DNA of 64,000 nucleotides from contig NZ_JAGOLP010000005.1 in the NCBI RefSeq assembly GCF_017994015.1, positions 1 through 64,000 of the forward strand. The letters are read 5' to 3'. Every line of letters starts with the position of its first letter. The first letter of the stretch is position 1. The notes beneath the pieces are model-generated. The model had not been told where the DNA came from. It ran no database searches and saw only the letters and a program-made list of their open reading frames with translations. This document shows, piece by piece, positions 1 through 64,000 of the stretch. The stretch is from Ferrovibrio sp. Its GTDB lineage: Bacteria > Pseudomonadota > Alphaproteobacteria > Ferrovibrionales > Ferrovibrionaceae. The translations under genes were made by a program, and so were the position numbers.

Positions 1-313
1 GCAGCATCGCCAGCAAACCATACAGGCCCACCAGGATCAGCCCGTCATGCACCGCCTGGCGCACACCATCGCGGTCATCCGGATTGCGGCCCAGCGCCTG
101 GGCGGCAATCGCCGGCGTGGCCATGCTGAGGCCCAGCCCCATCACCCACAGGAAATAAAACAGCGACATGCCAACGGCGGCAGCGGCCAGCGCGGTTTCG
201 GAATAACGCGCCAGCAGCAGCACATCAGTGGTGTGGATCGCCATCTGTGCCAATTGGGTGCCAACAATCGGCAGCGCCAGGGCGACGGTGGCCCGCGCTT
301 CGGTTACGATCAT
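1..313 (-). CDS. MATE family efflux transporter, N-terminal part (runs off the window)
   Basis: An open frame on the minus strand starts with ATG at 313 and continues past position 1, so only the first 104 residues are visible. They begin MIVTEARATVALALPIVGTQ and include the motif TTDVLLLARYSETALAAAA, typical of the first two membrane helices of MATE (NorM/DinF) drug/sodium antiporters, which export cationic compounds across the inner membrane. The start lies 10 bp downstream of the dxs stop on the same strand, so it may be co-transcribed with the isoprenoid genes. The family call rests on the N-terminus alone; the substrate cannot be told. Confidence 0.8.
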   Translation of the reverse strand, partial: MIVTEARATVALALPIVGTQLAQMAIHTTDVLLLARYSETALAAAAVGMSLFYFLWVMGLGLSMATPAIAAQALGRNPDDRDGVRQAVHDGLILVGLYGLLAML

Positions 314-323
314 GTCGGAACCC

Positions 324-2243
324 TCAGGCGCGGACGCTAAAGCTGGATGAATTACCCAGGGCGTTGATCGCGGTGGCGACAATCTGCGGCGCGTTCAGGC
401 CGGCTTCGTCATATTGCCGCTGCGGCGTGTCGTGATCGATGAAATGATCCGGCAGCACCAGCGGGCGGATTTTCAGGCCATGATCCAGCAGGCCGTCATG
501 GCTCAGGAAATGCAGCACATGGCTGCCAAAGCCGCCCACGCTGCCTTCTTCCACCGTCAGCAGCACTTCATGATGCCGCGCCAATTGCCGCACCAGATCA
601 ATATCCAGCGGCTTGCAGAAACGCGCATCGGCCACTGTGGTGGGCAGGCCGCGTGCGCCCAGCTCTTCCGCCGCCTTCAGGCATTCCGCCAGCCGGGTGC
701 CAAAATTCAGGATCGCCACCGCACTGCCTTCGCGCAACACCCGGCCCTTGCCCAGCGGCAACACCTGGCCACGCGCCGGCAGGGTCAGGCCCAGCCCCTC
801 GCCACGCGGATAGCGGAAGGCCGAAGGGCGATCATCCAGCGCTGCCGCTGTGGCCACCATATGCATCAGCTCAACTTCATCTGCCGCCGCCATCAGCACC
901 ATGCCGGGCAGATTGCCGAGATAGGCTATATCGAAGCTGCCGGCATGGGTGGCACCATCGGCACCCACCAGGCCGGCGCGGTCGATGGCAAAACGCACCG
1001 GCAGCTTCTGGATCGCCACATCATGCACCACCTGGTCATAGGCGCGTTGCAGGAAGGTGGAATAGATCGCGGCAAAGGGCTTGAAGCCTTCCGCCGCCAT
1101 GCCGGCGGCAAAGGTCACGGCATGCTGTTCGGCAATGCCCACATCGAAGCAGCGTTTCGGGAAGCGCTTGGCAAACAGGTCCAGCCCGGTGCCGGAAGGC
1201 ATTGCCGCGGTGATGGCAACAATGCGCTCGTCATTCTCCGCCTCGCGGATCAGCGCTTCGGCAAACACCTTGGTATAGCTCGGCGGGCCGGCTTTCGGCT
1301 TGGCCTGGGCGCCGGTGACAACATCAAACTTGGCCACGCCGTGATATTTGTCTTCTGCCGCCTCGGCCGGGCCATAACCCTTGCCCTTCTGCGTCACCAC
1401 ATGCAGCAGGATCGGCCCCGGCTGTTCATTGTCGCGCAGGTTCTTCAGCACCGGCACCAGATGTTCAAGGTTATGACCATCCACCGGGCCGATATAATAG
1501 AAGCCCAGTTCCTCAAACAACGTGCCGCCGGTGACTAGGCCGCGCGCATATTCCTCCGCCTTCTCGGCGGCATCGGCCAGGCTTTTCGGCAGGATCTTCT
1601 TGCCCAGCTGCTTGGCCAACTGGCGCAGCGACATGTATTGCCGTGATGACAGCAGCCGCGACAGATAGGCGCTCATCGCCCCCACCGGCGGCGCAATCGA
1701 CATGTCGTTGTCGTTCAGGATCACCACCAGCCGGCTATCGCTGAACCCGGCATTGTTCATCGCCTCATAGGCCATGCCGGCCGACATGGCGCCATCGCCA
1801 ATCACACAAACCGCCTGGCGCTGTTCGCCTTTCAGCGCCGCCGCCACCGCCATGCCCAGGCCGGCGGAAATCGAGGTGGAACTATGCGCGGCGCCAAACG
1901 GATCATACTGGCTTTCCGAACGGCGCGTGAAACCGGACAGCCCGCCGCCCTGGCGCAGGGTGCGGATGCGGTCGCGCCGGCCGGTGAGAATCTTGTGCGG
2001 ATAGGCCTGGTGGCCCACATCCCAGATCAGCCGGTCTTCCGGCGTGTTGAACACATGATGGATCGCCACCGTCAGTTCCACCACGCCCAGGCCGGCGCCG
2101 AGATGGCCGCCAGTTACCGAAACCGCATCGATGGTTTCACGCCGCAGCTCATCGGCCAGCTGGCGTAGCTGGTCGAGGTCAAAAGTGCGGATATCCGCCG
2201 GGCTGCGCACGGTATCCAGCAAGGGAGTGCGGTTGCTGATCAT
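324..2243 (-). CDS. dxs: 1-deoxy-D-xylulose-5-phosphate synthase
   Basis: Cytoplasmic thiamine-diphosphate enzyme that condenses pyruvate and glyceraldehyde 3-phosphate to DXP, the first step of the MEP isoprenoid pathway. The 639-residue product has the usual DXS length. The [10 protein letters not shown] segment lies at residues 75-84, the ThDP/Mg motif GDGAMSAG at 149-156 and the transketolase pyrimidine domain in the second third ([14 protein letters not shown]). It is the third gene of xseB-ispA-dxs, a standard alphaproteobacterial order; the gap after ispA is 15 bp, which implies one operon. The assignment is firm. Confidence 0.97.
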
Positions 2244-2258
2244 GATGGGGCCATTCTG

Positions 2259-3167
2259 TCACGAGCGGCGGGTTATAACAAACGCCGCCAGTCCATGCAA
2301 AACCCCGGTATCGCCTTTTAGCGCCGCCAGATGCTGCTGGGCCGCGCTGGTTAACGCCGCCGCCCGCGCCCGCGCCCCATCCAGGCCCAGCAGGCCAACA
2401 AAGGTGGCCTTGCCGGCCGCCGCATCCTTGCCCACCCGTTTGCCCAGCATGGCGGCATCGCCTTCATGATCCAGGATGTCGTCGGCAATCTGGAAAGCCA
2501 GACCGATGGCATCGGCATAGGCGCGCAGGGCCTGGCGTTCAGCCATGGCAGCGCCGCCCAGAATGGCCCCGGCCTCGGCGGCAAAACCGATCAGGGCGCC
2601 GGTTTTCAGCGCCTGTAAATGGCCGATCTCGGCCATATCCAGGGTCTTGCCCTGGCCGGCCAGTTCCTCGGCCAGCAGATCAATCGCCTGGCCGCCCACC
2701 ATGCCGCGTGGCCCGGCAGCGGCGGCAAGCCCGGCCACCAGTTCCACCCGCACGGCCGCCTCCGGATGGGTGGCCGGATCGGCCAGCACGGCAAAGGCCT
2801 GGGCCTGCAAACCATCGCCGGCCAGCACCGCCGTGGCTTCGTCGAATGCCTTATGCACGGTCGGCCGGCCACGGCGCAGGTCGTCATCATCCATGCAGGG
2901 CAGGTCGTCATGCACCAGGGAATAGCAATGCAGCATTTCCAGCGCCGCCGCCGCGCGCAGGCTCTGCGCCCGCGCCACACCGAACAGATCGGCGCCGGCC
3001 ACGGTCAGCAAAGGCCGCAGCCGTTTGCCGCCGCCCAGGCAGGCATAGGCCATGGCGTGGTCCAGCTTTGCGGTATGGCCGGCAGGCTGCGGCAGCAGGC
3101 GCGGCAATTCCGCCTCCACCGCCGCCGCCACCTCAGCCAAGGCCGCCTGGAATAGCGGATCGCTCAT
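2259..3167 (-). CDS. ispA: polyprenyl (farnesyl) diphosphate synthase
   Basis: Trans-prenyltransferase that elongates DMAPP with IPP, most likely to farnesyl diphosphate, the precursor of undecaprenyl-PP, quinones and hopanoids. I start it at ATG 3167 (MSDPLFQ), giving 302 residues, the normal IspA length. This ATG overlaps the xseB stop as ATGA; the frame open further upstream reads through xseB. The first Asp-rich motif, DDLPCMDDDD, is at residues 87-96, followed by RRGRPT. The second is DDILDHEGD in the C-terminal half. The GGKRLRP motif at 46-52 binds diphosphate. Product chain length is inferred from context. Confidence 0.95.
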   Translation of the reverse strand: MSDPLFQAALAEVAAAVEAELPRLLPQPAGHTAKLDHAMAYACLGGGKRLRPLLTVAGADLFGVARAQSLRAAAALEMLHCYSLVHDDLPCMDDDDLRRGRPTVHKAFDEATAVLAGDGLQAQAFAVLADPATHPEAAVRVELVAGLAAAAGPRGMVGGQAIDLLAEELAGQGKTLDMAEIGHLQALKTGALIGFAAEAGAILGGAAMAERQALRAYADAIGLAFQIADDILDHEGDAAMLGKRVGKDAAAGKATFVGLLGLDGARARAAALTSAAQQHLAALKGDTGVLHGLAAFVITRRS

Positions 3168-3448
3168 TCGCTGCGGAAGGCTTGGGCAGACACGCTGCCA
3201 TCGCCGGCCACCACGATCTTTTCGATCTTTTCCTCGGCAGCGCGCAGCTTGGCCTCGCAATGGCGCTTGAGCAGCGCACCACGGCCATAAAGCGCAATGG
3301 ATTCCTCAAGCTCCACCCGGCCGCTTTCCAGCCGGGCAACGATCTCATCCAGCGCCTTGAGCGCCGCCTCAAAGCTCATCGCCTGGATATCGGCAGGGAT
3401 TTCCGGCGGATTTTCAGCCTTCTCGGCCGCATTGGCTGCCTTGGTCAT
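3164..3448 (-). CDS. xseB: exodeoxyribonuclease VII small subunit
   Basis: Small subunit of the ssDNA-degrading exonuclease VII, which forms a complex with XseA (not in the window). It shows the family signature SFEAALKALDEIVARLESG, followed by VELEESIALYGRGALLKRHC. I chose ATG 3448 (MTKAANAAEK, 94 residues) because AGGAGG lies 6 nt upstream. An upstream ATG at 3475 lacks such a site. First gene of the xseB-ispA-dxs operon, overlapping ispA by 4 bp. Confidence 0.95.
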   Translation of the reverse strand: MTKAANAAEKAENPPEIPADIQAMSFEAALKALDEIVARLESGRVELEESIALYGRGALLKRHCEAKLRAAEEKIEKIVVAGDGSVSAQAFRSE

Positions 3449-3588
3449 GCCGCCTCCTGATCGCAATTCGGACATAGTTTACGGCTCATCTGGGGCTTAG
3501 GACAACCCGGCCGCTCGCTGGCGCAGTCCATATATTGTATCATTCCGTTTGCCAACCCCGAGATATACGTAACGAGAGGATGGATATC

Positions 3589-4338
3589 ATGACCAATCCC
3601 CATATCATCGCCCGCGCCACCGCCCCCATTGCCCGGCGCAGCCTGCTGAAAAGCCTGGGCCTGGGCGGCTTGATGCTGAGCCCGGCTGGCGCCTTGTTGC
3701 TGCAAAACCGCGCCGCTCTGGCCAGCAGCGATCCGAAATTGCAGGGCCTGATGGATCAGGCCCGCATCACCGTGCAGAATTTTGCCGGCGACAGCAATTA
3801 CACCGACATGCGGCGCCAGCTTGCCAATGCCAAGGGTGTGCTGGTGCTGCCGCAATTGATCAAGGCCAGCTTCATCTTTGGCGGCGAAGGCGGTTCCGGC
3901 CTGCTGCTGGCAAAGACTGCCGGCAGCTGGAGCCAGCCGGCCAATTACACATTGGCTGCCGGTTCGGTCGGGTTCCAGATCGGCGGCGAGGTATCCGAAG
4001 TGATGCTGCTGCTGATGTCGAACCGCGCGGTGGAAGCCATCCTGCGCAACGAATTCAAGCTCGGCGCCGATGCCTCGGTGGCGGCCGGCCCGGTCGGCGG
4101 CGGCATCGAGGCTTCCACCACCACCAATATGGGCGCCGATATCCTGTCCTACTCGCGCAGCAAGGGCCTGGCCATCGGCGTGTCGCTGGAAGGCGCCGTG
4201 ATCACCGCGCGCCATGCCCGCAACGAGGCTTATTACGGCCGCTCGGCACATCCGCGCGACATCCTGTACCAGAACGCGGTATCGAGTGCCGGCACCGCCG
4301 AATTGCGCCAGGCGCTCGCCGCCGCCGAATTGCGCTGA
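3589..4338 (+). CDS. lipid-binding SYLF (Ysc84-type) domain protein with Tat-like signal
   Basis: A 249-residue secreted protein. GAGAGGA lies 8 nt before ATG 3589; the earlier ATG at 3580 sits directly on that sequence. The N-terminus carries a twin-arginine motif, A-RRSLLK, followed by a hydrophobic stretch ending near RAALAS, so Tat export or membrane anchoring is likely. The rest matches the SYLF/Ysc84 fold: AKGVLVLPQLIKASFIFGGE near the start, YTLAAGSVGFQIGGEVSEVM in the middle, and GPVGGGIEASTTTNMGADIL with SYSRSKGLAIGVSLEG after it. Bacterial members are poorly characterised and binding to phospholipid is inferred from eukaryotic homologues. DUF3293 follows 2 bp downstream. Confidence 0.85.
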   Translation: MTNPHIIARATAPIARRSLLKSLGLGGLMLSPAGALLLQNRAALASSDPKLQGLMDQARITVQNFAGDSNYTDMRRQLANAKGVLVLPQLIKASFIFGGEGGSGLLLAKTAGSWSQPANYTLAAGSVGFQIGGEVSEVMLLLMSNRAVEAILRNEFKLGADASVAAGPVGGGIEASTTTNMGADILSYSRSKGLAIGVSLEGAVITARHARNEAYYGRSAHPRDILYQNAVSSAGTAELRQALAAAELR

Positions 4339-4340
4339 AA

Positions 4341-4769
4341 ATGAGAGCCGGGCTGCGCCGCGCCTATCGTGCCACCACCTATGCGGTGCTGGCATCGGGC
4401 GTGGCGCAGCCCTTTCTGCTGCGCGCCGGCAAACATCATGCCGGCTTTGATGCCTGGCTGAAACAGCAGGGCGCCCGGCAGGCGGTGTTGATCACCGCCT
4501 GGAACCCGGCCAGCCGCCAGCAAACCAGCAAACGTAACAAAGCTGCCAATGCCGCGCTGGCCGCCTGGCTTGGGCAACGCGGCTATCATCTAATCGACGC
4601 CGAAAACCGCGCCGCCGATCCGGCCTGGTGCGAGGAAAGCCTGGCCGTTCTGGACCTGCCGCGCAGTCTGACGCGCGCGCTCGCCCGTCGATGGCGCCAG
4701 AATGCAGTGCTATTCTGCCGACGCGGGCGGCGCACCACATTACTCGGCACACGGCGCAAATTCCGTTGA
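4341..4769 (+). CDS. DUF3293 domain protein
   Basis: A 142-residue basic protein whose ATG begins 2 bp after the SYLF stop, so it is probably translated from the same message. The central segment VLITAWNPASRQQTSKRNKAAN matches the conserved core of DUF3293 (ITA-[WY]-NP-x-S, then N/A-rich helix), followed by a W-C-E-E-S-L motif. The family has no known biochemical role. It has no signal peptide or membrane segment, so it is probably cytosolic. Confidence 0.7.
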   Translation: MRAGLRRAYRATTYAVLASGVAQPFLLRAGKHHAGFDAWLKQQGARQAVLITAWNPASRQQTSKRNKAANAALAAWLGQRGYHLIDAENRAADPAWCEESLAVLDLPRSLTRALARRWRQNAVLFCRRGRRTTLLGTRRKFR

Positions 4770-4934
4770 CGAATCGCCGCGTTTTTCATAATAACCAACG
4801 GGTTACCCAGGCGCGGTCAATCCGGCCAGGGGCGGGTCTTCCCTGTTATGGCGACGTATCCGCCCTTCATTTCCTTTTGTCCTGCGGCCGCCCCGTGACT
4901 TGCGCGATTGCTGGCGGATATTCGTGAGAAAACC

Positions 4935-5150
4935 ATGCCGATTGCACCGATCAGACAGGATAACCGCCTCTACTACCCCAAGGATTCCCACGAGCAGATT
5001 ATCATGTGGTGCCGCAGCAAAGGCATGACATTGGATGAGTTCGCCCTGCAAGTGGGTTTGCCGCGTGCCAATCTGGTGAATATCCTGAAGGGTATCGACG
5101 CCGCGCCCACCCGGGTGGCGCAGGCGATCAACGACACCCTGCGTGGTTAA
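4935..5150 (+). CDS. small helix-turn-helix-like protein, unknown function
   Basis: A 71-residue product from ATG 4935 (MPIAPIRQDN), preceded by a weak purine stretch GTGAGAA; a TTG 27 bp upstream is a less likely start. Residues about 25-60 (MTLDEFALQVGLPRANLVNILKG) read like a lambda-repressor-type helix-turn-helix: a short helix, a turn at G-L-P, then a recognition helix with NL-x-NIL-KG. It may be a small DNA-binding protein, but I do not recognise the family. A strong hairpin follows the stop. Confidence 0.5.
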   Translation: MPIAPIRQDNRLYYPKDSHEQIIMWCRSKGMTLDEFALQVGLPRANLVNILKGIDAAPTRVAQAINDTLRG

Positions 5151-5159
5151 AGCATAAAA

Positions 5160-5185
5160 AAAGGGCCGGGAAATCCCGGCCCTTT
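5160..5185. terminator. bidirectional rho-independent terminator
   Basis: AAAGGGCCGGG pairs perfectly with CCCGGCCCTTT around a 4-nt AAAT loop. A-runs precede and T-residues follow the stem, so it can stop transcription from both sides. It lies between the small plus-strand gene and the convergent thiolase gene. Confidence 0.85.
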
Positions 5186-5205
5186 GCTTGGTGTTTGTTG
5201 CCGGC

Positions 5206-6384
5206 TCAGGCCACTTCAAACAGCCCGGCCGCGCCCATGCCGCCGCCGATGCACATGGTCACCACCACATATTTGGCGCCGCGCCGTTTGCCTTCGATCA
5301 GGGCATGGCCGGTCAGCCGGGCGCCCGACATGCCATAGGGATGGCCCACCGCGATGGCGCCGCCATTCACATTGAGCAGTTCATCCGGGATGCCGAGCCG
5401 GTCGCGGCTGTAGATCACCTGGCAGGCAAAAGCCTCGTTCAATTCCCACAGGCCGATATCCGATACTTTCAGCCCGGCGCGTTCCAGCAGGCGCGGCACC
5501 GCGAAAACCGGGCCGATCCCCATTTCGTCCGGTTCGCAACCGGCCACTGCGAAGCCGCGGAAGATGCCAAGCGGCTGCAAACCACGCTGTTCCGCCAGCT
5601 TGGCATTCATCACGATGCAGGCCGAGGCACCATCGGAGAACTGGCTGGCATTGCCGGCGGCAACCACACCGCCCGGAATTGCCGGCTTGATCTGTGACAC
5701 GCCTTCAAAGGTGGTGTCGGCGCGGATGCCCTCATCGGCCGTAACGGTCACTTCGCGCGTGGTGGTCTGGCCGGTTTCCTTGTCGGTCACCGCCATCATG
5801 GTCTTCACCGGGATGATCTCGGCATCGAACTTGCCGGCGGCGCGGGCGGCAGCGGCACGCTGCTGGCTGCGGGCGCCATAACGATCCTGGTCCTCGCGGC
5901 TGATATTGTAGCGCTTGGCCACCGTCTCGGCGGTTTGCAGCATCGGCCAGTAAACTTCCGGCTTGTGCTCGGCCAGCCAGGGATCGATGAGGTTGTTCTT
6001 GTTCATCTCATTCTGCACCAGCGAGATCGACTCGACGCCGCCCGCCGCCATCACCGGCACGCCATCCACGATCACGCGATGCGCCGCCTGGGCAATGGTT
6101 TGCAGGCCCGACGAGCAGAAGCGGTTCACCGTGACGCCCGATGTGGTGACCGGCAGGCCGGCACGCAGCGCAATCTGGCGCGCGATATTGCTGCCGGTGG
6201 CGCCTTCCGGATTGGCGCAGCCCATGATCACGTCCTCAACCTCGGCCGGATCAATCTTGGCGCGCTCCACGGCGGCGGCCAGGGCGGCGCCGCCAAGCGT
6301 GGCGCCGTGGGTCATATTGAAGCCGCCCTTCCAGGATTTGGCCAGGGCAGTACGCGCAGTGGAGACAATGACAGCTTCGGTCAT
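5206..6384 (-). CDS. acetyl-CoA C-acyltransferase (thiolase)
   Basis: A 392-residue thiolase that cleaves 3-ketoacyl-CoA with CoA (beta-oxidation) or runs in reverse. The nucleophilic cysteine is Cys90 in [10 protein letters not shown]. The other catalytic residues are His348 in [17 protein letters not shown] and Cys378 in the C-terminal [10 protein letters not shown]. The sequence resembles the FadA/degradative group more than PhaA, but chain-length preference cannot be read from it. An acyl-CoA dehydrogenase gene follows upstream on the same strand, 84 bp away, which supports a fatty or organic acid breakdown role. Confidence 0.93.
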
Positions 6385-6468
6385 GATGCGGTTTCCTCCA
6401 GTTGATTATGAACCAAGGCTAACAATTGTTACTTAGCATTACAATATCGTTTTCAGACCGCCCAGTTT

Positions 6469-7617
6469 TCACCTCACCCAGCGTTTGGCGATTTCCTCCA
6501 GCATCACCTCGGTGGCACCGCCGCCGATCGGGTGGATGCGAGCATCGCGCGCCATACGTTCGATGGCAGTGTCGCGCAGATAGCCGGCCCCGCCATGGAA
6601 TTGCAGGCAGTCATAGGTCACATGGTTGACCAGTTCGCCGCAGAGCGCCTTCACCATCGACACTTCCTTTACCGCATCGATGCCCTGCTCCATCAGCCAA
6701 GCGGCGTGGTACACTAGTTGCTGTGCTGCGGCGGTTTCCGCCTCACGCATCGCCAGGCGCTGGCGGATCGCCTGCTTGTCCAGCAGGGTGGCGCCGAAAG
6801 CCTTGCGCTCGGCCACATAGCGCTTGGTGATGTCCAGCGCGCGGCGGCATTCACCCACCGCCATGGCACCCAGCACCAGGCGCTCATTCTGGAAATTTTT
6901 CATGATGGCGTAGAAACCCCGATTCTCCTCACCCAGCATGTCGGCGGCGGGAATACGCACGTCATCAAAGCTTAGTTCGGCGGTATCCGAGCAGAGCCAG
7001 CCATGTTTGCGCAGCCGGCGGCTGACCTTGAAACCCTTGGCGCCCTTGCGCAGCACAAATATCGAAATGCCGCGTGAACCCTTGGCCTCCGGGTCGGTGC
7101 GGGCGGCAACAAAATACACATCCGCCAGCGCACCATTGGTGATGAACATTTTCGAGCCGTTCAGCACCCAATCGGCGCCATCCCGGCGCGCCCGGCTTTT
7201 CATCCCGGCCACATCCGAGCCGGCATCCGGTTCGGTGACGGCGATGGCGGTGATCGCCTCGCCGCGCACGATGGCGGGCATGAATTCGGCCCATTGCGCC
7301 TCATTGCCGGCATGGCGCAGATGCGGCGAAGCCATGTCGGTATGCACCAGCACGGTGGCGGAAAAGCCGCCAAAGCCAGACAGGCCGCATTCCTCGGCCA
7401 GCACCACTGAACCCAGCGGCCCCAGGCCCAGGCCGCCGAAACGCTCCTCATGCCGGATGCCGAGGAAACCCAGGCTGCCCATCTGGCGCAGCACGGCGCG
7501 CGGCACCTCGCCGCTTTCCTCCCAAGCCTCGCCCTGCGGCATCACTTCCTGAGTTATGAAGCGGGCAATCTGCGCCCGCATCTGCTCCAGTTCGTCGCTG
7601 AAATACGGCTGCGGCAT
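6469..7617 (-). CDS. acyl-CoA dehydrogenase
   Basis: A 382-residue FAD-dependent dehydrogenase that introduces the alpha-beta double bond into an acyl-CoA and passes electrons to ETF. It shows the family blocks AITEPDAGSD-like (AVTEPDAGSDVAGMKS), GSKMFITNGALADVYFVAAR, RLVLGAMAVGECRRALD and the C-terminal LQFHGGAGYLRDTAIERMARD, which binds flavin and substrate. The order acyl-CoA dehydrogenase then thiolase suggests one beta-oxidation-type unit. Substrate length is unknown. Confidence 0.93.
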   Translation of the reverse strand: MPQPYFSDELEQMRAQIARFITQEVMPQGEAWEESGEVPRAVLRQMGSLGFLGIRHEERFGGLGLGPLGSVVLAEECGLSGFGGFSATVLVHTDMASPHLRHAGNEAQWAEFMPAIVRGEAITAIAVTEPDAGSDVAGMKSRARRDGADWVLNGSKMFITNGALADVYFVAARTDPEAKGSRGISIFVLRKGAKGFKVSRRLRKHGWLCSDTAELSFDDVRIPAADMLGEENRGFYAIMKNFQNERLVLGAMAVGECRRALDITKRYVAERKAFGATLLDKQAIRQRLAMREAETAAAQQLVYHAAWLMEQGIDAVKEVSMVKALCGELVNHVTYDCLQFHGGAGYLRDTAIERMARDARIHPIGGGATEVMLEEIAKRWVR

Positions 7618-7637
7618 GTTTCCTCCTTGGCTTCCAT

Positions 7638-7678
7638 CGTCATGCGCGGACTTGATCCGCGCATCCCCGGCGATGACG
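7638..7678. repeat. REP-like palindromic element
   Basis: ATGCGCGGA (7642-7650) and TCCGCGCAT (7656-7664) form a perfect 9-bp stem around CTTGA. Flanking CGTCAT and ATGACG form an outer pair. The core (CGGACTTGATCCG) recurs twice at 15.84-15.92 kb, which marks it as a dispersed intergenic repeat rather than a gene-specific terminator. Confidence 0.75.
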
Positions 7679-7696
7679 ACTTGGTATGGTGCTACC

Positions 7697-8875
7697 TCAG
7701 CGCAATTGCGGCTCCAGCCGGTCCAGCGCCTCGCTCAGCTTCGGCAGCGAGGCGGCGAAGCAGAGCCGGATGCGGCCTTCGCCGGTATCGCCGAAAGCGA
7801 TGCCGGGCGCCAGGCCGACCTTGGCGGTTTCCAAAAGCTTGAGGCAGAAAGCCAGGCTGTCGCTCATGCCATCCAGCGCGAAGAAGGCATAGAAGGCGCC
7901 TTCCGGCCGGGTCAGGCGCACCCGCGGCAAGGCCGCCAGGCGCTGAAACACCATGTCGCGCGCCTGGCCATAGCGCGCCACCAGATTCTCCACATAGGCG
8001 TCGCCCTGATCCAGCGCGGCAATGCCGCCATGCTGCACAAAGGTGGTGGGGTGCGAGATGTTGAACTCGGTCATCTTCTCGATCTCGGTTTGCAAACGCG
8101 GCGGCGCCACGATCCAGCCCAGGCGCCAGCCGGTCATCGACCAGCTTTTGGAGAAGGAATTGACGATCACCACCGGGTCTTCCGGCTCGGCGATGGTGAG
8201 GAAGGTGGGCGCAAACGGCCGGTCATAGACGATGCGCGAATACACCTCGTCGGACAGAACCCAGATGCCGCGCTGGCGGCAGAAATCCAGGATGGCGCGC
8301 AGTTCATCTTCTGTCGCCATCCAGCCTGTGGGGTTGCCCGGGCTGTTGATCGAGATGACGCGGGTATTGTCGTCGCAAGCGGCAAACAGCTTGTCGAGAT
8401 CAAGCCGCCAGCCGCCATCTTCGGTGGGGTCCAGATCAACCCGGCGCGGCTCGGCGCCCATCACCCGCATCGCCTGCATGCCATTGGGCCAGACCGGGCC
8501 GATCACCACGCCATTATCGCCCGGGCCGAGCAGGCATTGTGTGATCAGCATCAGCGCATTCATGCCCGAGGCGGTGACGGTGATGCGCTCAATGGCCACA
8601 TCGCGCTGATAGGTGCGCAGCATGTAGCGCCGGATCGCCTCGCGCAATTCCGGGATGCCGCGATTGGGGGCGTAGAAGGTCTTGCCACTTTTGGCGGCTT
8701 CGGCAGCTGCATCGGCGATGAAGCCCGGCGTCGGATCGTCGCCCTCGCCGAACCATAGCGGCAGCACATCCGGCATATTGGCGGCGGCGCGGTTGACGAT
8801 GCGGATACGCGAGCCGTTGATGGCCTGGATATGCGAACGGATCGGCGCCGTGGCGACGGGGGCGGTGACAGACAT
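7697..8875 (-). CDS. pyridoxal-phosphate aminotransferase, class I/II
   Basis: A 392-residue fold-type I aminotransferase. The PLP lysine is Lys243 in NSFSKSWSMTGWRLGW, with NSPGNPTG at residues 177-184 and SDEVYSRIVY around 208-217. These are typical of the aspartate/aromatic aminotransferase superfamily. The substrate cannot be assigned from sequence. The gene starts 3 bp after the meaB stop on the same strand, so the two are probably co-translated. That neighbour hints at amino-acid catabolism feeding propionyl-CoA, but this is inference. Confidence 0.9.
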   Translation of the reverse strand: MSVTAPVATAPIRSHIQAINGSRIRIVNRAAANMPDVLPLWFGEGDDPTPGFIADAAAEAAKSGKTFYAPNRGIPELREAIRRYMLRTYQRDVAIERITVTASGMNALMLITQCLLGPGDNGVVIGPVWPNGMQAMRVMGAEPRRVDLDPTEDGGWRLDLDKLFAACDDNTRVISINSPGNPTGWMATEDELRAILDFCRQRGIWVLSDEVYSRIVYDRPFAPTFLTIAEPEDPVVIVNSFSKSWSMTGWRLGWIVAPPRLQTEIEKMTEFNISHPTTFVQHGGIAALDQGDAYVENLVARYGQARDMVFQRLAALPRVRLTRPEGAFYAFFALDGMSDSLAFCLKLLETAKVGLAPGIAFGDTGEGRIRLCFAASLPKLSEALDRLEPQLR

Positions 8876-8878
8876 GAT

Positions 8879-9850
8879 CTAGCGGGACTCCCGGGACAGC
8901 AATTGCAGCAGGTTGTTGAGAACAGTGTCGGTATCAGCATTGCCTTCCAGCAGATCGAGCGCCAGGGCATCAAGCGCTTCGGCCGGCAAAGCCTCCAGGC
9001 GGCGGCGGAACCAATCCTGCGCCAGGCCAGCAAGCAATCGGCGCAACCGGGCGCGCGGATCGGGGCGTTTGCGGCGGCCCAGCGCGGCGATGGCATCGGC
9101 CAGGTCGGGCACACCTTCATTACGTGTGGCCGAGGTGCGCAAAACCGGCACCGGGCGGCCATCGCGCTGCGCCGCCATGGCGGCAAGCTGGCGCGCCGAA
9201 CGCTCGGCAAAAGGCAGATCGGATTTGTTCACCACCAGCACATCGGCAATTTCCAGAATGCCGGCCTTGATTGCCTGGATGTCGTCGCCGAGGCCGGGGG
9301 CATTCACCACCACGCGCACATCGGCGATTTCGGCAATCTCAACTTCCGACTGGCCGGTGCCGACGGTTTCCACTACCACAATGTCGCGGCCCGAGGCATC
9401 GAACACATCAATCACCCGTGCCGCCGTGCGCGACAGGCCACCGAGATGGCCGCGGCTGGCCAGCGAGCGGATGAAAACGCCGGGATCGGCGGCATGCTGG
9501 CTCATGCGGATACGATCACCCAGGATGGCACCGCCGGTAAGCGGGCTGGACGGATCCACCGCCACCACACCAACCGAGAGGCTGCGCCGGCGCAATTCCG
9601 CCACATAGGCCGAAACCAGGGTGCTTTTGCCCGCACCGGGCGCGCCGGTGAAGCCCACCACCAATGCGCGGCCAAGCCGATCACGGATAGCGCGCAACAC
9701 GGCCCGCGCCTCTGGCGTCTCGTTTTCCACCGCCGTGATGGCCCGCGCCAGGGCGGCGCGTTCGCCTGCCAGCAGGCCGGGCAGCCAGGCCGGGGCCGGA
9801 AAAGCTGCCTGGGCGGCGCTCGGGCCAGGGCTGGAGGGGGTGTTTTGCAT
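8879..9850 (-). CDS. meaB: MeaB/ArgK-type G3E GTPase (methylmalonyl-CoA mutase chaperone)
   Basis: P-loop GTPase that gates adenosylcobalamin delivery and protects methylmalonyl-CoA mutase or related mutases. I start it at ATG 9850 (MQNTPSSPG, 323 residues, family-typical). A longer frame to 9964 would run into the divergent permease gene. Walker A is GAPGAGKST at residues 69-77. Further motifs are VAVDPSSPLTGGAILGDRIRM, the VVVETVGTGQSEVEIA segment and the NKSD guanine-specificity motif. No mutase gene is in the window, so its partner must be elsewhere. Confidence 0.93.
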   Translation of the reverse strand: MQNTPSSPGPSAAQAAFPAPAWLPGLLAGERAALARAITAVENETPEARAVLRAIRDRLGRALVVGFTGAPGAGKSTLVSAYVAELRRRSLSVGVVAVDPSSPLTGGAILGDRIRMSQHAADPGVFIRSLASRGHLGGLSRTAARVIDVFDASGRDIVVVETVGTGQSEVEIAEIADVRVVVNAPGLGDDIQAIKAGILEIADVLVVNKSDLPFAERSARQLAAMAAQRDGRPVPVLRTSATRNEGVPDLADAIAALGRRKRPDPRARLRRLLAGLAQDWFRRRLEALPAEALDALALDLLEGNADTDTVLNNLLQLLSRESR

Positions 9851-9936
9851 CGGGCGAAAATACGCGCTATGAGAGGCGCCCGACAAGCGTTCCGCCTCGC
9901 CGGATATATCCCCGCCGGCCTCGTTAATGGTTTCCC

Positions 9937-10776
9937 ATGCAGCCGCCCGCAAATGCCCAGCCATCGCCCCCGCCCGCCGCCGCGCCCAATCTGGCGCCGC
10001 GCGACTATGGCCTAGTGAACTGGCTTGGGCTGTGGACGCTGTATCTCAAGGAAGTGCAGCGTTTCCTGAAAGTAATCACCCAGACCGTGCTGGCCCCGGT
10101 GGTGACAACATTGCTGTTCTTCGCGGTTTTTGCCCTGGCTCTGGGCGGCGCGGTGCGGCAGGTTGGCGGCCTGCCCTTCATCGATTTCCTGGCTCCCGGC
10201 CTGATCATGATGGCGACGACGCAGAACGCCTTCGCCAATACCTCGTCCTCGCTGATGATCTCAAAAATCCAGGGCAACATCGTGGATGTGCTGATGCCGC
10301 CGCTCAGCCCGGGTGAATTGCTGGTGGCCTATGCCCTGGCCGGGGTGACGCGCGGCATGGTGGTGGCAAGCGCCGTGGGCGTGGCGATGCTGCCCTTCAT
10401 CAGCACGCCGATCCAGGCCTGGTGGGCGGTGGTGTATTATGCCCTGCTGGGTTCACTGATCCTCAGCCTGATCGGCATCCTGGCCGGGCTGTGGAGCCAG
10501 AAATTCGACCACCTGGCCGCCGTCACCAACTTTGTGATCACGCCGCTGGCCTTCCTTTCCGGCACCTTCTATTCGGTGCAGCAATTGCCGCCCTTCTGGT
10601 ATGCGGCAGCCCATGCCAACCCGTTTTTCTTCATGATTGACGGCTTCCGCTATGGCATGACCGGGCATACCGATGGCGACATAACGCTGGGCGCCACGGC
10701 ATTGGGGCTGGTGGCGCTGGCTTTGTGGGGCTTCTGCCATCTGCTGCTCAAGCGCGGCTATCGGCTGCGACCCTAG
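9937..10776 (+). CDS. ABC-2 type transporter permease
   Basis: A 279-residue integral membrane protein with a short Pro/Ala-rich cytosolic N-terminus and six predicted hydrophobic segments. It matches the ABC-2 permease layout of polysaccharide and drug exporters such as YadH: LYLKEVQRFLKVITQTVLAPVV at the start, DFLAPGLIMMATTQNAFANTSSSL in the middle, and PLAFLSGTFYSVQQLPPFW near the end. No ATPase gene adjoins it, so the partner is encoded elsewhere. It diverges from meaB, leaving an 86-bp shared upstream region. Confidence 0.88.
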   Translation: MQPPANAQPSPPPAAAPNLAPRDYGLVNWLGLWTLYLKEVQRFLKVITQTVLAPVVTTLLFFAVFALALGGAVRQVGGLPFIDFLAPGLIMMATTQNAFANTSSSLMISKIQGNIVDVLMPPLSPGELLVAYALAGVTRGMVVASAVGVAMLPFISTPIQAWWAVVYYALLGSLILSLIGILAGLWSQKFDHLAAVTNFVITPLAFLSGTFYSVQQLPPFWYAAAHANPFFFMIDGFRYGMTGHTDGDITLGATALGLVALALWGFCHLLLKRGYRLRP

Positions 10777-10810
10777 ACCTTTGGCCATTGTCCGGGTGCA
10801 ATTCGCCGAA

Positions 10811-10839
10811 TTGACACATACCGGTCTGCCGCTTAAAAA
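10811..10839 (+). promoter_or_regulatory. candidate sigma-70 promoter for argD
   Basis: TTGACA (10811-10816) is followed after 17 bp by TAAAAA (10834-10839), 87 bp before the argD start and 35 bp after the permease stop. The -35 box is a perfect match; the -10 box matches 4 of 6 positions. Confidence 0.5.
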
Positions 10840-10847
10840 AGGGGTAT

Positions 10848-10891
10848 CGCCAGCCCGGCAGCGCAAAAGCCGGGGCTGGCGTCGTTATTTT
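10848..10891 (+). terminator. hairpin plus T-rich tail in the argD leader (terminator or attenuator)
   Basis: CGCCAGCCC (10848-10856) pairs with GGGCTGGCG (10873-10881), extended by GG/CC across a bulge, and is followed by TCGTTATTTT. It could end the permease transcript. Because a promoter-like sequence lies just upstream, it could instead act as an attenuator in the argD leader. Confidence 0.5.
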
Positions 10892-10925
10892 GGGCCAATC
10901 GCAATAGCAGCCAAAGGAGAGTGTC

Positions 10926-12133
10926 GTGAGCGAAGCATTGATGTCGACCTACGCGAGGCAGAACCTCGCGTTCGAGCGGGGCGAGGGTTCCTACCTCTAC
11001 ACCGCTGACGGTCGACGTTATCTGGACTTCGCTTCCGGCATCGCCGTCACCGCCCTGGGCCATAGCCACCCGCATCTGGTGGCCAAGCTGCAGGAGCAGG
11101 TCGGCAAGCTGTGGCACACCTCCAACCTGTTCCAGATTCCGGCCCAGGAAGAACTTGGCGCCCGGCTGGTGGCGGCGAGCTTTGCCGACAAGGCATTCTT
11201 CTGCAATTCCGGCGCCGAGGCCTGCGAAGGCTCGGTGAAGATCGCGCGCAAGTATTTCGCCGCCAAGGGGCAGCCGGAACGCTGGCGCGTCATCACCTTT
11301 GAAGGTGCCTTCCATGGCCGCACCATCGCCATGCTGGCTGCCGGCAACAACAAGAAATATCTCGACGGCTTTGGCCACAAGGCCGATGGCTTCGACCAGG
11401 TGCCGCTGAACGATCTGGAGGCGGTGAAAGCCGCCATCGGGCCGGAAACTGCGGCCATCATGGTGGAGCCAATCCAGGGCGAAGGCGGCATCCGCGAAGT
11501 GCCGAGCGAGACGCTGCGGGCGCTGCGCCAGATTTGCGACGAGCGCGACCTGTTGCTGATCTTCGACGAAGTGCAGACCGGCATGGGCCGCACCGGCAAG
11601 CTGTTTGCGCATGAATTGAGCGGCGTGACGCCGGATATCATGGCGCTGGCCAAGGGCCTGGGCGGCGGCTTCCCGGTGGCGGCGATCCTGGCCACCGCAC
11701 GCGCCGCCAGCGGCATCGCACCTGGCACGCATGGCACGACTTTTGGCGGCAACCTGCTGGCGATGACCGCTGGCAATGCCGTGCTGGATGTGATGCTGGC
11801 GCCCGGCTTCCTGGATCAGGTGCAGCAAAATGGCCTGCGGCTGCGCCAGCAACTGGCCATGATCGCGGATCGCCATCCCGATATCATCGAAGGTGTGCGC
11901 GGCCAGGGCCTGCTGCTGGCGGTGAAAACCCGCGTGCCGAATGGTGATCTGCTCAACGAACTGGTGAACCAGGAGATGGTGACAGTAACGGCCTCGGAAA
12001 ACACCCTGCGCCTGCTGCCGCCCTTGACTGTGAGCGATGCCGAGATCGGCGAGGCAGTGCGCAAGCTGGAAGCAGCCTGCGTGGCGCTGGAGGCGAAGCT
12101 GGCACCAGCGGAAACCGCCAAGGCCGGCGCAGC

Positions 12134-12137
<4 letters not shown>
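10926..12137 (+). CDS. argD: acetylornithine/succinyldiaminopimelate-type aminotransferase
   Basis: PLP enzyme converting N-acetylglutamate 5-semialdehyde and glutamate to N-acetylornithine in arginine synthesis. The 403-residue product starts at GTG 10926, with GGAGA 5 nt upstream. [14 protein letters not shown] at about 92-105 binds phosphate and cofactor. [11 protein letters not shown] sits near 214-224, and the Schiff-base lysine is Lys243 in [11 protein letters not shown]. It overlaps argF by 4 bp (ATGA), so the two are translationally coupled. Confidence 0.96.
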
Positions 12138-13066
<929 letters not shown>

Positions 13067-13067
13067 T

Positions 13068-14021
13068 TTGACCCCCGAATTGACCGACGATCTCTCGCAG
13101 CCCTTCCAGGTCGAAGCCTGTGACGTGCGTGGCCGCCTGGTGCGGCTGGGCGCGGCGCTGGATGATGCCCTGGCCAAACATGACTACCCCAATCCGGTGG
13201 CGCAACTGGTGGCCGAGGCGGTGGCGCTGGCCGCCACCATGGCCACGGCGCTGAAATTTGACGGCATCTTCACCTTGCAGGCCAAGGGCGACGGCCCGGT
13301 TTCGCTGCTGGTGGCGGATTATCGCACCGGCACATCCGAAAACGATATCGGCAGCGGCGCATTGCGCGGCTATGCCAGTTTTGATGCCGAACGCCTGGCC
13401 GGGCTGGAACTTGGCCCTGGGCCGGAACCGCGCACCGCGCCGGTGCCGCTGCTGCTGGGCAAGGGCTATCTGGCCTTCACCATCGACCCGGCCGGCGAGG
13501 ATATGGAACGCTATCAGGGCATCGTCGATCTTTCCGGGGCCAACCTGGCCGAAGCGGCGCATGCCTATTTTGCCCAATCCGAACAATTGGCGGCGCGGGT
13601 TTCGCTGGGCGCGGCCCGGGTGGCCGGCGCCGATGGCCGGCGCCGCTGGCGCGCCGGCGGCCTGCTGGTGCAGCAATTGCCGGCAAAGGCCGGCGGCCTG
13701 GGCCCCGAGGAACGTGAAGAGGCCTGGGAACGGGTGAAGGCATTGACCGCCACTGCCAAGGTGCAGGAATTCTGCGACCCGGCGCTACCGCCGCATGACC
13801 TGCTTTACCGCCTTTACCATGAAGATGGTGTGCGGGTTTACGAGCCGATGGCTTTGGCCGCGCGCTGCACCTGCAACGCGGATCGTATCCTGGGCATTCT
13901 GCGCTCCTTCACCGCCGAGGAGATCAACCACATCGTGGCAGACGGCCAGGTGGCGGCGACTTGCCAGTTTTGTAGCGAAACCTATCGCTTTCCGGCGGAA
14001 ATGGTCCAAAATCTGCCGTAA
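13068..14021 (+). CDS. hslO: Hsp33 redox-regulated chaperonin
   Basis: Holdase chaperone switched on by oxidation of a zinc-binding cysteine cluster. The frame is open back into argF. The first start that leaves a family-typical N-terminus (T-P-E-L-T-D-D-L-S-Q-P-F) is TTG 13068, 1 bp after the argF stop, giving 317 residues. The zinc ligands are Cys267 and Cys269 (CTC) and Cys299 and Cys302 (CQFC), the canonical CxC...CxxC of Hsp33. The TTG start and tight spacing suggest expression by coupling to argF. Confidence 0.95.
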   Translation: MTPELTDDLSQPFQVEACDVRGRLVRLGAALDDALAKHDYPNPVAQLVAEAVALAATMATALKFDGIFTLQAKGDGPVSLLVADYRTGTSENDIGSGALRGYASFDAERLAGLELGPGPEPRTAPVPLLLGKGYLAFTIDPAGEDMERYQGIVDLSGANLAEAAHAYFAQSEQLAARVSLGAARVAGADGRRRWRAGGLLVQQLPAKAGGLGPEEREEAWERVKALTATAKVQEFCDPALPPHDLLYRLYHEDGVRVYEPMALAARCTCNADRILGILRSFTAEEINHIVADGQVAATCQFCSETYRFPAEMVQNLP

Positions 14022-14077
14022 TCTGGCCGCATTTGGCGCCTTTAAGTGGCGCCTGACAAAAACTGAGGAGATCGAGC

Positions 14078-14671
14078 ATGCGATTCCCCAAAACCGCTGC
14101 CCTGGCTGTTGCATTCCTTACCGCCCTGGCCGCCTGCACCACGCCGCCGCCGCCGCGCCTTAACCTGCCCGAAATCGGTTTCGCGCAATCCGGCCCGTTG
14201 ATCTTTGCCGCCGGCTCGGTGGAGACGGTGAACGAATTCCGCTCCAGCTTCGCCTCGCCCTATATCGAACATATGCTGCCGCAGCCGCCGGCCCGGGTGG
14301 CCGAACGCTGGGCGCGCGACCGGGTGCAACTTGATAATTCACAGCCCAATTCGGTGCGCGTGGTGATCAAGGATGCCAGCGTGATCGAGCAGGATATCGC
14401 CAAGACCCCCGGTTTGCGCGGCCAGTTCACCAATGATCAGGTATCGCGCTTTGAAGTCAGCCTGGGGCTGGTGGTGGAAGTGCGCGATGCGCGCGGCTTC
14501 AAGCTCGGCGAGGCCAGTGCCTCGGCCAAGCGCTCCGGCACCCTGGCCGAAAAGGCCACGCTGAACGACCGCGACATGCTGATCTACAACCTGATCAAGG
14601 ATGCCAGCGCCGATGTGGATCGCGGCCTGGATCAGAGCATCCGGCAATATCTGCCGCTTTACGTTCGGTAA
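14078..14671 (+). CDS. predicted lipoprotein, unknown function
   Basis: A 197-residue secreted protein preceded by GAGGAG a few bases before ATG 14078. The N-terminus is a lipoprotein signal: basic start (MRFPKT), hydrophobic stretch, then lipobox LAAC followed by TTPPPPRLNLPE. The mature part contains FAAGSVETVNEFRSSFASPYIEHM, then a PPARVAERWARDRVQ segment. I have seen this pattern only in uncharacterised alphaproteobacterial lipoproteins. It is most likely anchored in the cell envelope. Confidence 0.8.
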   Translation: MRFPKTAALAVAFLTALAACTTPPPPRLNLPEIGFAQSGPLIFAAGSVETVNEFRSSFASPYIEHMLPQPPARVAERWARDRVQLDNSQPNSVRVVIKDASVIEQDIAKTPGLRGQFTNDQVSRFEVSLGLVVEVRDARGFKLGEASASAKRSGTLAEKATLNDRDMLIYNLIKDASADVDRGLDQSIRQYLPLYVR

Positions 14672-14734
14672 GACTGCCGGTAGCTGTTCGTAGACGAACG
14701 GATCTGCCCGTCTTAGCCGAAAGTACCGGAAAAA

Positions 14735-14767
14735 CGCCCCGTCCGAGGGTTTGTCTCGGTCGGGGCG
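14735..14767 (+). terminator. hairpin downstream of the lipoprotein gene
   Basis: CGCCCCG-T-CCGAG pairs with CTCGG-T-CGGGGCG around a short GTTTGT-type loop, with one T-T mismatch. There is no long T-tail, so it may be a weak terminator or a structured leader for the dehydrogenase gene that starts 52 bp further on. Confidence 0.5.
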
Positions 14768-14819
14768 ATCTGCTAATCAAGGCCTGTCAGGTCTTCACTT
14801 TCGCTCTGGAAACGCCCGC

Positions 14820-15812
14820 ATGCCCACGCCCAAGAAGCGCCCCCTGGTGGTTGTCACCCGGAAGCTGCCGGACCAGATCGAAACCCGGATGATGGAGCTG
14901 TTCGAGACCCGGCTGAATGTCTCGGACAAACCGCTCACCCAGGCCGAGCTGATCGAAGCCGCCAAAACCGCCGATGTGCTAGTGCCGACCCTGACCGACC
15001 GGATCGACGGCGCGGTGCTGGCCCATGCCGGGCCGAATTTCCGCCTGATCGCCAATTTCGGCACCGGCGTGGACCATATCGACCTCGCCGCCGCCCGCCA
15101 GCGCGGCATTACCGTGACCAACACCCCCGGCGTGTTGACCGAAGACACCGCCGACATGACCATGGCGCTGATCCTGGCCGGCCCGCGCCGCCTGATCGAA
15201 GGCGCCAATCTGCTGCGCAGCGGCGAGTGGCAGGGCTGGTCGCCAACCTGGATGCTGGGCCAGCGCATCTGGGGCAAGCGGCTCGGCATCATCGGCATGG
15301 GCCGCATCGGCCAGGCGCTGGCGCGCCGTGCCAAGGCATTCGGCCTGTCGATCCACTACCATAACCGCAAGCGGGTGCATGACAGCATCGAGCAGGAACT
15401 GGAGGCGACCTACTGGGAAAGCCTGGACCAGATGCTGGCACGGATGGACATCATCTCGGTGAATTGCCCGCATACCCCGGCCACCTTCCATCTGCTTTCC
15501 GCCCGCCGCCTCGACCTGTTGCAGCCGCAAGCCTATGTGGTGAACACCGCGCGCGGCGAGGTGATCGACGAGAACGCCCTGATCCGCAAGCTGCGCAAGG
15601 GTGAGATCGCCGGTGCCGGGCTGGACGTGTTCGAGCATGAACCAGCCGTGAACCCGAAGCTGTTGGAACTGAAGAATGTGGTGCTGCTGCCGCATATGGG
15701 CTCGGCCACGCTGGAAGGCCGCGTCGATATGGGCGAGAAGGTGATCATCAACATCAAAACCTTCGCCGACGGCCACGCCCCGCCCGACCGCGTGATTGCC
15801 GGGCTGCTGTAA
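14820..15812 (+). CDS. D-isomer-specific 2-hydroxyacid dehydrogenase (glyoxylate/hydroxypyruvate reductase-like)
   Basis: NAD(P)-dependent reductase of 2-oxoacids. I start it at ATG 14820 (MPTPKKRPLVVV, 330 residues); the frame open to 14751 crosses the hairpin region. The Rossmann motif is GKRLGIIGMGRIGQALARRA. Catalytic residues are the Arg in VNTARGEVIDE, the Glu in AGLDVFEHEPAVNPK and the His in LLPHMGSATLEGR. It is close to glyoxylate reductase GyaR, but the exact substrate is not certain. Confidence 0.9.
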   Translation: MPTPKKRPLVVVTRKLPDQIETRMMELFETRLNVSDKPLTQAELIEAAKTADVLVPTLTDRIDGAVLAHAGPNFRLIANFGTGVDHIDLAAARQRGITVTNTPGVLTEDTADMTMALILAGPRRLIEGANLLRSGEWQGWSPTWMLGQRIWGKRLGIIGMGRIGQALARRAKAFGLSIHYHNRKRVHDSIEQELEATYWESLDQMLARMDIISVNCPHTPATFHLLSARRLDLLQPQAYVVNTARGEVIDENALIRKLRKGEIAGAGLDVFEHEPAVNPKLLELKNVVLLPHMGSATLEGRVDMGEKVIINIKTFADGHAPPDRVIAGLL

Positions 15813-15834
15813 GGCAGCCCGCCTCACTCTCACA

Positions 15835-15924
15835 CGTCATCATGCCCGGACTTGATCCGGGCATCTTTCTGCCTCGAGAGGCCATAAAAAAGAAGATGCC
15901 CGGATCAAGTCCGGGCATGACGAC
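15835..15924. repeat. pair of inverted REP-like palindromes (BIME-like)
   Basis: Two 23-bp palindromes at 15842-15864 and 15896-15918, each with ATGCCCGGA/TCCGGGCAT arms around CTTGA or TCAAG, face each other and are flanked by CGTCAT and ATGACG. The whole block can fold into one long hairpin. It sits between the convergent dehydrogenase and lpdA genes, where it could also end both transcripts. A related single copy is at 7.64 kb. Confidence 0.8.
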
Positions 15925-15961
15925 TTGGCGGTGCGGTTACAGCCACCTCAGATATTGCCGC

Positions 15962-17365
15962 TCAGATATTGATGGCGCGGCCTTCCACGGCGAGCGCGGC
16001 TTCCTTCACCGCCTCGGTGAGTGCCGGATGGGCATGCACGGTACGGAACACATCCTCAGCCGAAGCGCCGAATTCAATCGCCTGCACCACTTCCTGGATG
16101 ATGTGGCCGGCATCGGCGCCGATGATGTGGCAGCCGACAATCTTCTGCGTGGCGGCGTCTTCGAGGATTTTCACGAAGCCGTCGGTCATGGTCATGGCGC
16201 GGGCGCGGGCATTGGCGGTGAAGGGGAATTTGCCGGTCTTGTATTGCACCCCGGCAGCCTTCAATTCCTCTTCCGTCTTGCCCACGGAAGCCACTTCCGG
16301 CCAGGTGTAGACCACGCCCGGAATGGCATCGTAGTTGATATGCGGCTTCTGGCCGGCCAGCATCTCGGCCAGCACCACGCCTTCCTCCTCGGCCTTATGC
16401 GCCAGCATGGCGCCGCGGATGCAGTCGCCGATGGCATAGATGCCGGGCGCCGTGGTGGCGAAATGATTGTCCACCTTGATACGGCCGCGCTCGTCCAGTT
16501 CCACATTGGCCTTGCCGATGCCGAGGCCCTTGGTGTAGGGCCGCCGGCCGATGCTGACCAGCACCACATCGGCGGTCATCTCTTCCTTGTCGCCGCCAGC
16601 AGCCGGCTCCAGCGTCAGCGTGACACCGGTCTTGCCGGGCTTCGCCGCCGTCACCTTGGTGCCAAGCTTGAACTTCATGCCCTGCTTGGTCAGCACGCGC
16701 TGCATCTGCTTCGACACTTCGCCGTCATTGGTCGGCAGGATGCGGTCGAGGAATTCCACCACCGTCACCTCGGCGCCAAGCCGGCTCCACACCGAGCCAA
16801 GCTCCAGGCCGATCACGCCGCCGCCGATCACCACCATGCTTTTCGGAATCGCCGGCAGCTTCAGCGCGCCGGTGGAGGACACGACCTTGTCCTCGTCGAT
16901 CTCGATGCCGGGCAGCGGCGTCACTTCCGAACCCGGCGCCAGGATGATGTGCTTGGCGCTGAGCGTGGCCGGCGCCTCGCCGCTTACCTGCACCTTGCCG
17001 CCACCGAGCAGGCTGCCCTCACCCAGGAACCGGGTGATCTTGTTCTTCTTGAACAGGAACTCGATGCCCTTGTTCGAGGACGTGACCACGCTCTGCTTCT
17101 GCGCCATCATCGCCGGCAGGTCGATCTCGATCTTGCCGACCTTGAGGCCATGCTGGGCAAAACCATGCGTGGCTTCGTGATACAATTCCGAGGAATGCAG
17201 CAAAGCCTTGGACGGAATGCAGCCGACATTGGTGCAGGTGCCGCCAAGGCCGGCATCCTTTTCGATGCAGGCCACGGAAAAGCCGAGCTGGGCGGCGCGG
17301 ATCGCGGCGGTGTAGCCGCCCGGGCCGGCGCCGATGACAACAACGTCAAAAGCTTGTTCGGTCAT
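15962..17365 (-). CDS. lpdA: dihydrolipoyl dehydrogenase (E3)
   Basis: FAD enzyme that re-oxidises the lipoyl group of the 2-oxoglutarate dehydrogenase complex with NAD+. The 467-residue product has FAD motif GAGPGGYTAAIRAAQLG at the N-terminus and the redox disulfide in GGTCTNVGCIPSKALL. The NAD site is VIGGGVIGLELG, and the C-terminal catalytic pair is His-Glu in HAHPALTEAVKEAA. It is the last gene of sucC-sucD-sucA-sucB-lpdA, 4 bp after sucB, so it is very likely dedicated to this complex. Confidence 0.97.
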   Translation of the reverse strand: MTEQAFDVVVIGAGPGGYTAAIRAAQLGFSVACIEKDAGLGGTCTNVGCIPSKALLHSSELYHEATHGFAQHGLKVGKIEIDLPAMMAQKQSVVTSSNKGIEFLFKKNKITRFLGEGSLLGGGKVQVSGEAPATLSAKHIILAPGSEVTPLPGIEIDEDKVVSSTGALKLPAIPKSMVVIGGGVIGLELGSVWSRLGAEVTVVEFLDRILPTNDGEVSKQMQRVLTKQGMKFKLGTKVTAAKPGKTGVTLTLEPAAGGDKEEMTADVVLVSIGRRPYTKGLGIGKANVELDERGRIKVDNHFATTAPGIYAIGDCIRGAMLAHKAEEEGVVLAEMLAGQKPHINYDAIPGVVYTWPEVASVGKTEEELKAAGVQYKTGKFPFTANARARAMTMTDGFVKILEDAATQKIVGCHIIGADAGHIIQEVVQAIEFGASAEDVFRTVHAHPALTEAVKEAALAVEGRAINI

Positions 17366-17369
17366 GGCC

Positions 17370-18590
17370 TCACACCTCGAACAGCAGACGCTGCGGGTCT
17401 TCGATGCTTTCCTTCACGCGCACCAGGAAGCTGACCGCCTCGCGGCCATCAACAATGCGGTGATCGTAGCTCAGCGCCAGATACATCATCGGGCGGATCA
17501 CCACCTGGCCGTTGATCGCCATCGGGCGGTCCTGGATCTTGTGCATGCCGAGGATAGCCGATTGCGGCGGATTGAGGATCGGGGTGCTCATCAGCGAACC
17601 GAACACGCCGCCATTCGAGATCGAGAAGGTGCCGCCCTGCAATTCGTCCAGACCCAGCTTGCCATCGCGGGCGCGCTTGCCGAAATCGGCGATGGTCTTT
17701 TCCACGCCGGCAAACGACATCTGGTCGGCATCACGCAGCACCGGCACCACAAGACCGGTCGGGGTGGAAACCGCGCAGCCGATATTGAAGTAATTCTTGA
17801 ACACCACATCGGTGCCCTCGATCTCGGCATTCACCGCCGGGAATTCCTTCAGCGCCTGCACGCAGGCCTTGACGAAGAAGGACATGAAGCCGAGGCGCAC
17901 GCCATGCTTCTTCTCGAAGCCATCAACATAGGTCTTGCGCGCCGCCATCAGCGCGGTCATGTCCACCTCGTTGAAGGTGGTGAGCATGGCGGCAGTGTTC
18001 TGCGCTTCCTTGAGCCGGCGCGCGATCACCTGGCGCAGCTTCGACATCGGCTTGCGTTCTTCACGCGCGGCATTGGCACGCGGACCGGCAGCCACCGCAG
18101 CAGCGGCCGGCGCGGCAGCCGGCGCGGCCAGCATGGCGGCAACATCGCCCTTGGTGACGCGGCCATCCTTGCCCGAACCAGCAACACCCGAAACATCCAG
18201 GTTATTCTCGGCAGCCATCTTGGCAGCAGCCGGCAAAGCCTGACCGGCAGCCTTGGCAGCCACGGGCGCGGCTACAGGTGCCGGGGCTGGCGCGGGCGCC
18301 GGCGCGGGGGCCGGGGCAGCAGCGGGCTTCGGCGCCGGCTTGGTGCCGGCAGCGCCAGCTGCAATGGTGGCCAGCAGATCGCCCACCTTCACGGTGGCGC
18401 CTTCGGCGGCGAGGATTTCACTGACGGTGCCGGCATCGGCGGCATTCACTTCAACGGTGACCTTGTCGGTCTCCAGCTCCACCAGCAACTGGTCGCGGGC
18501 GACGCTGTCGCCGGCCTTCACCGACCACTTGCCAACGGTGGCTTCGGAGATCGATTCCGCCAGTTGCGGCACTCGGATTTCAACGGCCAT
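17370..18590 (-). CDS. sucB: dihydrolipoyllysine succinyltransferase (E2 of 2-oxoglutarate dehydrogenase)
   Basis: Core subunit that carries the lipoyl arm and transfers succinyl to CoA. In order: lipoyl domain (residues 1-77) with lipoylated Lys in [13 protein letters not shown]; an Ala/Pro-rich linker; the E3-binding domain around [21 protein letters not shown]; a second Ala-rich linker; and the catalytic domain ending in [15 protein letters not shown] with catalytic His. Length 406. The gene lies 36 bp downstream of sucA and 4 bp upstream of lpdA. Confidence 0.97.
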
Positions 18591-18626
18591 GGGGTATTCC
18601 TCTGCTTCAATCTACGGCGTGGTGGA

Positions 18627-21512
18627 TCAGGACGCAGTCAGCGCGTCATCCACCAGCTTGGCTTGCTGCTGGTTATGCTTGCTCATCAGGCCGGTGGCCG
18701 GCGATGCGGCCTCGACCCGGCCGGCATAAACCGGACGCTTCGGCTTCAGGCCGCTATCCGCCAGCACCGCTTCCAGATAGGGCTGGATATAGCTCCAGGC
18801 ACCCATATTCTTCGGCTCTTCCTGGGCCCAGACCACCAGCTTGGCGTTCTTGTAGCGACCCAGTTCGGCGGCGAGCGCCTTGTGCGGGAAGGGATAGAGC
18901 TGTTCGATACGCAGGATCACGGTGTCCTTCAGGCCACGCTTCTCGCGCTCCTCGAACAGATCGTAATAGACCTTGCCGGTGCACAGGATCACACGCTTGA
19001 TCTTCTCGTCGGCGCTGGGCTGGTTGTCGTCCCACAACACACGATGGAAGGACGAACCCGGCCCCATCTCGCTCAGCTTCGACACCGCCAGCTTGTGGCG
19101 CAGCAGCGATTTCGGCGTCATCAGCACCAGCGGCTTGCGGAAATTGCGCTTAAGCTGCCGGCGCAGGATGTGGAAATAGTTGGCCGGCGTGCTGCAATTC
19201 GCCACCTGCATGTTGTCTTCGGCGCAGAGTTGCAGATAGCGCTCAAGCCTTGCGGAACTATGCTCCGGCCCCTGGCCTTCATAGCCATGCGGCAGCAGCA
19301 TCACCAGGCCCGACATGCGCATCCACTTGGCTTCGCCCGAGGAGATGAACTGATCCACCACCACCTGCGCACCATTGGCGAAATCGCCGAACTGGCCTTC
19401 CCAGATCGTCAGCGTGTTCGGATCGGCCAGGCTGTAGCCGTAATCATAACCCAGCACCGCCACTTCGGAGAGCAGGCTGTCGATCACTTCATAATTGGCG
19501 GCACCGGCGCCGAGATTGTTGAGCGGCACATAGCGCTCCTCGGTCTGCTGATCGTGCCACACCGAATGGCGCTGGCTGAACGTGCCACGGCCACAATCCT
19601 GGCCGGAGAGGCGCACACCATGGCCTTCAAGCTGCAAAGAGCCGAAAGCCAGCGCTTCTGCCGTGGCCCAATCAATGCCCTCGCCGTTATCAATCATCGC
19701 CTTCTTGGTGGCGAGCTGGCGGGTCAGCGTCTTATGGATGTTGAAACCTTCCGGCACCGTGGTGATGGCGGCGCCAACCTGGCGCAGCACATCCAGTTCC
19801 ACGGCGGTGGAGCCACGGCGATCATCGCCTGAGGCCACTTCCAGGCCGCTCCACTTGCCTTCCAGCCAATCGGCCTTGTTCGGCTTGAACGACTTCGAGG
19901 CTTCCAGTTCCTCTTCCAGACGATTCTGGAAGTTGGTCACCATCGCCTCCGCCTCGGCCTCGCTGAGCGTACCTTCATCCACCAGCCGCTTGGAATAAAG
20001 CTGCCGCGTGGTCGGATGGGTGGCAATGGTGCGATACATCACCGGCTGGGTGAAAGACGGATCGTCGGTCTCGTTATGGCCATGGCGGCGATAACAGAAC
20101 AGGTCGATCACCACATCCTTCTTGAAGGTCTGGCGGAATTCGGTGGCGATCTTCGCCACATGCGTCACCGCCTCGGGATCGTCGCCATTGACATGGAAGA
20201 TCGGCGCCTGCACCACCTTGGCGCCATCCGACGGATAGGGCGACGAGCGCGAATAGCTCGGGTTGGTGGTGAAACCGATCTGGTTGTTGACGATGATGTG
20301 GATGGTGCCGCCGGTGCGGTAGCCGCGCAATTCGGACAGCGCAAAACATTCCGCCACCACGCCCTGGCCGGCAAAGGCCGCATCGCCATGCAGCAGCACG
20401 GTCATCACCTGGCCGCGCTCGGTATCGCCAAGCTGGGTCTGCTTGGCGCGCGACTTGCCAAGGCAGACCGGATTGATGATCTCAAGGTGCGACGGATTGG
20501 CGGCCAGCGAGAGATGCACCTTGTTGCCATCGAATTCACGATCCGACGAAACACCAAGATGGTACTTCACGTCGCCCGAACCCTGGAAATCGTCGGGATG
20601 GTAAGCCATGCCCTTGAATTCCGAGAAGATGGCGCGATACGGCTTGGCCATCACATTGGCGAGCAGGTTGAGGCGGCCGCGATGCGGCATGCCCAATTCG
20701 ATATCCAGCAGGCCCATCTGGCCGCCGCGCTTGATGATGGCTTCCAGCGCCGGAATCAGCGCTTCGCCGCCTTCCAGGCCGAAACGCTTGGTGCCGGTGA
20801 ATTTCATGTGGCAGAAACGCTCGAAGATTTCGGCTTCCACCAGCTTGTTCAGGATGGCGCGCTTGCCCTCGGGGGTGAAATGCACCTCCTTGTCGCGGCC
20901 TTCGATGCGGGCCTGAATCCAGGCTTTCTGTTCCTGATGGTAGATATGCATGAACTCGACGCCGATGGTCGAGCAATAGGTGCGGCGCAGGATGGCGAGG
21001 ATTTCGCGCAGGCTCGCGGTTTCCAGGCCGAGCATGAAATCAATAAAGATCGGCCGGTCCATATCGGCTTCCGAGAAGCCATAGGTGGCCGGCTCAAGCT
21101 CGGGATGCGCGCCCGGCGCCTGGATGCCCAACGGATCCAGATTGGCCATCAGATGGCCGCGGATGCGGTAATTGCGGATCAGCATCGCGGCGCGGATGGT
21201 GTCCAGCGCGGCGGCGCGGGCATCGGCGGCACTGGCACCCGCCTTGAGCGCCTTGTCTGCAGCCTTGGCGGCTTTGCCCTGGTTGCCGAGCAGCCCCTCA
21301 TCGTCGAGCTGCACCAGCGGCGCCACCGGCTGCCAGGACGGCCGCGTCTTGGCGTCGGCCGGCTGGGCGAAGCCTTCACCCAGCGCGGCGAAGAATTCGC
21401 GCCAGGAGGCGTCGACGCTGTTGGGGTCGGCGACGAACTTGCCATACAGCTCCTCCACGAAGGAGCTGTTGCCGCCGTAGAGGAACTGAGTGCGTTCGAG
21501 TTGCGCCGTCAT
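18627..21512 (-). CDS. sucA: 2-oxoglutarate dehydrogenase E1 component
   Basis: Thiamine-diphosphate decarboxylase that starts the complex reaction 2-oxoglutarate to succinyl-CoA. The 961-residue length is typical. The N-terminus (FLYGGNSSFVEELYGKFVAD) matches the E2-docking segment. GMPHRGRLNLLANV, the ThDP-binding HGDAAFAGQGVVAEC and GTIHIIVNNQIGFTTNP follow, and the C-terminal pyrimidine-binding half contains MLLPHGYEGQGPEHSSARLER. It follows sucD by 56 bp in the same operon. Confidence 0.98.
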   Translation of the reverse strand: MTAQLERTQFLYGGNSSFVEELYGKFVADPNSVDASWREFFAALGEGFAQPADAKTRPSWQPVAPLVQLDDEGLLGNQGKAAKAADKALKAGASAADARAAALDTIRAAMLIRNYRIRGHLMANLDPLGIQAPGAHPELEPATYGFSEADMDRPIFIDFMLGLETASLREILAILRRTYCSTIGVEFMHIYHQEQKAWIQARIEGRDKEVHFTPEGKRAILNKLVEAEIFERFCHMKFTGTKRFGLEGGEALIPALEAIIKRGGQMGLLDIELGMPHRGRLNLLANVMAKPYRAIFSEFKGMAYHPDDFQGSGDVKYHLGVSSDREFDGNKVHLSLAANPSHLEIINPVCLGKSRAKQTQLGDTERGQVMTVLLHGDAAFAGQGVVAECFALSELRGYRTGGTIHIIVNNQIGFTTNPSYSRSSPYPSDGAKVVQAPIFHVNGDDPEAVTHVAKIATEFRQTFKKDVVIDLFCYRRHGHNETDDPSFTQPVMYRTIATHPTTRQLYSKRLVDEGTLSEAEAEAMVTNFQNRLEEELEASKSFKPNKADWLEGKWSGLEVASGDDRRGSTAVELDVLRQVGAAITTVPEGFNIHKTLTRQLATKKAMIDNGEGIDWATAEALAFGSLQLEGHGVRLSGQDCGRGTFSQRHSVWHDQQTEERYVPLNNLGAGAANYEVIDSLLSEVAVLGYDYGYSLADPNTLTIWEGQFGDFANGAQVVVDQFISSGEAKWMRMSGLVMLLPHGYEGQGPEHSSARLERYLQLCAEDNMQVANCSTPANYFHILRRQLKRNFRKPLVLMTPKSLLRHKLAVSKLSEMGPGSSFHRVLWDDNQPSADEKIKRVILCTGKVYYDLFEEREKRGLKDTVILRIEQLYPFPHKALAAELGRYKNAKLVVWAQEEPKNMGAWSYIQPYLEAVLADSGLKPKRPVYAGRVEAASPATGLMSKHNQQQAKLVDDALTAS

Positions 21513-21568
21513 GGGGCTGTATGCGGCGCCGCTTGTTGGCCGGCGCCGCCCTCTTCAGTGTTGTGCCG

Positions 21569-22447
21569 TTACTTCCCGTTCAACAGATCAACCAGCGTGG
21601 TGCCGAGCGCCGCCGGGCTATCCGACACGCGGATGCCGGCCGAACGCATGGCCTCAAGCTTGGTTTCAGCATCGCCCTTGCCACCCGAGATGATGGCGCC
21701 GGCATGACCCATGCGGCGACCCGGAGGCGCGGTGCGACCGGCGATGAAGCCAACCGTCGGCTTCTTCACCTTGTTCTTACGCATGAACTCGGCCGCCTCT
21801 TCCTCAGCCGAGCCACCGATTTCGCCGATCATGATGATGGCTTCGGTTTCCGGGTCCTTCAGGAACAGGTCAAGGCAATCAATGAAGTTGGTGCCGTTCA
21901 CCGGATCGCCGCCGATGCCGATGCAGGTGGTCTGACCCAGACCGGCTGCCGTGGTCTGCGCCACCGCTTCATAGGTCAGGGTGCCGGAACGCGACACGAT
22001 GCCGACCTTGCCACGGCGATGGATATGGCCCGGCATGATGCCGATCTTGCATTCGCCGGGTGTGATGATGCCGGGGCAGTTCGGGCCGATCAGGCGGGTC
22101 TTGCTGTTGGCCAGGGCGCGCTTCACACGCACCATGTCCAGCACTGGGATGCCCTCGGTGATGCACACCACCAGCTTCACCTGGGCATCAATCGCTTCCA
22201 GGATCGAATCGGCGGCAAATGGCGGCGGCACATAGATCACGCTGGCCGTGGCCTTGGTCTTTTTCACCGCGTCGCCCACGGTATCAAAAACCGGCAGGCC
22301 GAGATGCTGCGTTCCGCCCTTGCCGGGGGTGACGCCGCCAACCATCTTGGTGCCATAGGCAATGGCCTGTTCGGAATGGAACGTGCCCTGGGCGCCGGTG
22401 ATGCCCTGGCAGATCACCTTCGTGTCCTTGTTAACGAGAACAGCCAT
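21569..22447 (-). CDS. sucD: succinyl-CoA synthetase alpha subunit
   Basis: Binds CoA and carries the phosphohistidine of succinyl-CoA ligase. The 292-residue product has the N-terminal CoA-binding segment ([15 protein letters not shown]) and the active-site His in [12 protein letters not shown]. The ATG shares its A with the sucC TAA stop (TAATG), a 1-base overlap that implies coupled translation and matched stoichiometry. Confidence 0.98.
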
Positions 22448-23616
22448 TACGCGGCCTCCTTCACGGCCTTGACCACCTTCTGGGCAGCGTCGGCAAGATT
22501 ATCGCCAGAAATGATCGGCAGGCCGCTCTCGGCCATGATCTTCTTGCCCAGCTCAACGTTAGTGCCTTCAAGCCGAACGACAAGCGGCACCGACAATTTC
22601 ACTTCCCGCGCCGCCGCGATCACGCCTTCCGCGATCACGTCGCAGCGCATGATGCCGCCGAAGATATTCACCAGGATGCCCTTCACATTGGGATCCTTGA
22701 GAATGATCTTGAACGCAGCGGTGACGCGCTCCTTGGTGGCGCCGCCGCCAACATCGAGGAAGTTGGCCGGCTCGGAGCCGTACAGCTTGATGATGTCCAT
22801 GGTGGCCATGGCCAGGCCGGCGCCGTTCACCATGCAGCCGATCTTGCCGTCGAGCTTGACATAATTCAGCTCATACTTGGCGGCTTCGAGTTCGGACGGG
22901 TCTTCCTCGTCCGGGTCGCGCATCTCAGCCACGTCCTTGTGGCGGAACAGCGCGTTGTCATCGAAGTTCATCTTGGCATCGAGCGCGATCAGGTCGCCGG
23001 CGCCGGTGACGACCAGCGGGTTGATCTCGACAATCGAGGCATCCAGCGCAATGAAGGCCTGATACATCGCGGTCAGGAACTTCACCGCCGAGCCGACCTG
23101 CTTGTCCTTCAGCTTGAGCGCGAAGGCGATCTTGCGGGCATGGAACGGCTGCAAGCCGGTGACCGGATCAATCGCCAGCTTGAAGATCTTCTTCGGATGC
23201 TTGGCGGCCACTTCCTCGATGTCCATGCCGCCTTCGGTGGAGGCCATCACGGTGACACGCGAGGTGGCGCGGTCGATCAGCAGGCTGAGATACAGCTCGC
23301 GCTTGATGTCGCAGCCTTCTTCCACATAGAGCCGCTTCACCAGCTTGCCCTCGGGGCCGGTCTGGTGCGTCACCAGGGTCATGCCCAGCATGTTCTTGGC
23401 GGTTTCGCTCACCGCGTCGATGGACTTAACCACTTTGACGCCGCCGCCCTTGCCGCGACCGCCGGCATGGATCTGGGCCTTCACCACCCAGACCGGGCCG
23501 CCCAGTTCGCGGGCGACATTGGCCGCCTCGTCGGGGGTGAATGCCACGCCGCCGCGGGGCACCGCAACGCCGTATTTCGCAAGCAGGCTCTTGGCCTGGT
23601 ATTCATGGATATTCAT
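22447..23616 (-). CDS. sucC: succinyl-CoA synthetase beta subunit (ADP/GDP-forming)
   Basis: ATP-grasp subunit that binds nucleotide and succinate. The 389-residue product starts [17 protein letters not shown], as expected. It has the [18 protein letters not shown] grasp loop and [19 protein letters not shown], and near the C-terminus [15 protein letters not shown] and [15 protein letters not shown], which contact the phosphohistidine loop. It is the first gene of the five-gene operon; the promoter should lie in the 204 bp between it and the lolA-like gene. Confidence 0.98.
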
Positions 23617-23820
23617 GCGGACCTTCGGATTTTAGGGTAGCCGGCAAAAATAGAGGAACCCTGGCTGTTCTCGGTTCGAAGTGCGGTCGAGGTTATAGCA
23701 GCCTTCCGCGCCGCCGCAACCTTTGCCGGGCGTGGCGAATCCGGGTTTTAGACGAAAGTGCGGCCTCAAGCTCGCCTGAATGCTGGCTGTTTCAAATTGT
23801 AACGAGATCGGCCGAATTTG

Positions 23821-24480
23821 TTACCGGCGGCGCTGTAATTCGCGCAACTGGGCCGGGCGCATGCCATAACGGAACAGGCTGTCCGGCAGGGTCGGGTTGA
23901 GGTCCAGGGCGGAAAGCGCCACCGTGGTGGTCTGGCCCTGGGCGTCATGCACGGTCCAGCCGGTAAAGCCGAGCGGCCGGTCGGAGAAGCTCAGCACCAG
24001 GCTGCCATCATGCGGCTTGCCGGCATCCGCCAGGGTGACCCGCAGCACCGAAGCACCGCGCTCCAGCCGCTGCACCGCCAGTTTCGGATCATCGAAACTG
24101 ACCTGATCGCGCACCAGGATATCCAGCGGGGTGGAGCCAAGCGGCAGGCGGTCAACCGATTTGAGCTGGCGGTCTTCCATAGTGATATAGCTGCCATCGG
24201 AAACGATCAGCAGCGGCGCCGGCGGATCATACTCAAAGCGGAAACGACCCGGGCGTTGCAAGGCGATCAGCCCTTCGGCGGCGCTGCCATCCGGGCCAAT
24301 TTGCAGAAAGCGCCCCATCAGGCTGCGGATACTGTTGAAATAACTGGCCAGACGATCCAGCTCGGCCCGCTCGGCCGGCGACAATTTGGCCTGCGCCGGC
24401 CAGGCAAATGTGAATAGCAGGCCGGCCAAACCAGTGGCGAGCAGGCTGCGGCGCGATGGGGTATTCTGCGTCATGCCCAT
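23821..24480 (-). CDS. LolA-like outer-membrane lipoprotein carrier protein
   Basis: Periplasmic carrier expected to ferry lipoproteins from LolCDE to the outer membrane. The 219-residue protein has an N-terminal signal with SRRSLLATGLAGLLF, Tat-like but also usable by Sec, ending near AQA-KLS. The mature part follows the LolA pattern: LDRLASYFNSIRSLMGRFLQ, then RPGRFRFEYDPPAPLLIVSDG, and MEDRQLKSVDRLPLGSTPLDIL further on. A second ATG lies 6 bp in. It sits upstream of sucC but separated by about 200 bp, so probably a separate unit. Confidence 0.88.
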   Translation of the reverse strand: MGMTQNTPSRRSLLATGLAGLLFTFAWPAQAKLSPAERAELDRLASYFNSIRSLMGRFLQIGPDGSAAEGLIALQRPGRFRFEYDPPAPLLIVSDGSYITMEDRQLKSVDRLPLGSTPLDILVRDQVSFDDPKLAVQRLERGASVLRVTLADAGKPHDGSLVLSFSDRPLGFTGWTVHDAQGQTTTVALSALDLNPTLPDSLFRYGMRPAQLRELQRRR

Positions 24481-24597
24481 GGCTTAACTGTCGCTGATGG
24501 CGAAATCAAGGCGGCTTCCGCCCTGCCCGCCTTGTGCTAACATTCACCCTCGCATGCCAAAGCGACAATGATTTCCATCCAGAAGCAGGGAATAGTC

Positions 24598-24924
24598 ATG
24601 ATTCTTACCACCACCGACAGCGTGGACGGCAAGCGCATCACCGCCTATCTGGGCGTGGTTTCGGGCGAAACCGTGATGGGCACCAATATCTTCAAGGACT
24701 TTTTTGCCGGCGTGCGCGATATCGTGGGCGGCCGAACCAAAAGCTATGAAGGCGTACTGAACGACGCCAAGCAGGAAGCCCTGCAAGACCTGGCCGAGGC
24801 AGCCAAGAAGCTTGGCGCCGATGCCGTGGTGGGGATTGACCTGGATTATGAGGCCATCGGTGGCGGCGGCGACCGCACCCTGCTGATGGTGACCGCCAAT
24901 GGCACGGCCGTAAAGCTCGGCTAA
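24598..24924 (+). CDS. YbjQ/UPF0145 family protein
   Basis: A 108-residue cytosolic protein from ATG 24598, preceded by GCAGGGA; an upstream ATG at 24568 is not needed and 108 residues is the usual family length. It shows the family pattern: ILTTTDSVDGKRITAYLGVVSGETVMG at the start, GRTKSYEGVLNDAKQEALQDL in the middle, and AKKLGADAVVGIDLDYEAIG near the end. YbjQ proteins are often annotated as putative heavy-metal-binding pentamers, but their role is unknown. Confidence 0.9.
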   Translation: MILTTTDSVDGKRITAYLGVVSGETVMGTNIFKDFFAGVRDIVGGRTKSYEGVLNDAKQEALQDLAEAAKKLGADAVVGIDLDYEAIGGGGDRTLLMVTANGTAVKLG

Positions 24925-24976
24925 CACCTTATAAAGATTGCGTTATTGCAGCTTATATGTTTTTGCATTGCCAACT

Positions 24977-24992
24977 TAACGACCGTTCGTTA
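24977..24992. promoter_or_regulatory. putative TetR operator
   Basis: TAACGA and TCGTTA form a perfect 6-bp inverted repeat around CCGT, ending 11 bp before the tetR-type start codon. Position and symmetry fit an autoregulatory TetR-family operator. Confidence 0.6.
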
Positions 24993-25003
24993 TTATCTCT
25001 GCC

Positions 25004-25600
25004 ATGATCGCCCTTGCCGATACCCGCAACCGCATCCTGGCCGCCGCGCTTGACGCCGCCAGCCTGGAGGGTTTTCGCGGCCTGTCGCTGGCGCCCTTGG
25101 CGGCCCGGCTGCATTTGAGCAAAACCGGCGTGGTGCTGCCTTTCGGCAACAAGCAGGGCCTGCAAATGGCGGTGCTGGAAACCGCAATGGCACGCTTCAT
25201 GGCCGCCGTGTTTCAGCCCAGCCTGCTGGCGCCGCGTGGCCTGCCACGGCTGAACGCGCTGATGCGGCATTGGCTGAATTGGCTGGATCAGGCAGACGGC
25301 CTGCCCGGCGGCTGCCCGCTGATCCCCGCCACCCGGGAATGGGACGATCTGGCCGGGCCGCTACAAGAGAAGCTGCGCCACAGCTATCGGCAATGGGTGG
25401 CGACACTGGAGGAAATGGTGCGCCGCGCCCAGCGCCAGGGCCAGCTGACGATGGCTGCCGATGCCGCCCAAATCGTATTCGGCCTTTACTGCATCATCCT
25501 GCAAGCACAGCAGGAATACCGCCTGTTGCAGCGCCCGGATTGGCGCCAGCGTGCCGAGCAGGCTTATGCCGACCTGCTGGCGCGCCACAAAATTCCTTAA
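25004..25600 (+). CDS. TetR/AcrR family transcriptional regulator
   Basis: A 198-residue one-component repressor. Residues about 8-55 form the TetR HTH: TRNRILAAALDAASLEGFRGLSLAPLAARLHLSKTGVVLPFGNKQGL. The C-terminal helices (GCPLIPATREWDDLAGPLQ and following) resemble the YxaF/LmrA-type ligand domain. A palindrome sits just upstream of its start. The alpha/beta hydrolase gene follows 48 bp downstream on the same strand and is the obvious regulatory target. The ligand is unknown. Confidence 0.9.
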   Translation: MIALADTRNRILAAALDAASLEGFRGLSLAPLAARLHLSKTGVVLPFGNKQGLQMAVLETAMARFMAAVFQPSLLAPRGLPRLNALMRHWLNWLDQADGLPGGCPLIPATREWDDLAGPLQEKLRHSYRQWVATLEEMVRRAQRQGQLTMAADAAQIVFGLYCIILQAQQEYRLLQRPDWRQRAEQAYADLLARHKIP

Positions 25601-25648
25601 CCCCCCCCCAAGAAAAGCCTCCCCAGGCCCAAGCAAAGGAAACCAGCC

Positions 25649-26575
25649 ATGTCACTGCGCAAAATTAGCACGAACGTACGCAATATAATCAAACTCGGCA
25701 GCCTGCGGCTGGGCTACCGCCTGGGCTTCGCCCTGGCGCCGGGCCTGGCCGCCGAGCAAGCGGCCCGGCTGTTTCTCAAGCCGCAGCGCCAGGCGCCGAC
25801 CTGGTTGCCGGAGCCGCAGGAGCATGCTCCAGCCCGCAACGGGCCAACCGCGTTCCGCCTGCTGGGGCCGCAAGGCGAGTTGTTTGCCTGGAGCTGGGGC
25901 AGCGGCCCCACCGTGCTGGTGGTGCATGGCTGGGAAGACGATCACCGTGGCCTGACGCCGCTGATCGACCGCCTGACCTGGGCCGGCTTCCGTGTGGTGG
26001 CACTTGACCTGCCGGGCCATGGCAAATCCGCTGCCGCGTCGGGCGGCCTGGCGCCCATTCCGGTGCTGGCCGAGGCCGTGGCCGCTGTGGCCCGGCTGGT
26101 CGGCCCGCTGGAAGCCATCGTGGCGCATTCGCTCGGCGGCACGGCCACCATGCTGGCGCTGAGTGAATTGGGCGTTGATGCCCGTCGCGCCGTGATCCTG
26201 GCCTCGCCCAACCACCCGGAGCATTTCGCCCGTGGCGTGGCCCGCTTGCTCGGGCTGGGAGATAATCAGTTCAGCCGCATGCGCGCCGCCATCGAGCGCT
26301 TGGCCGGCCGGCCGCTGGATGCACTGCATCTGCCGCCATTGCTGCGCCGGCTGAACCTGCCGGCGCTGTTCCTGCATGATGCTGGCGACCGCGTGGTGCC
26401 GCTGCAACATAGCCGCGACAATGCGGCTGCCTGGCATGGCGCCCGGCTGGAAGTGCTGCACGGCCTGGGCCATCGCCGCCTGCTGGCCGATCCGCAGGTG
26501 CTGGAGCAGGTGGTGGGTTTTGTTGCCGACACAACGCCGCAAAGCCGGGCCATGCAGGCGGAGCGCGCCGCGTAA
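25649..26575 (+). CDS. alpha/beta hydrolase
   Basis: A 308-residue serine hydrolase, with AAAGGAAACC before ATG 25649. The oxyanion region is HGWEDD (93-98), the nucleophile elbow AHSLGG with Ser161, the acid in LFLHDAGDRVVP, and the catalytic His in LHGLGHRRLL. The first 60 residues are basic and moderately hydrophobic but do not form a clear signal peptide. It likely hydrolyses an ester or lactone. It is probably controlled by the TetR gene directly upstream. The substrate is not deducible. Confidence 0.88.
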   Translation: MSLRKISTNVRNIIKLGSLRLGYRLGFALAPGLAAEQAARLFLKPQRQAPTWLPEPQEHAPARNGPTAFRLLGPQGELFAWSWGSGPTVLVVHGWEDDHRGLTPLIDRLTWAGFRVVALDLPGHGKSAAASGGLAPIPVLAEAVAAVARLVGPLEAIVAHSLGGTATMLALSELGVDARRAVILASPNHPEHFARGVARLLGLGDNQFSRMRAAIERLAGRPLDALHLPPLLRRLNLPALFLHDAGDRVVPLQHSRDNAAAWHGARLEVLHGLGHRRLLADPQVLEQVVGFVADTTPQSRAMQAERAA

Positions 26576-26643
26576 CCAAAGATTGTGCAATGCGGGATTA
26601 ATTCTGGCTCGGAATCGGAGCGGATTCAGCATATTACGGGATA

Positions 26644-28176
26644 ATGAATGTTCCAGCCGCCGCTTCTGCGCACAGCAACCTGGTCTTATGCGAGACCGTC
26701 GAAGACCTCTACACGCCGCGTGGCCGGGCCGCCCTGGCGCGTGCCTGCCGTGATCATCTGGAGGAAAACAAGCTGATTCCGCTGGAATTGCTTTCCTCCA
26801 GCGAGCAGGCCCGGCTGGTGATCAACAGCGAGACCATGTTCGGCTCGCTGTTGCAGCAGGTCGCCATCGCCCAGGCCCAGGCGCTGAAACAAAGTGTGCG
26901 CGACCGGGCCAAGAAGCTGACCAGCATCATCAATCAGGCTGTCACCCAGACCACCAGCTTTGAGCGCAAGCTGCCGCCGCCGCCGGTGGATGCCGCCGGT
27001 CTGTCCAAACTGGCGGAGAGCGACCCGCTCTATGGCGAGCGTATCGCTTTTGTGGCGCTGGCTCGGCATCTCGCCTTCAGCCGTAGCTGGACCGAAAAGA
27101 CCGAGCGCTGCTTTGCCTTGCTGGGCCGGCCAGACAAGCAACTGGCCGATGCGGCGGCGCAAGGCATCATCACCGCCGCCCTGGCCGAGATCATGCTGGT
27201 GCGCACCGGGGTGCCGGAATTGCTGGGCAAGGCGCGCAACCCGATGCATCGCATTGCCCAGCTCTTGTCGCTGCTGGATGCCCGCTTCGCGCTGCCGGCC
27301 GAGGAGCCGGTCACCGAGATAGCTGAAAAGCTGACCGCACTGATCCGCAGCCAGCAGCCGGCAGCTTTGCGCGATGCCGTGGTGCAATTGATCCGACGCC
27401 TGTTGGATAATCCGATTGCCTTCGCTGCCGAGGAACCCTCCGAGGAATTCCGCGCCACCCGCCTGGTTTATGAAACCCTGATCCGCGATTCGGCGCTGGC
27501 GCTGGAAATCGGCGTGGCCGATCCGATGGAAATCCGCATGCGCCGGCTGGTGACACGGGAAAACCTCACCCGCCTGGTGCCGGGCGCCTATAGCGGCCCC
27601 AAGCTGATGCAGGCGCTGATGCTGTATGAGCAGACCATCGGCGAAGGCGCCCGCGAAATTCTGCTGAAATATGCCGTCTACATGGCCGAACACCGCGACT
27701 TCGCCAAGGAATTTGCCGATCCCAGCACCAGCACCGAAGAAAAGCTGGAAATGGCTCTCGAAATCCGCGCCAAACTGGCCACATCCGGCCTGCCCGATCA
27801 TCGCCGCGAAAAACTCACCCTGCTGCTGGATGGCCTGATCAACCAGCTCAAGGTTGGTGAGCAGCGCCGCGCGCCACGCACCATGTGTGGCCCGGAAGAC
27901 CATGTTGTGGTTGAAAACATCAAGGTGCCGCTGCGCAACTGGAGCGCCCTTGGCCTGCTCTTCGGCCCGCTTTCGGCCACGTTGGACCTGGGCCAGAAGC
28001 TGCATCTGACGGTGCGGATCAAAAATCCGAAAATCTCCATCGCCTTCGATGCCGAGGCGGAAGTGCTGCGCTGCGGCGAGGATGGCTTGGTGGCGGTGAA
28101 ATACCATTGCCCGGATCGCCAGATCAGCAAGATGATCCAGCAATATTTTGATCCGGTGGGCGCGGCCAAGGGCTGA
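26644..28176 (+). CDS. PilZ-domain protein with long helical N-terminal region
   Basis: A 510-residue protein whose first ~400 residues are predicted helical and not recognised. The last ~103 residues read as a PilZ domain: R-R-A-P-R at 408-412 (the RxxxR arginine motif) and NWSALG at 432-437 (the N/D-x-S-x-x-G motif). These bind cyclic di-GMP in characterised PilZ proteins. It has no signal peptide or membrane helix. The middle contains repeated charged-helix segments such as KYAVYMAEHRDFAKEFADPSTS. A c-di-GMP receptor role is inferred from the motif; the output is unknown. Confidence 0.7.
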   Translation: MNVPAAASAHSNLVLCETVEDLYTPRGRAALARACRDHLEENKLIPLELLSSSEQARLVINSETMFGSLLQQVAIAQAQALKQSVRDRAKKLTSIINQAVTQTTSFERKLPPPPVDAAGLSKLAESDPLYGERIAFVALARHLAFSRSWTEKTERCFALLGRPDKQLADAAAQGIITAALAEIMLVRTGVPELLGKARNPMHRIAQLLSLLDARFALPAEEPVTEIAEKLTALIRSQQPAALRDAVVQLIRRLLDNPIAFAAEEPSEEFRATRLVYETLIRDSALALEIGVADPMEIRMRRLVTRENLTRLVPGAYSGPKLMQALMLYEQTIGEGAREILLKYAVYMAEHRDFAKEFADPSTSTEEKLEMALEIRAKLATSGLPDHRREKLTLLLDGLINQLKVGEQRRAPRTMCGPEDHVVVENIKVPLRNWSALGLLFGPLSATLDLGQKLHLTVRIKNPKISIAFDAEAEVLRCGEDGLVAVKYHCPDRQISKMIQQYFDPVGAAKG

Positions 28177-28180
28177 CCGG

Positions 28181-28729
28181 CTACCAAGCCACCAAGCCGT
28201 GGTCGTGTACTATCGCCATGGCTTCGGGCGGCACACGATCGCCAAACAATACAGCGTTGTGGCAGCCATAACGGGCCGATGGCACGATCAAACCATCGAA
28301 TTCCAGGAAATGCGCCACTTCGCCAATCTGCTGCGTGCGCGGATATTCCTGTGATTTATCCTGATAGGATAGCCGGCCATATCTGCTCACATCCAAGCCG
28401 AGGGCTGACAGCGCATCCAGGTCGAGCAGCTTCAGCGCCCGGCCGACACGAACCTGAAGTTCAAACAGCTTGTATCTTACCCTGCTCGGCATCACCGGCT
28501 GGCCGCGCATCAGGTGAAAGCGCATTTCCTCTATCGCCCCCTGACGTTCCAGCGACGTGTAAAGCACATCAAAGCTGCCATCATCCCATCGGCCACCCGA
28601 GGCGCTGAAACGCAGGGGGTCACGCCCTTCGCGGACGATGCGCCAGACCGGGCCTGCATATTCGACCGGCGCAATGGCTTCCAGCGCATCAATCAGCGCA
28701 TTGTCCCGCCTCGGGATGGCATTCGCCAT
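28181..28729 (-). CDS. RES-domain toxin of a Res-Xre toxin-antitoxin module
   Basis: A 182-residue protein with the RES core: VWRIVREGRDPLRFSASGGRWDDGSFDVLYTS, then AIEEMRFHL (the conserved Glu), and a C-terminal FDGLIVPSARYGCHNAVLF. Characterised RES toxins degrade NAD+ or ADP-ribosylate targets and stop growth. The conserved Arg, Tyr and Glu residues are visible. It lies 2 bp after the antitoxin stop on the same strand, in the standard antitoxin-toxin order. Toxicity here is inferred from family and context. Confidence 0.9.
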   Translation of the reverse strand: MANAIPRRDNALIDALEAIAPVEYAGPVWRIVREGRDPLRFSASGGRWDDGSFDVLYTSLERQGAIEEMRFHLMRGQPVMPSRVRYKLFELQVRVGRALKLLDLDALSALGLDVSRYGRLSYQDKSQEYPRTQQIGEVAHFLEFDGLIVPSARYGCHNAVLFGDRVPPEAMAIVHDHGLVAW

Positions 28730-28731
28730 GG

Positions 28732-29070
28732 TCAGAGGTAAACGTCGTTATCCAGGCGATCCAGCACCGCCAGCACTTCAATCGTGCGGCCCTGGTTTAT
28801 CAGGTCAATCGCCCGCTCGCCGTTCAATTGCGGATGCAGCGCGTAAAGCCAGGTGCGGATTTCCTCCGGGGCATAAAACTCCTGCAACCGCCCGACAACA
28901 TAATAGAGATCAGATAGCACCAGCTCATTCTTCGGCTGCGGCTTGATATCGCCGGCTTTCCAGCGCGATACGGTGGCCTTGGACACCGCCGTTATATTGG
29001 CGATATCTGCACCCTTCAGGCCGCCAACCTTGCCCAATTCATCAATATATCGGACCACGGTTCCCAGCAT
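28732..29070 (-). CDS. Xre/MbcA/ParS-type antitoxin
   Basis: A 112-residue antitoxin preceding the RES toxin. The N-terminal half has a helix-turn-helix (LKGADIANITAVSKATVSRWKAGD). The C-terminal half, YAPEEIRTWLYALHPQLNGERAIDLINQGRTIEVLAVLDRL, is the toxin-binding MbcA/ParS/Xre domain. It probably binds the inverted repeat 31-67 bp upstream of its start to repress the operon. The pair is next to rpsA but has its own promoter region. Confidence 0.9.
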   Translation of the reverse strand: MLGTVVRYIDELGKVGGLKGADIANITAVSKATVSRWKAGDIKPQPKNELVLSDLYYVVGRLQEFYAPEEIRTWLYALHPQLNGERAIDLINQGRTIEVLAVLDRLDNDVYL

Positions 29071-29100
29071 GACGCCTCCGGTGCGGGCAAGTATTGCGGC

Positions 29101-29137
29101 ATATCGGTTTCACAAATCGTAATTAAGAAACCAATAT
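29101..29137. promoter_or_regulatory. putative operator of the Res-Xre operon
   Basis: ATATCGGTTTC (29101-29111) and GAAACCAATAT (29127-29137) form an 11-bp inverted repeat matching at 10 positions, separated by 15 bp. The centres are 26 bp apart, about two and a half helical turns, 31-67 bp upstream of the antitoxin start. This fits binding by an Xre dimer or tetramer. Confidence 0.6.
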
Positions 29138-29173
29138 GCAATATCAAGCGCCGTTTCTCGGCCCAAGGCAAAC

Positions 29174-29206
29174 AAAAAAAGCCCCGGCGGATCGCTCCGC
29201 CGGGGC
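29174..29206 (-). terminator. rho-independent terminator of rpsA
   Basis: An 11-bp perfect stem (GCCCCGGCGGA/TCCGCCGGGGC) around TCGC, followed on the minus strand by seven T residues. It lies 25 bp beyond the rpsA stop and insulates the toxin-antitoxin operon. Confidence 0.9.
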
Positions 29207-29230
29207 TTCGTTTAGCCGAACAGGCTGGGA

Positions 29231-30967
29231 TCAGGCGTCTTCGCCGTCCTTCTTGGCGGCCTTGGCGCGGTTCATCGCAGCGCCCAGGATGTCGCCGAGC
29301 GAAGCGCCCGAATCGGCGGAACCATACTGTTCCATCGCTTCACGCTCTTCCTCGATCTCGCGCGCCTTGACCGACAGGCTCAGCTTGCGGGCCTTGCCGT
29401 CGATGGTGACGATCTTGGCGTCGATCTTGTCGCCCACCGAGTAGCGATCCGGGCGCTGCTCGTCGCGATCACGCGACAGCTCAGCCTTGCGGATATAGCC
29501 CTGCACGCCGTCGCCGACGCTGACCGTGATACCGCGCGGATCAACCGCCGACACGGTGCAGGTGACAACGTCGCCCTTCTTCAGGCTGCCGAGCGACTGG
29601 AACGGATCGTTGGCGAGTTGCTTGATGCCGAGCGAGATACGCTCCTTCTCGGTATCCACATCGAGCACCTGGGCCTTGACGATCTGGCCCTTCTGATACT
29701 CCTTGATGGCTTCTTCGCCAGCCTTGTTCCAGTCGAGATCCGACAGATGGACCATGCCGTCGACCTGACCGTCGAGACCGATGAACAGACCGAATTCGGT
29801 GATGTTCTTGATCTCGCCTTCGATGATCGAACCAATCGGATGCTTGTCTGCGAAGGCGTCCCACGGATTGGCCAGGCACTGCTTGAGGCCCAGGCTGATA
29901 CGGCGCTTGGCCGGATCGACTTCCAGGATCATCACTTCCACTTCCTGAGAGGTGGAAACGATCTTGCCCGGATGGACGTTCTTCTTGGTCCAGCTCATCT
30001 CTGAGACGTGCACCAGACCTTCGACGCCCGGCTCCAGCTCCACAAAGGCGCCGTAGTCGGTGATGTTGGTGACGCGACCGATGAACTTGGCCGTGACCGG
30101 ATACTTCGACTTCACGCCTTCCCACGGATCGGCTTCGAGCTGCTTCATGCCGAGCGAGATGCGCTGGGTTTCCGGATTGACGCGGATCACCTGCACCTTG
30201 ACGGTCTGGCCGATGGTCAGCACCTCGGACGGGTGGTTGACGCGGCGCCAGGCGATGTCGGTGACATGCAGCAGGCCGTCCACACCGCCGAGATCAACGA
30301 ACGCACCGTAATCGGTGATGTTCTTGACCACGCCGTCGAGGATCTGACCTTCCTTGAGGTTGGACACCAGTTCCGAACGGGCCTCGGCGCGGCTCTCTTC
30401 GAGCACGGCGCGGCGCGACACCACGATATTGCCGCGGCGGCGATCCATCTTGAGGATCTGGAACTGCATCGGGTTGCCCATCAGCGGGCCGACATCGCGC
30501 ACCGGGCGCACGTCAACCTGGCTGCCGGGCAGGAAGGCCACGGCGCCGGACAGGTCGACGGTGAAGCCGCCCTTGACCTTGCCGAACAGGATGCCTTCGA
30601 CGCGCAGATTGGCGTTGAACGCCTGTTCCAGCTTTTCCCAGGCTTCTTCGCGGCGGGCCTTGTCGCGGCTGATCACCGCTTCGCCCATGGCGTTTTCGAT
30701 ACGCTCGAGGTAGACCTCGACCACATCGCCCACCTTGATCTCGGCCTGCTGGCCGGGACCGGCGAATTCCTTCATCGAAATGCGGCCTTCGCACTTGAGG
30801 CCAACATCGATCAGGGCAAAATCATTCTCAATCGAGACCACGACGCCCTTGACCACGGAACCTTCCATGGAATTGGACGTGCTGAACGATTCATCCAGCA
30901 ACGCGGCAAAGTTCTCGACTTCCAGCTGCTCCATCGGTTGGGCGGCAGCGGCGCTACGTTTAGCCAT
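29231..30967 (-). CDS. rpsA: 30S ribosomal protein S1
   Basis: mRNA-binding ribosomal protein needed for translation initiation on structured leaders. The 578-residue product contains six S1 OB-fold repeats, visible as recurring I-x-x-Y-G-A-F-V/I-x-L and G-L-x-H-x-S/T segments (e.g. NITDYGAFVDLGGVDGLLHVTDIAW and NITDYGAFVELEPGVEGLVHVSEMSW). AGGAG lies 6 nt before the ATG. It lies downstream of cmk, a classic order; the usual downstream ihfB is absent, replaced by the Res-Xre module. Confidence 0.98.
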   Translation of the reverse strand: MAKRSAAAAQPMEQLEVENFAALLDESFSTSNSMEGSVVKGVVVSIENDFALIDVGLKCEGRISMKEFAGPGQQAEIKVGDVVEVYLERIENAMGEAVISRDKARREEAWEKLEQAFNANLRVEGILFGKVKGGFTVDLSGAVAFLPGSQVDVRPVRDVGPLMGNPMQFQILKMDRRRGNIVVSRRAVLEESRAEARSELVSNLKEGQILDGVVKNITDYGAFVDLGGVDGLLHVTDIAWRRVNHPSEVLTIGQTVKVQVIRVNPETQRISLGMKQLEADPWEGVKSKYPVTAKFIGRVTNITDYGAFVELEPGVEGLVHVSEMSWTKKNVHPGKIVSTSQEVEVMILEVDPAKRRISLGLKQCLANPWDAFADKHPIGSIIEGEIKNITEFGLFIGLDGQVDGMVHLSDLDWNKAGEEAIKEYQKGQIVKAQVLDVDTEKERISLGIKQLANDPFQSLGSLKKGDVVTCTVSAVDPRGITVSVGDGVQGYIRKAELSRDRDEQRPDRYSVGDKIDAKIVTIDGKARKLSLSVKAREIEEEREAMEQYGSADSGASLGDILGAAMNRAKAAKKDGEDA

Positions 30968-30995
30968 ATTGTCTCCTGAATACCCCAGATGTTGG

Positions 30996-31051
30996 TGCCT
31001 GCCGACGGCGCCAGGGCTTATCCTGGGGCATGTCGCGGGGTGGTGCAGGCA
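30996..31051 (-). promoter_or_regulatory. structured rpsA leader (nested hairpin)
   Basis: TGCCTGC (30996-31002) and GCAGGCA (31045-31051) pair perfectly. Inside, CCAGG (31011-31015) and CCTGG (31022-31026) form a second stem. The structure lies 29-84 bp upstream of the rpsA ATG. S1 autoregulates through its own leader in enterobacteria; a similar role here is inference. Confidence 0.4.
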
Positions 31052-31106
31052 GTCCGGCGCAGACGCGGCGACGGAGAGAGTTTGGGTTAAACCGCCCGGG
31101 GCGGCG

Positions 31107-31757
31107 TCAGCGCCCCAGAACCCGGGCTACAATATCAGCCGCAGCCTGGGCGGCGGCATCTATAGCCAAATCGGATGTATCGAGCAAGAGGGCATCGTCG
31201 GCCGGCTTCAAGGGCGCCGTGGCGCGGGCGCTGTCCTGGGCATCGCGGCGGCGCAGATCGGCCAGCACGGTGGCGAAATCCGCTGCTGCGGCGCCATCGC
31301 GGGCCAGCAATTCCTGGTGTCGCCGTGTGGCGCGCACAGTATCGCTGGCAGTGACGAACAGCTTTACGTTCGCATTTGGGCAGACCACAGTGCCGATATC
31401 GCGGCCATCCAGCACCGCCCCGGCTGCGCCGCCCGGCGGATGCGCGGCGTAGTTGCGCTGATAATGCAGCAAAGCGGCCCGAACCCCCGGCACCGAAGCC
31501 ACCTTGGAAGCCGCCAGCCCCACCGCCTCGCTGCGTAGATCGGCGGCCACCAGATCCTCGGCCGTCAGCCCCTCGGCCGTATCGGCGGCAAAGCCGTCAT
31601 CGCCCGGATCGCCGCCCAGTCGCAGCACCTTGGAACCAACTGCCCGATAGAGCGCGCCGGTATCGAGATAGGCAAAACCAAAGCGCGCGGCGAGTTTGCG
31701 CGCCAAAGTGCCTTTGCCGGCCGCCACCGGGCCATCTATCGCCACCACAAAAGCCAT
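31107..31757 (-). CDS. cmk: cytidylate kinase
   Basis: Phosphorylates CMP and dCMP. I start it at ATG 31757 (MAFVVAIDG, 216 residues), with GGAG 6 nt upstream; the ATG at 31769 overlaps that site. Walker A is [19 protein letters not shown] and [22 protein letters not shown] are the family signature segments. It is followed 139 bp downstream by rpsA. In many relatives aroA precedes cmk, but here a chemoreceptor gene diverges instead. Confidence 0.96.
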
Positions 31758-31769
31758 AACACGCTCCAT

Positions 31770-32076
31770 TATGCTATCGCCGCTGTGTATATCAGGGCGC
31801 TAGACGTTGAAATACTCAGACAATAGCCATGAACAAAACGCATGGCAGCCAGCGACTCTTTGCAATTGCCGCTAGGGCATCATTTGAGCATTTTCGCGCC
31901 AGACCACAACCGGCATTCGCGATTCTTCGCGGATGACGGGTGGCCGTCCTCCGCGGGAAGGGGGGCGCATAGAGCGCCGATGGGATGGCGAAGCGATACC
32001 GTCGCCATCCAGCCACATCGGCATTCCTTTCTGCTATTGTAGCCGCCTTCTAGAATTTGGAAGGCCGGGGGAAGTC
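31770..32076. other. 307-bp intergenic region between cmk and the chemoreceptor
   Basis: No convincing gene is present. It holds the divergent promoters of cmk and the chemoreceptor and two hairpins. One is at 31928-31955 (CGCGGA/TCCGCG outer stem, GACGG/CCGTC inner stem). The second is at 31983-32010 (GGATGGCGA/TCGCCATCC around 10 nt). Either could be a terminator fragment or an intergenic repeat; I see no tRNA. Confidence 0.6.
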
Positions 32077-34194
32077 ATGCGCCTGTTATCCCGTTTCAGC
32101 ATTGGTGTGCGGATTTTTGTTGTACTCGGCCTGATGGCCGCACTCACCATTGGCGTCAGCGTCATGGGCGTGAACGGCCTTGACCGCTATGAGGCGCAAT
32201 CCAACACCATGACCGCAGTGTCTGAACGCGCCATGCTGAGCCTGAAGACCAATGCCCTGGTCAACCAGATGGTGGGCGATACCCGGGCGGTCTACACGGC
32301 GCGCAATGCAGATGAAATGAAAATCTATGCCACCGATTTAGCCAAGGTGATCAAGGAAACCGAAGCCCTGGTGGACGTGTGGCAGAGCAAGGTGCCGCCG
32401 GAAAGCCTGGAGGCCTTTGACAAGCAGGTGAAGCAGCCGCTGGTTGCCTTCATCAAGAGCCGCCAAGCCATCGCCAAGGTGGCTGATGAAGAAAGCCCGA
32501 TCAGCGCCCAGCTGGAAGCCGACCGCGAGGATTACCGCGACCTGCGCCTGAAGATTGCCGCCACCCTGGTTACGGTAAGCGACCGCAATGCCAAGTCGGT
32601 GGAGGAGATGAATACGGCGCTCTCGGTGTTTTACAACACCCAGCGCCCCACCATGATCTGGGGTTCGGCGGCCGGCCTTGTGGTGGTTCTGGCCCTGGCC
32701 CTGCTGATTGTGCTGGCCACCATCACCCGGCCGATTGGCGGCATCACGGCGGCGATGCGCCAGCTTGCCACCGGCGATCTGGAAACCCGCATCCTCGGCG
32801 CCGAGCGGCGCGACGAGATCGGCGCCATGGCCAAGGCGGTTGGTGTGTTCAAGGATAATATGGTGGCGCGTGCCGAAGCCGAGGCTCAGATCGAGGCGCA
32901 GCGCAGCGCCGATGAAACCGCCCGCGCCGAGCGTGCCGCCCGTGAACAATCCGCCATCACCGAGATCAGCCAGCTTTGCGACCGCATCGCTGCCGGCGAC
33001 CTGAACAGCCGGCTTGACGAAGCCGGCAAGGAAGGTTTCCTGCTCAGCATGAGCCAGCAGCTCAACAGCCTGGCCGCCATGCTGCAAACCATGACCGGCG
33101 AATTGGCCAGCATCACCTCGGCACTGGCCGAAGGCAGCCTCGACCGCAATGTGACCGGCGACTATGCCGGTGTGTTCGGCGAATTGAAGCAGAGTGTGAA
33201 TGGCATGGCCGCCACCTTGCGCGATTTCGCCACCCGGCTCGGCACCGCCACCCATGCGGTGCGCGATGCCTCGTCGGAGATTTCCGCCGGCAGCCAGGAT
33301 CTGGCGCAGCGCACCGAAAGCCAGGCTGCCAGCATTGAGGAAACCGCCGCCTCGATGCAGGAGATCACCGCCACGGTGAAGCAGAATGCCGAAAATGCCC
33401 AGGCCGCCAACCAGCTTGCCACCACGGCGCGCGAGACCGCCAATAAGGGCGGCAGCATTGTGGGCGAAGCCGTGCGCGCCATGGCCGGCATTGAGGACAG
33501 TGCCCGCAAGATTTCCGAGATCATGGCCCTGATCGACGAAATCGCCTTCCAGACCAACCTGCTGGCGCTGAATGCCAGCGTGGAAGCGGCCCGCGCCGGT
33601 GAAGCGGGCAAAGGCTTCGCCGTTGTGGCGCAGGAAGTGCGCAGCCTGGCGCAGCGTTCCGCCGGTGCCTCAAAGGATATCAAGAGCCTGATCGGCCAGT
33701 CCAACAGCCAGGTGCGCCAGGGTGCCAGCCTGGTGCAGCAGGCCGGCGCCAGCCTGGAGGATATTGTCAGCGCGGTGAAGAAGGTGGCTGATATCGTGGC
33801 CGAGATCGCTGCCGCCAGCCAGGAGCAGGCCACCGGCCTGGACCAGATCAACACCGCCGTGGCCAGCATGGATGAAACCACCCAGCGCAACGGCGCCCTG
33901 GTGGAAGAAACCTCGGCTGCCGCGCAAGCCCTGTCGAGCCAGGCCGAACAGCTTTCCAGGCTGGTGGCCTTCTTCCGCCTTGGCAACAGCGCCGGCAAAC
34001 CCGCCGCTGCTGCACAGCCTGCTATCGCAGCCAAGACAACCTATGCCGCCAAGCCGGCAGTGCTGCACAAGCCCGCCACCCTGCAAAAGCCTGCCGCAGC
34101 AGCGCTGAAGCGCCCGGCGCTGAAAGTGGCCGGCGGCACCACCGTCGCTGCCGCCGCAAGGCCGGCCGATGATGGCGAATGGGCCGAATTCTGA
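32077..34194 (+). CDS. methyl-accepting chemotaxis protein
   Basis: A 705-residue transmembrane chemoreceptor, started at ATG 32077 with GGGGGAAG upstream. TM1 is about residues 9-30, followed by a roughly 160-residue helical sensor region (four-helix-bundle type), TM2 about 195-215, and HAMP ([23 protein letters not shown]). A second HAMP-like stretch follows ([12 protein letters not shown]), then the signalling domain with hairpin tip [22 protein letters not shown]. The protein ends in EWAEF, which fits the xWxxF pentapeptide that tethers CheR/CheB, after an Ala/Pro/Lys-rich linker. cheW is directly downstream. Confidence 0.95.
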
Positions 34195-34210
34195 GCCGGA
34201 GGAAAACAGC

Positions 34211-34726
34211 ATGAACGAGATCACCAACGGCCATAACGCTTCGGACCACGGCAATGCCGGCGATGCCAATCTGCCGCATGACTATCTGACCTTTGCCATC
34301 GCCAGCGAAATCTATGGCATCGACATCCTGACCGTGCGCGAAATCCGCGGCTGGACCCAGGAAAACCCGCTGCCCAACGCGGCGCCGCATATGCGCGGCG
34401 TGATCAACCTACGCGGCGAGGTGGTGCCGATCCTGGACCTGCGGCTCAAGCTGGGCGCGCAGGCCGAGGCGCCGAGCCATACCAATGTGGTGATCGTGGT
34501 GGCGGCGGCCGACAATGTCTGCGGCCTGCTGGTCGATTCGGTTTCCGACATATTGTCGTTGCTGCCAAAGGACATGCAGCCAGTGCCGGCCACCGCACTG
34601 ACTGGCGACCATGCCTATATCGCGGCGCTGGCAACCCGCGACGACCGCATGGTGTCACTGCTCGACCCGGTGCAATTGCTGGGCGCACGCCCTGCTCTGC
34701 CGGCCCTCACCAGCCAGGCCGCCTAG
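34211..34726 (+). CDS. cheW: chemotaxis coupling protein
   Basis: Links receptors to the CheA kinase. The 171-residue product starts at ATG 34211, with GGAGG 8 nt upstream and 16 bp after the receptor stop. After a 25-residue polar N-terminus comes the CheW fold: YLTFAIASEIYGIDILTVREIRGW, then HMRGVINLRGEVVPILDLRLKLG, and NVCGLLVDSVSDILSL. No CheA or CheY is nearby, so this unit must plug into an array encoded elsewhere. Confidence 0.96.
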   Translation: MNEITNGHNASDHGNAGDANLPHDYLTFAIASEIYGIDILTVREIRGWTQENPLPNAAPHMRGVINLRGEVVPILDLRLKLGAQAEAPSHTNVVIVVAAADNVCGLLVDSVSDILSLLPKDMQPVPATALTGDHAYIAALATRDDRMVSLLDPVQLLGARPALPALTSQAA

Positions 34727-34735
34727 GCATCAGCC

Positions 34736-36427
34736 ATGCCCAATCTTGGTTCCATCCGCTCGTTGCAGCGAGCGGCGCTGGTGGTGTTTACCCTGCTGGT
34801 GCTTGCCGGCATCTGGGGCGCCACGGCACAGCGCATCTTGTTGCACCGCACACAACTGCGCCAGTATGCCGAGCGCGAGCTGCATGGCGCGCAGAAAACC
34901 CTGCATGCCCATATGCGCCGCACCCTGGAAGGGGTGCTGGTGCTGATGGCCGGCACCAATCTGCGCCTGAGCGAAAACCAGCAGACCCTGCCTGAACTGA
35001 TCGACGCGCTGCGCCGATTGCGACAATTCGACCCCGATCCGGCCGATATCGGCTTTGTTGGCCATGATCGCCAAATCTGGCGCCTCAGCGTGGGCCCCGG
35101 GCATACCGCCGATGTGGCTAACCGCGATTACGTTGCCGCCCTGGCCCAGGCCGAGCCAGGCACGGTTTATGTTGCTGCCGTCACCCATAGCCGGCTATCG
35201 GGCCGGCAAATCCTCACCCTGGCGATGAAGGCACTGCCGAATGGCTATGGCGTCGACATCGTCATCGGCGCCGTGCCGGTGGACCATTTCACTGCCGCCT
35301 ATAGCGACCTGCTGCTTTCCGCCCCCACCTATATCGGCATCCTGCGCCAGGATGGCTATGTGCTGCATATGGCACCCGATCCCAGAGGTGTGGTTGGCAG
35401 TTATCTGAATGATGGCTATCTGGAGGCCCTGCGCCTGCGCAAGGGCAGCAGCGGCGTGGTGCAATATGATAATGGCCAGAGCGTGGAACGCCTGCTGGCC
35501 GGCTATGCCATGCTGGAGCGGCTGCCGTTAACAATATTCGTTGGCCTTGACCTTGCCGAGCTGGATGCCCGATGGCGCCACGGCCTGCGCCGCCCACTAC
35601 TGCTCGCCAGCCTGGCTACCCTGCTGTGCCTTGGCTTCATGGCCTTGCTGCTGCTGCTGATGCGGCGCCGCGATACCGAAGCGGCGGAATTGCACCGCGC
35701 CTTGCTGGCAGCCGAGGCCGCCAATAATGCCAAGCGGCAATTCATGGCCCGCATGAGCCATGAATTGCGCACGCCGCTGAATGCGATCCTGGGCTTTTCC
35801 GAAGTGCTCGCCACCGGCATTCTGGGGCCGCTGAGCCAAACCTATCGCGGCTATGGCCGGGATATTCACCGCAGCGGCCAGCATCTGCTGGGCCTGGTGA
35901 ACCAGGTGCTGGAAATCGCCAAACTGGAAGCCGGCGCCATGCCGCTGGAGGAAAAGCCCTGCCTGTTGGGCGACCTGATCGGCGAGGCCGTGTGCATGAT
36001 GCAATCTGCCGCTGATAAAAAGCGGCTGCGGATCCACGTTGGCCCACTGCCGCCCGCGCGGCTGCAAGCCGATCCGCTGCTGCTGCGCCAGATGCTGCTG
36101 AACCTGCTGTCCAATGCCGTGAAATACAGTGATCCCGGCGGCTGCATCGCCATCTCGGTCGCCACACAGCCGGATGGCCTAGCAATCTGTGTCAGCGATA
36201 CCGGCCAGGGCATCGCCGAGGAGCGCAAGCAGCATATCTTTGAGCCTTTCGGCCATGGCAACGCATTGCTGGCACGGCCGGATGATGGCTTTGGCCTAGG
36301 CCTGCCGATTGTGCGCGCGCTGATCGAACTGCATGGCGGGCGCATCGAGCTGCGCTCGGCGCCCCGTCAGGGTACCGAGGCAACCCTGCTGTTTCCGCGG
36401 CAGCGCGTCATTCCCATTGCCGCATGA
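34736..36427 (+). CDS. Cache-domain sensor histidine kinase
   Basis: A 563-residue inner-membrane kinase. TM1 is at about 13-32, an extracytoplasmic double-Cache-like sensor at about 33-285 (containing IGFVGHDRQIWRLSVGPG and ANRDYVAALAQ), and TM2 at about 287-309. The HisKA dimerisation helix has phospho-acceptor His342 in MSHELRTPLNAILGF. The catalytic domain has N-box NLLSNAVKYS, DTGQGI and GFGLGLPIV boxes. It follows cheW by 9 bp, so it is co-transcribed with the receptor genes. No response regulator gene is adjacent. Confidence 0.92.
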   Translation: MPNLGSIRSLQRAALVVFTLLVLAGIWGATAQRILLHRTQLRQYAERELHGAQKTLHAHMRRTLEGVLVLMAGTNLRLSENQQTLPELIDALRRLRQFDPDPADIGFVGHDRQIWRLSVGPGHTADVANRDYVAALAQAEPGTVYVAAVTHSRLSGRQILTLAMKALPNGYGVDIVIGAVPVDHFTAAYSDLLLSAPTYIGILRQDGYVLHMAPDPRGVVGSYLNDGYLEALRLRKGSSGVVQYDNGQSVERLLAGYAMLERLPLTIFVGLDLAELDARWRHGLRRPLLLASLATLLCLGFMALLLLLMRRRDTEAAELHRALLAAEAANNAKRQFMARMSHELRTPLNAILGFSEVLATGILGPLSQTYRGYGRDIHRSGQHLLGLVNQVLEIAKLEAGAMPLEEKPCLLGDLIGEAVCMMQSAADKKRLRIHVGPLPPARLQADPLLLRQMLLNLLSNAVKYSDPGGCIAISVATQPDGLAICVSDTGQGIAEERKQHIFEPFGHGNALLARPDDGFGLGLPIVRALIELHGGRIELRSAPRQGTEATLLFPRQRVIPIAA

Positions 36428-37163
36428 TGGCGGCAATCGAGCCATCCGCCTGCATCTGCGCCAGCGCCACAGCCAGCCTTTCGGCGATCCCCGGCCGATC
36501 ACGCGGCACAGCGATATAGCGCGCCACGCGGTCAAACGGCTTGGCCAGGAAACGAATGGTGTCACGCACGCCTTCCTGCTGCGCCAGATAGGCCAGAGTG
36601 ACCCGATCACCGATAATGGCATCCACCCGGCGCGCTGCCAGCATGCGCAGCAGCAGCCGGTTGTCGCCTGCCGTATTCTCCTTGCGCAGAAAACTGGCCT
36701 GATCAAACGCCTGGCCATAGGTGTAACCCTGCACCACGCCGATGCTGAAAGGCTGAAAATCCTCCAGCCGTTCCCAGTCGCTGATACCATCCAGCGGCAC
36801 GGCAAAAACCGTCTCGCCAAACCGGAACGGCCCGATCATGTGGTATTTCTCAAAACGATCCGGCCGGCCGACAAACTGGAACGCGGCATCAACGCGGCCC
36901 TGTTCCAGCAATTGCTGCACACGATTCCACGGCGCCGGCTCAAAACGCGGCTCGGCACCGGCGCGGCGCACCAGGGCGGCGACGATCTCCACATCCATGC
37001 CCGAGAGCTTGCCGGCATCAAGCCAGCTATAGGGCGGGAATACGCTGTCCGACGCGATGCTCCAGGTTTCGCCGACCGGCCCGGATTGGGCATGGCCGGG
37101 CGATGGCCACAAGCCAGCCAGCAACACATGCAGCGCGAACAGGGCGGTGGTGAGGAGGTGCAT
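36408..37163 (-). CDS. periplasmic substrate-binding protein (SBP_bac_3 type)
   Basis: A 251-residue secreted protein with signal peptide (MHLLTTALFALHVLLAG... cleaved after GHA). The mature sequence follows the polar amino-acid binding fold: FPPYSWLDAGKLSGMDVEIVAAL near the start, GRVDAAFQFVGRPDRFEKYH in the middle, and ARRVDAIIGDRVTLAYL further on. No ABC permease or ATPase is nearby, so it may act alone or with the adjacent sensor kinase. Its 3' end overlaps the convergent histidine kinase gene by 20 bp. Ligand unknown. Confidence 0.85.
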   Translation of the reverse strand: MHLLTTALFALHVLLAGLWPSPGHAQSGPVGETWSIASDSVFPPYSWLDAGKLSGMDVEIVAALVRRAGAEPRFEPAPWNRVQQLLEQGRVDAAFQFVGRPDRFEKYHMIGPFRFGETVFAVPLDGISDWERLEDFQPFSIGVVQGYTYGQAFDQASFLRKENTAGDNRLLLRMLAARRVDAIIGDRVTLAYLAQQEGVRDTIRFLAKPFDRVARYIAVPRDRPGIAERLAVALAQMQADGSIAAIMRQWE

Positions 37164-37341
37164 TTTTCCGACCGTGTTTTCACCCCCGAGATTAACCAGC
37201 CAGCTATCCCCGTCCAGTGAAATCGCCCCAGGCTTGGCCACGGCGTGACAATTCCGCTCAACTCCCCCTTGCGGCTTTCTCATTTGCACAAAAACGCGGC
37301 AACGCGTATGTCCAGCGCTATCCACAGCAAGGAAGCCGCGC

Positions 37342-38259
37342 ATGGAATGGGCCTGGATACCGATCACCATCTGGGCCGCCGCCTGCCAGACCCTGCGCAC
37401 CGGCCTGCAAAAGCACCTCAAGGGCCGGCTCAGCACCAACGGCGCCAGCTTCACCCGCTTTGTCTATGGCATGCCGCTGGCGCTGCTCTACCTGCTGCTG
37501 GTGGCGCAGATCAGCCAAGCCACCATCCCGGCGGCGCAGCCGGAATTCCTGGCCTGGATGGCTTTTGGCGCGGTGGCGCAAATCCTGGCCACCAACCTGC
37601 TGATTCTGGCCCTGACGTTGCGCAATTTTGTGGTTGGCACCGCCTATTCCAAAACCGAGGCGATCCAGGCCGCCATCTTTGGTGTGCTGCTGCTGGGTGA
37701 AACCGTGAGCCAGCTTGGCGTTGCTGGCATCCTGCTCGGCACGGTGGGCGTGATGCTGATCTCACTCAAGCATAGCGACAACAAGCTGCGCGCTTTCCTG
37801 CTTGGCTGGACGGAACGCTCGGCGCTGATCGGCATTGCCTCGGGCGGCCTGTTTGCGGTTTCCGCCATCGGCTTCCGCGCCGCCTCGCTGTCGCTTGACG
37901 CGGCCAATATCCCGCTCGCCGCCGCCACTACGCTGGCCTATGCCACAATACTGCAAACCACGCTGATGCTGGCCTATCTGCTGCTGCGTGAGCCGGGCGA
38001 GCTTGGCCGCGTGGCTGCGGCCTGGCGCCCCGGCCTGCTGGTGGGTTTCACCTCGGCGGCCGGCTCGGCCGGCTGGTTCACCGCCATGGCTTTGCAGGTG
38101 GCCGCCTATGTACGCATGCTGGGGCTGGTGGAAATGGTGTTCACCTTCCTGCTCAGCTATTTCGCCTTCCGCGAAAAGCCGGGTCAGGCCGAGATAGCCG
38201 GCGTGCTGATCCTGCTCGCCGGCATCGCCCTCGGCCTGATCGGCAGGTTAAGTCATTAA
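37342..38259 (+). CDS. DMT/EamA family transporter
   Basis: A 305-residue, ten-helix membrane protein of the drug/metabolite superfamily. It shows two EamA repeats, the first ending in VGTAYSKTEAIQAAIFGVLLLGETVS and the second in MLGLVEMVFTFLLSYFAFREKPG, where the helix-Glu pattern ETV and REK is characteristic. Substrates vary from amino acids to nucleosides. It converges with the NCS2 permease, overlapping by 4 bp. Confidence 0.88.
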   Translation: MEWAWIPITIWAAACQTLRTGLQKHLKGRLSTNGASFTRFVYGMPLALLYLLLVAQISQATIPAAQPEFLAWMAFGAVAQILATNLLILALTLRNFVVGTAYSKTEAIQAAIFGVLLLGETVSQLGVAGILLGTVGVMLISLKHSDNKLRAFLLGWTERSALIGIASGGLFAVSAIGFRAASLSLDAANIPLAAATTLAYATILQTTLMLAYLLLREPGELGRVAAAWRPGLLVGFTSAAGSAGWFTAMALQVAAYVRMLGLVEMVFTFLLSYFAFREKPGQAEIAGVLILLAGIALGLIGRLSH

Positions 38260-39545
38260 AGCACCGCGAACTTGATCACAAACAGCGCGGCCAGCACTGC
38301 CATCACGGCATTCACTTCCTTCACCCGGCCGGATAGCAGCTTGACGGCCACATAGGTGATGAAGCCCAGGCCGATGCCGGTGGCGATCGAGAAGGTGAAC
38401 GGCATCATCACTGCCGTGACCACGGCGGGGGCGTATTCGGTGACATCCTCCCAATCGATCTGCGCCAAGCTGGAAGCCATCACACAAGCCACAAAGATCA
38501 GCGCCGGGGCCGTGGCATAGGCCGGGATCGACGTGGCGAGCGGCGCAAAGAACACACTGAGCAGGAACAGCACCGCCACCACCGTGGCGGTGAGGCCAGT
38601 GCGGCCACCAACCCGGATACCGGCAGCGCTTTCGATATAGCTGGTGGTGGTGGACGTGCCGAGGCCGGCGCCAGCCACGGTGGCCACCGCATCGGCCATC
38701 AACGCCTTGCTCAGCCGCTTCAGCTTGCCATCCGGGCCAACCAGATTGGCACGCTGCGACACTGCCACCAGTGTGCCGGCAGTATCGAACAGGTCAACAA
38801 ACAGGAAGGCAAACACGATGGCGACCAAGCCAAGCGAAAACGCGCCCTTGATATCCATCTGCATGAAAGTGGGGGCCAAGCTGGGCGGCGCCGAAACAAT
38901 GCCGTTGAACGGCGACAGGCCAAGCGCGATACCGACCGCCGAAACCACCAGGATGGCGATCATGATGGCGCCCGGCACGCGGCGGTGATCCAGCACGGCA
39001 ATCGCCAGGAAGCCGGCAATCGCCATCAGCGCGGTGGGCGCAGCGATCTTGCCCAAAGCCACCAGGGTGGCCGGATGATCCACCACTAGCCCGGCATTCT
39101 TCAGCCCGATCAGCCCAAGGAACAGGCCGATGCCGGCGCCGATCGCCATTTTCTGCGATTTTGGAATCGCATTGATGATCGCCTCGCGCACCGGCAGCAG
39201 CGACAGGATGATGAACAGCACGCCGGAGATGAACACGGCGCCCAAAGCCACCTGCCAGCTATGCCCCATGCCCAGCACCACGCCATAGGTGAAATAGGCG
39301 TTCAGGCCCATACCGGGCGCCAGCGCCACCGGATAATTGGCGTAAAGCCCCATGATCGCCGTGCCAATCGCCGCCGCTAGGCAGGTAGCAACAAAGGCGG
39401 CACCATGATCAATGCCGGCATCCTTCAGGATCATCGGGTTGACGAAGATGATATAGGCCATGGTCAGAAAGGTGGTGACCCCGGCCAGCACTTCGCGGCG
39501 GATGGTTGAGCCGCTCTCAGTGATTTTGAAATAGCTATCGAGCAT
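38256..39545 (-). CDS. NCS2 family purine permease (AzgA-like)
   Basis: A 429-residue membrane protein from ATG 39545, with GGGGGAA upstream; the longer frame to 39644 has no such site. The N-terminus SYFKITESGSTIRREVLAGVTTFLTMAYIIFVNP and the GLNAYFTYGVV and FVDLFDTAGTLVAVS motifs are typical of the AzgA/GhxP/PurP group, proton symporters for adenine, guanine or hypoxanthine. It is a monocistronic gene with no purine-catabolism neighbours, so salvage uptake is the likely role. Confidence 0.92.
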   Translation of the reverse strand: MLDSYFKITESGSTIRREVLAGVTTFLTMAYIIFVNPMILKDAGIDHGAAFVATCLAAAIGTAIMGLYANYPVALAPGMGLNAYFTYGVVLGMGHSWQVALGAVFISGVLFIILSLLPVREAIINAIPKSQKMAIGAGIGLFLGLIGLKNAGLVVDHPATLVALGKIAAPTALMAIAGFLAIAVLDHRRVPGAIMIAILVVSAVGIALGLSPFNGIVSAPPSLAPTFMQMDIKGAFSLGLVAIVFAFLFVDLFDTAGTLVAVSQRANLVGPDGKLKRLSKALMADAVATVAGAGLGTSTTTSYIESAAGIRVGGRTGLTATVVAVLFLLSVFFAPLATSIPAYATAPALIFVACVMASSLAQIDWEDVTEYAPAVVTAVMMPFTFSIATGIGLGFITYVAVKLLSGRVKEVNAVMAVLAALFVIKFAVL

Positions 39546-39725
39546 GGATATTCCCCCAGCCGCGATCCTGGCAGCCCCCGCCACCCCTGCAACCGCGACT
39601 CGTTTTGCCATGCAACTGTAATGCCGCTTGGCCTTGGCTGCCAATGGGATAGAGCACGAGCCGGCATGTTGCCCACCGCATTGGTATCTGATATCTCAGT
39701 TACATAATGTGAGGAAACCCGGGCG

Positions 39726-40457
39726 ATGACGCAGGCAAGCTATAATTTCACCGGCAAAACCGCCCTGGTCAGTGGCGGCAGCAGCGGCATCGGGCGCGGC
39801 GTGGCGCTGGCTTTGCGCGATGCTGGCGCCCGCGTGATTGCCACCGGCCTGCCGGGCGAAACCGTGGCGCCAGAAACCGGCATCGAATTTGTTGCCCTGG
39901 ATGTGGCCGATCAGGCCGGGGTGACGGCTTTGGCGGCGCGGCTGACGCAGGACGGCGCCGGGCTGGACCTGCTGGTTAATTGCGCCGGCATGATCCGCCG
40001 CCAAGCCGAATATGATATCGAAACCTTCCTGCGTGTGCTGGATGTGAATCTGGCCGGCACGATGCGGCTTTGTACCGCCTGCAAGCCTTTGCTGGCAAAA
40101 CAGCGCGGCAGCATTGTCAACACCGCTTCGATGCTGAGCTTTTTCGGCGGCGCGCTGGTGCCGGCTTATGCGGCTTCCAAGGGCGGCGTGATGCAGCTTA
40201 CCAAGTCGCTGGCGATTGCCTGGGCCGCCGAGGGCATCCGGGTCAATGCCGTGGCGCCGGGCTGGATCGCCACGCCGCTGACCCAGGCTTTGCAGGACGA
40301 CCCGGCGCGCAGCGGCCCGATCCTGGAACGCACGCCGATGCGGCGCTGGGGCCAGCCCGAAGATGTGGCAAAAGCCGTGCTGTTTCTGGCTTCCAATGCC
40401 GCCGAATTCATCACCGGCGTTATCCTGCCGGTGGATGGCGGCTATGCCGTTGCCTGA
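39726..40457 (+). CDS. short-chain dehydrogenase/reductase (SDR)
   Basis: A 243-residue NAD(P)-dependent oxidoreductase. The cofactor motif is SGGSSGIGRG at 16-25, NCAG is at about 85-88, and the catalytic residues are Ser135, Tyr148 and Lys152 (YAASK). GWIATPLT follows, with PVDGGY at the C-terminus. It precedes the cupin gene by 10 bp, so the two form an operon probably acting on a sugar acid, polyol or ketone. The exact substrate is unknown. Confidence 0.92.
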   Translation: MTQASYNFTGKTALVSGGSSGIGRGVALALRDAGARVIATGLPGETVAPETGIEFVALDVADQAGVTALAARLTQDGAGLDLLVNCAGMIRRQAEYDIETFLRVLDVNLAGTMRLCTACKPLLAKQRGSIVNTASMLSFFGGALVPAYAASKGGVMQLTKSLAIAWAAEGIRVNAVAPGWIATPLTQALQDDPARSGPILERTPMRRWGQPEDVAKAVLFLASNAAEFITGVILPVDGGYAVA

Positions 40458-40467
40458 GGAGAATGTG

Positions 40468-40980
40468 ATGACCGATCCCAGCCGGATGCCCTACCAGCTG
40501 CCCTTCCCCAAGGAAGCCGATACCGAGATTGTGGTGCCCGGCATCATCCCGGCGGATGAGCGGGTCTGGGTGCCGCAGGCCGAGAATGTCTGGTTCCGGC
40601 CGCTCTGCCTGCATGCCGGGCAAGGCTATTGGGTCAACCTGCTGCGCGTGCGTCGCGCCGGCATTCTCAGCCGCCATCGCCATCCCGGCCCGGTGCATGG
40701 CCATGTGCTGCGCGGCAAATGGCATTACCTGGAACATGACTGGGTGGCGGAAACCGGCTCGTATGTCTACGAGCCGCCAGGCGAAACCCATACCCTGGTG
40801 GTGCCCGAGGATTGCCCGGAAATGATCACCCAATTCCACATCACCGGCGCCATGATCTATGTTGATCCCTGGGGCAAGGTGCTGGGCTACGAGGATGTGT
40901 TCAGCAAGATCGAGATGTGCCGCAAGCATTATATCGCTTGCGGGCTTGGCGAAGGTTTTGTTGATCAGTTCATTCGCTAA
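40468..40980 (+). CDS. cupin, 2,4'-dihydroxyacetophenone dioxygenase-like
   Basis: A 170-residue single-domain cupin, started at ATG 40468 with GAGGAG 6 nt upstream. Metal-binding residues are in LSRHRHPGPVHGHVLRGKWHYLEHDW (HxH...) and PPGETHTLVVPE (E and H). The sequence matches the 2,4'-dihydroxyacetophenone dioxygenase family, whose founding member cleaves an aryl ketone with O2. Most homologues are untested, so only metal-dependent dioxygenase or isomerase chemistry should be inferred. Second gene of the SDR operon; it overlaps the convergent hydrolase gene by 4 bp. Confidence 0.82.
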   Translation: MTDPSRMPYQLPFPKEADTEIVVPGIIPADERVWVPQAENVWFRPLCLHAGQGYWVNLLRVRRAGILSRHRHPGPVHGHVLRGKWHYLEHDWVAETGSYVYEPPGETHTLVVPEDCPEMITQFHITGAMIYVDPWGKVLGYEDVFSKIEMCRKHYIACGLGEGFVDQFIR

Positions 40981-41837
40981 AGCAGGTTTACCGGCAGTTT
41001 CAGATAGACCGTGCCGTTTTCTGCTGCGGGCGGAAAATCACCGGCACGGATATTCACCTGCACCGAAGGCAGGATCAGAGCCGGCATATCCAGCTTGGCA
41101 TCGCGCGCCTGGCGCATTGCCACGAAGCTGGCTTCGTCAATGCCGTCGCGCACATGCAGGTTGCCGGCCTTCTGCGCCGCCACCGTGGTTTCCCACACAT
41201 ATTGATCGCGGCCCGGCGCCTTATAATCGTGGCATAGAAACAGCCGTGTTTCCGGTGGCAGGCAAAGCAGGCGCTGGATCGAGCGATACAACGTGGCGGC
41301 ATCGCCACCGGGAAAATCGCAGCGCGCCGTACCGTAATCCGGCATGAACAGCGTGTCGCCGACAAACACGGCATCTTCAATGCGATAGCTCATGCAGGCC
41401 GGGGTGTGGCCCGGCGTGGCCATCGCCTCGATCCGCAGGCTGCCCAGCGGCAGGCTTTCGCCATCTTGCAACAGCCGATCAAAGGCCGAGCCATCCGGTG
41501 TCAGATCGCCCGCATCGAAGATCGGCTTGAACACCTTCTGCACCTTGGTGATATCAGCACCGATCACGCTGCGCGCGCCGCTGCGCTGGCGTACCACCGG
41601 GGCGGCAGAGAGGTGATCGGCATGGGCATGGGTTTCAAGCGTCCAGTCGATACTGAGGCTGCGCTTGGCGGCCTCGGCCAGCAGGGCATCGATGCTCTGC
41701 GTGCCGGTGCGGCCGGATTTGGCGTCAAAATCCAGCACCGGGTCGATCACAGCGGCGCGGTTGGTGGCGCTGTCCCACACCAGATACGACACCGTGTTGG
41801 TTGGTTCATGGAAATGCGCGGAGATGTGCAGCGGCAT
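40977..41837 (-). CDS. blh: metallo-beta-lactamase fold hydrolase, Blh/persulfide-dioxygenase-like
   Basis: A 286-residue MBL-fold enzyme started at ATG 41837; a longer frame reads back into the divergent regulator. The metal site includes THAHADH at 69-75, His in GHTPACMS, Asp in VGDTLFMPDYG and a C-terminal CHDYKAP. This layout matches ETHE1 and Blh proteins, which oxidise glutathione persulfide to sulfite. It diverges from an ArsR-family regulator of the SqrR/BigR type with a shared operator, so sulfide or persulfide detoxification is the likely role. Confidence 0.87.
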   Translation of the reverse strand: MPLHISAHFHEPTNTVSYLVWDSATNRAAVIDPVLDFDAKSGRTGTQSIDALLAEAAKRSLSIDWTLETHAHADHLSAAPVVRQRSGARSVIGADITKVQKVFKPIFDAGDLTPDGSAFDRLLQDGESLPLGSLRIEAMATPGHTPACMSYRIEDAVFVGDTLFMPDYGTARCDFPGGDAATLYRSIQRLLCLPPETRLFLCHDYKAPGRDQYVWETTVAAQKAGNLHVRDGIDEASFVAMRQARDAKLDMPALILPSVQVNIRAGDFPPAAENGTVYLKLPVNLL

Positions 41838-41859
41838 GGCGGCCTCGTCGTTTCGATAC

Positions 41860-41888
41860 TTGACATATATATTAGACTTTACTAAATT
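41860..41888 (+). promoter_or_regulatory. sigma-70-like promoter of the sulfide-responsive operon
   Basis: TTGACA (41860-41865), 17-bp spacer and TAAATT (41883-41888) lie 31 bp upstream of the arsR-type start. The -10 region is covered by the two palindromes described separately, so repressor binding would block RNA polymerase. Confidence 0.65.
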
Positions 41889-41900
41889 AGCAATATCTAA
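41872..41900. promoter_or_regulatory. two tandem SqrR/BigR-type operators
   Basis: Two TTAG-N6-CTAA inverted repeats, 41872-41885 and 41887-41900, lie 15 bp apart and overlap the -10 box. The AT-rich palindromic layout in a divergent promoter between the hydrolase and sensor genes is as expected for a BigR/SqrR dimer binding site. Confidence 0.7.
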
Positions 41901-41918
41901 AATGATTGATTGTTCCCG

Positions 41919-42245
41919 ATGCCAAACACCTCCGACCTGACAGCCGCCGCCGCCGAAGCCAGCCGTTTCCTTGGCCTGCTGGCCAATGAGAAACGCCTGC
42001 TGGTGCTCTGCCTGCTGGTGGAAGGTGAGGCCAGTGTGGGCGCGCTTGCCGAGCGCGTTGGCCTGAGCCAGTCGGCCTTGTCGCAGCATTTGCAGAAGCT
42101 GCGCGATGACGGCCTGGTGGCGACGCGGCGCGAAGGGCAATCGATTCATTACCGGCTGGCCGATGCCAAAGTGACAGCGCTGATTGCGCTGCTGCATAGC
42201 CAATTCTGCCCGCCGCTATCCCCCCCTGAAGGAGCCGAGCCATGA
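41919..42245 (+). CDS. ArsR-family persulfide-sensing repressor (SqrR/BigR-like)
   Basis: A 108-residue winged-helix regulator from ATG 41919; a TTG 9 bp upstream is also possible. The HTH is VGALAERVGLSQSALSQHLQKLRDDGLV. Cys31 (LVLCLLVEGE) and Cys96 (HSQFCPP) correspond in position to the cysteine pair that forms a polysulfide bridge in SqrR and BigR. That bridge releases DNA when sulfide-derived persulfides rise. The gene overlaps the rhodanese gene by 4 bp and diverges from blh, so it probably represses both. Confidence 0.9.
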   Translation: MPNTSDLTAAAAEASRFLGLLANEKRLLVLCLLVEGEASVGALAERVGLSQSALSQHLQKLRDDGLVATRREGQSIHYRLADAKVTALIALLHSQFCPPLSPPEGAEP

Positions 42246-42775
42246 CCCTGCCAACCATTGATGCCGCCGCGCTGAAACAGCAACTGGATGCCGGCAAAGC
42301 CATCCTGATCGATATCCGCGAGCCTTCCGAATATGCCCGCGAGCATATTCTGGGTGCCCGCCTAGCGCCGCTTTCCGCCTTTGACCGCCATGATTTTGAT
42401 GCCGACAAGGATAAGATCGCGGTGTTTCATTGCAAAAGCGGCAACCGCACCGCCATGAATGCGGCCCAGCTTGCCGCCAAGGGCTTTGCCCAGGCTTATA
42501 TCCTGAAGGGCGGCCTGGATGCCTGGAAGGCTGCCGGCCTGCCGGTGCATCTTGATCGCTCGGCGCCGATCGACCTGATGCGCCAGGTGCAGATCACCGC
42601 TGGTGGCATGGCGCTGCTTGGTGCGCTGCTGGCCTGGCTGGTTTCGCCCTGGTTCATCGCGCTGTCGGGTTTTGTCGGCGCCGGCCTGATGGTGGCCGGG
42701 ATCACCGGCTTCTGCGGCATGGCCCGCCTGCTGGGCCTGATGCCCTGGAACCGGCGCTACGCGCTGCAATTCTGA
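42242..42775 (+). CDS. membrane-anchored rhodanese (YgaP-like)
   Basis: A 177-residue protein with an N-terminal rhodanese domain (residues 1-110), catalytic Cys64 in HCKSGNRT, and two C-terminal hydrophobic segments ending GFCGMARLLGLMPWNRR, the DUF2892 pair seen in YgaP. It transfers sulfane sulfur at the cytoplasmic face of the membrane. Its ATG overlaps the regulator stop (ATGA). With blh, this separates into two genes the dioxygenase and rhodanese functions that are fused in some Blh proteins. Confidence 0.92.
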   Translation: MTLPTIDAAALKQQLDAGKAILIDIREPSEYAREHILGARLAPLSAFDRHDFDADKDKIAVFHCKSGNRTAMNAAQLAAKGFAQAYILKGGLDAWKAAGLPVHLDRSAPIDLMRQVQITAGGMALLGALLAWLVSPWFIALSGFVGAGLMVAGITGFCGMARLLGLMPWNRRYALQF

Positions 42776-42784
42776 GCCTGAAGC

Positions 42785-43564
42785 ATGTTGTTGCCATTAT
42801 TAGCCGTGCCGGCTGGGGCGCTGGTTGGCCTCACTTTGGGGCTGATCGGCGGCGGCGGCTCGATCCTGGCGGTGCCGCTGCTGCTTTATGGCGTCGGCGT
42901 CAGTGATCCGCATCGCGCCATCGGCACGGCATCGGTGGCGGTGGCGGCCAATGCGCTGGTCAACCTGGTGCCACATGCCCGCGCCGGCAATGTGAAATGG
43001 CCCTGCGCCAGCGTGTTTGCGCTCAGCGGCATGCTGGGGGCAGCTTTGGGCGCCTGGGCCGGCCGGCTGATGGATGGCCAGAAGCTGATGGCGCTGTTTG
43101 CCCTGGTGATGCTGGCGGTGGCGGCCAATATGCTGCGCCAGCGCAAGGATGGCGGCGATCCGGATGTGCGCATCACGCCGCGCATAGCCTGGCGCCTGGC
43201 GCTGCTTGGCCTGCTCACCGGGCTGGCGGCCGGCTTTTTTGGCATTGGCGGCGGGTTTCTGATCCTGCCCGGGCTGATCCTTGGCTCCGGCATGGCGATG
43301 CTGAATGCCATCGGCTCGTCGCTGCTGGGAGTTGCCGCCTTTGGTGCCACCACGGCAACCAATTATGCCCTGGCCGGCCTGGTCGATTGGCCGCTGGCCG
43401 GGCTTTTCCTGCTCGGCGGCGCGCTGGGCGGCTGGGTGGGACAGCGGCTGGCTGGCCGGCTGAGCCAACAGCGCGGATTGCTCAACCGGCTATTCGCCGG
43501 CTTGTTGATTGTGGTGGCCGGCTACATGCTGTGGCGCAGCGCCGGCCTGCTTGGCTGGCGCTGA
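42785..43564 (+). CDS. TauE/SafE family sulfite exporter
   Basis: A 259-residue protein with about eight membrane helices and the TauE/SafE signature at the N-terminus (GLTLGLIGGGGSILAVPLL) and repeated in the middle (GLAAGFFGIGGGFLILPGLIL). Members export sulfite or sulfoacetate. It lies 9 bp downstream of the rhodanese gene. Sulfite is the product of persulfide oxidation plus rhodanese action, so it completes a detoxification chain: sulfide to persulfide to sulfite to export. Confidence 0.92.
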   Translation: MLLPLLAVPAGALVGLTLGLIGGGGSILAVPLLLYGVGVSDPHRAIGTASVAVAANALVNLVPHARAGNVKWPCASVFALSGMLGAALGAWAGRLMDGQKLMALFALVMLAVAANMLRQRKDGGDPDVRITPRIAWRLALLGLLTGLAAGFFGIGGGFLILPGLILGSGMAMLNAIGSSLLGVAAFGATTATNYALAGLVDWPLAGLFLLGGALGGWVGQRLAGRLSQQRGLLNRLFAGLLIVVAGYMLWRSAGLLGWR

Positions 43565-43579
43565 AGCCTTCCAGTTGGT

Positions 43580-43607
43580 CATGGCGCCCCTGTAGACTGG
43601 CGCCATG
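43580..43607 (+). promoter_or_regulatory. start-codon hairpin of the SLC13 gene
   Basis: CATGGCGCC (43580-43588) pairs perfectly with GGCGCCATG (43599-43607) around a 10-nt loop. The ATG start codon of the following gene is the last three bases of the stem, and there is no clear ribosome-binding sequence beside it. The structure could limit translation unless opened by ribosomes from upstream. Confidence 0.5.
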
Positions 43608-45383
43608 AGCTTTGACCAGATCACCATCCTGATTCTGCTTGCCGCCGCACTCGGCCTGTTCGCCTGGGGCCGCTGGCGCCACGATCTGGTGGCTTTGCTG
43701 GTGCTGTTTGCCGCCTTGCTGTTTGGCCTGGTGCCGTTTGAACGTGCCTTCCTGGGTTTTGGCCATCCGGCGGTGATCACCGTGGCGGCTGCGCTGGTGA
43801 TCAGCCGCGCCGTGGCTGCCACCGGTATCCTGGATGGCGTGGCCCTGCGCATCACGCGCGGGGTGAAAAGCCCGTCGCTGCTGTTGCTGCTGCTGTTGCT
43901 GCCAGCAGCCATTGCTTCCGGCTTCATGAATAATGTGGCAGCGCTGGCAATGGTGATGCCGGTAGCCATCGCGGTTTGCGCCAGTGCCGGGCAATCGCCC
44001 AGCATGGCGCTGATGCCGCTGTCTTTTGCCACCATGCTGGGCGGCCTGCTGACCCTGATCGGCACGCCGCCGAATGTGATCATTTCCGGCATCCGCGCCG
44101 ACAAGCTGGGCGAGCCGTTCCATCTGTTTGATTTTGCAATGGTGGGCGGCGGTGTGGCCCTGGCCGGGCTGATCTACACCGTGCTGATCGGCTGGCGGCT
44201 GGTGCCGCAGCGCAGCCCGGTGGCGAAAAGTGATGGCAGCGACACGATTGGCGAATATCTGATTGAGGCCAGCGTGGCACCAGGTTCGAGCCTGATCGGC
44301 CAGCCGTTGCATGTGGCGATCGAAAAGCTGGACGGCCAGGATGCCGAGATCATCGGCCTGCTGCGCGGCAGTGTCACCATCCCTTCGGCGGCGCAATGGA
44401 CCGTGGTGCGTGAAGGCGACATGCTGCTGATCGAGACGGCACCAAACATGCTGGGCGACACGCTGCGCGAGCTTGGCCTGATGCTGCTGAAGCCGAAACA
44501 TGCCGTGCTGGAGGATGCCAAGACCGGCAACCTGCATGTCGCCGAGGCGGTAGTGCGGCCGGGCGCCGAGATTGAGGGCCAGAGCGTGCTGGACCTGCGG
44601 CTGCGCCAGCGCCATCAGGTCAACCTGCTGGGTGTTTCGCGCGCCGATGCCAGCCAGTTCCGTGGCCTGCGCAACTGGCGCTTTGCCACCGGCGATGTGC
44701 TGTTGCTGCAAGGCGAAGCCAACCGGGTGGAGGAAACCATGGCGCAGCTTGGCCTGCTGCCGCTGGCCGGGCGGCAATTGAGCCTGCGGCCCAAACCCGG
44801 CGCCATTGCCACATTGCTGATCGCCCTGGCCGGACTGGCCGCCCTCACTATCGGCCTGGCGCCGGCTGAAATCTGCCTGGCCGGCAGTGCCATCGCCCTG
44901 CTGCTCACCGGGCGCCTGTCACTGCGCGAAGCCTATGGCGCCATCGACATCTCAGTGATCGTGCTGCTGGCGGCCATGATGCCGGTGGGCGATGCCTTTG
45001 AAGCCACCGGCACCACCGGCCTGATCGCTGATCTGGTGGCCGGCCTGGCCGGTAGCCTGGCGCCGATCTGGCTGCTGGCGATTGTCATCATCGTGACCAT
45101 GCTGGTTTCAGACATCCTCAACAATGCCGCCACCGCCGTGCTGATGGCGCCGCTGGCGATTGACCTGGCACAGCGCCTGGAGGTGAACCCCGATGCCTTC
45201 CTGATGGGTGTGGTGGTGGGCGCCACCTGCGCCTTCCTCACCCCCATCGGGCACCAGAATAACCTGCTGGTGATGGGGCCGGGCGGCTACCGCTTTGGTG
45301 ATTACTGGCGCCTGGGCCTGCCGCTGGAAATTGTCTCCCTGCTGGCCGCCCTGGTGCTGATCCCGATCTTCTGGCCGCTCTAA
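43605..45383 (+). CDS. SLC13/DASS-type permease with two TrkA-C domains
   Basis: A 592-residue membrane protein. It has an N-terminal transport half (residues 1-205) with PLSFATMLGGLLTLIGTPPNVIISG, and two regulatory TrkA_C/RCK_C domains at about 215-385 (e.g. GSSLIGQPLHVAIEKLDGQD and GAEIEGQSVLDLRLRQR). A C-terminal transport half contains VSDILNNAATAVLMAPLAI and TPIGHQNNLLVMGPGGY. The layout matches the sulfate/dicarboxylate sodium symporter group. Its place behind the sulfite exporter suggests sulfate or another sulfur oxyanion, but that is inference. Confidence 0.88.
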   Translation: MSFDQITILILLAAALGLFAWGRWRHDLVALLVLFAALLFGLVPFERAFLGFGHPAVITVAAALVISRAVAATGILDGVALRITRGVKSPSLLLLLLLLPAAIASGFMNNVAALAMVMPVAIAVCASAGQSPSMALMPLSFATMLGGLLTLIGTPPNVIISGIRADKLGEPFHLFDFAMVGGGVALAGLIYTVLIGWRLVPQRSPVAKSDGSDTIGEYLIEASVAPGSSLIGQPLHVAIEKLDGQDAEIIGLLRGSVTIPSAAQWTVVREGDMLLIETAPNMLGDTLRELGLMLLKPKHAVLEDAKTGNLHVAEAVVRPGAEIEGQSVLDLRLRQRHQVNLLGVSRADASQFRGLRNWRFATGDVLLLQGEANRVEETMAQLGLLPLAGRQLSLRPKPGAIATLLIALAGLAALTIGLAPAEICLAGSAIALLLTGRLSLREAYGAIDISVIVLLAAMMPVGDAFEATGTTGLIADLVAGLAGSLAPIWLLAIVIIVTMLVSDILNNAATAVLMAPLAIDLAQRLEVNPDAFLMGVVVGATCAFLTPIGHQNNLLVMGPGGYRFGDYWRLGLPLEIVSLLAALVLIPIFWPL

Positions 45384-45419
45384 CTTGTCTTATCGGCTGG
45401 CAAATTCTAAGGTCCGCGC

Positions 45420-47333
45420 ATGTGCGGCATAGCCGGCCTGCTCTATCCTGATCGTAACGCGGAGCATCTGCGCGCCATCGTGGCGGCGATGACTGCCAGC
45501 CTGCGCCATCGCGGCCCGGATGATGGCGATGTGTGGGTGGATGCCGGCATTGCCCTGGGCCAGCGCCGGCTCAGCATCATCGACCTGTCGCCGCTGGGTC
45601 GGCAGCCAATGGCCTCGGCCTCAGGCCGCTATATGCTGACCTATAACGGCGAAATCTATAATTTCCAGGCGCTGCGGCGCGAACTGGAAGCCCTGGGCGC
45701 CCGGTTTCGTGGCCATTCCGATACCGAAGTGATGCTGGCCGGCATTGAGGCCTGGGGCCTGGAGCCGTGCCTGCACCGGCTGCACGGCATGTTCGCCCTG
45801 GCGCTGTGGGACCATCATGAGCAGAGCCTGACCCTGGCGCGTGACCGCATCGGCATCAAGCCGCTTTACTGGTGCGCCCATGGCCGCGACGGGCTGGCCT
45901 TTGCTTCCGAACCGCGCGCCTTTACCACCCTGCCCGGCTGGCAGCGCCGGCTGAACCCGGAAGCGGCAGCGGCCTTCCTGCGCTTCAACTATATCCCAAC
46001 CCCGCTGTCGATCTGGCAGGGCCTGCACAAGCTGCCGCCGGGCGGCCTGCTGGTGAAACGCCCGGGCCAGCCCGCCGCCGAAAGCCGCTATTGGCACCTG
46101 GCCGATGCGGTGGCCGCCGAGCCGCGCTTTGATAATGAGGCCGAGGCCGAGGCCGAACAGCAGCTTTACGAATTACTGCGCAGCACCGTGCGCGACCACA
46201 TGATTGCCGATGTGCCGCTGGGCGCCTTTCTTTCCGGCGGCATCGATAGCAGCCTGGTGGCGGCGCTGATGCAGGCCGAGGCCAGCCGCCCGGTGAAAAC
46301 CTTCACCATCGGCTATGCCGAGGCCGGCTATGATGAATCCGATGCCGCCGCCGCCGTGGCGCGGCATCTCGGCTGTGATCACACCACCCTTAGGGTGACA
46401 CCGGCCGAAGCCCTGCAAGTGATTCCCGGCTTGCCGGAAATCTATGACGAACCCTTTGCCGATGCCTCGCAAATCCCGACCTATCTGGTGGCGCGGCTGA
46501 CCCGCCGGCATGTCACGGTGGCGCTTTCCGGCGATGGCGGCGACGAAGGCTTTGCCGGCTATAACCGCCATGTGATGGCGCCGCGCTGGCAGAATTACGC
46601 CACCTGGCCCGGTGCCCTGCGTCATGGCCTGGCCGGCAGCCTGCGCCTGCTGGCGCCACGGCAATGGGAAGCGCTGGCCCGGCTGCTGCCGGCGGCCTTG
46701 CGCCCGCCGCAACTGGGCGAAAAGCTGCACAAGCTGGCCGGCACCCTGGGCGCCGAAACGCTGGAGCAATATTACCGCCCGCTGGTGGAGCAATGGCCCG
46801 ATGCCGCCGCCCTGCTGCTGGACCCGACCGCGCCGCCAGCCCTGCCGCCGCAGCGCGACCGTGAAGACATCGTGGGTTATCTGCAACGGCTGGATGCCGA
46901 AAGTTACCTGCATGACGATGTGCTGACCAAGGTGGACCGCGCCACCATGGCGGTGGCGCTGGAAGCCCGCGTGCCGTTGCTGGATCATCGTGTCTTGAGC
47001 TTTGGCCTGGCCCTGCCCACGGCGTTCAAACTGCGCCATGGCCGGGGCAAGCATATGCTGCGCCGCCTGCTGGCGCGCCATGTGCCGCCAGAACTGACGG
47101 ATCGCCCCAAAAGCGGCTTTGCGGTGCCGATTGGCGACTGGCTGCGTGGCCCCTTGCGTGACTGGGCCGAGGATCTGCTCAGCCCGGCGGCCTTGGCTGA
47201 AACCGGCCTGCTGCTGCCCGATCCGATCCGCCGGGCCTGGGCCGAACATCAAAGCGGCCGCGCCAACCGGCAATATGGCCTATGGGGCGTGCTGATGCTG
47301 CAAGCCTGGCAGCGCCACTGGTTGAAACAATGA
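45420..47333 (+). CDS. asnB: asparagine synthase (glutamine-hydrolysing)
   Basis: A 637-residue two-domain enzyme. N-terminal class II amidotransferase domain starts with the catalytic Cys2 (MCGIAGLLYP) and contains RHRGPDD and YNGEIYN. C-terminal synthetase domain has the PP-loop (AFLSGGIDSSLVAALMQ) and VALSGDGGDEGFAGYNRH. Asparagine synthesis is likely; some homologues amidate cell-surface sugars or peptides. The downstream Kdo transferase gene overlaps by 4 bp, so a cell-envelope role is possible. Confidence 0.93.
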   Translation: MCGIAGLLYPDRNAEHLRAIVAAMTASLRHRGPDDGDVWVDAGIALGQRRLSIIDLSPLGRQPMASASGRYMLTYNGEIYNFQALRRELEALGARFRGHSDTEVMLAGIEAWGLEPCLHRLHGMFALALWDHHEQSLTLARDRIGIKPLYWCAHGRDGLAFASEPRAFTTLPGWQRRLNPEAAAAFLRFNYIPTPLSIWQGLHKLPPGGLLVKRPGQPAAESRYWHLADAVAAEPRFDNEAEAEAEQQLYELLRSTVRDHMIADVPLGAFLSGGIDSSLVAALMQAEASRPVKTFTIGYAEAGYDESDAAAAVARHLGCDHTTLRVTPAEALQVIPGLPEIYDEPFADASQIPTYLVARLTRRHVTVALSGDGGDEGFAGYNRHVMAPRWQNYATWPGALRHGLAGSLRLLAPRQWEALARLLPAALRPPQLGEKLHKLAGTLGAETLEQYYRPLVEQWPDAAALLLDPTAPPALPPQRDREDIVGYLQRLDAESYLHDDVLTKVDRATMAVALEARVPLLDHRVLSFGLALPTAFKLRHGRGKHMLRRLLARHVPPELTDRPKSGFAVPIGDWLRGPLRDWAEDLLSPAALAETGLLLPDPIRRAWAEHQSGRANRQYGLWGVLMLQAWQRHWLKQ

Positions 47334-48628
47334 GCCAGGCGGCGCCGGATTGGCGCGCCGGCCTGTGGCGCGGCATCGGCCATGTTATCGCCCCCGGCAT
47401 CCGGCTGTGGCTGCAACGTCGCGTGGCGCGTGGCAAGGAAGATGCGGCCCGGCTGCCGGAACGCTTTGGCAGCGCCAGCCTGCCGCGCCCAGCCGGCCGG
47501 CTGATCTGGAGCCATGCCGCCAGTGTGGGCGAAGCGATGGCCTTGCTGCCGCTGCTGGAAAGGCTGCAAACAACCCAGCCCGGGCTGACGCTGCTGCTCA
47601 CCACCGGCACAGTAACCTCGGCAGCTTTGGTGGCGGCGCGGGCACCGGGATTGCTGCATCAATTCCTGCCGGTGGACCTGCCCGGGCCGGTGGATGCCTT
47701 CCTGAACCATTGGCGCCCGGATCTGGTGCTGTGGAGCGAAAGCGAATTATGGCCCGGGCTGCTGGGCAATCTGGCGCAACGCGGCATTCCGGCGCTGCTG
47801 CTGAACGGCCGGCTATCGGAACGCTCGGCGCGGCGCTGGGCCAGGCTGCCCGGCACGGCGCGCTGGCTGCTCGGTGCCTTCGAGACCATCTACGCCCAGA
47901 GCGCCGCCGATGGCGAGCGTTTCCGCCAACTCGGCGCCCGTGATGTGCGCTGTATCGGCAATCTGAAACAGGCCGCGCCGCCGCTGCCGGCTGACGTGGC
48001 GCAGCTTGCCGACTTGCAGGCAACACTGGCGCAACGGCCACGCTGGCTGATGGCCAGCACCCATCCCGGCGATGAAGCCGCCATCATCACCATCCAGCGC
48101 CAGCTGGCAGCGCAGATTCCCGATCTGCTGGGCCTGATCGTGCCACGCCATCCCGAACGCGGCGCTGCCCTGGCCGAAACGCTGCGCGGCGCCGGCTTCC
48201 GCGTCAGCCGTCGCTCAGCCGGCGAAGCCATCACGGCGGATACGCAGATACATATCGCCGATACGCTGGGCGAACTTGGCCTGTGGTATCGGCTTTGCCC
48301 GGTCGTTGTGATGGGCGGCTCGCTGATCCCGCATGGCGGCCAGAATCCGCTGGAGCCGGCCCGGCTGGGTGCTGCGGTATTGTTCGGCCCGCATATGTTC
48401 AATTTTGCGGAACTGAGCGCCGACCTGCTGCAACGCCAGGCCGCCTTGCAGGCCGAGGATGCGGCCGGCATTGCTGCCGGTCTGGCTGAACTGCTGGGCA
48501 ATCCTGCAAAGCTGCAAGCCATGGGCGCAGCCGGCCGCGCCTATGCCAGCGAGCGCCGCGCGGTGCTGGATGAGATCGAGGCCGCCGTGCTGCAACGGCT
48601 GGAAATCAAAAAAGCGGAGGAAGCCTGA
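47330..48628 (+). CDS. waaA: 3-deoxy-D-manno-octulosonic acid transferase
   Basis: Inner-membrane glycosyltransferase that adds Kdo to lipid IVA in LPS synthesis. The 432-residue product starts at ATG 47330, overlapping asnB as ATGA. The N-terminal region carries the catalytic Glu68 in SHAASVGEAM, followed by LLTTGTVTSAAL and DLVLWSESELWPGLL. The C-terminal GT domain contains GGSLIPHGGQNPLEPA. Its presence shows that the organism makes LPS with Kdo. Confidence 0.95.
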   Translation: MSQAAPDWRAGLWRGIGHVIAPGIRLWLQRRVARGKEDAARLPERFGSASLPRPAGRLIWSHAASVGEAMALLPLLERLQTTQPGLTLLLTTGTVTSAALVAARAPGLLHQFLPVDLPGPVDAFLNHWRPDLVLWSESELWPGLLGNLAQRGIPALLLNGRLSERSARRWARLPGTARWLLGAFETIYAQSAADGERFRQLGARDVRCIGNLKQAAPPLPADVAQLADLQATLAQRPRWLMASTHPGDEAAIITIQRQLAAQIPDLLGLIVPRHPERGAALAETLRGAGFRVSRRSAGEAITADTQIHIADTLGELGLWYRLCPVVVMGGSLIPHGGQNPLEPARLGAAVLFGPHMFNFAELSADLLQRQAALQAEDAAGIAAGLAELLGNPAKLQAMGAAGRAYASERRAVLDEIEAAVLQRLEIKKAEEA

Positions 48629-48629
48629 C

Positions 48630-49109
48630 ATGACCGAGACAGCCGATTTCATTGCCCTGCTGGAGCGTTTTTCCGACACCGTGCGGCGCCAGGATGTGGC
48701 CGCCTTCACGGATTTGTTTACGCCGGATGCCTATTACGACGATGTGTTTTATGGCCGCCATGAAGGCCGCGCTGCCATCGGCGCGATGCTGGAGAAATTC
48801 TTCAACGATGGCGCTGATTTTGAATGGGAGATGCATGAGCCGGTGGCGGCCAACGGCATCGGCTACACCCATTGGGATTTCAGCTTCACCTCCCGGAAGA
48901 CGCCGAATGACGGCAAGCGGGTGCTGATGACCGGCGCCAGCCGCTTCCGCCTGACGAGCGGCAAGATCTCCGCCTATAACGAATGGTGCTACCAGGCCAG
49001 CTGCCTGGTGGGCATCGGCGTGCCGGCCGCCGCGCTGGAAAAATCCCTGCTGCGCCAGGATGCGGCTTTCCGCGCCGCCGCCGACCCGATCAAGCACCGC
49101 TTGCGCTAA
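48630..49109 (+). CDS. NTF2-like (SnoaL-type) protein, unknown function
   Basis: A 159-residue cone-shaped NTF2-like domain protein started at ATG 48630, with GGAGG 9 nt upstream and 1 bp after the waaA stop. It begins FIALLERFSDTVRRQDVAAFTDLFTPDAYYDDVFYGRHEG, the pattern of SnoaL/NTF2 proteins, and continues WEMHEPVAANGIGYTHWDFSF. Such proteins may be isomerases, hydrolases or ligand binders. It precedes the CoA-transferase genes and could act in the same pathway. Confidence 0.75.
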   Translation: MTETADFIALLERFSDTVRRQDVAAFTDLFTPDAYYDDVFYGRHEGRAAIGAMLEKFFNDGADFEWEMHEPVAANGIGYTHWDFSFTSRKTPNDGKRVLMTGASRFRLTSGKISAYNEWCYQASCLVGIGVPAAALEKSLLRQDAAFRAAADPIKHRLR

Positions 49110-49155
49110 ACCATCAGCGGCGCGACAATCGCGGCATAAAGCAGGAGGAAGACCC

Positions 49156-49968
49156 ATGAATGCGGATGAACTGGCCGCCCTGATCCCGGATGGCGCCAAG
49201 ATTGCCGTGCCGCCGGATTATTCCGGCGTGGCGATGGAACTGACCCGCGCCATGATCCGGCGCGGCATCCGCGATCTGCATGTGGTGGGCGTGCCGGTTA
49301 CCGGCCTGCAAACCGAAATGCTGATTGGCGCCGGCGCCGTGCGCGTGCTGGAAACCTCGGCGGTGACGTTGGGCGAATATGGCACCGCCCATCGCTTCAT
49401 CTCGGCATTGAAGCGCAAGCAGTTCCAGATGCTGGACGCCACCTGCCCGGCGATTCATGCCGCGATCCAGGCCGCCGGCAAGGGTATTCCGTTCATGCCG
49501 CTGCGCGGCATGCTGGGCACAGATCTGCTCAAGCATCGCCCGGATTGGCAGGTGATGCAGAATCCGTTTAATGCCGAGGCCGATCCGATTGTGCTGCTGC
49601 CGGCAATCCGGCCGGATTTTGCCCTGTTCCATGCCCCCTATGCCGACCGTAACGGCAATGTGTTCATCGGCCGGCGGCGCGAATTGGTCGCCATGGCCCA
49701 TGCAGCCCGTCAGGCGCTGATTACAGTAGAGGAAATCCGCGATATCGACCTGCTGGCCAACGAGGAAACCGCTGCCGGCACGCTGACCGGCGCCTATATC
49801 GGCGGCATCGCTGTGGCACCGCGCGGCGCTTGGCCGGTTAATCTGTGGAATATCTACGGCCATGACGAAGCGCATATCACGCGCTATTGCGAACTGGCCC
49901 GCAGCGAGGCCGGCTTCGCGCAGTATCTGGGCGAATTTGTGCAAGCCAAACAAGCAGCGGCGGAGTGA
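49156..49968 (+). CDS. CoA-transferase family subunit A
   Basis: A 270-residue type I CoA-transferase alpha subunit started at ATG 49156, with AGGAGGAA 5-6 nt upstream. It contains the GA-rich CoA-binding motifs GVAMELTRAMIRRGIRDLHVVGVP and QTEMLIGAGAVRVLETSAVTLG, close to glutaconate CoA-transferase A. The partner subunit follows 4 bp downstream. It may transfer CoA between organic acids, or act like IpdA in ring-opening hydrolysis; the sequence does not settle which. Confidence 0.85.
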   Translation: MNADELAALIPDGAKIAVPPDYSGVAMELTRAMIRRGIRDLHVVGVPVTGLQTEMLIGAGAVRVLETSAVTLGEYGTAHRFISALKRKQFQMLDATCPAIHAAIQAAGKGIPFMPLRGMLGTDLLKHRPDWQVMQNPFNAEADPIVLLPAIRPDFALFHAPYADRNGNVFIGRRRELVAMAHAARQALITVEEIRDIDLLANEETAAGTLTGAYIGGIAVAPRGAWPVNLWNIYGHDEAHITRYCELARSEAGFAQYLGEFVQAKQAAAE

Positions 49969-49972
49969 TGTG

Positions 49973-50722
49973 ATGAGCGACTTTCCCTTCCGCCCACAGG
50001 AATTGCTGATCCACACCATCGCCCGGCTGCTGGCCGGCTGCCGCCTGATCGCCACCGGCTCGTCCTCGCCGATCCCGGGCGCCGGCGCATTGCTGGCGCG
50101 GGCGCAATCGGGCGGGCAGATGCGGGTGAATGTACTGGGCAGTATCCGCAATGATTTTTTCTGCGATGGCGGTGTCGAATTATTTGACATCGCGGCGCAG
50201 GGCCGCCTGGAGGCGTTTTTCCTCGGCGGCGGTCAGATTGATGGCGAGGCCAATATCAATCTGGTGGGCGCTGGCGGCGATTATCCGCAAACCGATGTAC
50301 GCTGGCCCGGTTCATTTGGCTCGGCCTATCTGTATTATCTGGTGCCGCGCGTGATCCTGTTCCGCGAGGAACATAGCCGCCGCGTGCTGGTGCCGAAGGT
50401 GGATTTTGTCTCCTCCGCCGGCCCGAAAAATGACGGCACCTATCGCCCCGGCGGCCCGATTGGGCTGCTGACCAATCTATGCTGGTTCTCGTTTGACCGC
50501 ACGCGGCGGCGTTTCACTCTTGAAACCGTGCATCCGGGCCATAGTTTGGAAGAGGTGCGCGACAATACCGGTTTTGACTTTGACTGCCCCGCCTCGGTGC
50601 CGGCCACACCGGCGCCGGATGCTGCCACGCTGGCGCTGATGCGCGGCCGCATCGCGCGCGAACTGGCCGAAACCTATCCGCGCTTTGTGGCGCGTATCTT
50701 CCCCGAGGCCCTGGCGGCATGA
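49973..50722 (+). CDS. CoA-transferase family subunit B
   Basis: A 249-residue beta subunit that pairs with the gene above. The N-terminal segment LIHTIARLLAGCRLIATGSSSPIPGAGALLARAQ occupies the place where canonical transferases carry an acidic E-x-G active-site motif, which I do not see. IpdB-type hydrolases also lack this Glu. RVLVPKVDFVSSAGPKNDGTYRPGGP and GFDFDCPASVPATPAP are family features. Whether the enzyme is a transferase or a hydrolase is open. Confidence 0.83.
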   Translation: MSDFPFRPQELLIHTIARLLAGCRLIATGSSSPIPGAGALLARAQSGGQMRVNVLGSIRNDFFCDGGVELFDIAAQGRLEAFFLGGGQIDGEANINLVGAGGDYPQTDVRWPGSFGSAYLYYLVPRVILFREEHSRRVLVPKVDFVSSAGPKNDGTYRPGGPIGLLTNLCWFSFDRTRRRFTLETVHPGHSLEEVRDNTGFDFDCPASVPATPAPDAATLALMRGRIARELAETYPRFVARIFPEALAA

Positions 50723-50735
50723 CAGGATTGACTGG

Positions 50736-51485
50736 ATGAAAAAAGCGCTGCTCCTGCTGCTGGCCCTGGTGCTGCTGCCGCTTGGCGTCAGCGGCGCGCA
50801 GGTGGCGCTGACGGAGCGGCCGCATTGGTCGGTGGCGCGCAGTGACAGCACGGCGCTGGCCCCCGATCCGGCGCGCACGCCGGAAGCCGTGATCCAGGTT
50901 TATGCCGCGCGGCTCTGGGGCTGGCGCGGCGCGCTGGGTGTGCATAGCTGGATCGCCTTCAAGCCGGCCGGGGCCGCCACTTATGAGCGGTATGAAGTGG
51001 TGCGCTGGAGCAACCCGGTGGTGCGTCAGCGCCAGGGCCAGCCGGATACGCGCTGGGCCGGCAACGAGCCGGAATTGCTGCTTGACCGGCGCGGCGCAGA
51101 AGCCGCACGGCTGATCCCGCAGATTCGCGCCGCCATCGCCAGTTATCCCCATGCCGACGAATATGTGATCTGGCCGGGGCCGAATTCCAACAGCTTCATC
51201 GCCCATATCGGCCGCAGCGTGCCCGAACTGGGCCTGCAATTGCCGCCCACCGCCATCGGCAAGGATTACTTGTCCGATGGTGCGCTGATCGGCCCGCCAC
51301 CCAGCGGCACAGGCGTGCAGGTTTCGCTTTATGGCTTGATTGGCGCGGCCTTGGCGCCGCGTGAGGGTATCGAACTGCACCTGCTTGGCCTGACGCTGGG
51401 CATCGACCTGCTGCGCCCGGCCCTGAAATTGCCCGGCATCGGCCGTGTCGGTCTGCCGGCCATGAGGCACGTGCCGAATGACTGA
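50736..51485 (+). CDS. DUF3750 domain protein, exported
   Basis: A 249-residue protein from ATG 50736, 13 bp after the CoA-transferase. An N-terminal hydrophobic segment (KKALLLLLALVLLPLGVSGAQVA) is a signal peptide or anchor. The conserved block is W-I-A-F-K-P-A-G-A (HSWIAFKPAG), then RAAIASYPHADEYVIWPGPNSNSFIAHIGR and LQLPPTAIGKDYL, which defines DUF3750. Role unknown; the His/Asn/Ser residues in WPGPNSNSFIAH look catalytic or ligand-binding. Confidence 0.85.
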   Translation: MKKALLLLLALVLLPLGVSGAQVALTERPHWSVARSDSTALAPDPARTPEAVIQVYAARLWGWRGALGVHSWIAFKPAGAATYERYEVVRWSNPVVRQRQGQPDTRWAGNEPELLLDRRGAEAARLIPQIRAAIASYPHADEYVIWPGPNSNSFIAHIGRSVPELGLQLPPTAIGKDYLSDGALIGPPPSGTGVQVSLYGLIGAALAPREGIELHLLGLTLGIDLLRPALKLPGIGRVGLPAMRHVPND

Positions 51486-51623
51486 ACCTTACCTCACACC
51501 CGCGTTATTGAGCCGCCATTTGCCGCACCTGAATGTTACGCGGGCGGTTTCCGGGGCCATGCTAGCGTCTGCCCGCGTTCAACCCGAGCGCATGACGCTA
51601 ACCAATATGCAGGGAGTCTCCCG

Positions 51624-51893
51624 ATGAAAACCAATGCCCTTGTTGCTGCTTCCGCCCTGGCGGCAATCCTGACTGCCGGCCTTGCCTTGCAGGCCCCCAG
51701 CGCCGCGGCGCAGGATGCCAAAACCGAGAAATGCTATGGCGTGGCCAAGGCCGGCAAGAATGATTGCCAGACTGCCACCACCTCTTGCGCCGGCACTTCG
51801 AAGAAAGATCGCCAGGCCGATGCCTGGATCGCGGTGCCGGCCGGCACCTGCACCAAGTTATCTGGCGGCAGCCTGACCGCCGGCAAGGCCTGA
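51624..51893 (+). CDS. bufA: bufferin-type RiPP precursor (DUF2282 family)
   Basis: An 89-residue secreted peptide with AGGGAG about 8 nt upstream. It has a signal sequence (residues 1-29, hydrophobic core [13 protein letters not shown], end AAAQ) and a mature part with four cysteines: Cys37 (EKCYG), Cys48 (NDCQT), Cys55 (TSCAG) and Cys76 (GTCTK). This is the DUF2282/BufA1 pattern. Bufferins are modified by MNIO enzymes at cysteines and bind copper in the periplasm. The precursor-MNIO-partner-DoxX order follows immediately, which makes the call strong. Confidence 0.92.
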
Positions 51894-51895
51894 CA

Positions 51896-52825
51896 ATGGT
51901 TCACGGCCCCGCCATGCCGATACCCGACAGCCGCAAGCCATTGCGGAGCGGGATCGGCTGGCGTGGGCCGCATCATGCCAGCCTGTTGCAGCAACGGCCG
52001 GCCGTGGGCTGGCTGGAAGTGCATGCCGAAAACTACATGGGCGGCGGTGCGCCGCTTCATTACCTGCGCGAGGCCAGAAAGGACTGGCCGGTGGCGCTGC
52101 ATGGTGTTGGCCTGGGCTTGGGCGGCGCAGAGCCACCCGATGCAGCGCATCTTGAGCGGCTGGCACGGCTGACAGCCGAGATTGAGCCCTTCCTGGTTTC
52201 CGAGCATCTAGCCTGGAGCCAAGTGGACGGGCGTTACTATAACGATCTGTTGCCGCTGCCCTATAACGAACAAAACCTGCTCACAACCTGCCGCAATGTG
52301 TCGATGGTGATGGACCGGCTGCAACAACCGATCCTGATCGAGAACCCGGCGACCTATCTGCGTTTCGCTGACAGCAGCATGTCGGAACTGGATTTCCTGT
52401 GCGAACTGGTGCAGCGCACCGGCTGCGGCCTGCTCTGCGATGTGAGCAACATCTATGTATCCAGCTTCAACCATATCGGCGCCGGGGTGGCCGCAACGGT
52501 GGCGGAAGCCTATCTCGATGCGCTGCCCAGCGCGGCAGTGCGCGAAATCCATCTTGCCGGCCATAGCGAGAGCGATGCCGATGGCCATGCCATCCTGATC
52601 GACGATCATGGCTCTATCGTGCCGGAGCCGGTCTGGCGGCTATACCGCCATGCCGTGGCGCGGTTTCCCCAGGCCGATACGCTGGTGGAATGGGATAGCG
52701 ACCTGCCGCCGCTGAGCGCCCTGGTGGCCGAGGCTGATCTGGCTGATCGCCATCGCGCCGCAGCCTTGGCCGCAGCTGGCATGGCCGCCACAGACGCGAC
52801 GGATGGCGATGAGCAGGCAGCTTGA
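51896..52825 (+). CDS. bufB: MNIO (DUF692) RiPP-modifying oxidase
   Basis: A 309-residue multinuclear non-heme iron enzyme, started 2 bp after bufA; ATG 51914 is an alternative start. TIM-barrel metal ligands are visible in VHAENYM, LHGVGLGLGG, SEHLAWS, LIENPATYL, CDVSNIYVSSFNH, EIHLAGHSE and VEWDSDLPPL, all conserved in DUF692. Characterised members oxidise precursor cysteines to thio-oxazole type groups. It should modify the adjacent four-Cys precursor together with the DUF2063 partner. Confidence 0.93.
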   Translation: MVHGPAMPIPDSRKPLRSGIGWRGPHHASLLQQRPAVGWLEVHAENYMGGGAPLHYLREARKDWPVALHGVGLGLGGAEPPDAAHLERLARLTAEIEPFLVSEHLAWSQVDGRYYNDLLPLPYNEQNLLTTCRNVSMVMDRLQQPILIENPATYLRFADSSMSELDFLCELVQRTGCGLLCDVSNIYVSSFNHIGAGVAATVAEAYLDALPSAAVREIHLAGHSESDADGHAILIDDHGSIVPEPVWRLYRHAVARFPQADTLVEWDSDLPPLSALVAEADLADRHRAAALAAAGMAATDATDGDEQAA

Positions 52826-53564
52826 ATTACAGCGCGACTTTGCCGCCGCTTTGGTGGGCCGGCCCAGCGCCATTGCGCCGCTGGTGGTGGATGATGCCAT
52901 CGGTGCCGCCGGCCGGCTGCAAATTTATGCCAACCATTTCCGCATCAGCCTGATTGAAGCACTTGCCGCTATTTTTCCGGTGACCCGCGCCTTGGTGGGC
53001 GAGGCTTTTTTTGCCCAGGTGGCGCGCGATTTTGTGTTGCGCCAGCCGCCACGCGATCCGCGCCTGTATTGTTATGGCGCCGGCTTTCCGACCATGCTGA
53101 AAGCACTGCCCAATCTGGCCGGCCATGCCTATATGCCCGATGTGGCAGCCTTCGAATGGGCTTTGAACGAAGCCTATCACGCCGAGGACACTGCCGCCTT
53201 TGGCCCCGAGGACATGACCGATCCGGCCCTGGTGGCAAGCCTGACCCTGGCATTGCAGCCTTCCGCGCGCCGGCTCGACACACCCTGGCCGGTGAGTGAA
53301 ATCTGGCAGGTGCACCAGCCTGAAGCACCCGCAGTGGAAAGCATCGACCTGAAGCAGGGCGGCGAGCAATTGCTGGTGTGGCGCGATGGCATCACGGTGT
53401 GCTGGCGCAAATTGCAGCCGGCCGAAGCCGCCTTGCTGGATGCCATGATGGCCGGTCAGCCGCTGGCCCAGGCAGCAGCCATCGCCGCCCAGGCCGGGCC
53501 ACTGGATTTCACCGCCAGCTTTGCCTGGTGCCTGGAGAGCGGTGTTTTTCGCCGCCCGTTATGA
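52803..53564 (+). CDS. bufC: MNIO partner protein (DUF2063, BufC/HvfC type)
   Basis: A 253-residue protein overlapping bufB by 23 bp. The N-terminal DUF2063 domain (LQRDFAAALVGRPS... RLQIYANHFRISLIEALAAIFPVTRALVGEAFF) is the RiPP-precursor recognition part that brings the substrate to the MNIO. A C-terminal domain contains DLKQGGEQLLVWRDG. It is required with BufB in studied systems. The length agrees with the family; ATG 52809 is an alternative start. Confidence 0.92.
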   Translation: MAMSRQLELQRDFAAALVGRPSAIAPLVVDDAIGAAGRLQIYANHFRISLIEALAAIFPVTRALVGEAFFAQVARDFVLRQPPRDPRLYCYGAGFPTMLKALPNLAGHAYMPDVAAFEWALNEAYHAEDTAAFGPEDMTDPALVASLTLALQPSARRLDTPWPVSEIWQVHQPEAPAVESIDLKQGGEQLLVWRDGITVCWRKLQPAEAALLDAMMAGQPLAQAAAIAAQAGPLDFTASFAWCLESGVFRRPL

Positions 53565-53577
53565 AAAGGAAAGCGCC

Positions 53578-54021
53578 ATGATCCACAGCCTGCGCGCCCT
53601 GCTGGACGCTTTTCCGCTTGCCCCCATCCAACTGATGCTGCGCCTGGGGATCGGGCTGCTATTCTGGCGCTCCGGCCTGACCAAGGTGGTGACCAACGAG
53701 GCCGGCGACCTGCCGGCCTTTCCGCCTGCTTTGGCCGCCGGCACAGTGGACCTGTTCACCACTGAATACAAAGTGCCGCTACTGCCGCCGGAACTGGCCG
53801 CCACCCTGGCCGCTAGCGGCGAGTTGGTGCTGCCGGTTTTCCTGGTGCTGGGCCTGTTTGGCCGTTTTGCCGCCGCCGGTCTGCTGGCGATGACCCTGGT
53901 GATCCAGTGGGTATATCCCAGCAACTGGGCCGAACATCTGTTCTGGGCCGGCGCCTTGCTGCTGATCCTGAGCCGCGGCCCGGGCACTCTGTCTCTCGAT
54001 GCGCTTATCTGGCGTCGCTGA
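53578..54021 (+). CDS. DoxX family membrane protein of the bufferin operon
   Basis: A 147-residue protein with about four membrane helices, from ATG 53578 with AAAAGGAAA upstream. The sequence IQLMLRLGIGLLFWRSGLTKV and ASGELVLPVFLVLGLFGRFAAAGLLAMTLVIQW is typical of DoxX. DoxX genes regularly accompany bufferin and related MNIO operons, where they may supply or accept electrons or pass quinol-linked redox power. It lies 13 bp after bufC and ends the operon. Confidence 0.9.
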   Translation: MIHSLRALLDAFPLAPIQLMLRLGIGLLFWRSGLTKVVTNEAGDLPAFPPALAAGTVDLFTTEYKVPLLPPELAATLAASGELVLPVFLVLGLFGRFAAAGLLAMTLVIQWVYPSNWAEHLFWAGALLLILSRGPGTLSLDALIWRR

Positions 54022-54038
54022 GCAGCGCCGAACCACAC

Positions 54039-54968
54039 TTATAGTTTTCGAATATAGACCGGGCTAACGACTTTCACCTCACGCCAACCATAGCGCAAAT
54101 GCAGCTTGTACGCTGCTGTGTTGCGTGTGGAGGCATATGTAAGCAAACGACGGTATCCCATATCCAAAAGATGCTGCATGGCGCGCGTTCCAGCCGCCGC
54201 CGCCGCCGATGTGCCCCAATGCGAACGCGCGGCGACAATGCTGGTGACGATCGGTTTGTCGTCCAGCACGCCCCATTCAGCAAAGCTGGCCATCGAGTCG
54301 CCATCCCAGCAAATCACCATGCCACGGGATTTCTGGCCGAAATAAGGACGCCAGACATTCTGCGGGCTCATTTGAGACACCAGCCGAAGCGCACGGTATG
54401 ATCTGTTGTGCAGATCAAGTATGGCCTGATCGATGGCAGCATCCCCGCCATCATATTCCTGTATCCGCAGGTTGCCTGGATCAGCCAGAGGAACCGCGTC
54501 ACCACACCATTCCATCTCACGGGTCATGCGATCAAGCAGGAACCCCTCCTCAGCCAGCGCCAATTCCAGAGGCTCAGGGAGCCGTTCCTGTAACGATATG
54601 ATGTGCCAGGTATTGGGCAGTTCGGCATCAAGACCAGAAATGCGCGAAAGCAGCAATTTCAGATCAGCGGCAGATAGTTGCGCGGGCTCACTAGCCACTG
54701 AAATCCAGATATTGGATGAACCATCCGGCGCAATCTGACGCATGGAAATCGCTGTGGCGATCAATTCGCCATTCTGGCACAGCAACGAAACATCAAGATT
54801 TTCCGGCTTGGTGACTATTTGCCTTGTCTGCTCGGAATCACCAGCCTCAGGCCATTCCGGAAAGACCTTGCACCAGAATGCTGAAATCCTCTCCAGCATC
54901 GTTTCATCATAGGCGATCAATTCAGCCATCGTGGTGAAAACCTGTATGCTAGTGGTTACTAACTGCAT
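54039..54968 (-). CDS. GNAT-family N-acetyltransferase
   Basis: A 309-residue protein. The C-terminal ~140 residues form a GNAT domain (LRIQEYDGGDAAIDQAILDLHNRSYR, then VAARSHWGTSAAAAAGTRAMQHLLDMGYRRLLTYASTRNTAAYKLHLRYGWRE, where the acetyl-CoA loop is degenerate). The N-terminal half looks like a second, diverged GNAT fold (ISAFWCKVFPEWP... LPEPLELALAEEGFLLDR). Base composition and codons look less GC-rich than the housekeeping genes. The gene converges with the bufferin operon and diverges from parA. Substrate unknown. Confidence 0.78.
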   Translation of the reverse strand: MQLVTTSIQVFTTMAELIAYDETMLERISAFWCKVFPEWPEAGDSEQTRQIVTKPENLDVSLLCQNGELIATAISMRQIAPDGSSNIWISVASEPAQLSAADLKLLLSRISGLDAELPNTWHIISLQERLPEPLELALAEEGFLLDRMTREMEWCGDAVPLADPGNLRIQEYDGGDAAIDQAILDLHNRSYRALRLVSQMSPQNVWRPYFGQKSRGMVICWDGDSMASFAEWGVLDDKPIVTSIVAARSHWGTSAAAAAGTRAMQHLLDMGYRRLLTYASTRNTAAYKLHLRYGWREVKVVSPVYIRKL

Positions 54969-55046
54969 GACAGCTTATCAAAATCGCGATTGGAAGCTAA
55001 CCTTGAAGTTGGTCAGACTAAGAATCCATGGCCCAGGGAGGTGCGG

Positions 55047-55811
55047 GTGAGGCGCATAGCAGTTTCCAACCAGAAGGGTGGCTCGGCCAAGACCACAACA
55101 GCGGTCAATCTGGCTGCCGCATTGGCCGAAAATGGGCGCAAGGTGCTGGTGCTTGATCTCGACCCCCAGGGCAGTTCCTCATCCTGGCTCGGCATGGCAG
55201 GCAGGCCATCTGGGGCCTATGAGTTGCTTGCCGAAAGCGGCCCTGCCGTAGATCTGGTGCAAACCACGGCCTTCAACGATATCGCCGTGATACCGGCCAC
55301 GCCGGCCCTGCATAATGCCGAGCGAACCCTAGCGCGGGAAATCGGCGCTGAAATGGTTTTGCAACGTCGACTGGCCGGCTTAGGTGGCAACTGGGATTAT
55401 CTGCTGATCGACACACCACCCACGCTTGGGATGCTCACCCTGAACGCACTTGCGGCAGCAGATGAATTGATTGCGCCGGTGGAGGCACATGTCATGGCGC
55501 TGGCCGGCGTGGCGCAATTGATGGAAACAATGCGCATGGTGCGCGAGCGCCTGAACCCGGGGCTCAGACTGGCCGGCATCCTGGCCTGCCGTGTGGACAG
55601 CCGCACGCGGCATTCGCTGGATGTGGTGGCAAGTATGCGCAAAACCTTCGGCTCGGATGTTTACAATACAGTGATCCGCGAGAATGTGCGCCTGGCCGAA
55701 GCCCCCTCCTTCCATATGCCGATCACGCGCTATGACAGCCAGAGTGCGGGGGCGGCTGATTATCGCGCTGCAGCCGCCGAAGTCATGGCACAGGAAGGAT
55801 CGGCTCGGTGA
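55047..55811 (+). CDS. orphan ParA/Soj-like ATPase
   Basis: A 254-residue P-loop ATPase. I start it at GTG 55047, 6 nt after GGGAGG. It has the deviant Walker A KGGSAKTT at residues 10-17 and Walker B VLVLDLDPQGS, with DTPPTLG as the Walker A-prime/switch. No parB gene or parS-like cluster is nearby. Orphan ParA proteins often position protein cargo or act in plasmid maintenance. It ends 12 bp from the convergent LanM stop, and its neighbours suggest an acquired accessory block. Confidence 0.88.
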   Translation: MRRIAVSNQKGGSAKTTTAVNLAAALAENGRKVLVLDLDPQGSSSSWLGMAGRPSGAYELLAESGPAVDLVQTTAFNDIAVIPATPALHNAERTLAREIGAEMVLQRRLAGLGGNWDYLLIDTPPTLGMLTLNALAAADELIAPVEAHVMALAGVAQLMETMRMVRERLNPGLRLAGILACRVDSRTRHSLDVVASMRKTFGSDVYNTVIRENVRLAEAPSFHMPITRYDSQSAGAADYRAAAAEVMAQEGSAR

Positions 55812-55823
55812 GGTCCGCCTGCC

Positions 55824-58800
55824 TCATTCCAAGATCAGGATATTCGGCAACTGGCCGGGCGCCGCTTGGCGCAGCAAGGTATACCCTGCCCCGGCCATGC
55901 CCTGGAAGAAACCGAGATTTTCTGCATCGCCACCAATAAACCAGGCGAATTCACCCGCTTTTCCTGCAGCCTCAATCAGCCCGCGCATCTGAATCGATGC
56001 CAGATCACGAATCGCTTCGCCGCCGATACCCAGCCGCGCGGCTTCGGCCAGCAACTCGATATTGCCCAGATTGCCACAGCAAACCGAATCGAAGCGAGCC
56101 GGCCAATACCGAAGAGTCGTGCTGATTGCATCGTTGATCTCGGTTATCAGCTGCGGGTCCTGCACACCATTTGCAAACCGATACATGCCGAGCCGGCCAA
56201 GCCCAACGCCGCCGGCACCGTGGCACCATTGCGCCGCCCAGCCCGGCCGTTCTGAACTCTTGCGCAGATCCGGCCAGTTCATGCGTTCAGGTGAGTACCA
56301 GCGCCGCTCATACTCAACACAATCCCTGGCTGCATTGGCAAAGCGCTCGGCCCCACTGGCTTTGGCCAGAGCTGACAGCGCATAGGCATAGCCGGCGGCG
56401 CCATGCGAGAAACCCGTCAGCGGCCGGCGCGACAGATGAACCCAGAGGCCCTTACCATCTGCTTGCGGCATCCGGCGACGCAGCATGTGATCGCCGCAAG
56501 CAACCGCCCGTTCGATCAGGAAGGCTTCACCAGTTCGGCGATGCAGCGCCAGTAAAGCCAGGATGCAGCCGGCTGCACCGCCCACCACGTCAAAGATATT
56601 GTCGCCTCGAATCACGTCATCCGTCAGCAGCCTGGCAGCATGCAGAGCATCGCGCATCAGGCCCGGATCATCGAGCAACTCGGCCACTACACCAAAGGCA
56701 TAGGCCATTGAGCCGATGCCAGACGCACCACCGATGCCCATTTTGCGTGCGAAACGTGCCGCGCCGCTGCTATGGATATGATGTCTGGCCGGCGCGAGCC
56801 CGGCCAGCGCAAGTTCCGCCGATTGGGCTGCGTTGCGTATCCGGCCATGCGCGGCAAGAAATAACGCCACACCGGGCGCGCCGCCATACAGATCGGTGCC
56901 CAGCACAAGCGGCTCCCAGCCGCCGCCATCGGCCAGCGGGTCCAGGCCGATCCAGGCCGCGCTATATTCATCCCGCGCAGCAGCCGCCTTGATCTGTTGG
57001 GCAATATCATCTGCCGCCGAGAAAGCCACATCCGGCGACAGCGGATCGCCGGCCGATGGAATGAATTTACGCGGCGGATGTTTGCCGGCACCGACCACCA
57101 GATCAAAAGCCTCCGATCCCATGGTGCAAAGGCGGATCACATCAAGTTGCCAGGCAATGGCCGCCTGATCCAGCCGGCTGATACGCTCACGCGCGATATG
57201 CAATCCAGGGGTCATGCCGCTGGCGGCGACCAAGCCCACGCCATCCTGCAGCCGTTCGCCATCAGCAGCATGCACAAAAAACGGAATGTTCAAATCGGCC
57301 AGGGCGCGCCGCTCGGCAAGGGCCAGCGGCCAGAGCGTTTCCTGCTCCTTGTCCCAATCGGCAAGGCGGGCGCCGAAATCGAGATGTGCGCTCCAGATTG
57401 CACCATCCTGCATGTCGCGGTGATTGCGCACGCGGTCCAGCAGCAGGAAGTAAAAGCGCGTTGGCTTGATGACATGACGAATCAGGCAGCCTTCAAACGC
57501 GGCTATCGGCCCCTTATCCGCCAGCAATTGATCTTTTAGCCCCAGCAGGAAAGCCAGGTATTCCTGGCAACCCTCGCGGAACGGCACAAGATAATCGGTC
57601 AGGCGGATTGTTGCACCATTCAGGCGCGGCAGATTGGTTTTATCCGCTGCCTCATATTTTGGCGGCGCCGGCTGCATCACGTCGCTGTTCAGCCCGGCCC
57701 ATTCCTGGCGCTGTGGTTTGCCGACATCATTATCACTGAGGCCACCGGAAGCCAGCACGGCGGTATCCGGCGCCTTCATGAAGGATGGCAGCAAACCGGT
57801 TTGCGACACGGATTCCTTGAAGCGGCGATCAAGTCGCTCGGTCATACGCAAAGCTGGCACCTGCGAGTCCATGGCAGGATCATTCGCTTGCAGGATCATC
57901 TCAAGATCGATGCCAACAGGATATTCGCCGGCGGCAATGACATTTTCTTCGTGCATGTCGGTTGCGGCCATCAGATGCCACAGCGCCAGCAAGGCGCCGG
58001 CGCGGCGAAAAAAACGATTGGCAGCTTCCTGATCAACACAATCGGCATGGGCGATGAATTCGCTCCAGCCATAGCCGTCGCGTTCGATCACCCGCGCCGC
58101 GGCCAGCCCGATCGGCGGCTGCCGCTGATTCAGCCATGCGATCAGGTCGGCCCAGCGCGCATCCACCCGCATGTCCTTCGGCTTGTACACCACCGCCTGA
58201 CCAGCCGCGAAGCGCAGCACCAGAACACTACGGCCAAAATTGTGCGGATCGGAAAGGCCGGAGGTTATTGCCATCACCGGGCCGGCCGGCGCCAAAGGCA
58301 ACAGACCATCGTTAATAAGCGCCCAATCCTGATCCAGTCGCATCAGGAATTCAGCACCAGCCTCAATCCATTGCCTGATAACTGAAGCCAAGAGCCTGAG
58401 CAGCACCGGCTTGTGATCAAACAGACGAAGCAGGCCCCCGGCACGCATTTCACGGATGAAACGATCATAATGCTGGCGCTGCTGTGGCTTGAGAGGGGCG
58501 CCCTGCGACCATTCCTGGCGGCATCTGGCGAAATGCTCATACAACGCCATGGCGCAAAGCCCGGTTACGGTTTTGAGCAAATCCTGCGCCATGCTGCGTA
58601 ACGCCGCCGGCTGCACCCGGCTGAGCACCCGCTGCGTCAGCGCCTGATCGCGCTGCTGCTCGGCGGCGAACACGATGCCCAGAAACAGATCCTCGAATGG
58701 TTCCGGCTTGTCATGTCGAAGCAGGGCCGCGGCGTAATCCGCTCCCGGGTTTTTTGGCAGCGCGGCGAGTATCCAGGCAGCATCTTCTGCCCAACCTGGT

Positions 58801-59054
58801 GGCCGTGCATTGCCCGCCAGCGCCACCCGGCCCAACCGCGGCATGATTGCTTCCATGCTCAGGCCGTCGCGCCGCAGGCGCTTGGCAAACAAAGCCCAGT
58901 CGCCGCTCGCCGCAGACTGGCACCAAGAAGCAAGCCGTGCCGCCGCCAATTCGGCATCGGCCTTCAGGCTTGGCTGGGGTACATAGTGGCTTGAAAGTCG
59001 TTCGTCGATTGTGGCCGCTCTGGCCGCGAATGCCCCGATCCAATCCTGCAACAC
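55824..59054 (-). CDS. lanM: class II lanthipeptide synthetase (LanM)
   Basis: A 1076-residue bifunctional enzyme. I prefer GTG 59054, with GGGAG 4 nt upstream, over ATG 59090, which falls in a direct repeat. N-terminal dehydratase (DUF4135): GLSDPHNFGRSV (Asp/His), VYKPKDM (Lys), ATDMHEEN and VGIDLEM (Asp/His/Asn, Asp/Glu), and RHVIKPT, which phosphorylate and eliminate Ser/Thr of the precursor. C-terminal LanC-like cyclase: SHGAAG, WCHGAGG (Cys about 944) and CCGNLG (Cys about 992-993), where common LanMs have CHG. The divergent repeat gene is the probable substrate; no LanT is adjacent. Confidence 0.95.
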   Translation of the reverse strand: MLQDWIGAFAARAATIDERLSSHYVPQPSLKADAELAAARLASWCQSAASGDWALFAKRLRRDGLSMEAIMPRLGRVALAGNARPPGWAEDAAWILAALPKNPGADYAAALLRHDKPEPFEDLFLGIVFAAEQQRDQALTQRVLSRVQPAALRSMAQDLLKTVTGLCAMALYEHFARCRQEWSQGAPLKPQQRQHYDRFIREMRAGGLLRLFDHKPVLLRLLASVIRQWIEAGAEFLMRLDQDWALINDGLLPLAPAGPVMAITSGLSDPHNFGRSVLVLRFAAGQAVVYKPKDMRVDARWADLIAWLNQRQPPIGLAAARVIERDGYGWSEFIAHADCVDQEAANRFFRRAGALLALWHLMAATDMHEENVIAAGEYPVGIDLEMILQANDPAMDSQVPALRMTERLDRRFKESVSQTGLLPSFMKAPDTAVLASGGLSDNDVGKPQRQEWAGLNSDVMQPAPPKYEAADKTNLPRLNGATIRLTDYLVPFREGCQEYLAFLLGLKDQLLADKGPIAAFEGCLIRHVIKPTRFYFLLLDRVRNHRDMQDGAIWSAHLDFGARLADWDKEQETLWPLALAERRALADLNIPFFVHAADGERLQDGVGLVAASGMTPGLHIARERISRLDQAAIAWQLDVIRLCTMGSEAFDLVVGAGKHPPRKFIPSAGDPLSPDVAFSAADDIAQQIKAAAARDEYSAAWIGLDPLADGGGWEPLVLGTDLYGGAPGVALFLAAHGRIRNAAQSAELALAGLAPARHHIHSSGAARFARKMGIGGASGIGSMAYAFGVVAELLDDPGLMRDALHAARLLTDDVIRGDNIFDVVGGAAGCILALLALHRRTGEAFLIERAVACGDHMLRRRMPQADGKGLWVHLSRRPLTGFSHGAAGYAYALSALAKASGAERFANAARDCVEYERRWYSPERMNWPDLRKSSERPGWAAQWCHGAGGVGLGRLGMYRFANGVQDPQLITEINDAISTTLRYWPARFDSVCCGNLGNIELLAEAARLGIGGEAIRDLASIQMRGLIEAAGKAGEFAWFIGGDAENLGFFQGMAGAGYTLLRQAAPGQLPNILILE

Positions 59055-59302
59055 GCTTCTCCCATCCCAGGATGCCCCACAAGCAGGCATGATACCCGGC
59101 AGGCATGATACGATGACAATCTATTGTCATGCGATAGCCGAGTGTCTCAGGCAACGGGCAAACACAATGAGAAGTAGTGCACTTGGCAGATTGCCAACGC
59201 CCCCGAGACCGCGCCCCAAAAAAACCACTTTACGGGCTGCGACAGCCAATGTTAGCGTTTGAACTAATTGAGAAAATGTTTTGACCAGAAGGGGAGAGTA
59301 AA
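59055..59302. promoter_or_regulatory. shared upstream region of lanM and the repeat-precursor gene
   Basis: A 248-bp divergent intergenic region. It contains a 13-bp direct repeat, GCAGGCATGATAC, at 59083-59095 and 59099-59111 (16-bp period). A perfect palindrome at 59113-59130 (ATGACAAT-CT-ATTGTCAT) lies close beside it. A strong ribosome-binding site (AAGGGGAG) lies 5-6 nt before the precursor ATG. The repeats lie nearer lanM and could hold a regulator binding site controlling both genes. Confidence 0.65.
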
Positions 59303-61294
59303 ATGCCGTTACGTCTTTCTACTCCGTCAACTTCATTCAACGATCAGACCGGCGCACCCGGCTATGGCGAGTCATTCTCGACCGATTCAGCCCTGGAAAG
59401 CGCGGCGGCTTCATCAAACCCTCCGACCCTTCCTTTTTTCCCGCCGCGTCCGTGTGCCGGCCAGGAAGACGCCATGCTTGAGCAGTCAATGACCGCAGGG
59501 CCTTTTCCAACCGCTTTTCCAGGCGCTATCCCTCATTGCCGTTCCGTGGAGGATGCTGCGCTGGAGCAGTCAATGACCGCCACGGCTATATCAACCATTT
59601 CAACAAACCCCTTTTGCCGTAGCGTGGAGGATTCAGCGTTGGAATTAGCTTCCGCTGATACGGCTCCCCCTACGACGCCGCGGGTGGTTTACGGTAATTG
59701 CGCCGTGGAAGACGATGCCAATCTGGAAAATAGCGTCTCTGCCTCTGCGCAGCCGACCCGTTATGGCTGGCCGAATTGCCTCACAGGCACCGATTCTGCG
59801 CTGGAACGCTCGGTCGCCGATACGGCTTTGCGCACCTTCGGGCCGAATACTTTCATGCCTTGCATATCGGCAGGCGATGCTGAACTGGAAAATAGTCTTT
59901 CCGCCTCTGCCCAGCCGACCCGTTATGGCTGGCCGAATTGCCTCACAGGCACCGATTCTGGGCTGGAACGCTCGGTTACCGATGTGGCGATGCCTACTCA
60001 GCGTGGTCCCTACATGCCTTGCATATCGGCAGGTGATGCTGAACTTGAAAATAGCGTATCTGCCTCTCCGCAGCCGACCCGTTTTGGCTGGCCAGGTTGC
60101 ATCATGGGCACCGATTCTGCGCTGGAACGCTCGGTTGCCATGGCTGCACCCGTGACCACCCCGTGGTCCGCCTTCCCGAGGCAATGTGTTGGCTCGGAGG
60201 ATGCCAACCTGGAAGCATCTGCAACAGCAACGGCAATGCGAACCGCCATGATGCCTCCTTGCTTCAATGCGGATGTCGCGCTGGAGCAGTCGATGACAAG
60301 TGCGGCAACCCAGACCACCGTGTTGGGCCTTCCGCGCTGCTCTTCTGTAGATGATATCGCCTTGGAACATTCTGCCGCGGATACCGCGATCGGTACCTTC
60401 CATAATCCCAGAATGCCCCAATGCATGGCGATAGACGATGCCAAGCTGGAAAATAGCGCCTCTGCCTCTCAGCCGGCGACCGGGTTTGGCCGACCGCTTT
60501 GCCCCTTTGGCACCGATTCTGGGCTGGAGCAGTCGATGACCGCTGGGCCTGTGCCAACCTCTCTAGCATTGCCTATTTGTCGCATGGTGGAGGATGCCGC
60601 GTTGGAATTTGCTTCCGCTGATATGGCTCCCCCGACGAGGCCGTGGGTGGCTTACGGTAATTGCGCCGTGGAAGACGATGCCAAGCTGGAAAATAGCGCC
60701 TCTGCCTCTCAGCCGGCGACCGGGTTTGGCCGACCGCTTTGCCCCTTTGGCACCGATTCTGGGCTGGAGCAGTCGATGACAAGTGCGGCAACCCAGACCA
60801 CCGTGCTGGGCTTTCCGCGCTGCTCTTCTGTGGATGATATCGCCTTGGAACATTCCGCCGCGGATACCGCGATCGGTACCTTCCATAATCCCAGAATGCC
60901 CCAGTGCATGGCGGCAGGCGATGCCAAGCCGGAATATAGACTTTCCGCCTCAGCGCAGCCGCCCCATACAGACTGGCCTTGCTTGACAGAAGATGATGCA
61001 GCGTTGGAGCGGATCACCCTGAATGCCGCCCCCTCCGTCAACCCCTATGTTGTGCACTGCGCCGCTGAGGATGCGGCATTGGAACAGTCGATCATGAAAT
61101 CGGCGCCCCCCACCTCGCCAATGTCGCTAATGCCATGCTTGCCGAGAGTCGATGACGCTGTGCTGGAAGGGGCCGCTGTGATGTCGGCGGGCTCAACCCA
61201 TATGCCGCCACAGGTCTGGATGCCGTGCATCTCTGCGGATGGTGGTGTTTTGGAGCGGGTTGCGGCCAGTAATTCCCCAATGCCCCAACTTTAG
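59303..61294 (+). CDS. 663-residue tandem-repeat protein, putative multi-core lanthipeptide precursor
   Basis: Starts at ATG 59303, 5-6 nt after AAGGGGAG. After 27 residues (MPLRLSTPSTSFNDQT...) the protein is 23 degenerate units of about 24-31 residues plus a Cys-less last unit. Each unit runs D-x-x-L-E-x-S, Ser/Thr-rich stretch, A-x-P-T, then one Cys 16-27 residues after the L-E pair, then an acidic end. There is no signal peptide or known fold. Each single Cys has Ser/Thr on its N-terminal side, the geometry lanthionine formation needs. The divergent LanM is the natural modifying enzyme. If so, one chain would yield 23 ring-bearing cores with a repeated recognition element. Confidence 0.75.
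   Translation: MPLRLSTPSTSFNDQTGAPGYGESFSTDSALESAAASSNPPTLPFFPPRPCAGQEDAMLEQSMTAGPFPTAFPGAIPHCRSVEDAALEQSMTATAISTISTNPFCRSVEDSALELASADTAPPTTPRVVYGNCAVEDDANLENSVSASAQPTRYGWPNCLTGTDSALERSVADTALRTFGPNTFMPCISAGDAELENSLSASAQPTRYGWPNCLTGTDSGLERSVTDVAMPTQRGPYMPCISAGDAELENSVSASPQPTRFGWPGCIMGTDSALERSVAMAAPVTTPWSAFPRQCVGSEDANLEASATATAMRTAMMPPCFNADVALEQSMTSAATQTTVLGLPRCSSVDDIALEHSAADTAIGTFHNPRMPQCMAIDDAKLENSASASQPATGFGRPLCPFGTDSGLEQSMTAGPVPTSLALPICRMVEDAALEFASADMAPPTRPWVAYGNCAVEDDAKLENSASASQPATGFGRPLCPFGTDSGLEQSMTSAATQTTVLGFPRCSSVDDIALEHSAADTAIGTFHNPRMPQCMAAGDAKPEYRLSASAQPPHTDWPCLTEDDAALERITLNAAPSVNPYVVHCAAEDAALEQSIMKSAPPTSPMSLMPCLPRVDDAVLEGAAVMSAGSTHMPPQVWMPCISADGGVLERVAASNSPMPQL
59384..61291 (+). repeat. 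tandem array of 23 one-cysteine units inside the precursor gene
   Basis: Each unit begins about D-[SADIV]-x-L-E and ends in a Cys followed by 3-6 residues and an acidic pair; the 23 cysteines are one per unit. Recent duplication is visible in the DNA. A block of about 105 bp recurs exactly at an offset of 240 bp (60436 and 60676), one of about 140 bp at an offset of about 483 bp (60281 and 60764), and one of about 46 bp at an offset of 162 bp (59761 and 59923). Confidence 0.9.
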
Positions 61295-61605
61295 GTAAGA
61301 TTGAATGGCGGCTCGGCTTGGCTGCGCAGGCATATAGCCGCCGCAGTTCTGCCCGGTCTGGCATGGCGCTGTAATCCGCTTAGGCTGCTTACTGAGCGTT
61401 GCCTGGGCGACTTAGTCTTAAGTATTTTCACCTTGCGCCAAGGCAGATGGCCTTGGCGCAAGGTGGGTATTGCTCGCTGCTTTGCCTGGCTATGATGAAA
61501 GTTGCAGGCTGATGAATTCAGGCAATCCACATTTCACAAACAACCTTCTCCACCCTATCGGCGGCAGTGGCGAATTTCTCTGCGCCCTTACCAAGCTGTA
61601 CCGAC
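61295..61605. other. intergenic region after the precursor gene
   Basis: No supported gene. It carries one strong inverted repeat (below), and otherwise GC-moderate sequence without tRNA or clear promoter. A GTG at 61567 could start the next gene earlier. Confidence 0.6.
61429..61465. terminator. 15-bp perfect inverted repeat, possible terminator
   Basis: CACCTTGCGCCAAGG (61429-61443) and its exact reverse complement (61451-61465) flank a 7-nt loop, about 135 bp beyond the precursor stop. No T-run follows on either strand, so it may be rho-dependent, an mRNA-stabilising stem, or a protein-binding site. Confidence 0.55.
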
Positions 61606-62226
61606 ATGGCTAAACGTCGCACGATTGGCAGCAATCCACTCGACTCACTGCCGCAGGGACAGGCGCAGGGCAACGATACGCCCCAGGGCCAAGCCGATGC
61701 CGGCAGCCAGCAGGCGCCAGTTGCGGGGAACGAAGCTGAAGCCACAACCGATGTGGCAGCGCATCCCGCCCTGCCCGTGGTAATGACAGGCCCCGTGGCC
61801 GAGCAAGCTGAGCCGGGGCTGAGCAGTAGCGGCAAGCCCTGGAAAACCTGGTGGGATCAGGCGCTTCATAATGAAATTTGGATCATTGCCGGAGATCTGC
61901 CGCTAGGCCGCGCGCGTTTGACCGGGCGTGGTCTGGGCAAGGAATGGTTGATCCGCTTGCCTGATGGCACAAGTCTCGCCCTGCCCGGCGATGTCGCTAC
62001 TCTGACGAAACAAGCCAATCATGCCGACCGCAAAATCAGCGCCATGTTGCTATGGGGTGCGGCGGGCGCCTTTGTTGCCGGACCATTTGGCGCGATGGCG
62101 GGCGGATTGTTTGGCGGCAGAGAACGCAAAAAGGCTGTGTTTGAGCTGGAATTGAAGGATGGGCGCAGGGTGAGGGCGGAAACGCATCCTGCAACCTTGA
62201 AGGCGATTGAAGCGGAGTTGGCTTGA
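61606..62226 (+). CDS. hypothetical protein with a glycine-zipper membrane segment
   Basis: A 206-residue protein from ATG 61606 (MAKRRTIGSN); GTG 61567 is an alternative start. The N-terminal half is polar, Gln/Ala-rich and probably disordered. A middle domain (WIIAGDLPLGRARLTGRGLGKEWLIRLPDGTSLALPGDVATL) is followed by a hydrophobic glycine-rich stretch, AMLLWGAAGAFVAGPFGAMAGGLFGG, with G-x-x-x-G spacing. It ends in a basic/acidic tail, FELELKDGRRVRAETHPATL. I do not recognise the family; it may form a membrane oligomer. Confidence 0.65.
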   Translation: MAKRRTIGSNPLDSLPQGQAQGNDTPQGQADAGSQQAPVAGNEAEATTDVAAHPALPVVMTGPVAEQAEPGLSSSGKPWKTWWDQALHNEIWIIAGDLPLGRARLTGRGLGKEWLIRLPDGTSLALPGDVATLTKQANHADRKISAMLLWGAAGAFVAGPFGAMAGGLFGGRERKKAVFELELKDGRRVRAETHPATLKAIEAELA

Positions 62227-62287
62227 TCCAGCGGCGCCTGTTGGCATCATGCTGGGTTTTAGGCTGGGTAAAAACAAGGGGGAATCA

Positions 62288-63508
62288 GTGCTAAATACAA
62301 CACGCGCATTACTGGCTGCTGCGGCTTTAACCTTGAGTGGCTGCAGCGACATGGTTGATTTCTCCAGCTGGGCTGCCGGCTATGACAAGGCCATCGAGCG
62401 CAGCTACAATGAGAATATCCTGCTTAACATGGTGCGCGCCTCGCAGAATCAGCCGCTGCACTTCACAACAGTTTCCGTCGTGCGCGGCAATGGCCAGATT
62501 TCACCTTCCTTCAATCTGATTGGCGGTTTTCCTTTTAAGGACTTTACCGCCTTTGCCCGCAATGGCGCGCAATTAACCAGTGCCGGCCCAGGCTTGGCGG
62601 TGAGCGGCGGCTTTAACTTCGACATGGCATCGCTGGATAATTCAGAATTCATTGCCGGGCTGCTCACACCGATCCGGCCAGCTACGGTAAATTTCTATGT
62701 GGGACAAGGTATTCCGCGCGAATTGCTGTTCAATCTGCTGATCGAGCGGATCGCGATCACTGATGGCGGGCGGACCGACACTTTCCTGAATGACCCGACC
62801 CGGCCCGAATTTCCGAATTTCCAGAATGTATTGTCCAACCTGCTGGCGCTTGGCCTGACAACGGAAGACATCTCGAAGCTGGTGCCCTTCGGTCCCCCGC
62901 TTACGGCTGCGGATGCAAGAAATACAGAACACCTTGCCGCCGCGGCCAAGGCCGGGTTGATGCTGACACCGGCAGCCGGCGGTACCTATCAATTGATGTC
63001 TCCAGTGGTCAATGCGCGGTTCTGCTTTGAGCTGCCGCCGGGCGCACCGCCACTGCCACCGGGTGCCATCTGCCGTGCAGAACGACAGGCTGGTGTAGCC
63101 AATGAAGGCAATTCAGGCGAACACGGCATGGCCGGCGGCGCCGGCATTCCCGGCTATCAGAATGCCTCGCTTGCCATCACCATTCGCTCGGCCCGCGATA
63201 TATTCAATTATCTTGGCAGCATGATCTATATGCAAACCACAAAGCCCAATGCGGTCAAAGTTGTGCTCACGAGCCAGGAAGCCCGCGATTACAATTACAT
63301 AAAACAGGGCGACGAATTGCTGGTTGTACTGAAAAACAACACCAGCAGCGACGATCTTGTGCGTGTGGAATATCGTGGCGACACCTACAGCGTCCCGGCC
63401 AATAAACAAGGCAATACGGCCCTGGTATTCAGCGTGCTGGGTCAAATTCTGACACTCAACAAATCCATCAATCTGATACCGAATACCAGCGCTGTGGTTG
63501 TGCGGTAA
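62288..63508 (+). CDS. predicted lipoprotein, unknown function
   Basis: A 406-residue lipoprotein from GTG 62288, with AAGGGGG 5 nt upstream; the longer frame to 62207 overlaps the previous gene. The lipobox is L16-S-G-C19. The mature part starts DMVDFSSWAAGYDKAIERSYNENILLNMVRASQNQPLHF, a pattern I know from uncharacterised proteobacterial outer-membrane lipoproteins. A Pro-rich stretch with two Cys (RFCFELPPGAPPLPPGAIC) precedes a beta-rich C-terminus. Asp follows the acylated Cys after Ser, so its final membrane is uncertain. Possible relation to the upstream membrane protein. Confidence 0.8.
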   Translation: MLNTTRALLAAAALTLSGCSDMVDFSSWAAGYDKAIERSYNENILLNMVRASQNQPLHFTTVSVVRGNGQISPSFNLIGGFPFKDFTAFARNGAQLTSAGPGLAVSGGFNFDMASLDNSEFIAGLLTPIRPATVNFYVGQGIPRELLFNLLIERIAITDGGRTDTFLNDPTRPEFPNFQNVLSNLLALGLTTEDISKLVPFGPPLTAADARNTEHLAAAAKAGLMLTPAAGGTYQLMSPVVNARFCFELPPGAPPLPPGAICRAERQAGVANEGNSGEHGMAGGAGIPGYQNASLAITIRSARDIFNYLGSMIYMQTTKPNAVKVVLTSQEARDYNYIKQGDELLVVLKNNTSSDDLVRVEYRGDTYSVPANKQGNTALVFSVLGQILTLNKSINLIPNTSAVVVR

Positions 63509-63595
63509 GCTTTTCCAGAATCAATCCAACTTGATGGCACGCGCCGGGCAGCTCACAGAGCCCCGGCGCAAACTTTGCGGCAGTAAGACTAACGC

Positions 63596-64000
63596 TTATT
63601 GTGTCGGCGCAGGTGCAGCCGGTGGCGCTCCAGCCTCGGCTTTTGGCCCCGGCTTCTTTTCCACCGACGGCGCGTTGCCCGGCTGGGCCGCTGGCGCAGC
63701 TTTAGCTGCCTCGCCCGCATCCGCGGGCCGCACCGTGGGCGCCGCCGCCCCGTTCGCGGCTGGCGCGGCATCAACAGTACCGGCCGGCTGACTATCGGTC
63801 ATGTTGCCTAACAGGATTGGCAGACCGGTTGGCCCCGAGCCCATGATAACCATCTTGGCATTGGGCGATTGCGCCAACGAGGTGGTTGCCTCGATGCCAC
63901 GCCAGCGCAGGTAATGATCCGTAAGGCCATCCTTCACAATATCCTGGAAGGTGCGGATGCCGCGCGCTTCGATTTCTTTGCGCTGCGCCTCGCGGCGCTC
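63596..64000 (-). CDS. SPFH/band-7 family protein, C-terminal part (runs off the window)
   Basis: Open minus-strand frame continuing beyond 64000. The visible C-terminal 134 residues contain a helical segment (ERREAQRKEIEARGIRTFQDI), followed by LRWRGIEATTSLAQSPNAKMVIMGSG and GLPILLGN. This is the usual end of prohibitin-like SPFH membrane proteins. The last 70 residues are an unusual Ala/Pro/Gly-rich tail ending APTQ. SPFH proteins organise membrane domains and quality control with proteases. Call based on the end only. Confidence 0.8.
   Translation of the reverse strand, partial: ERREAQRKEIEARGIRTFQDIVKDGLTDHYLRWRGIEATTSLAQSPNAKMVIMGSGPTGLPILLGNMTDSQPAGTVDAAPAANGAAAPTVRPADAGEAAKAAPAAQPGNAPSVEKKPGPKAEAGAPPAAPAPTQ

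Follow-up and report, generated by a model that had tools for sequence, protein, structure and literature searches.

The question raised by this locus is what a class II lanthipeptide synthetase (LanM) makes when the gene facing away from it encodes a giant protein of one-cysteine repeats. Within the window, by which we mean the whole 64,000-nucleotide stretch of DNA that was analysed, the LanM gene (55824–59090, minus strand) and the gene of the 663-residue repeat protein (59303–61294, plus strand) diverge from an intergenic region of 212 bp (59091–59302), and a Shine-Dalgarno-like AAGGGGAGAG at about 59289–59298, directly upstream of the repeat-gene ATG, offers a good ribosome-binding site. 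The divergent pairing with a full-length LanM, first described in a sequence-only reading of this DNA, was confirmed, as the 1088-residue enzyme matches TIGR03897 with 723.6 bits (cut-off 304) and carries both a DUF4135 domain (lyase/kinase-like dehydratase) and a LANC_like domain (cyclase), indicating an intact bifunctional synthetase. In an alignment with CylM, LicM2 and 40-odd homologues, the dehydratase residues are kept (D and H of SDPH, K of VYKPK, D, H and N of TDMHEEN, D and E of IDLE, R and T of RHVIKPT) and the three zinc ligands are intact (C of WCHG, CC of CCG). The CCG type of this zinc motif is a mark of promiscuous synthetases such as ProcM (PMC10027976). In our view the locus very probably represents a small lanthipeptide cluster of class II, in which LanM and a tandem-GNAT acyltransferase accompany a giant 23-unit precursor that would receive about one ring per unit.

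The repeat protein opens with a 27-residue segment (59303–59383) that could be a short leader and does not match the leader of related precursors, continues with an array of 23 complete units (59384–61237) of consensus D-A-x-L-E-x-S-x4-A-x-P-T-x5-8-C, and ends in a partial 24th unit, DGGVLERVAASNSPMPQL (61238–61291, plus strand). Its degenerate units of 24–29 residues fit their earlier description as having an acidic D-x-x-L-E start and exactly one Cys apiece: anchored on the Leu, the units share D (23/23), L (22/23), E (23/23) and C (23/23), while Ser at +3 and Ala at +8 are each found in 17 of the 23 and Thr at +11 in 21. The Cys lies 6–10 residues after this Thr position and is absent from both the N-terminal segment and the tail, and every unit combines Ser/Thr with Cys. 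The chain thus holds 23 homologous units where two or more make a precursor multi-core. The protein has no match in Pfam, NCBIfam, PHROG or the PDB, and AlphaFold run on the single sequence gave no confident fold (mean pLDDT 31.6), a result that argues weakly for a substrate without a fold. Neither a signal peptide nor a cell-wall motif was noticed.

The array appears to be under selection for a few positions only. Random placement of 23 Cys into 23 units would yield one per unit with log10 P = -8.9, a figure that takes no account of their shared ancestry; the better evidence is therefore that the unit body drifts almost freely (pooled pN/pS about 0.93, from the few pairs of units that could be aligned) while D, L, E, T and C stay fixed. 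Units 12–14 recur as near copies in the same order as units 17–19, indicating that the array grows by internal duplication, and the divergence between units leaves some of the array invisible to Tandem Repeats Finder.

Related synthetases place this architecture in context. In the LanM tree the window enzyme is sister to the Rhizobiales LanM of L022 (41% identity, support 100/100) and groups with the LanMs of G724, G178 and G050 (support 94/93), three enzymes from two other families. Four tandem units, for example IDADASVSAAAVTFRVPGC, make up the G050 precursor, of which that of G178 is a shorter version, and G724 has two precursor genes of two units each. A search of the family of G724 recovered LanM in 7 of 29 genomes, yielding six further loci in the genus of G724, each with one to several precursors and a common leader, T...[ML]..W..SGGA. 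Across the nine loci the precursors mostly consist of 2–8 one-Cys units behind this leader, which a few short one-Cys frames also bear. The units of these relatives have the consensus D-x-E-L-x-A-A-A-x-T-x5-C (grammar D..[LMI]..A..T.....C) and a median Cys spacing of 19. One unit, MLTRSPQTCYSI, recurs in different precursors of related genomes, and the unit MLTRS[PV]QTCYSI was found in different precursors from at least five genomes, which looks as if units are swapped between precursors. A more distant LanM of the CHG type (G279) is accompanied by a divergent repeat protein in which a segment of about 105 residues precedes at least four 28-residue units, built around RTNTDIPEC and with one Cys each, the array being cut by the contig end. 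The neighbourhood check proposed with the original reading has thus returned tandem one-Cys proteins beside related LanMs at nine loci and in G279, and the recurrence of one-Cys precursors of 2–8 units beside related enzymes supports its central claim of a multi-unit precursor for the adjacent LanM, in which one ring per unit would be formed.

Given the promiscuity of its type, the window LanM could instead act on another precursor elsewhere in the genome, leaving the repeat protein as a degenerate or dead array. Many precursors scattered over one genome are known substrates of CCG-type LanMs (PMC10027976), and L022, the closest LanM relative, lies beside a seemingly ordinary single-core precursor, MNRLKTADDEDELDRVEEEILSHIVSDEALEAAGG-TEKVVTNVVSKATCAGSCGCNR (about L022:13440–13613, minus strand). 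We regard this explanation as very improbable, as a dead array would not retain a stop-free frame of 663 codons with D, L, E, T and C preserved in nearly every unit; moreover, sequence searches found no homologue of the repeat protein or of the G050 precursor elsewhere in the genome of the window.

The preferred reading, a precursor made for the adjacent LanM, raises the question of how closely the window units are related to those of the relatives. The window locus is related in design to the LanM/GNAT multi-unit cassette and is not filed as a strict member because the leader T...M..W..SGGA is absent from its repeat protein. Of the 23 window units, 16 contain the motif A..[ST]..C with 3–9 residues ahead of the Cys, compared with a mean of 5.3 and a maximum of 12 in 2000 body shuffles, and permutation of columns gave p = 0.026. 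Profile HMM searches and hhalign between the two sets of units were not significant. A rank test linking them (AUC 0.725) was not relied on, one of eight column-permuted controls having done better. Only neighbourhood (LanM clade and GNAT) and motif thus appear to tie the window to its relatives, so that the 23-unit protein may be homologous to their precursors but diverged, or may have arisen in parallel; either origin fits a multi-unit precursor. Counted as points against the preferred explanation were this missing profile link, the missing leader, the ordinary precursor of L022 and a ParA gene that separates LanM from the GNAT.

The undetectable profile homology to known precursors would also suit an unrelated Cys-containing repeat, such as a metal binder or a structural repeat, that neighbours LanM by chance, and an operon of the copper-metallophore (bufferin-like) type does lie nearby (51624–54021). 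Several observations make this improbable: one-Cys tandem-unit proteins occur repeatedly beside related LanMs, the repeat gene is absent wherever LanM is absent within the genus, and the units, with a single Cys per 26 residues, a conserved Thr and neither His nor a second Cys, do not resemble metal-binding repeats. The lack of a predicted fold points the same way, though it comes from a single sequence. A relation to the bufferin operon was rejected, as that operon is separate and lies beyond the GNAT and ParA.

The proposed third member of the cluster is a tandem GNAT acyltransferase (54039–54968, minus strand) situated 0.9 kb past LanM, with ParA (54990–55811) in between. A tandem GNAT adjoins LanM in all nine related loci (G050, G178, G724 and the six further ones), and that of the window is their homologue (E about 3e-8 against the G724 protein), shares with them the motif R-x-H-W-G-T and, in an alignment-based model, matches the tandem GNAT 7q3a (E 1.8e-14). 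Tandem GNATs acylate lanthipeptides in the selidamides and nostolysamides, which likewise pair a ProcM-clade class II synthetase (LanM or another RiPP enzyme) with such a GNAT (PMC13060382). Those systems differ from the window in having single-core Nif11/NHLP precursors acylated on Lys or Orn, whereas Lys accounts for only 4 of the 663 residues of the repeat protein and is almost absent from the cores of its relatives. The published site is therefore unlikely to apply here, and the acyl group would have to be placed on a residue other than the Lys/Orn used in those compounds.

The distribution of the locus is consistent with joint acquisition of its genes. Nine genomes of the same genus and eight of the same family lack both LanM and the repeat gene, and the nine from the genus also lack the tandem GNAT, a pattern that co-acquired genes would show. 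Relatives of LanM are uncommon, occurring in 10 of 385 genomes of the class, which the best hits, to Azospirillum and Rhizobiales, suggest to be Alphaproteobacteria. A wide occurrence of repeat-protein homologues apart from LanM would have spoken against a precursor, and none was found in 385 class genomes, 61 relatives and 72,556 plasmids or viral contigs. Weak matches to an FAD-oxidase-like frame of G053 and to a short frame of G048 seem to be spurious.

How would LanM recognise so many sites on one chain? The sequence-only reading had assigned each unit its own L-E recognition helix, and the likeness of D-x-x-L-E to the D-E-E-L-E end of class II leaders makes this attractive, though unproven. 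Of this claim the register stands: when the DEELE leader end was scored along the protein, the unit start was the best position (mean 5.9, all other offsets scoring -3 or below). The function is only suggestive, as 222 of 2000 column-permuted controls equalled that score (p about 0.11) and the D-x-x-L units of the relatives follow a separate N-terminal leader, so that the D-x-x-L element need not be a leader. If the D-x-x-L-E start were nonetheless a built-in recognition element, each unit would be self-sufficient and LanM could place a ring in all of them with no separate leader. One gene would then yield either a polymer stapled by 23 thioether rings or 23 different peptides of one ring each; we offer this as a speculative and rather unlikely extension.

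More generally, we posit that LanM would dehydrate Ser/Thr in each unit and form about one (methyl)lanthionine ring in it, whose most likely partners are the conserved Thr and the single Cys 6–10 residues later, and that the 23-unit array would be an extreme expansion of the 2–8-unit precursors beside related LanMs. Ring formation, the Thr as ring partner and the action of the GNAT on the product are what we infer. Instead of being released as peptides, the product might remain a single long protein, stapled by 23 thioether rings, that serves a structural or surface function. In favour of such a polymer, no transporter or protease gene was found in the window cluster or in the related cassettes examined, which in the genus of G724 are flanked by housekeeping genes (FtsK, aminotransferase, chemotaxis receptor), and the units show no obvious conserved cleavage motif beyond their acidic start. 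The search for a LanT/C39 peptidase returned a single degenerate domain and no active C39 peptidase in the assembly; this sole C39-type domain, at the head of a type I exporter-like ABC protein, lacks the catalytic Cys (DSGLFAL). A structural or surface role is at odds with the lack of any noticed signal peptide or cell-wall motif, and the missing enzymes are less telling because the assembly is only 87% complete, so that a protease or transporter gene could be missing, and because proteases encoded elsewhere can serve clusters. We therefore hold a stapled polymer to be a tenable but somewhat doubtful alternative to released peptides.

Under the preferred reading of a 23-unit lanthipeptide precursor, the enzyme is already of a known kind and, within the open-access literature, the novelty is the architecture of the precursor. 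To our knowledge, lanthipeptides are thought to be made as one core per precursor. Ordinary class II lanthipeptides likewise combine a LanM with several rings per precursor, but those rings are not tandem homologous units, whereas the units of the window and its relatives duplicate and recombine. Prochlorosins share with the window a CCG-type LanM (ProcM) that acts on many sequence-diverse cores (PMC10027976), yet they are encoded by many separate genes, each a long Nif11 leader with one core, while the window locus carries its diverse units in tandem on one polypeptide. Multi-core precursors have been described as rare in RiPPs, a list from 2018 naming cyanobactins, cyclotides, orbitides and fungal RiPPs (PMC5934393). 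A single precursor whose several cores are all processed by one cyclase is likewise found among multi-core microviridins (AMdnA/AMdnC) and cyanobactins (PMC5934393), but with lactone or other chemistry instead of thioethers and, in AMdnA, with three cores and not 23. A paper of July 2026 states that multi-core precursors are not reported for lanthipeptides (PMC13343206), which, for the open-access literature, agrees with the initial impression that no lanthipeptide system of this shape had been described.

If this interpretation is true, the window locus and the related cassettes would be the missing multi-core case among lanthipeptides, their arrays reaching 23 units. With these loci it would be directly testable how one LanM deals with numerous sites along a chain and whether it needs a leader per chain or per unit, and natural modular arrays with swapped ring units would be useful for peptide engineering. 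Taken together, the locus and the smaller repeat proteins of like design beside related enzymes in other bacteria suggest that a single gene can give rise to many ringed peptide units by a route that has not been described.

A likely single-core lanthipeptide precursor lies unannotated on the reverse strand beside the closest relative of the window LanM, in a Rhizobiales locus (L022:13440-13613), and its candidate leader terminates in SDEALEAAGG. A one-Cys repeat protein is encoded divergently from the CHG-type LanM of genome G279 (L058:10664-11260), comprising an N-terminal region of about 105 aa, which gave no match to a known leader in this analysis, followed by at least four one-Cys units of 28 aa (RTNTDIPEC) before the contig end interrupts the frame. 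A protein with many PQTISFAQ repeats, close to a LanC-like gene in genome G191 (L064:5870-6547), is not of the one-Cys repeat type.

The sole C39 match within the window's genome assembly is the C39-like domain of a type I exporter-like ABC protein (G000:C32:65556; L021:1450-3369), which reads DSGLFAL where the catalytic Cys is expected. A second RiPP locus, a bufferin-type copper RiPP operon (51624-54021), lies close to the window LanM locus and encodes a BufA2-like precursor, an HvfC/DUF2063 partner, a DoxX protein and an MNIO maturase matching NF050167 with a score above the cut-off.

Reverse-strand frames matching the G178 GNAT and partly overlapping the LanM start (L054:8009-9340; L055:8146-9759) suggest that genomes G178 and G050 each encode a second GNAT, located upstream of LanM. 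Near the G050 cluster, evenly spaced repeats (L055:3710-4816; translation FNPRTRKGAT / STHPQGCD) look like a CRISPR array.

Several multi-unit LanM precursors are arrayed in rows downstream of related LanMs (L096:11991-14384; L098:11333-13658; L097:11422-13329). The unit MLTRS[PV]QTCYSI is common to different precursor genes and different genomes with arrays of this type, and, judging from this shared sequence, units look as if they have been exchanged between precursors.
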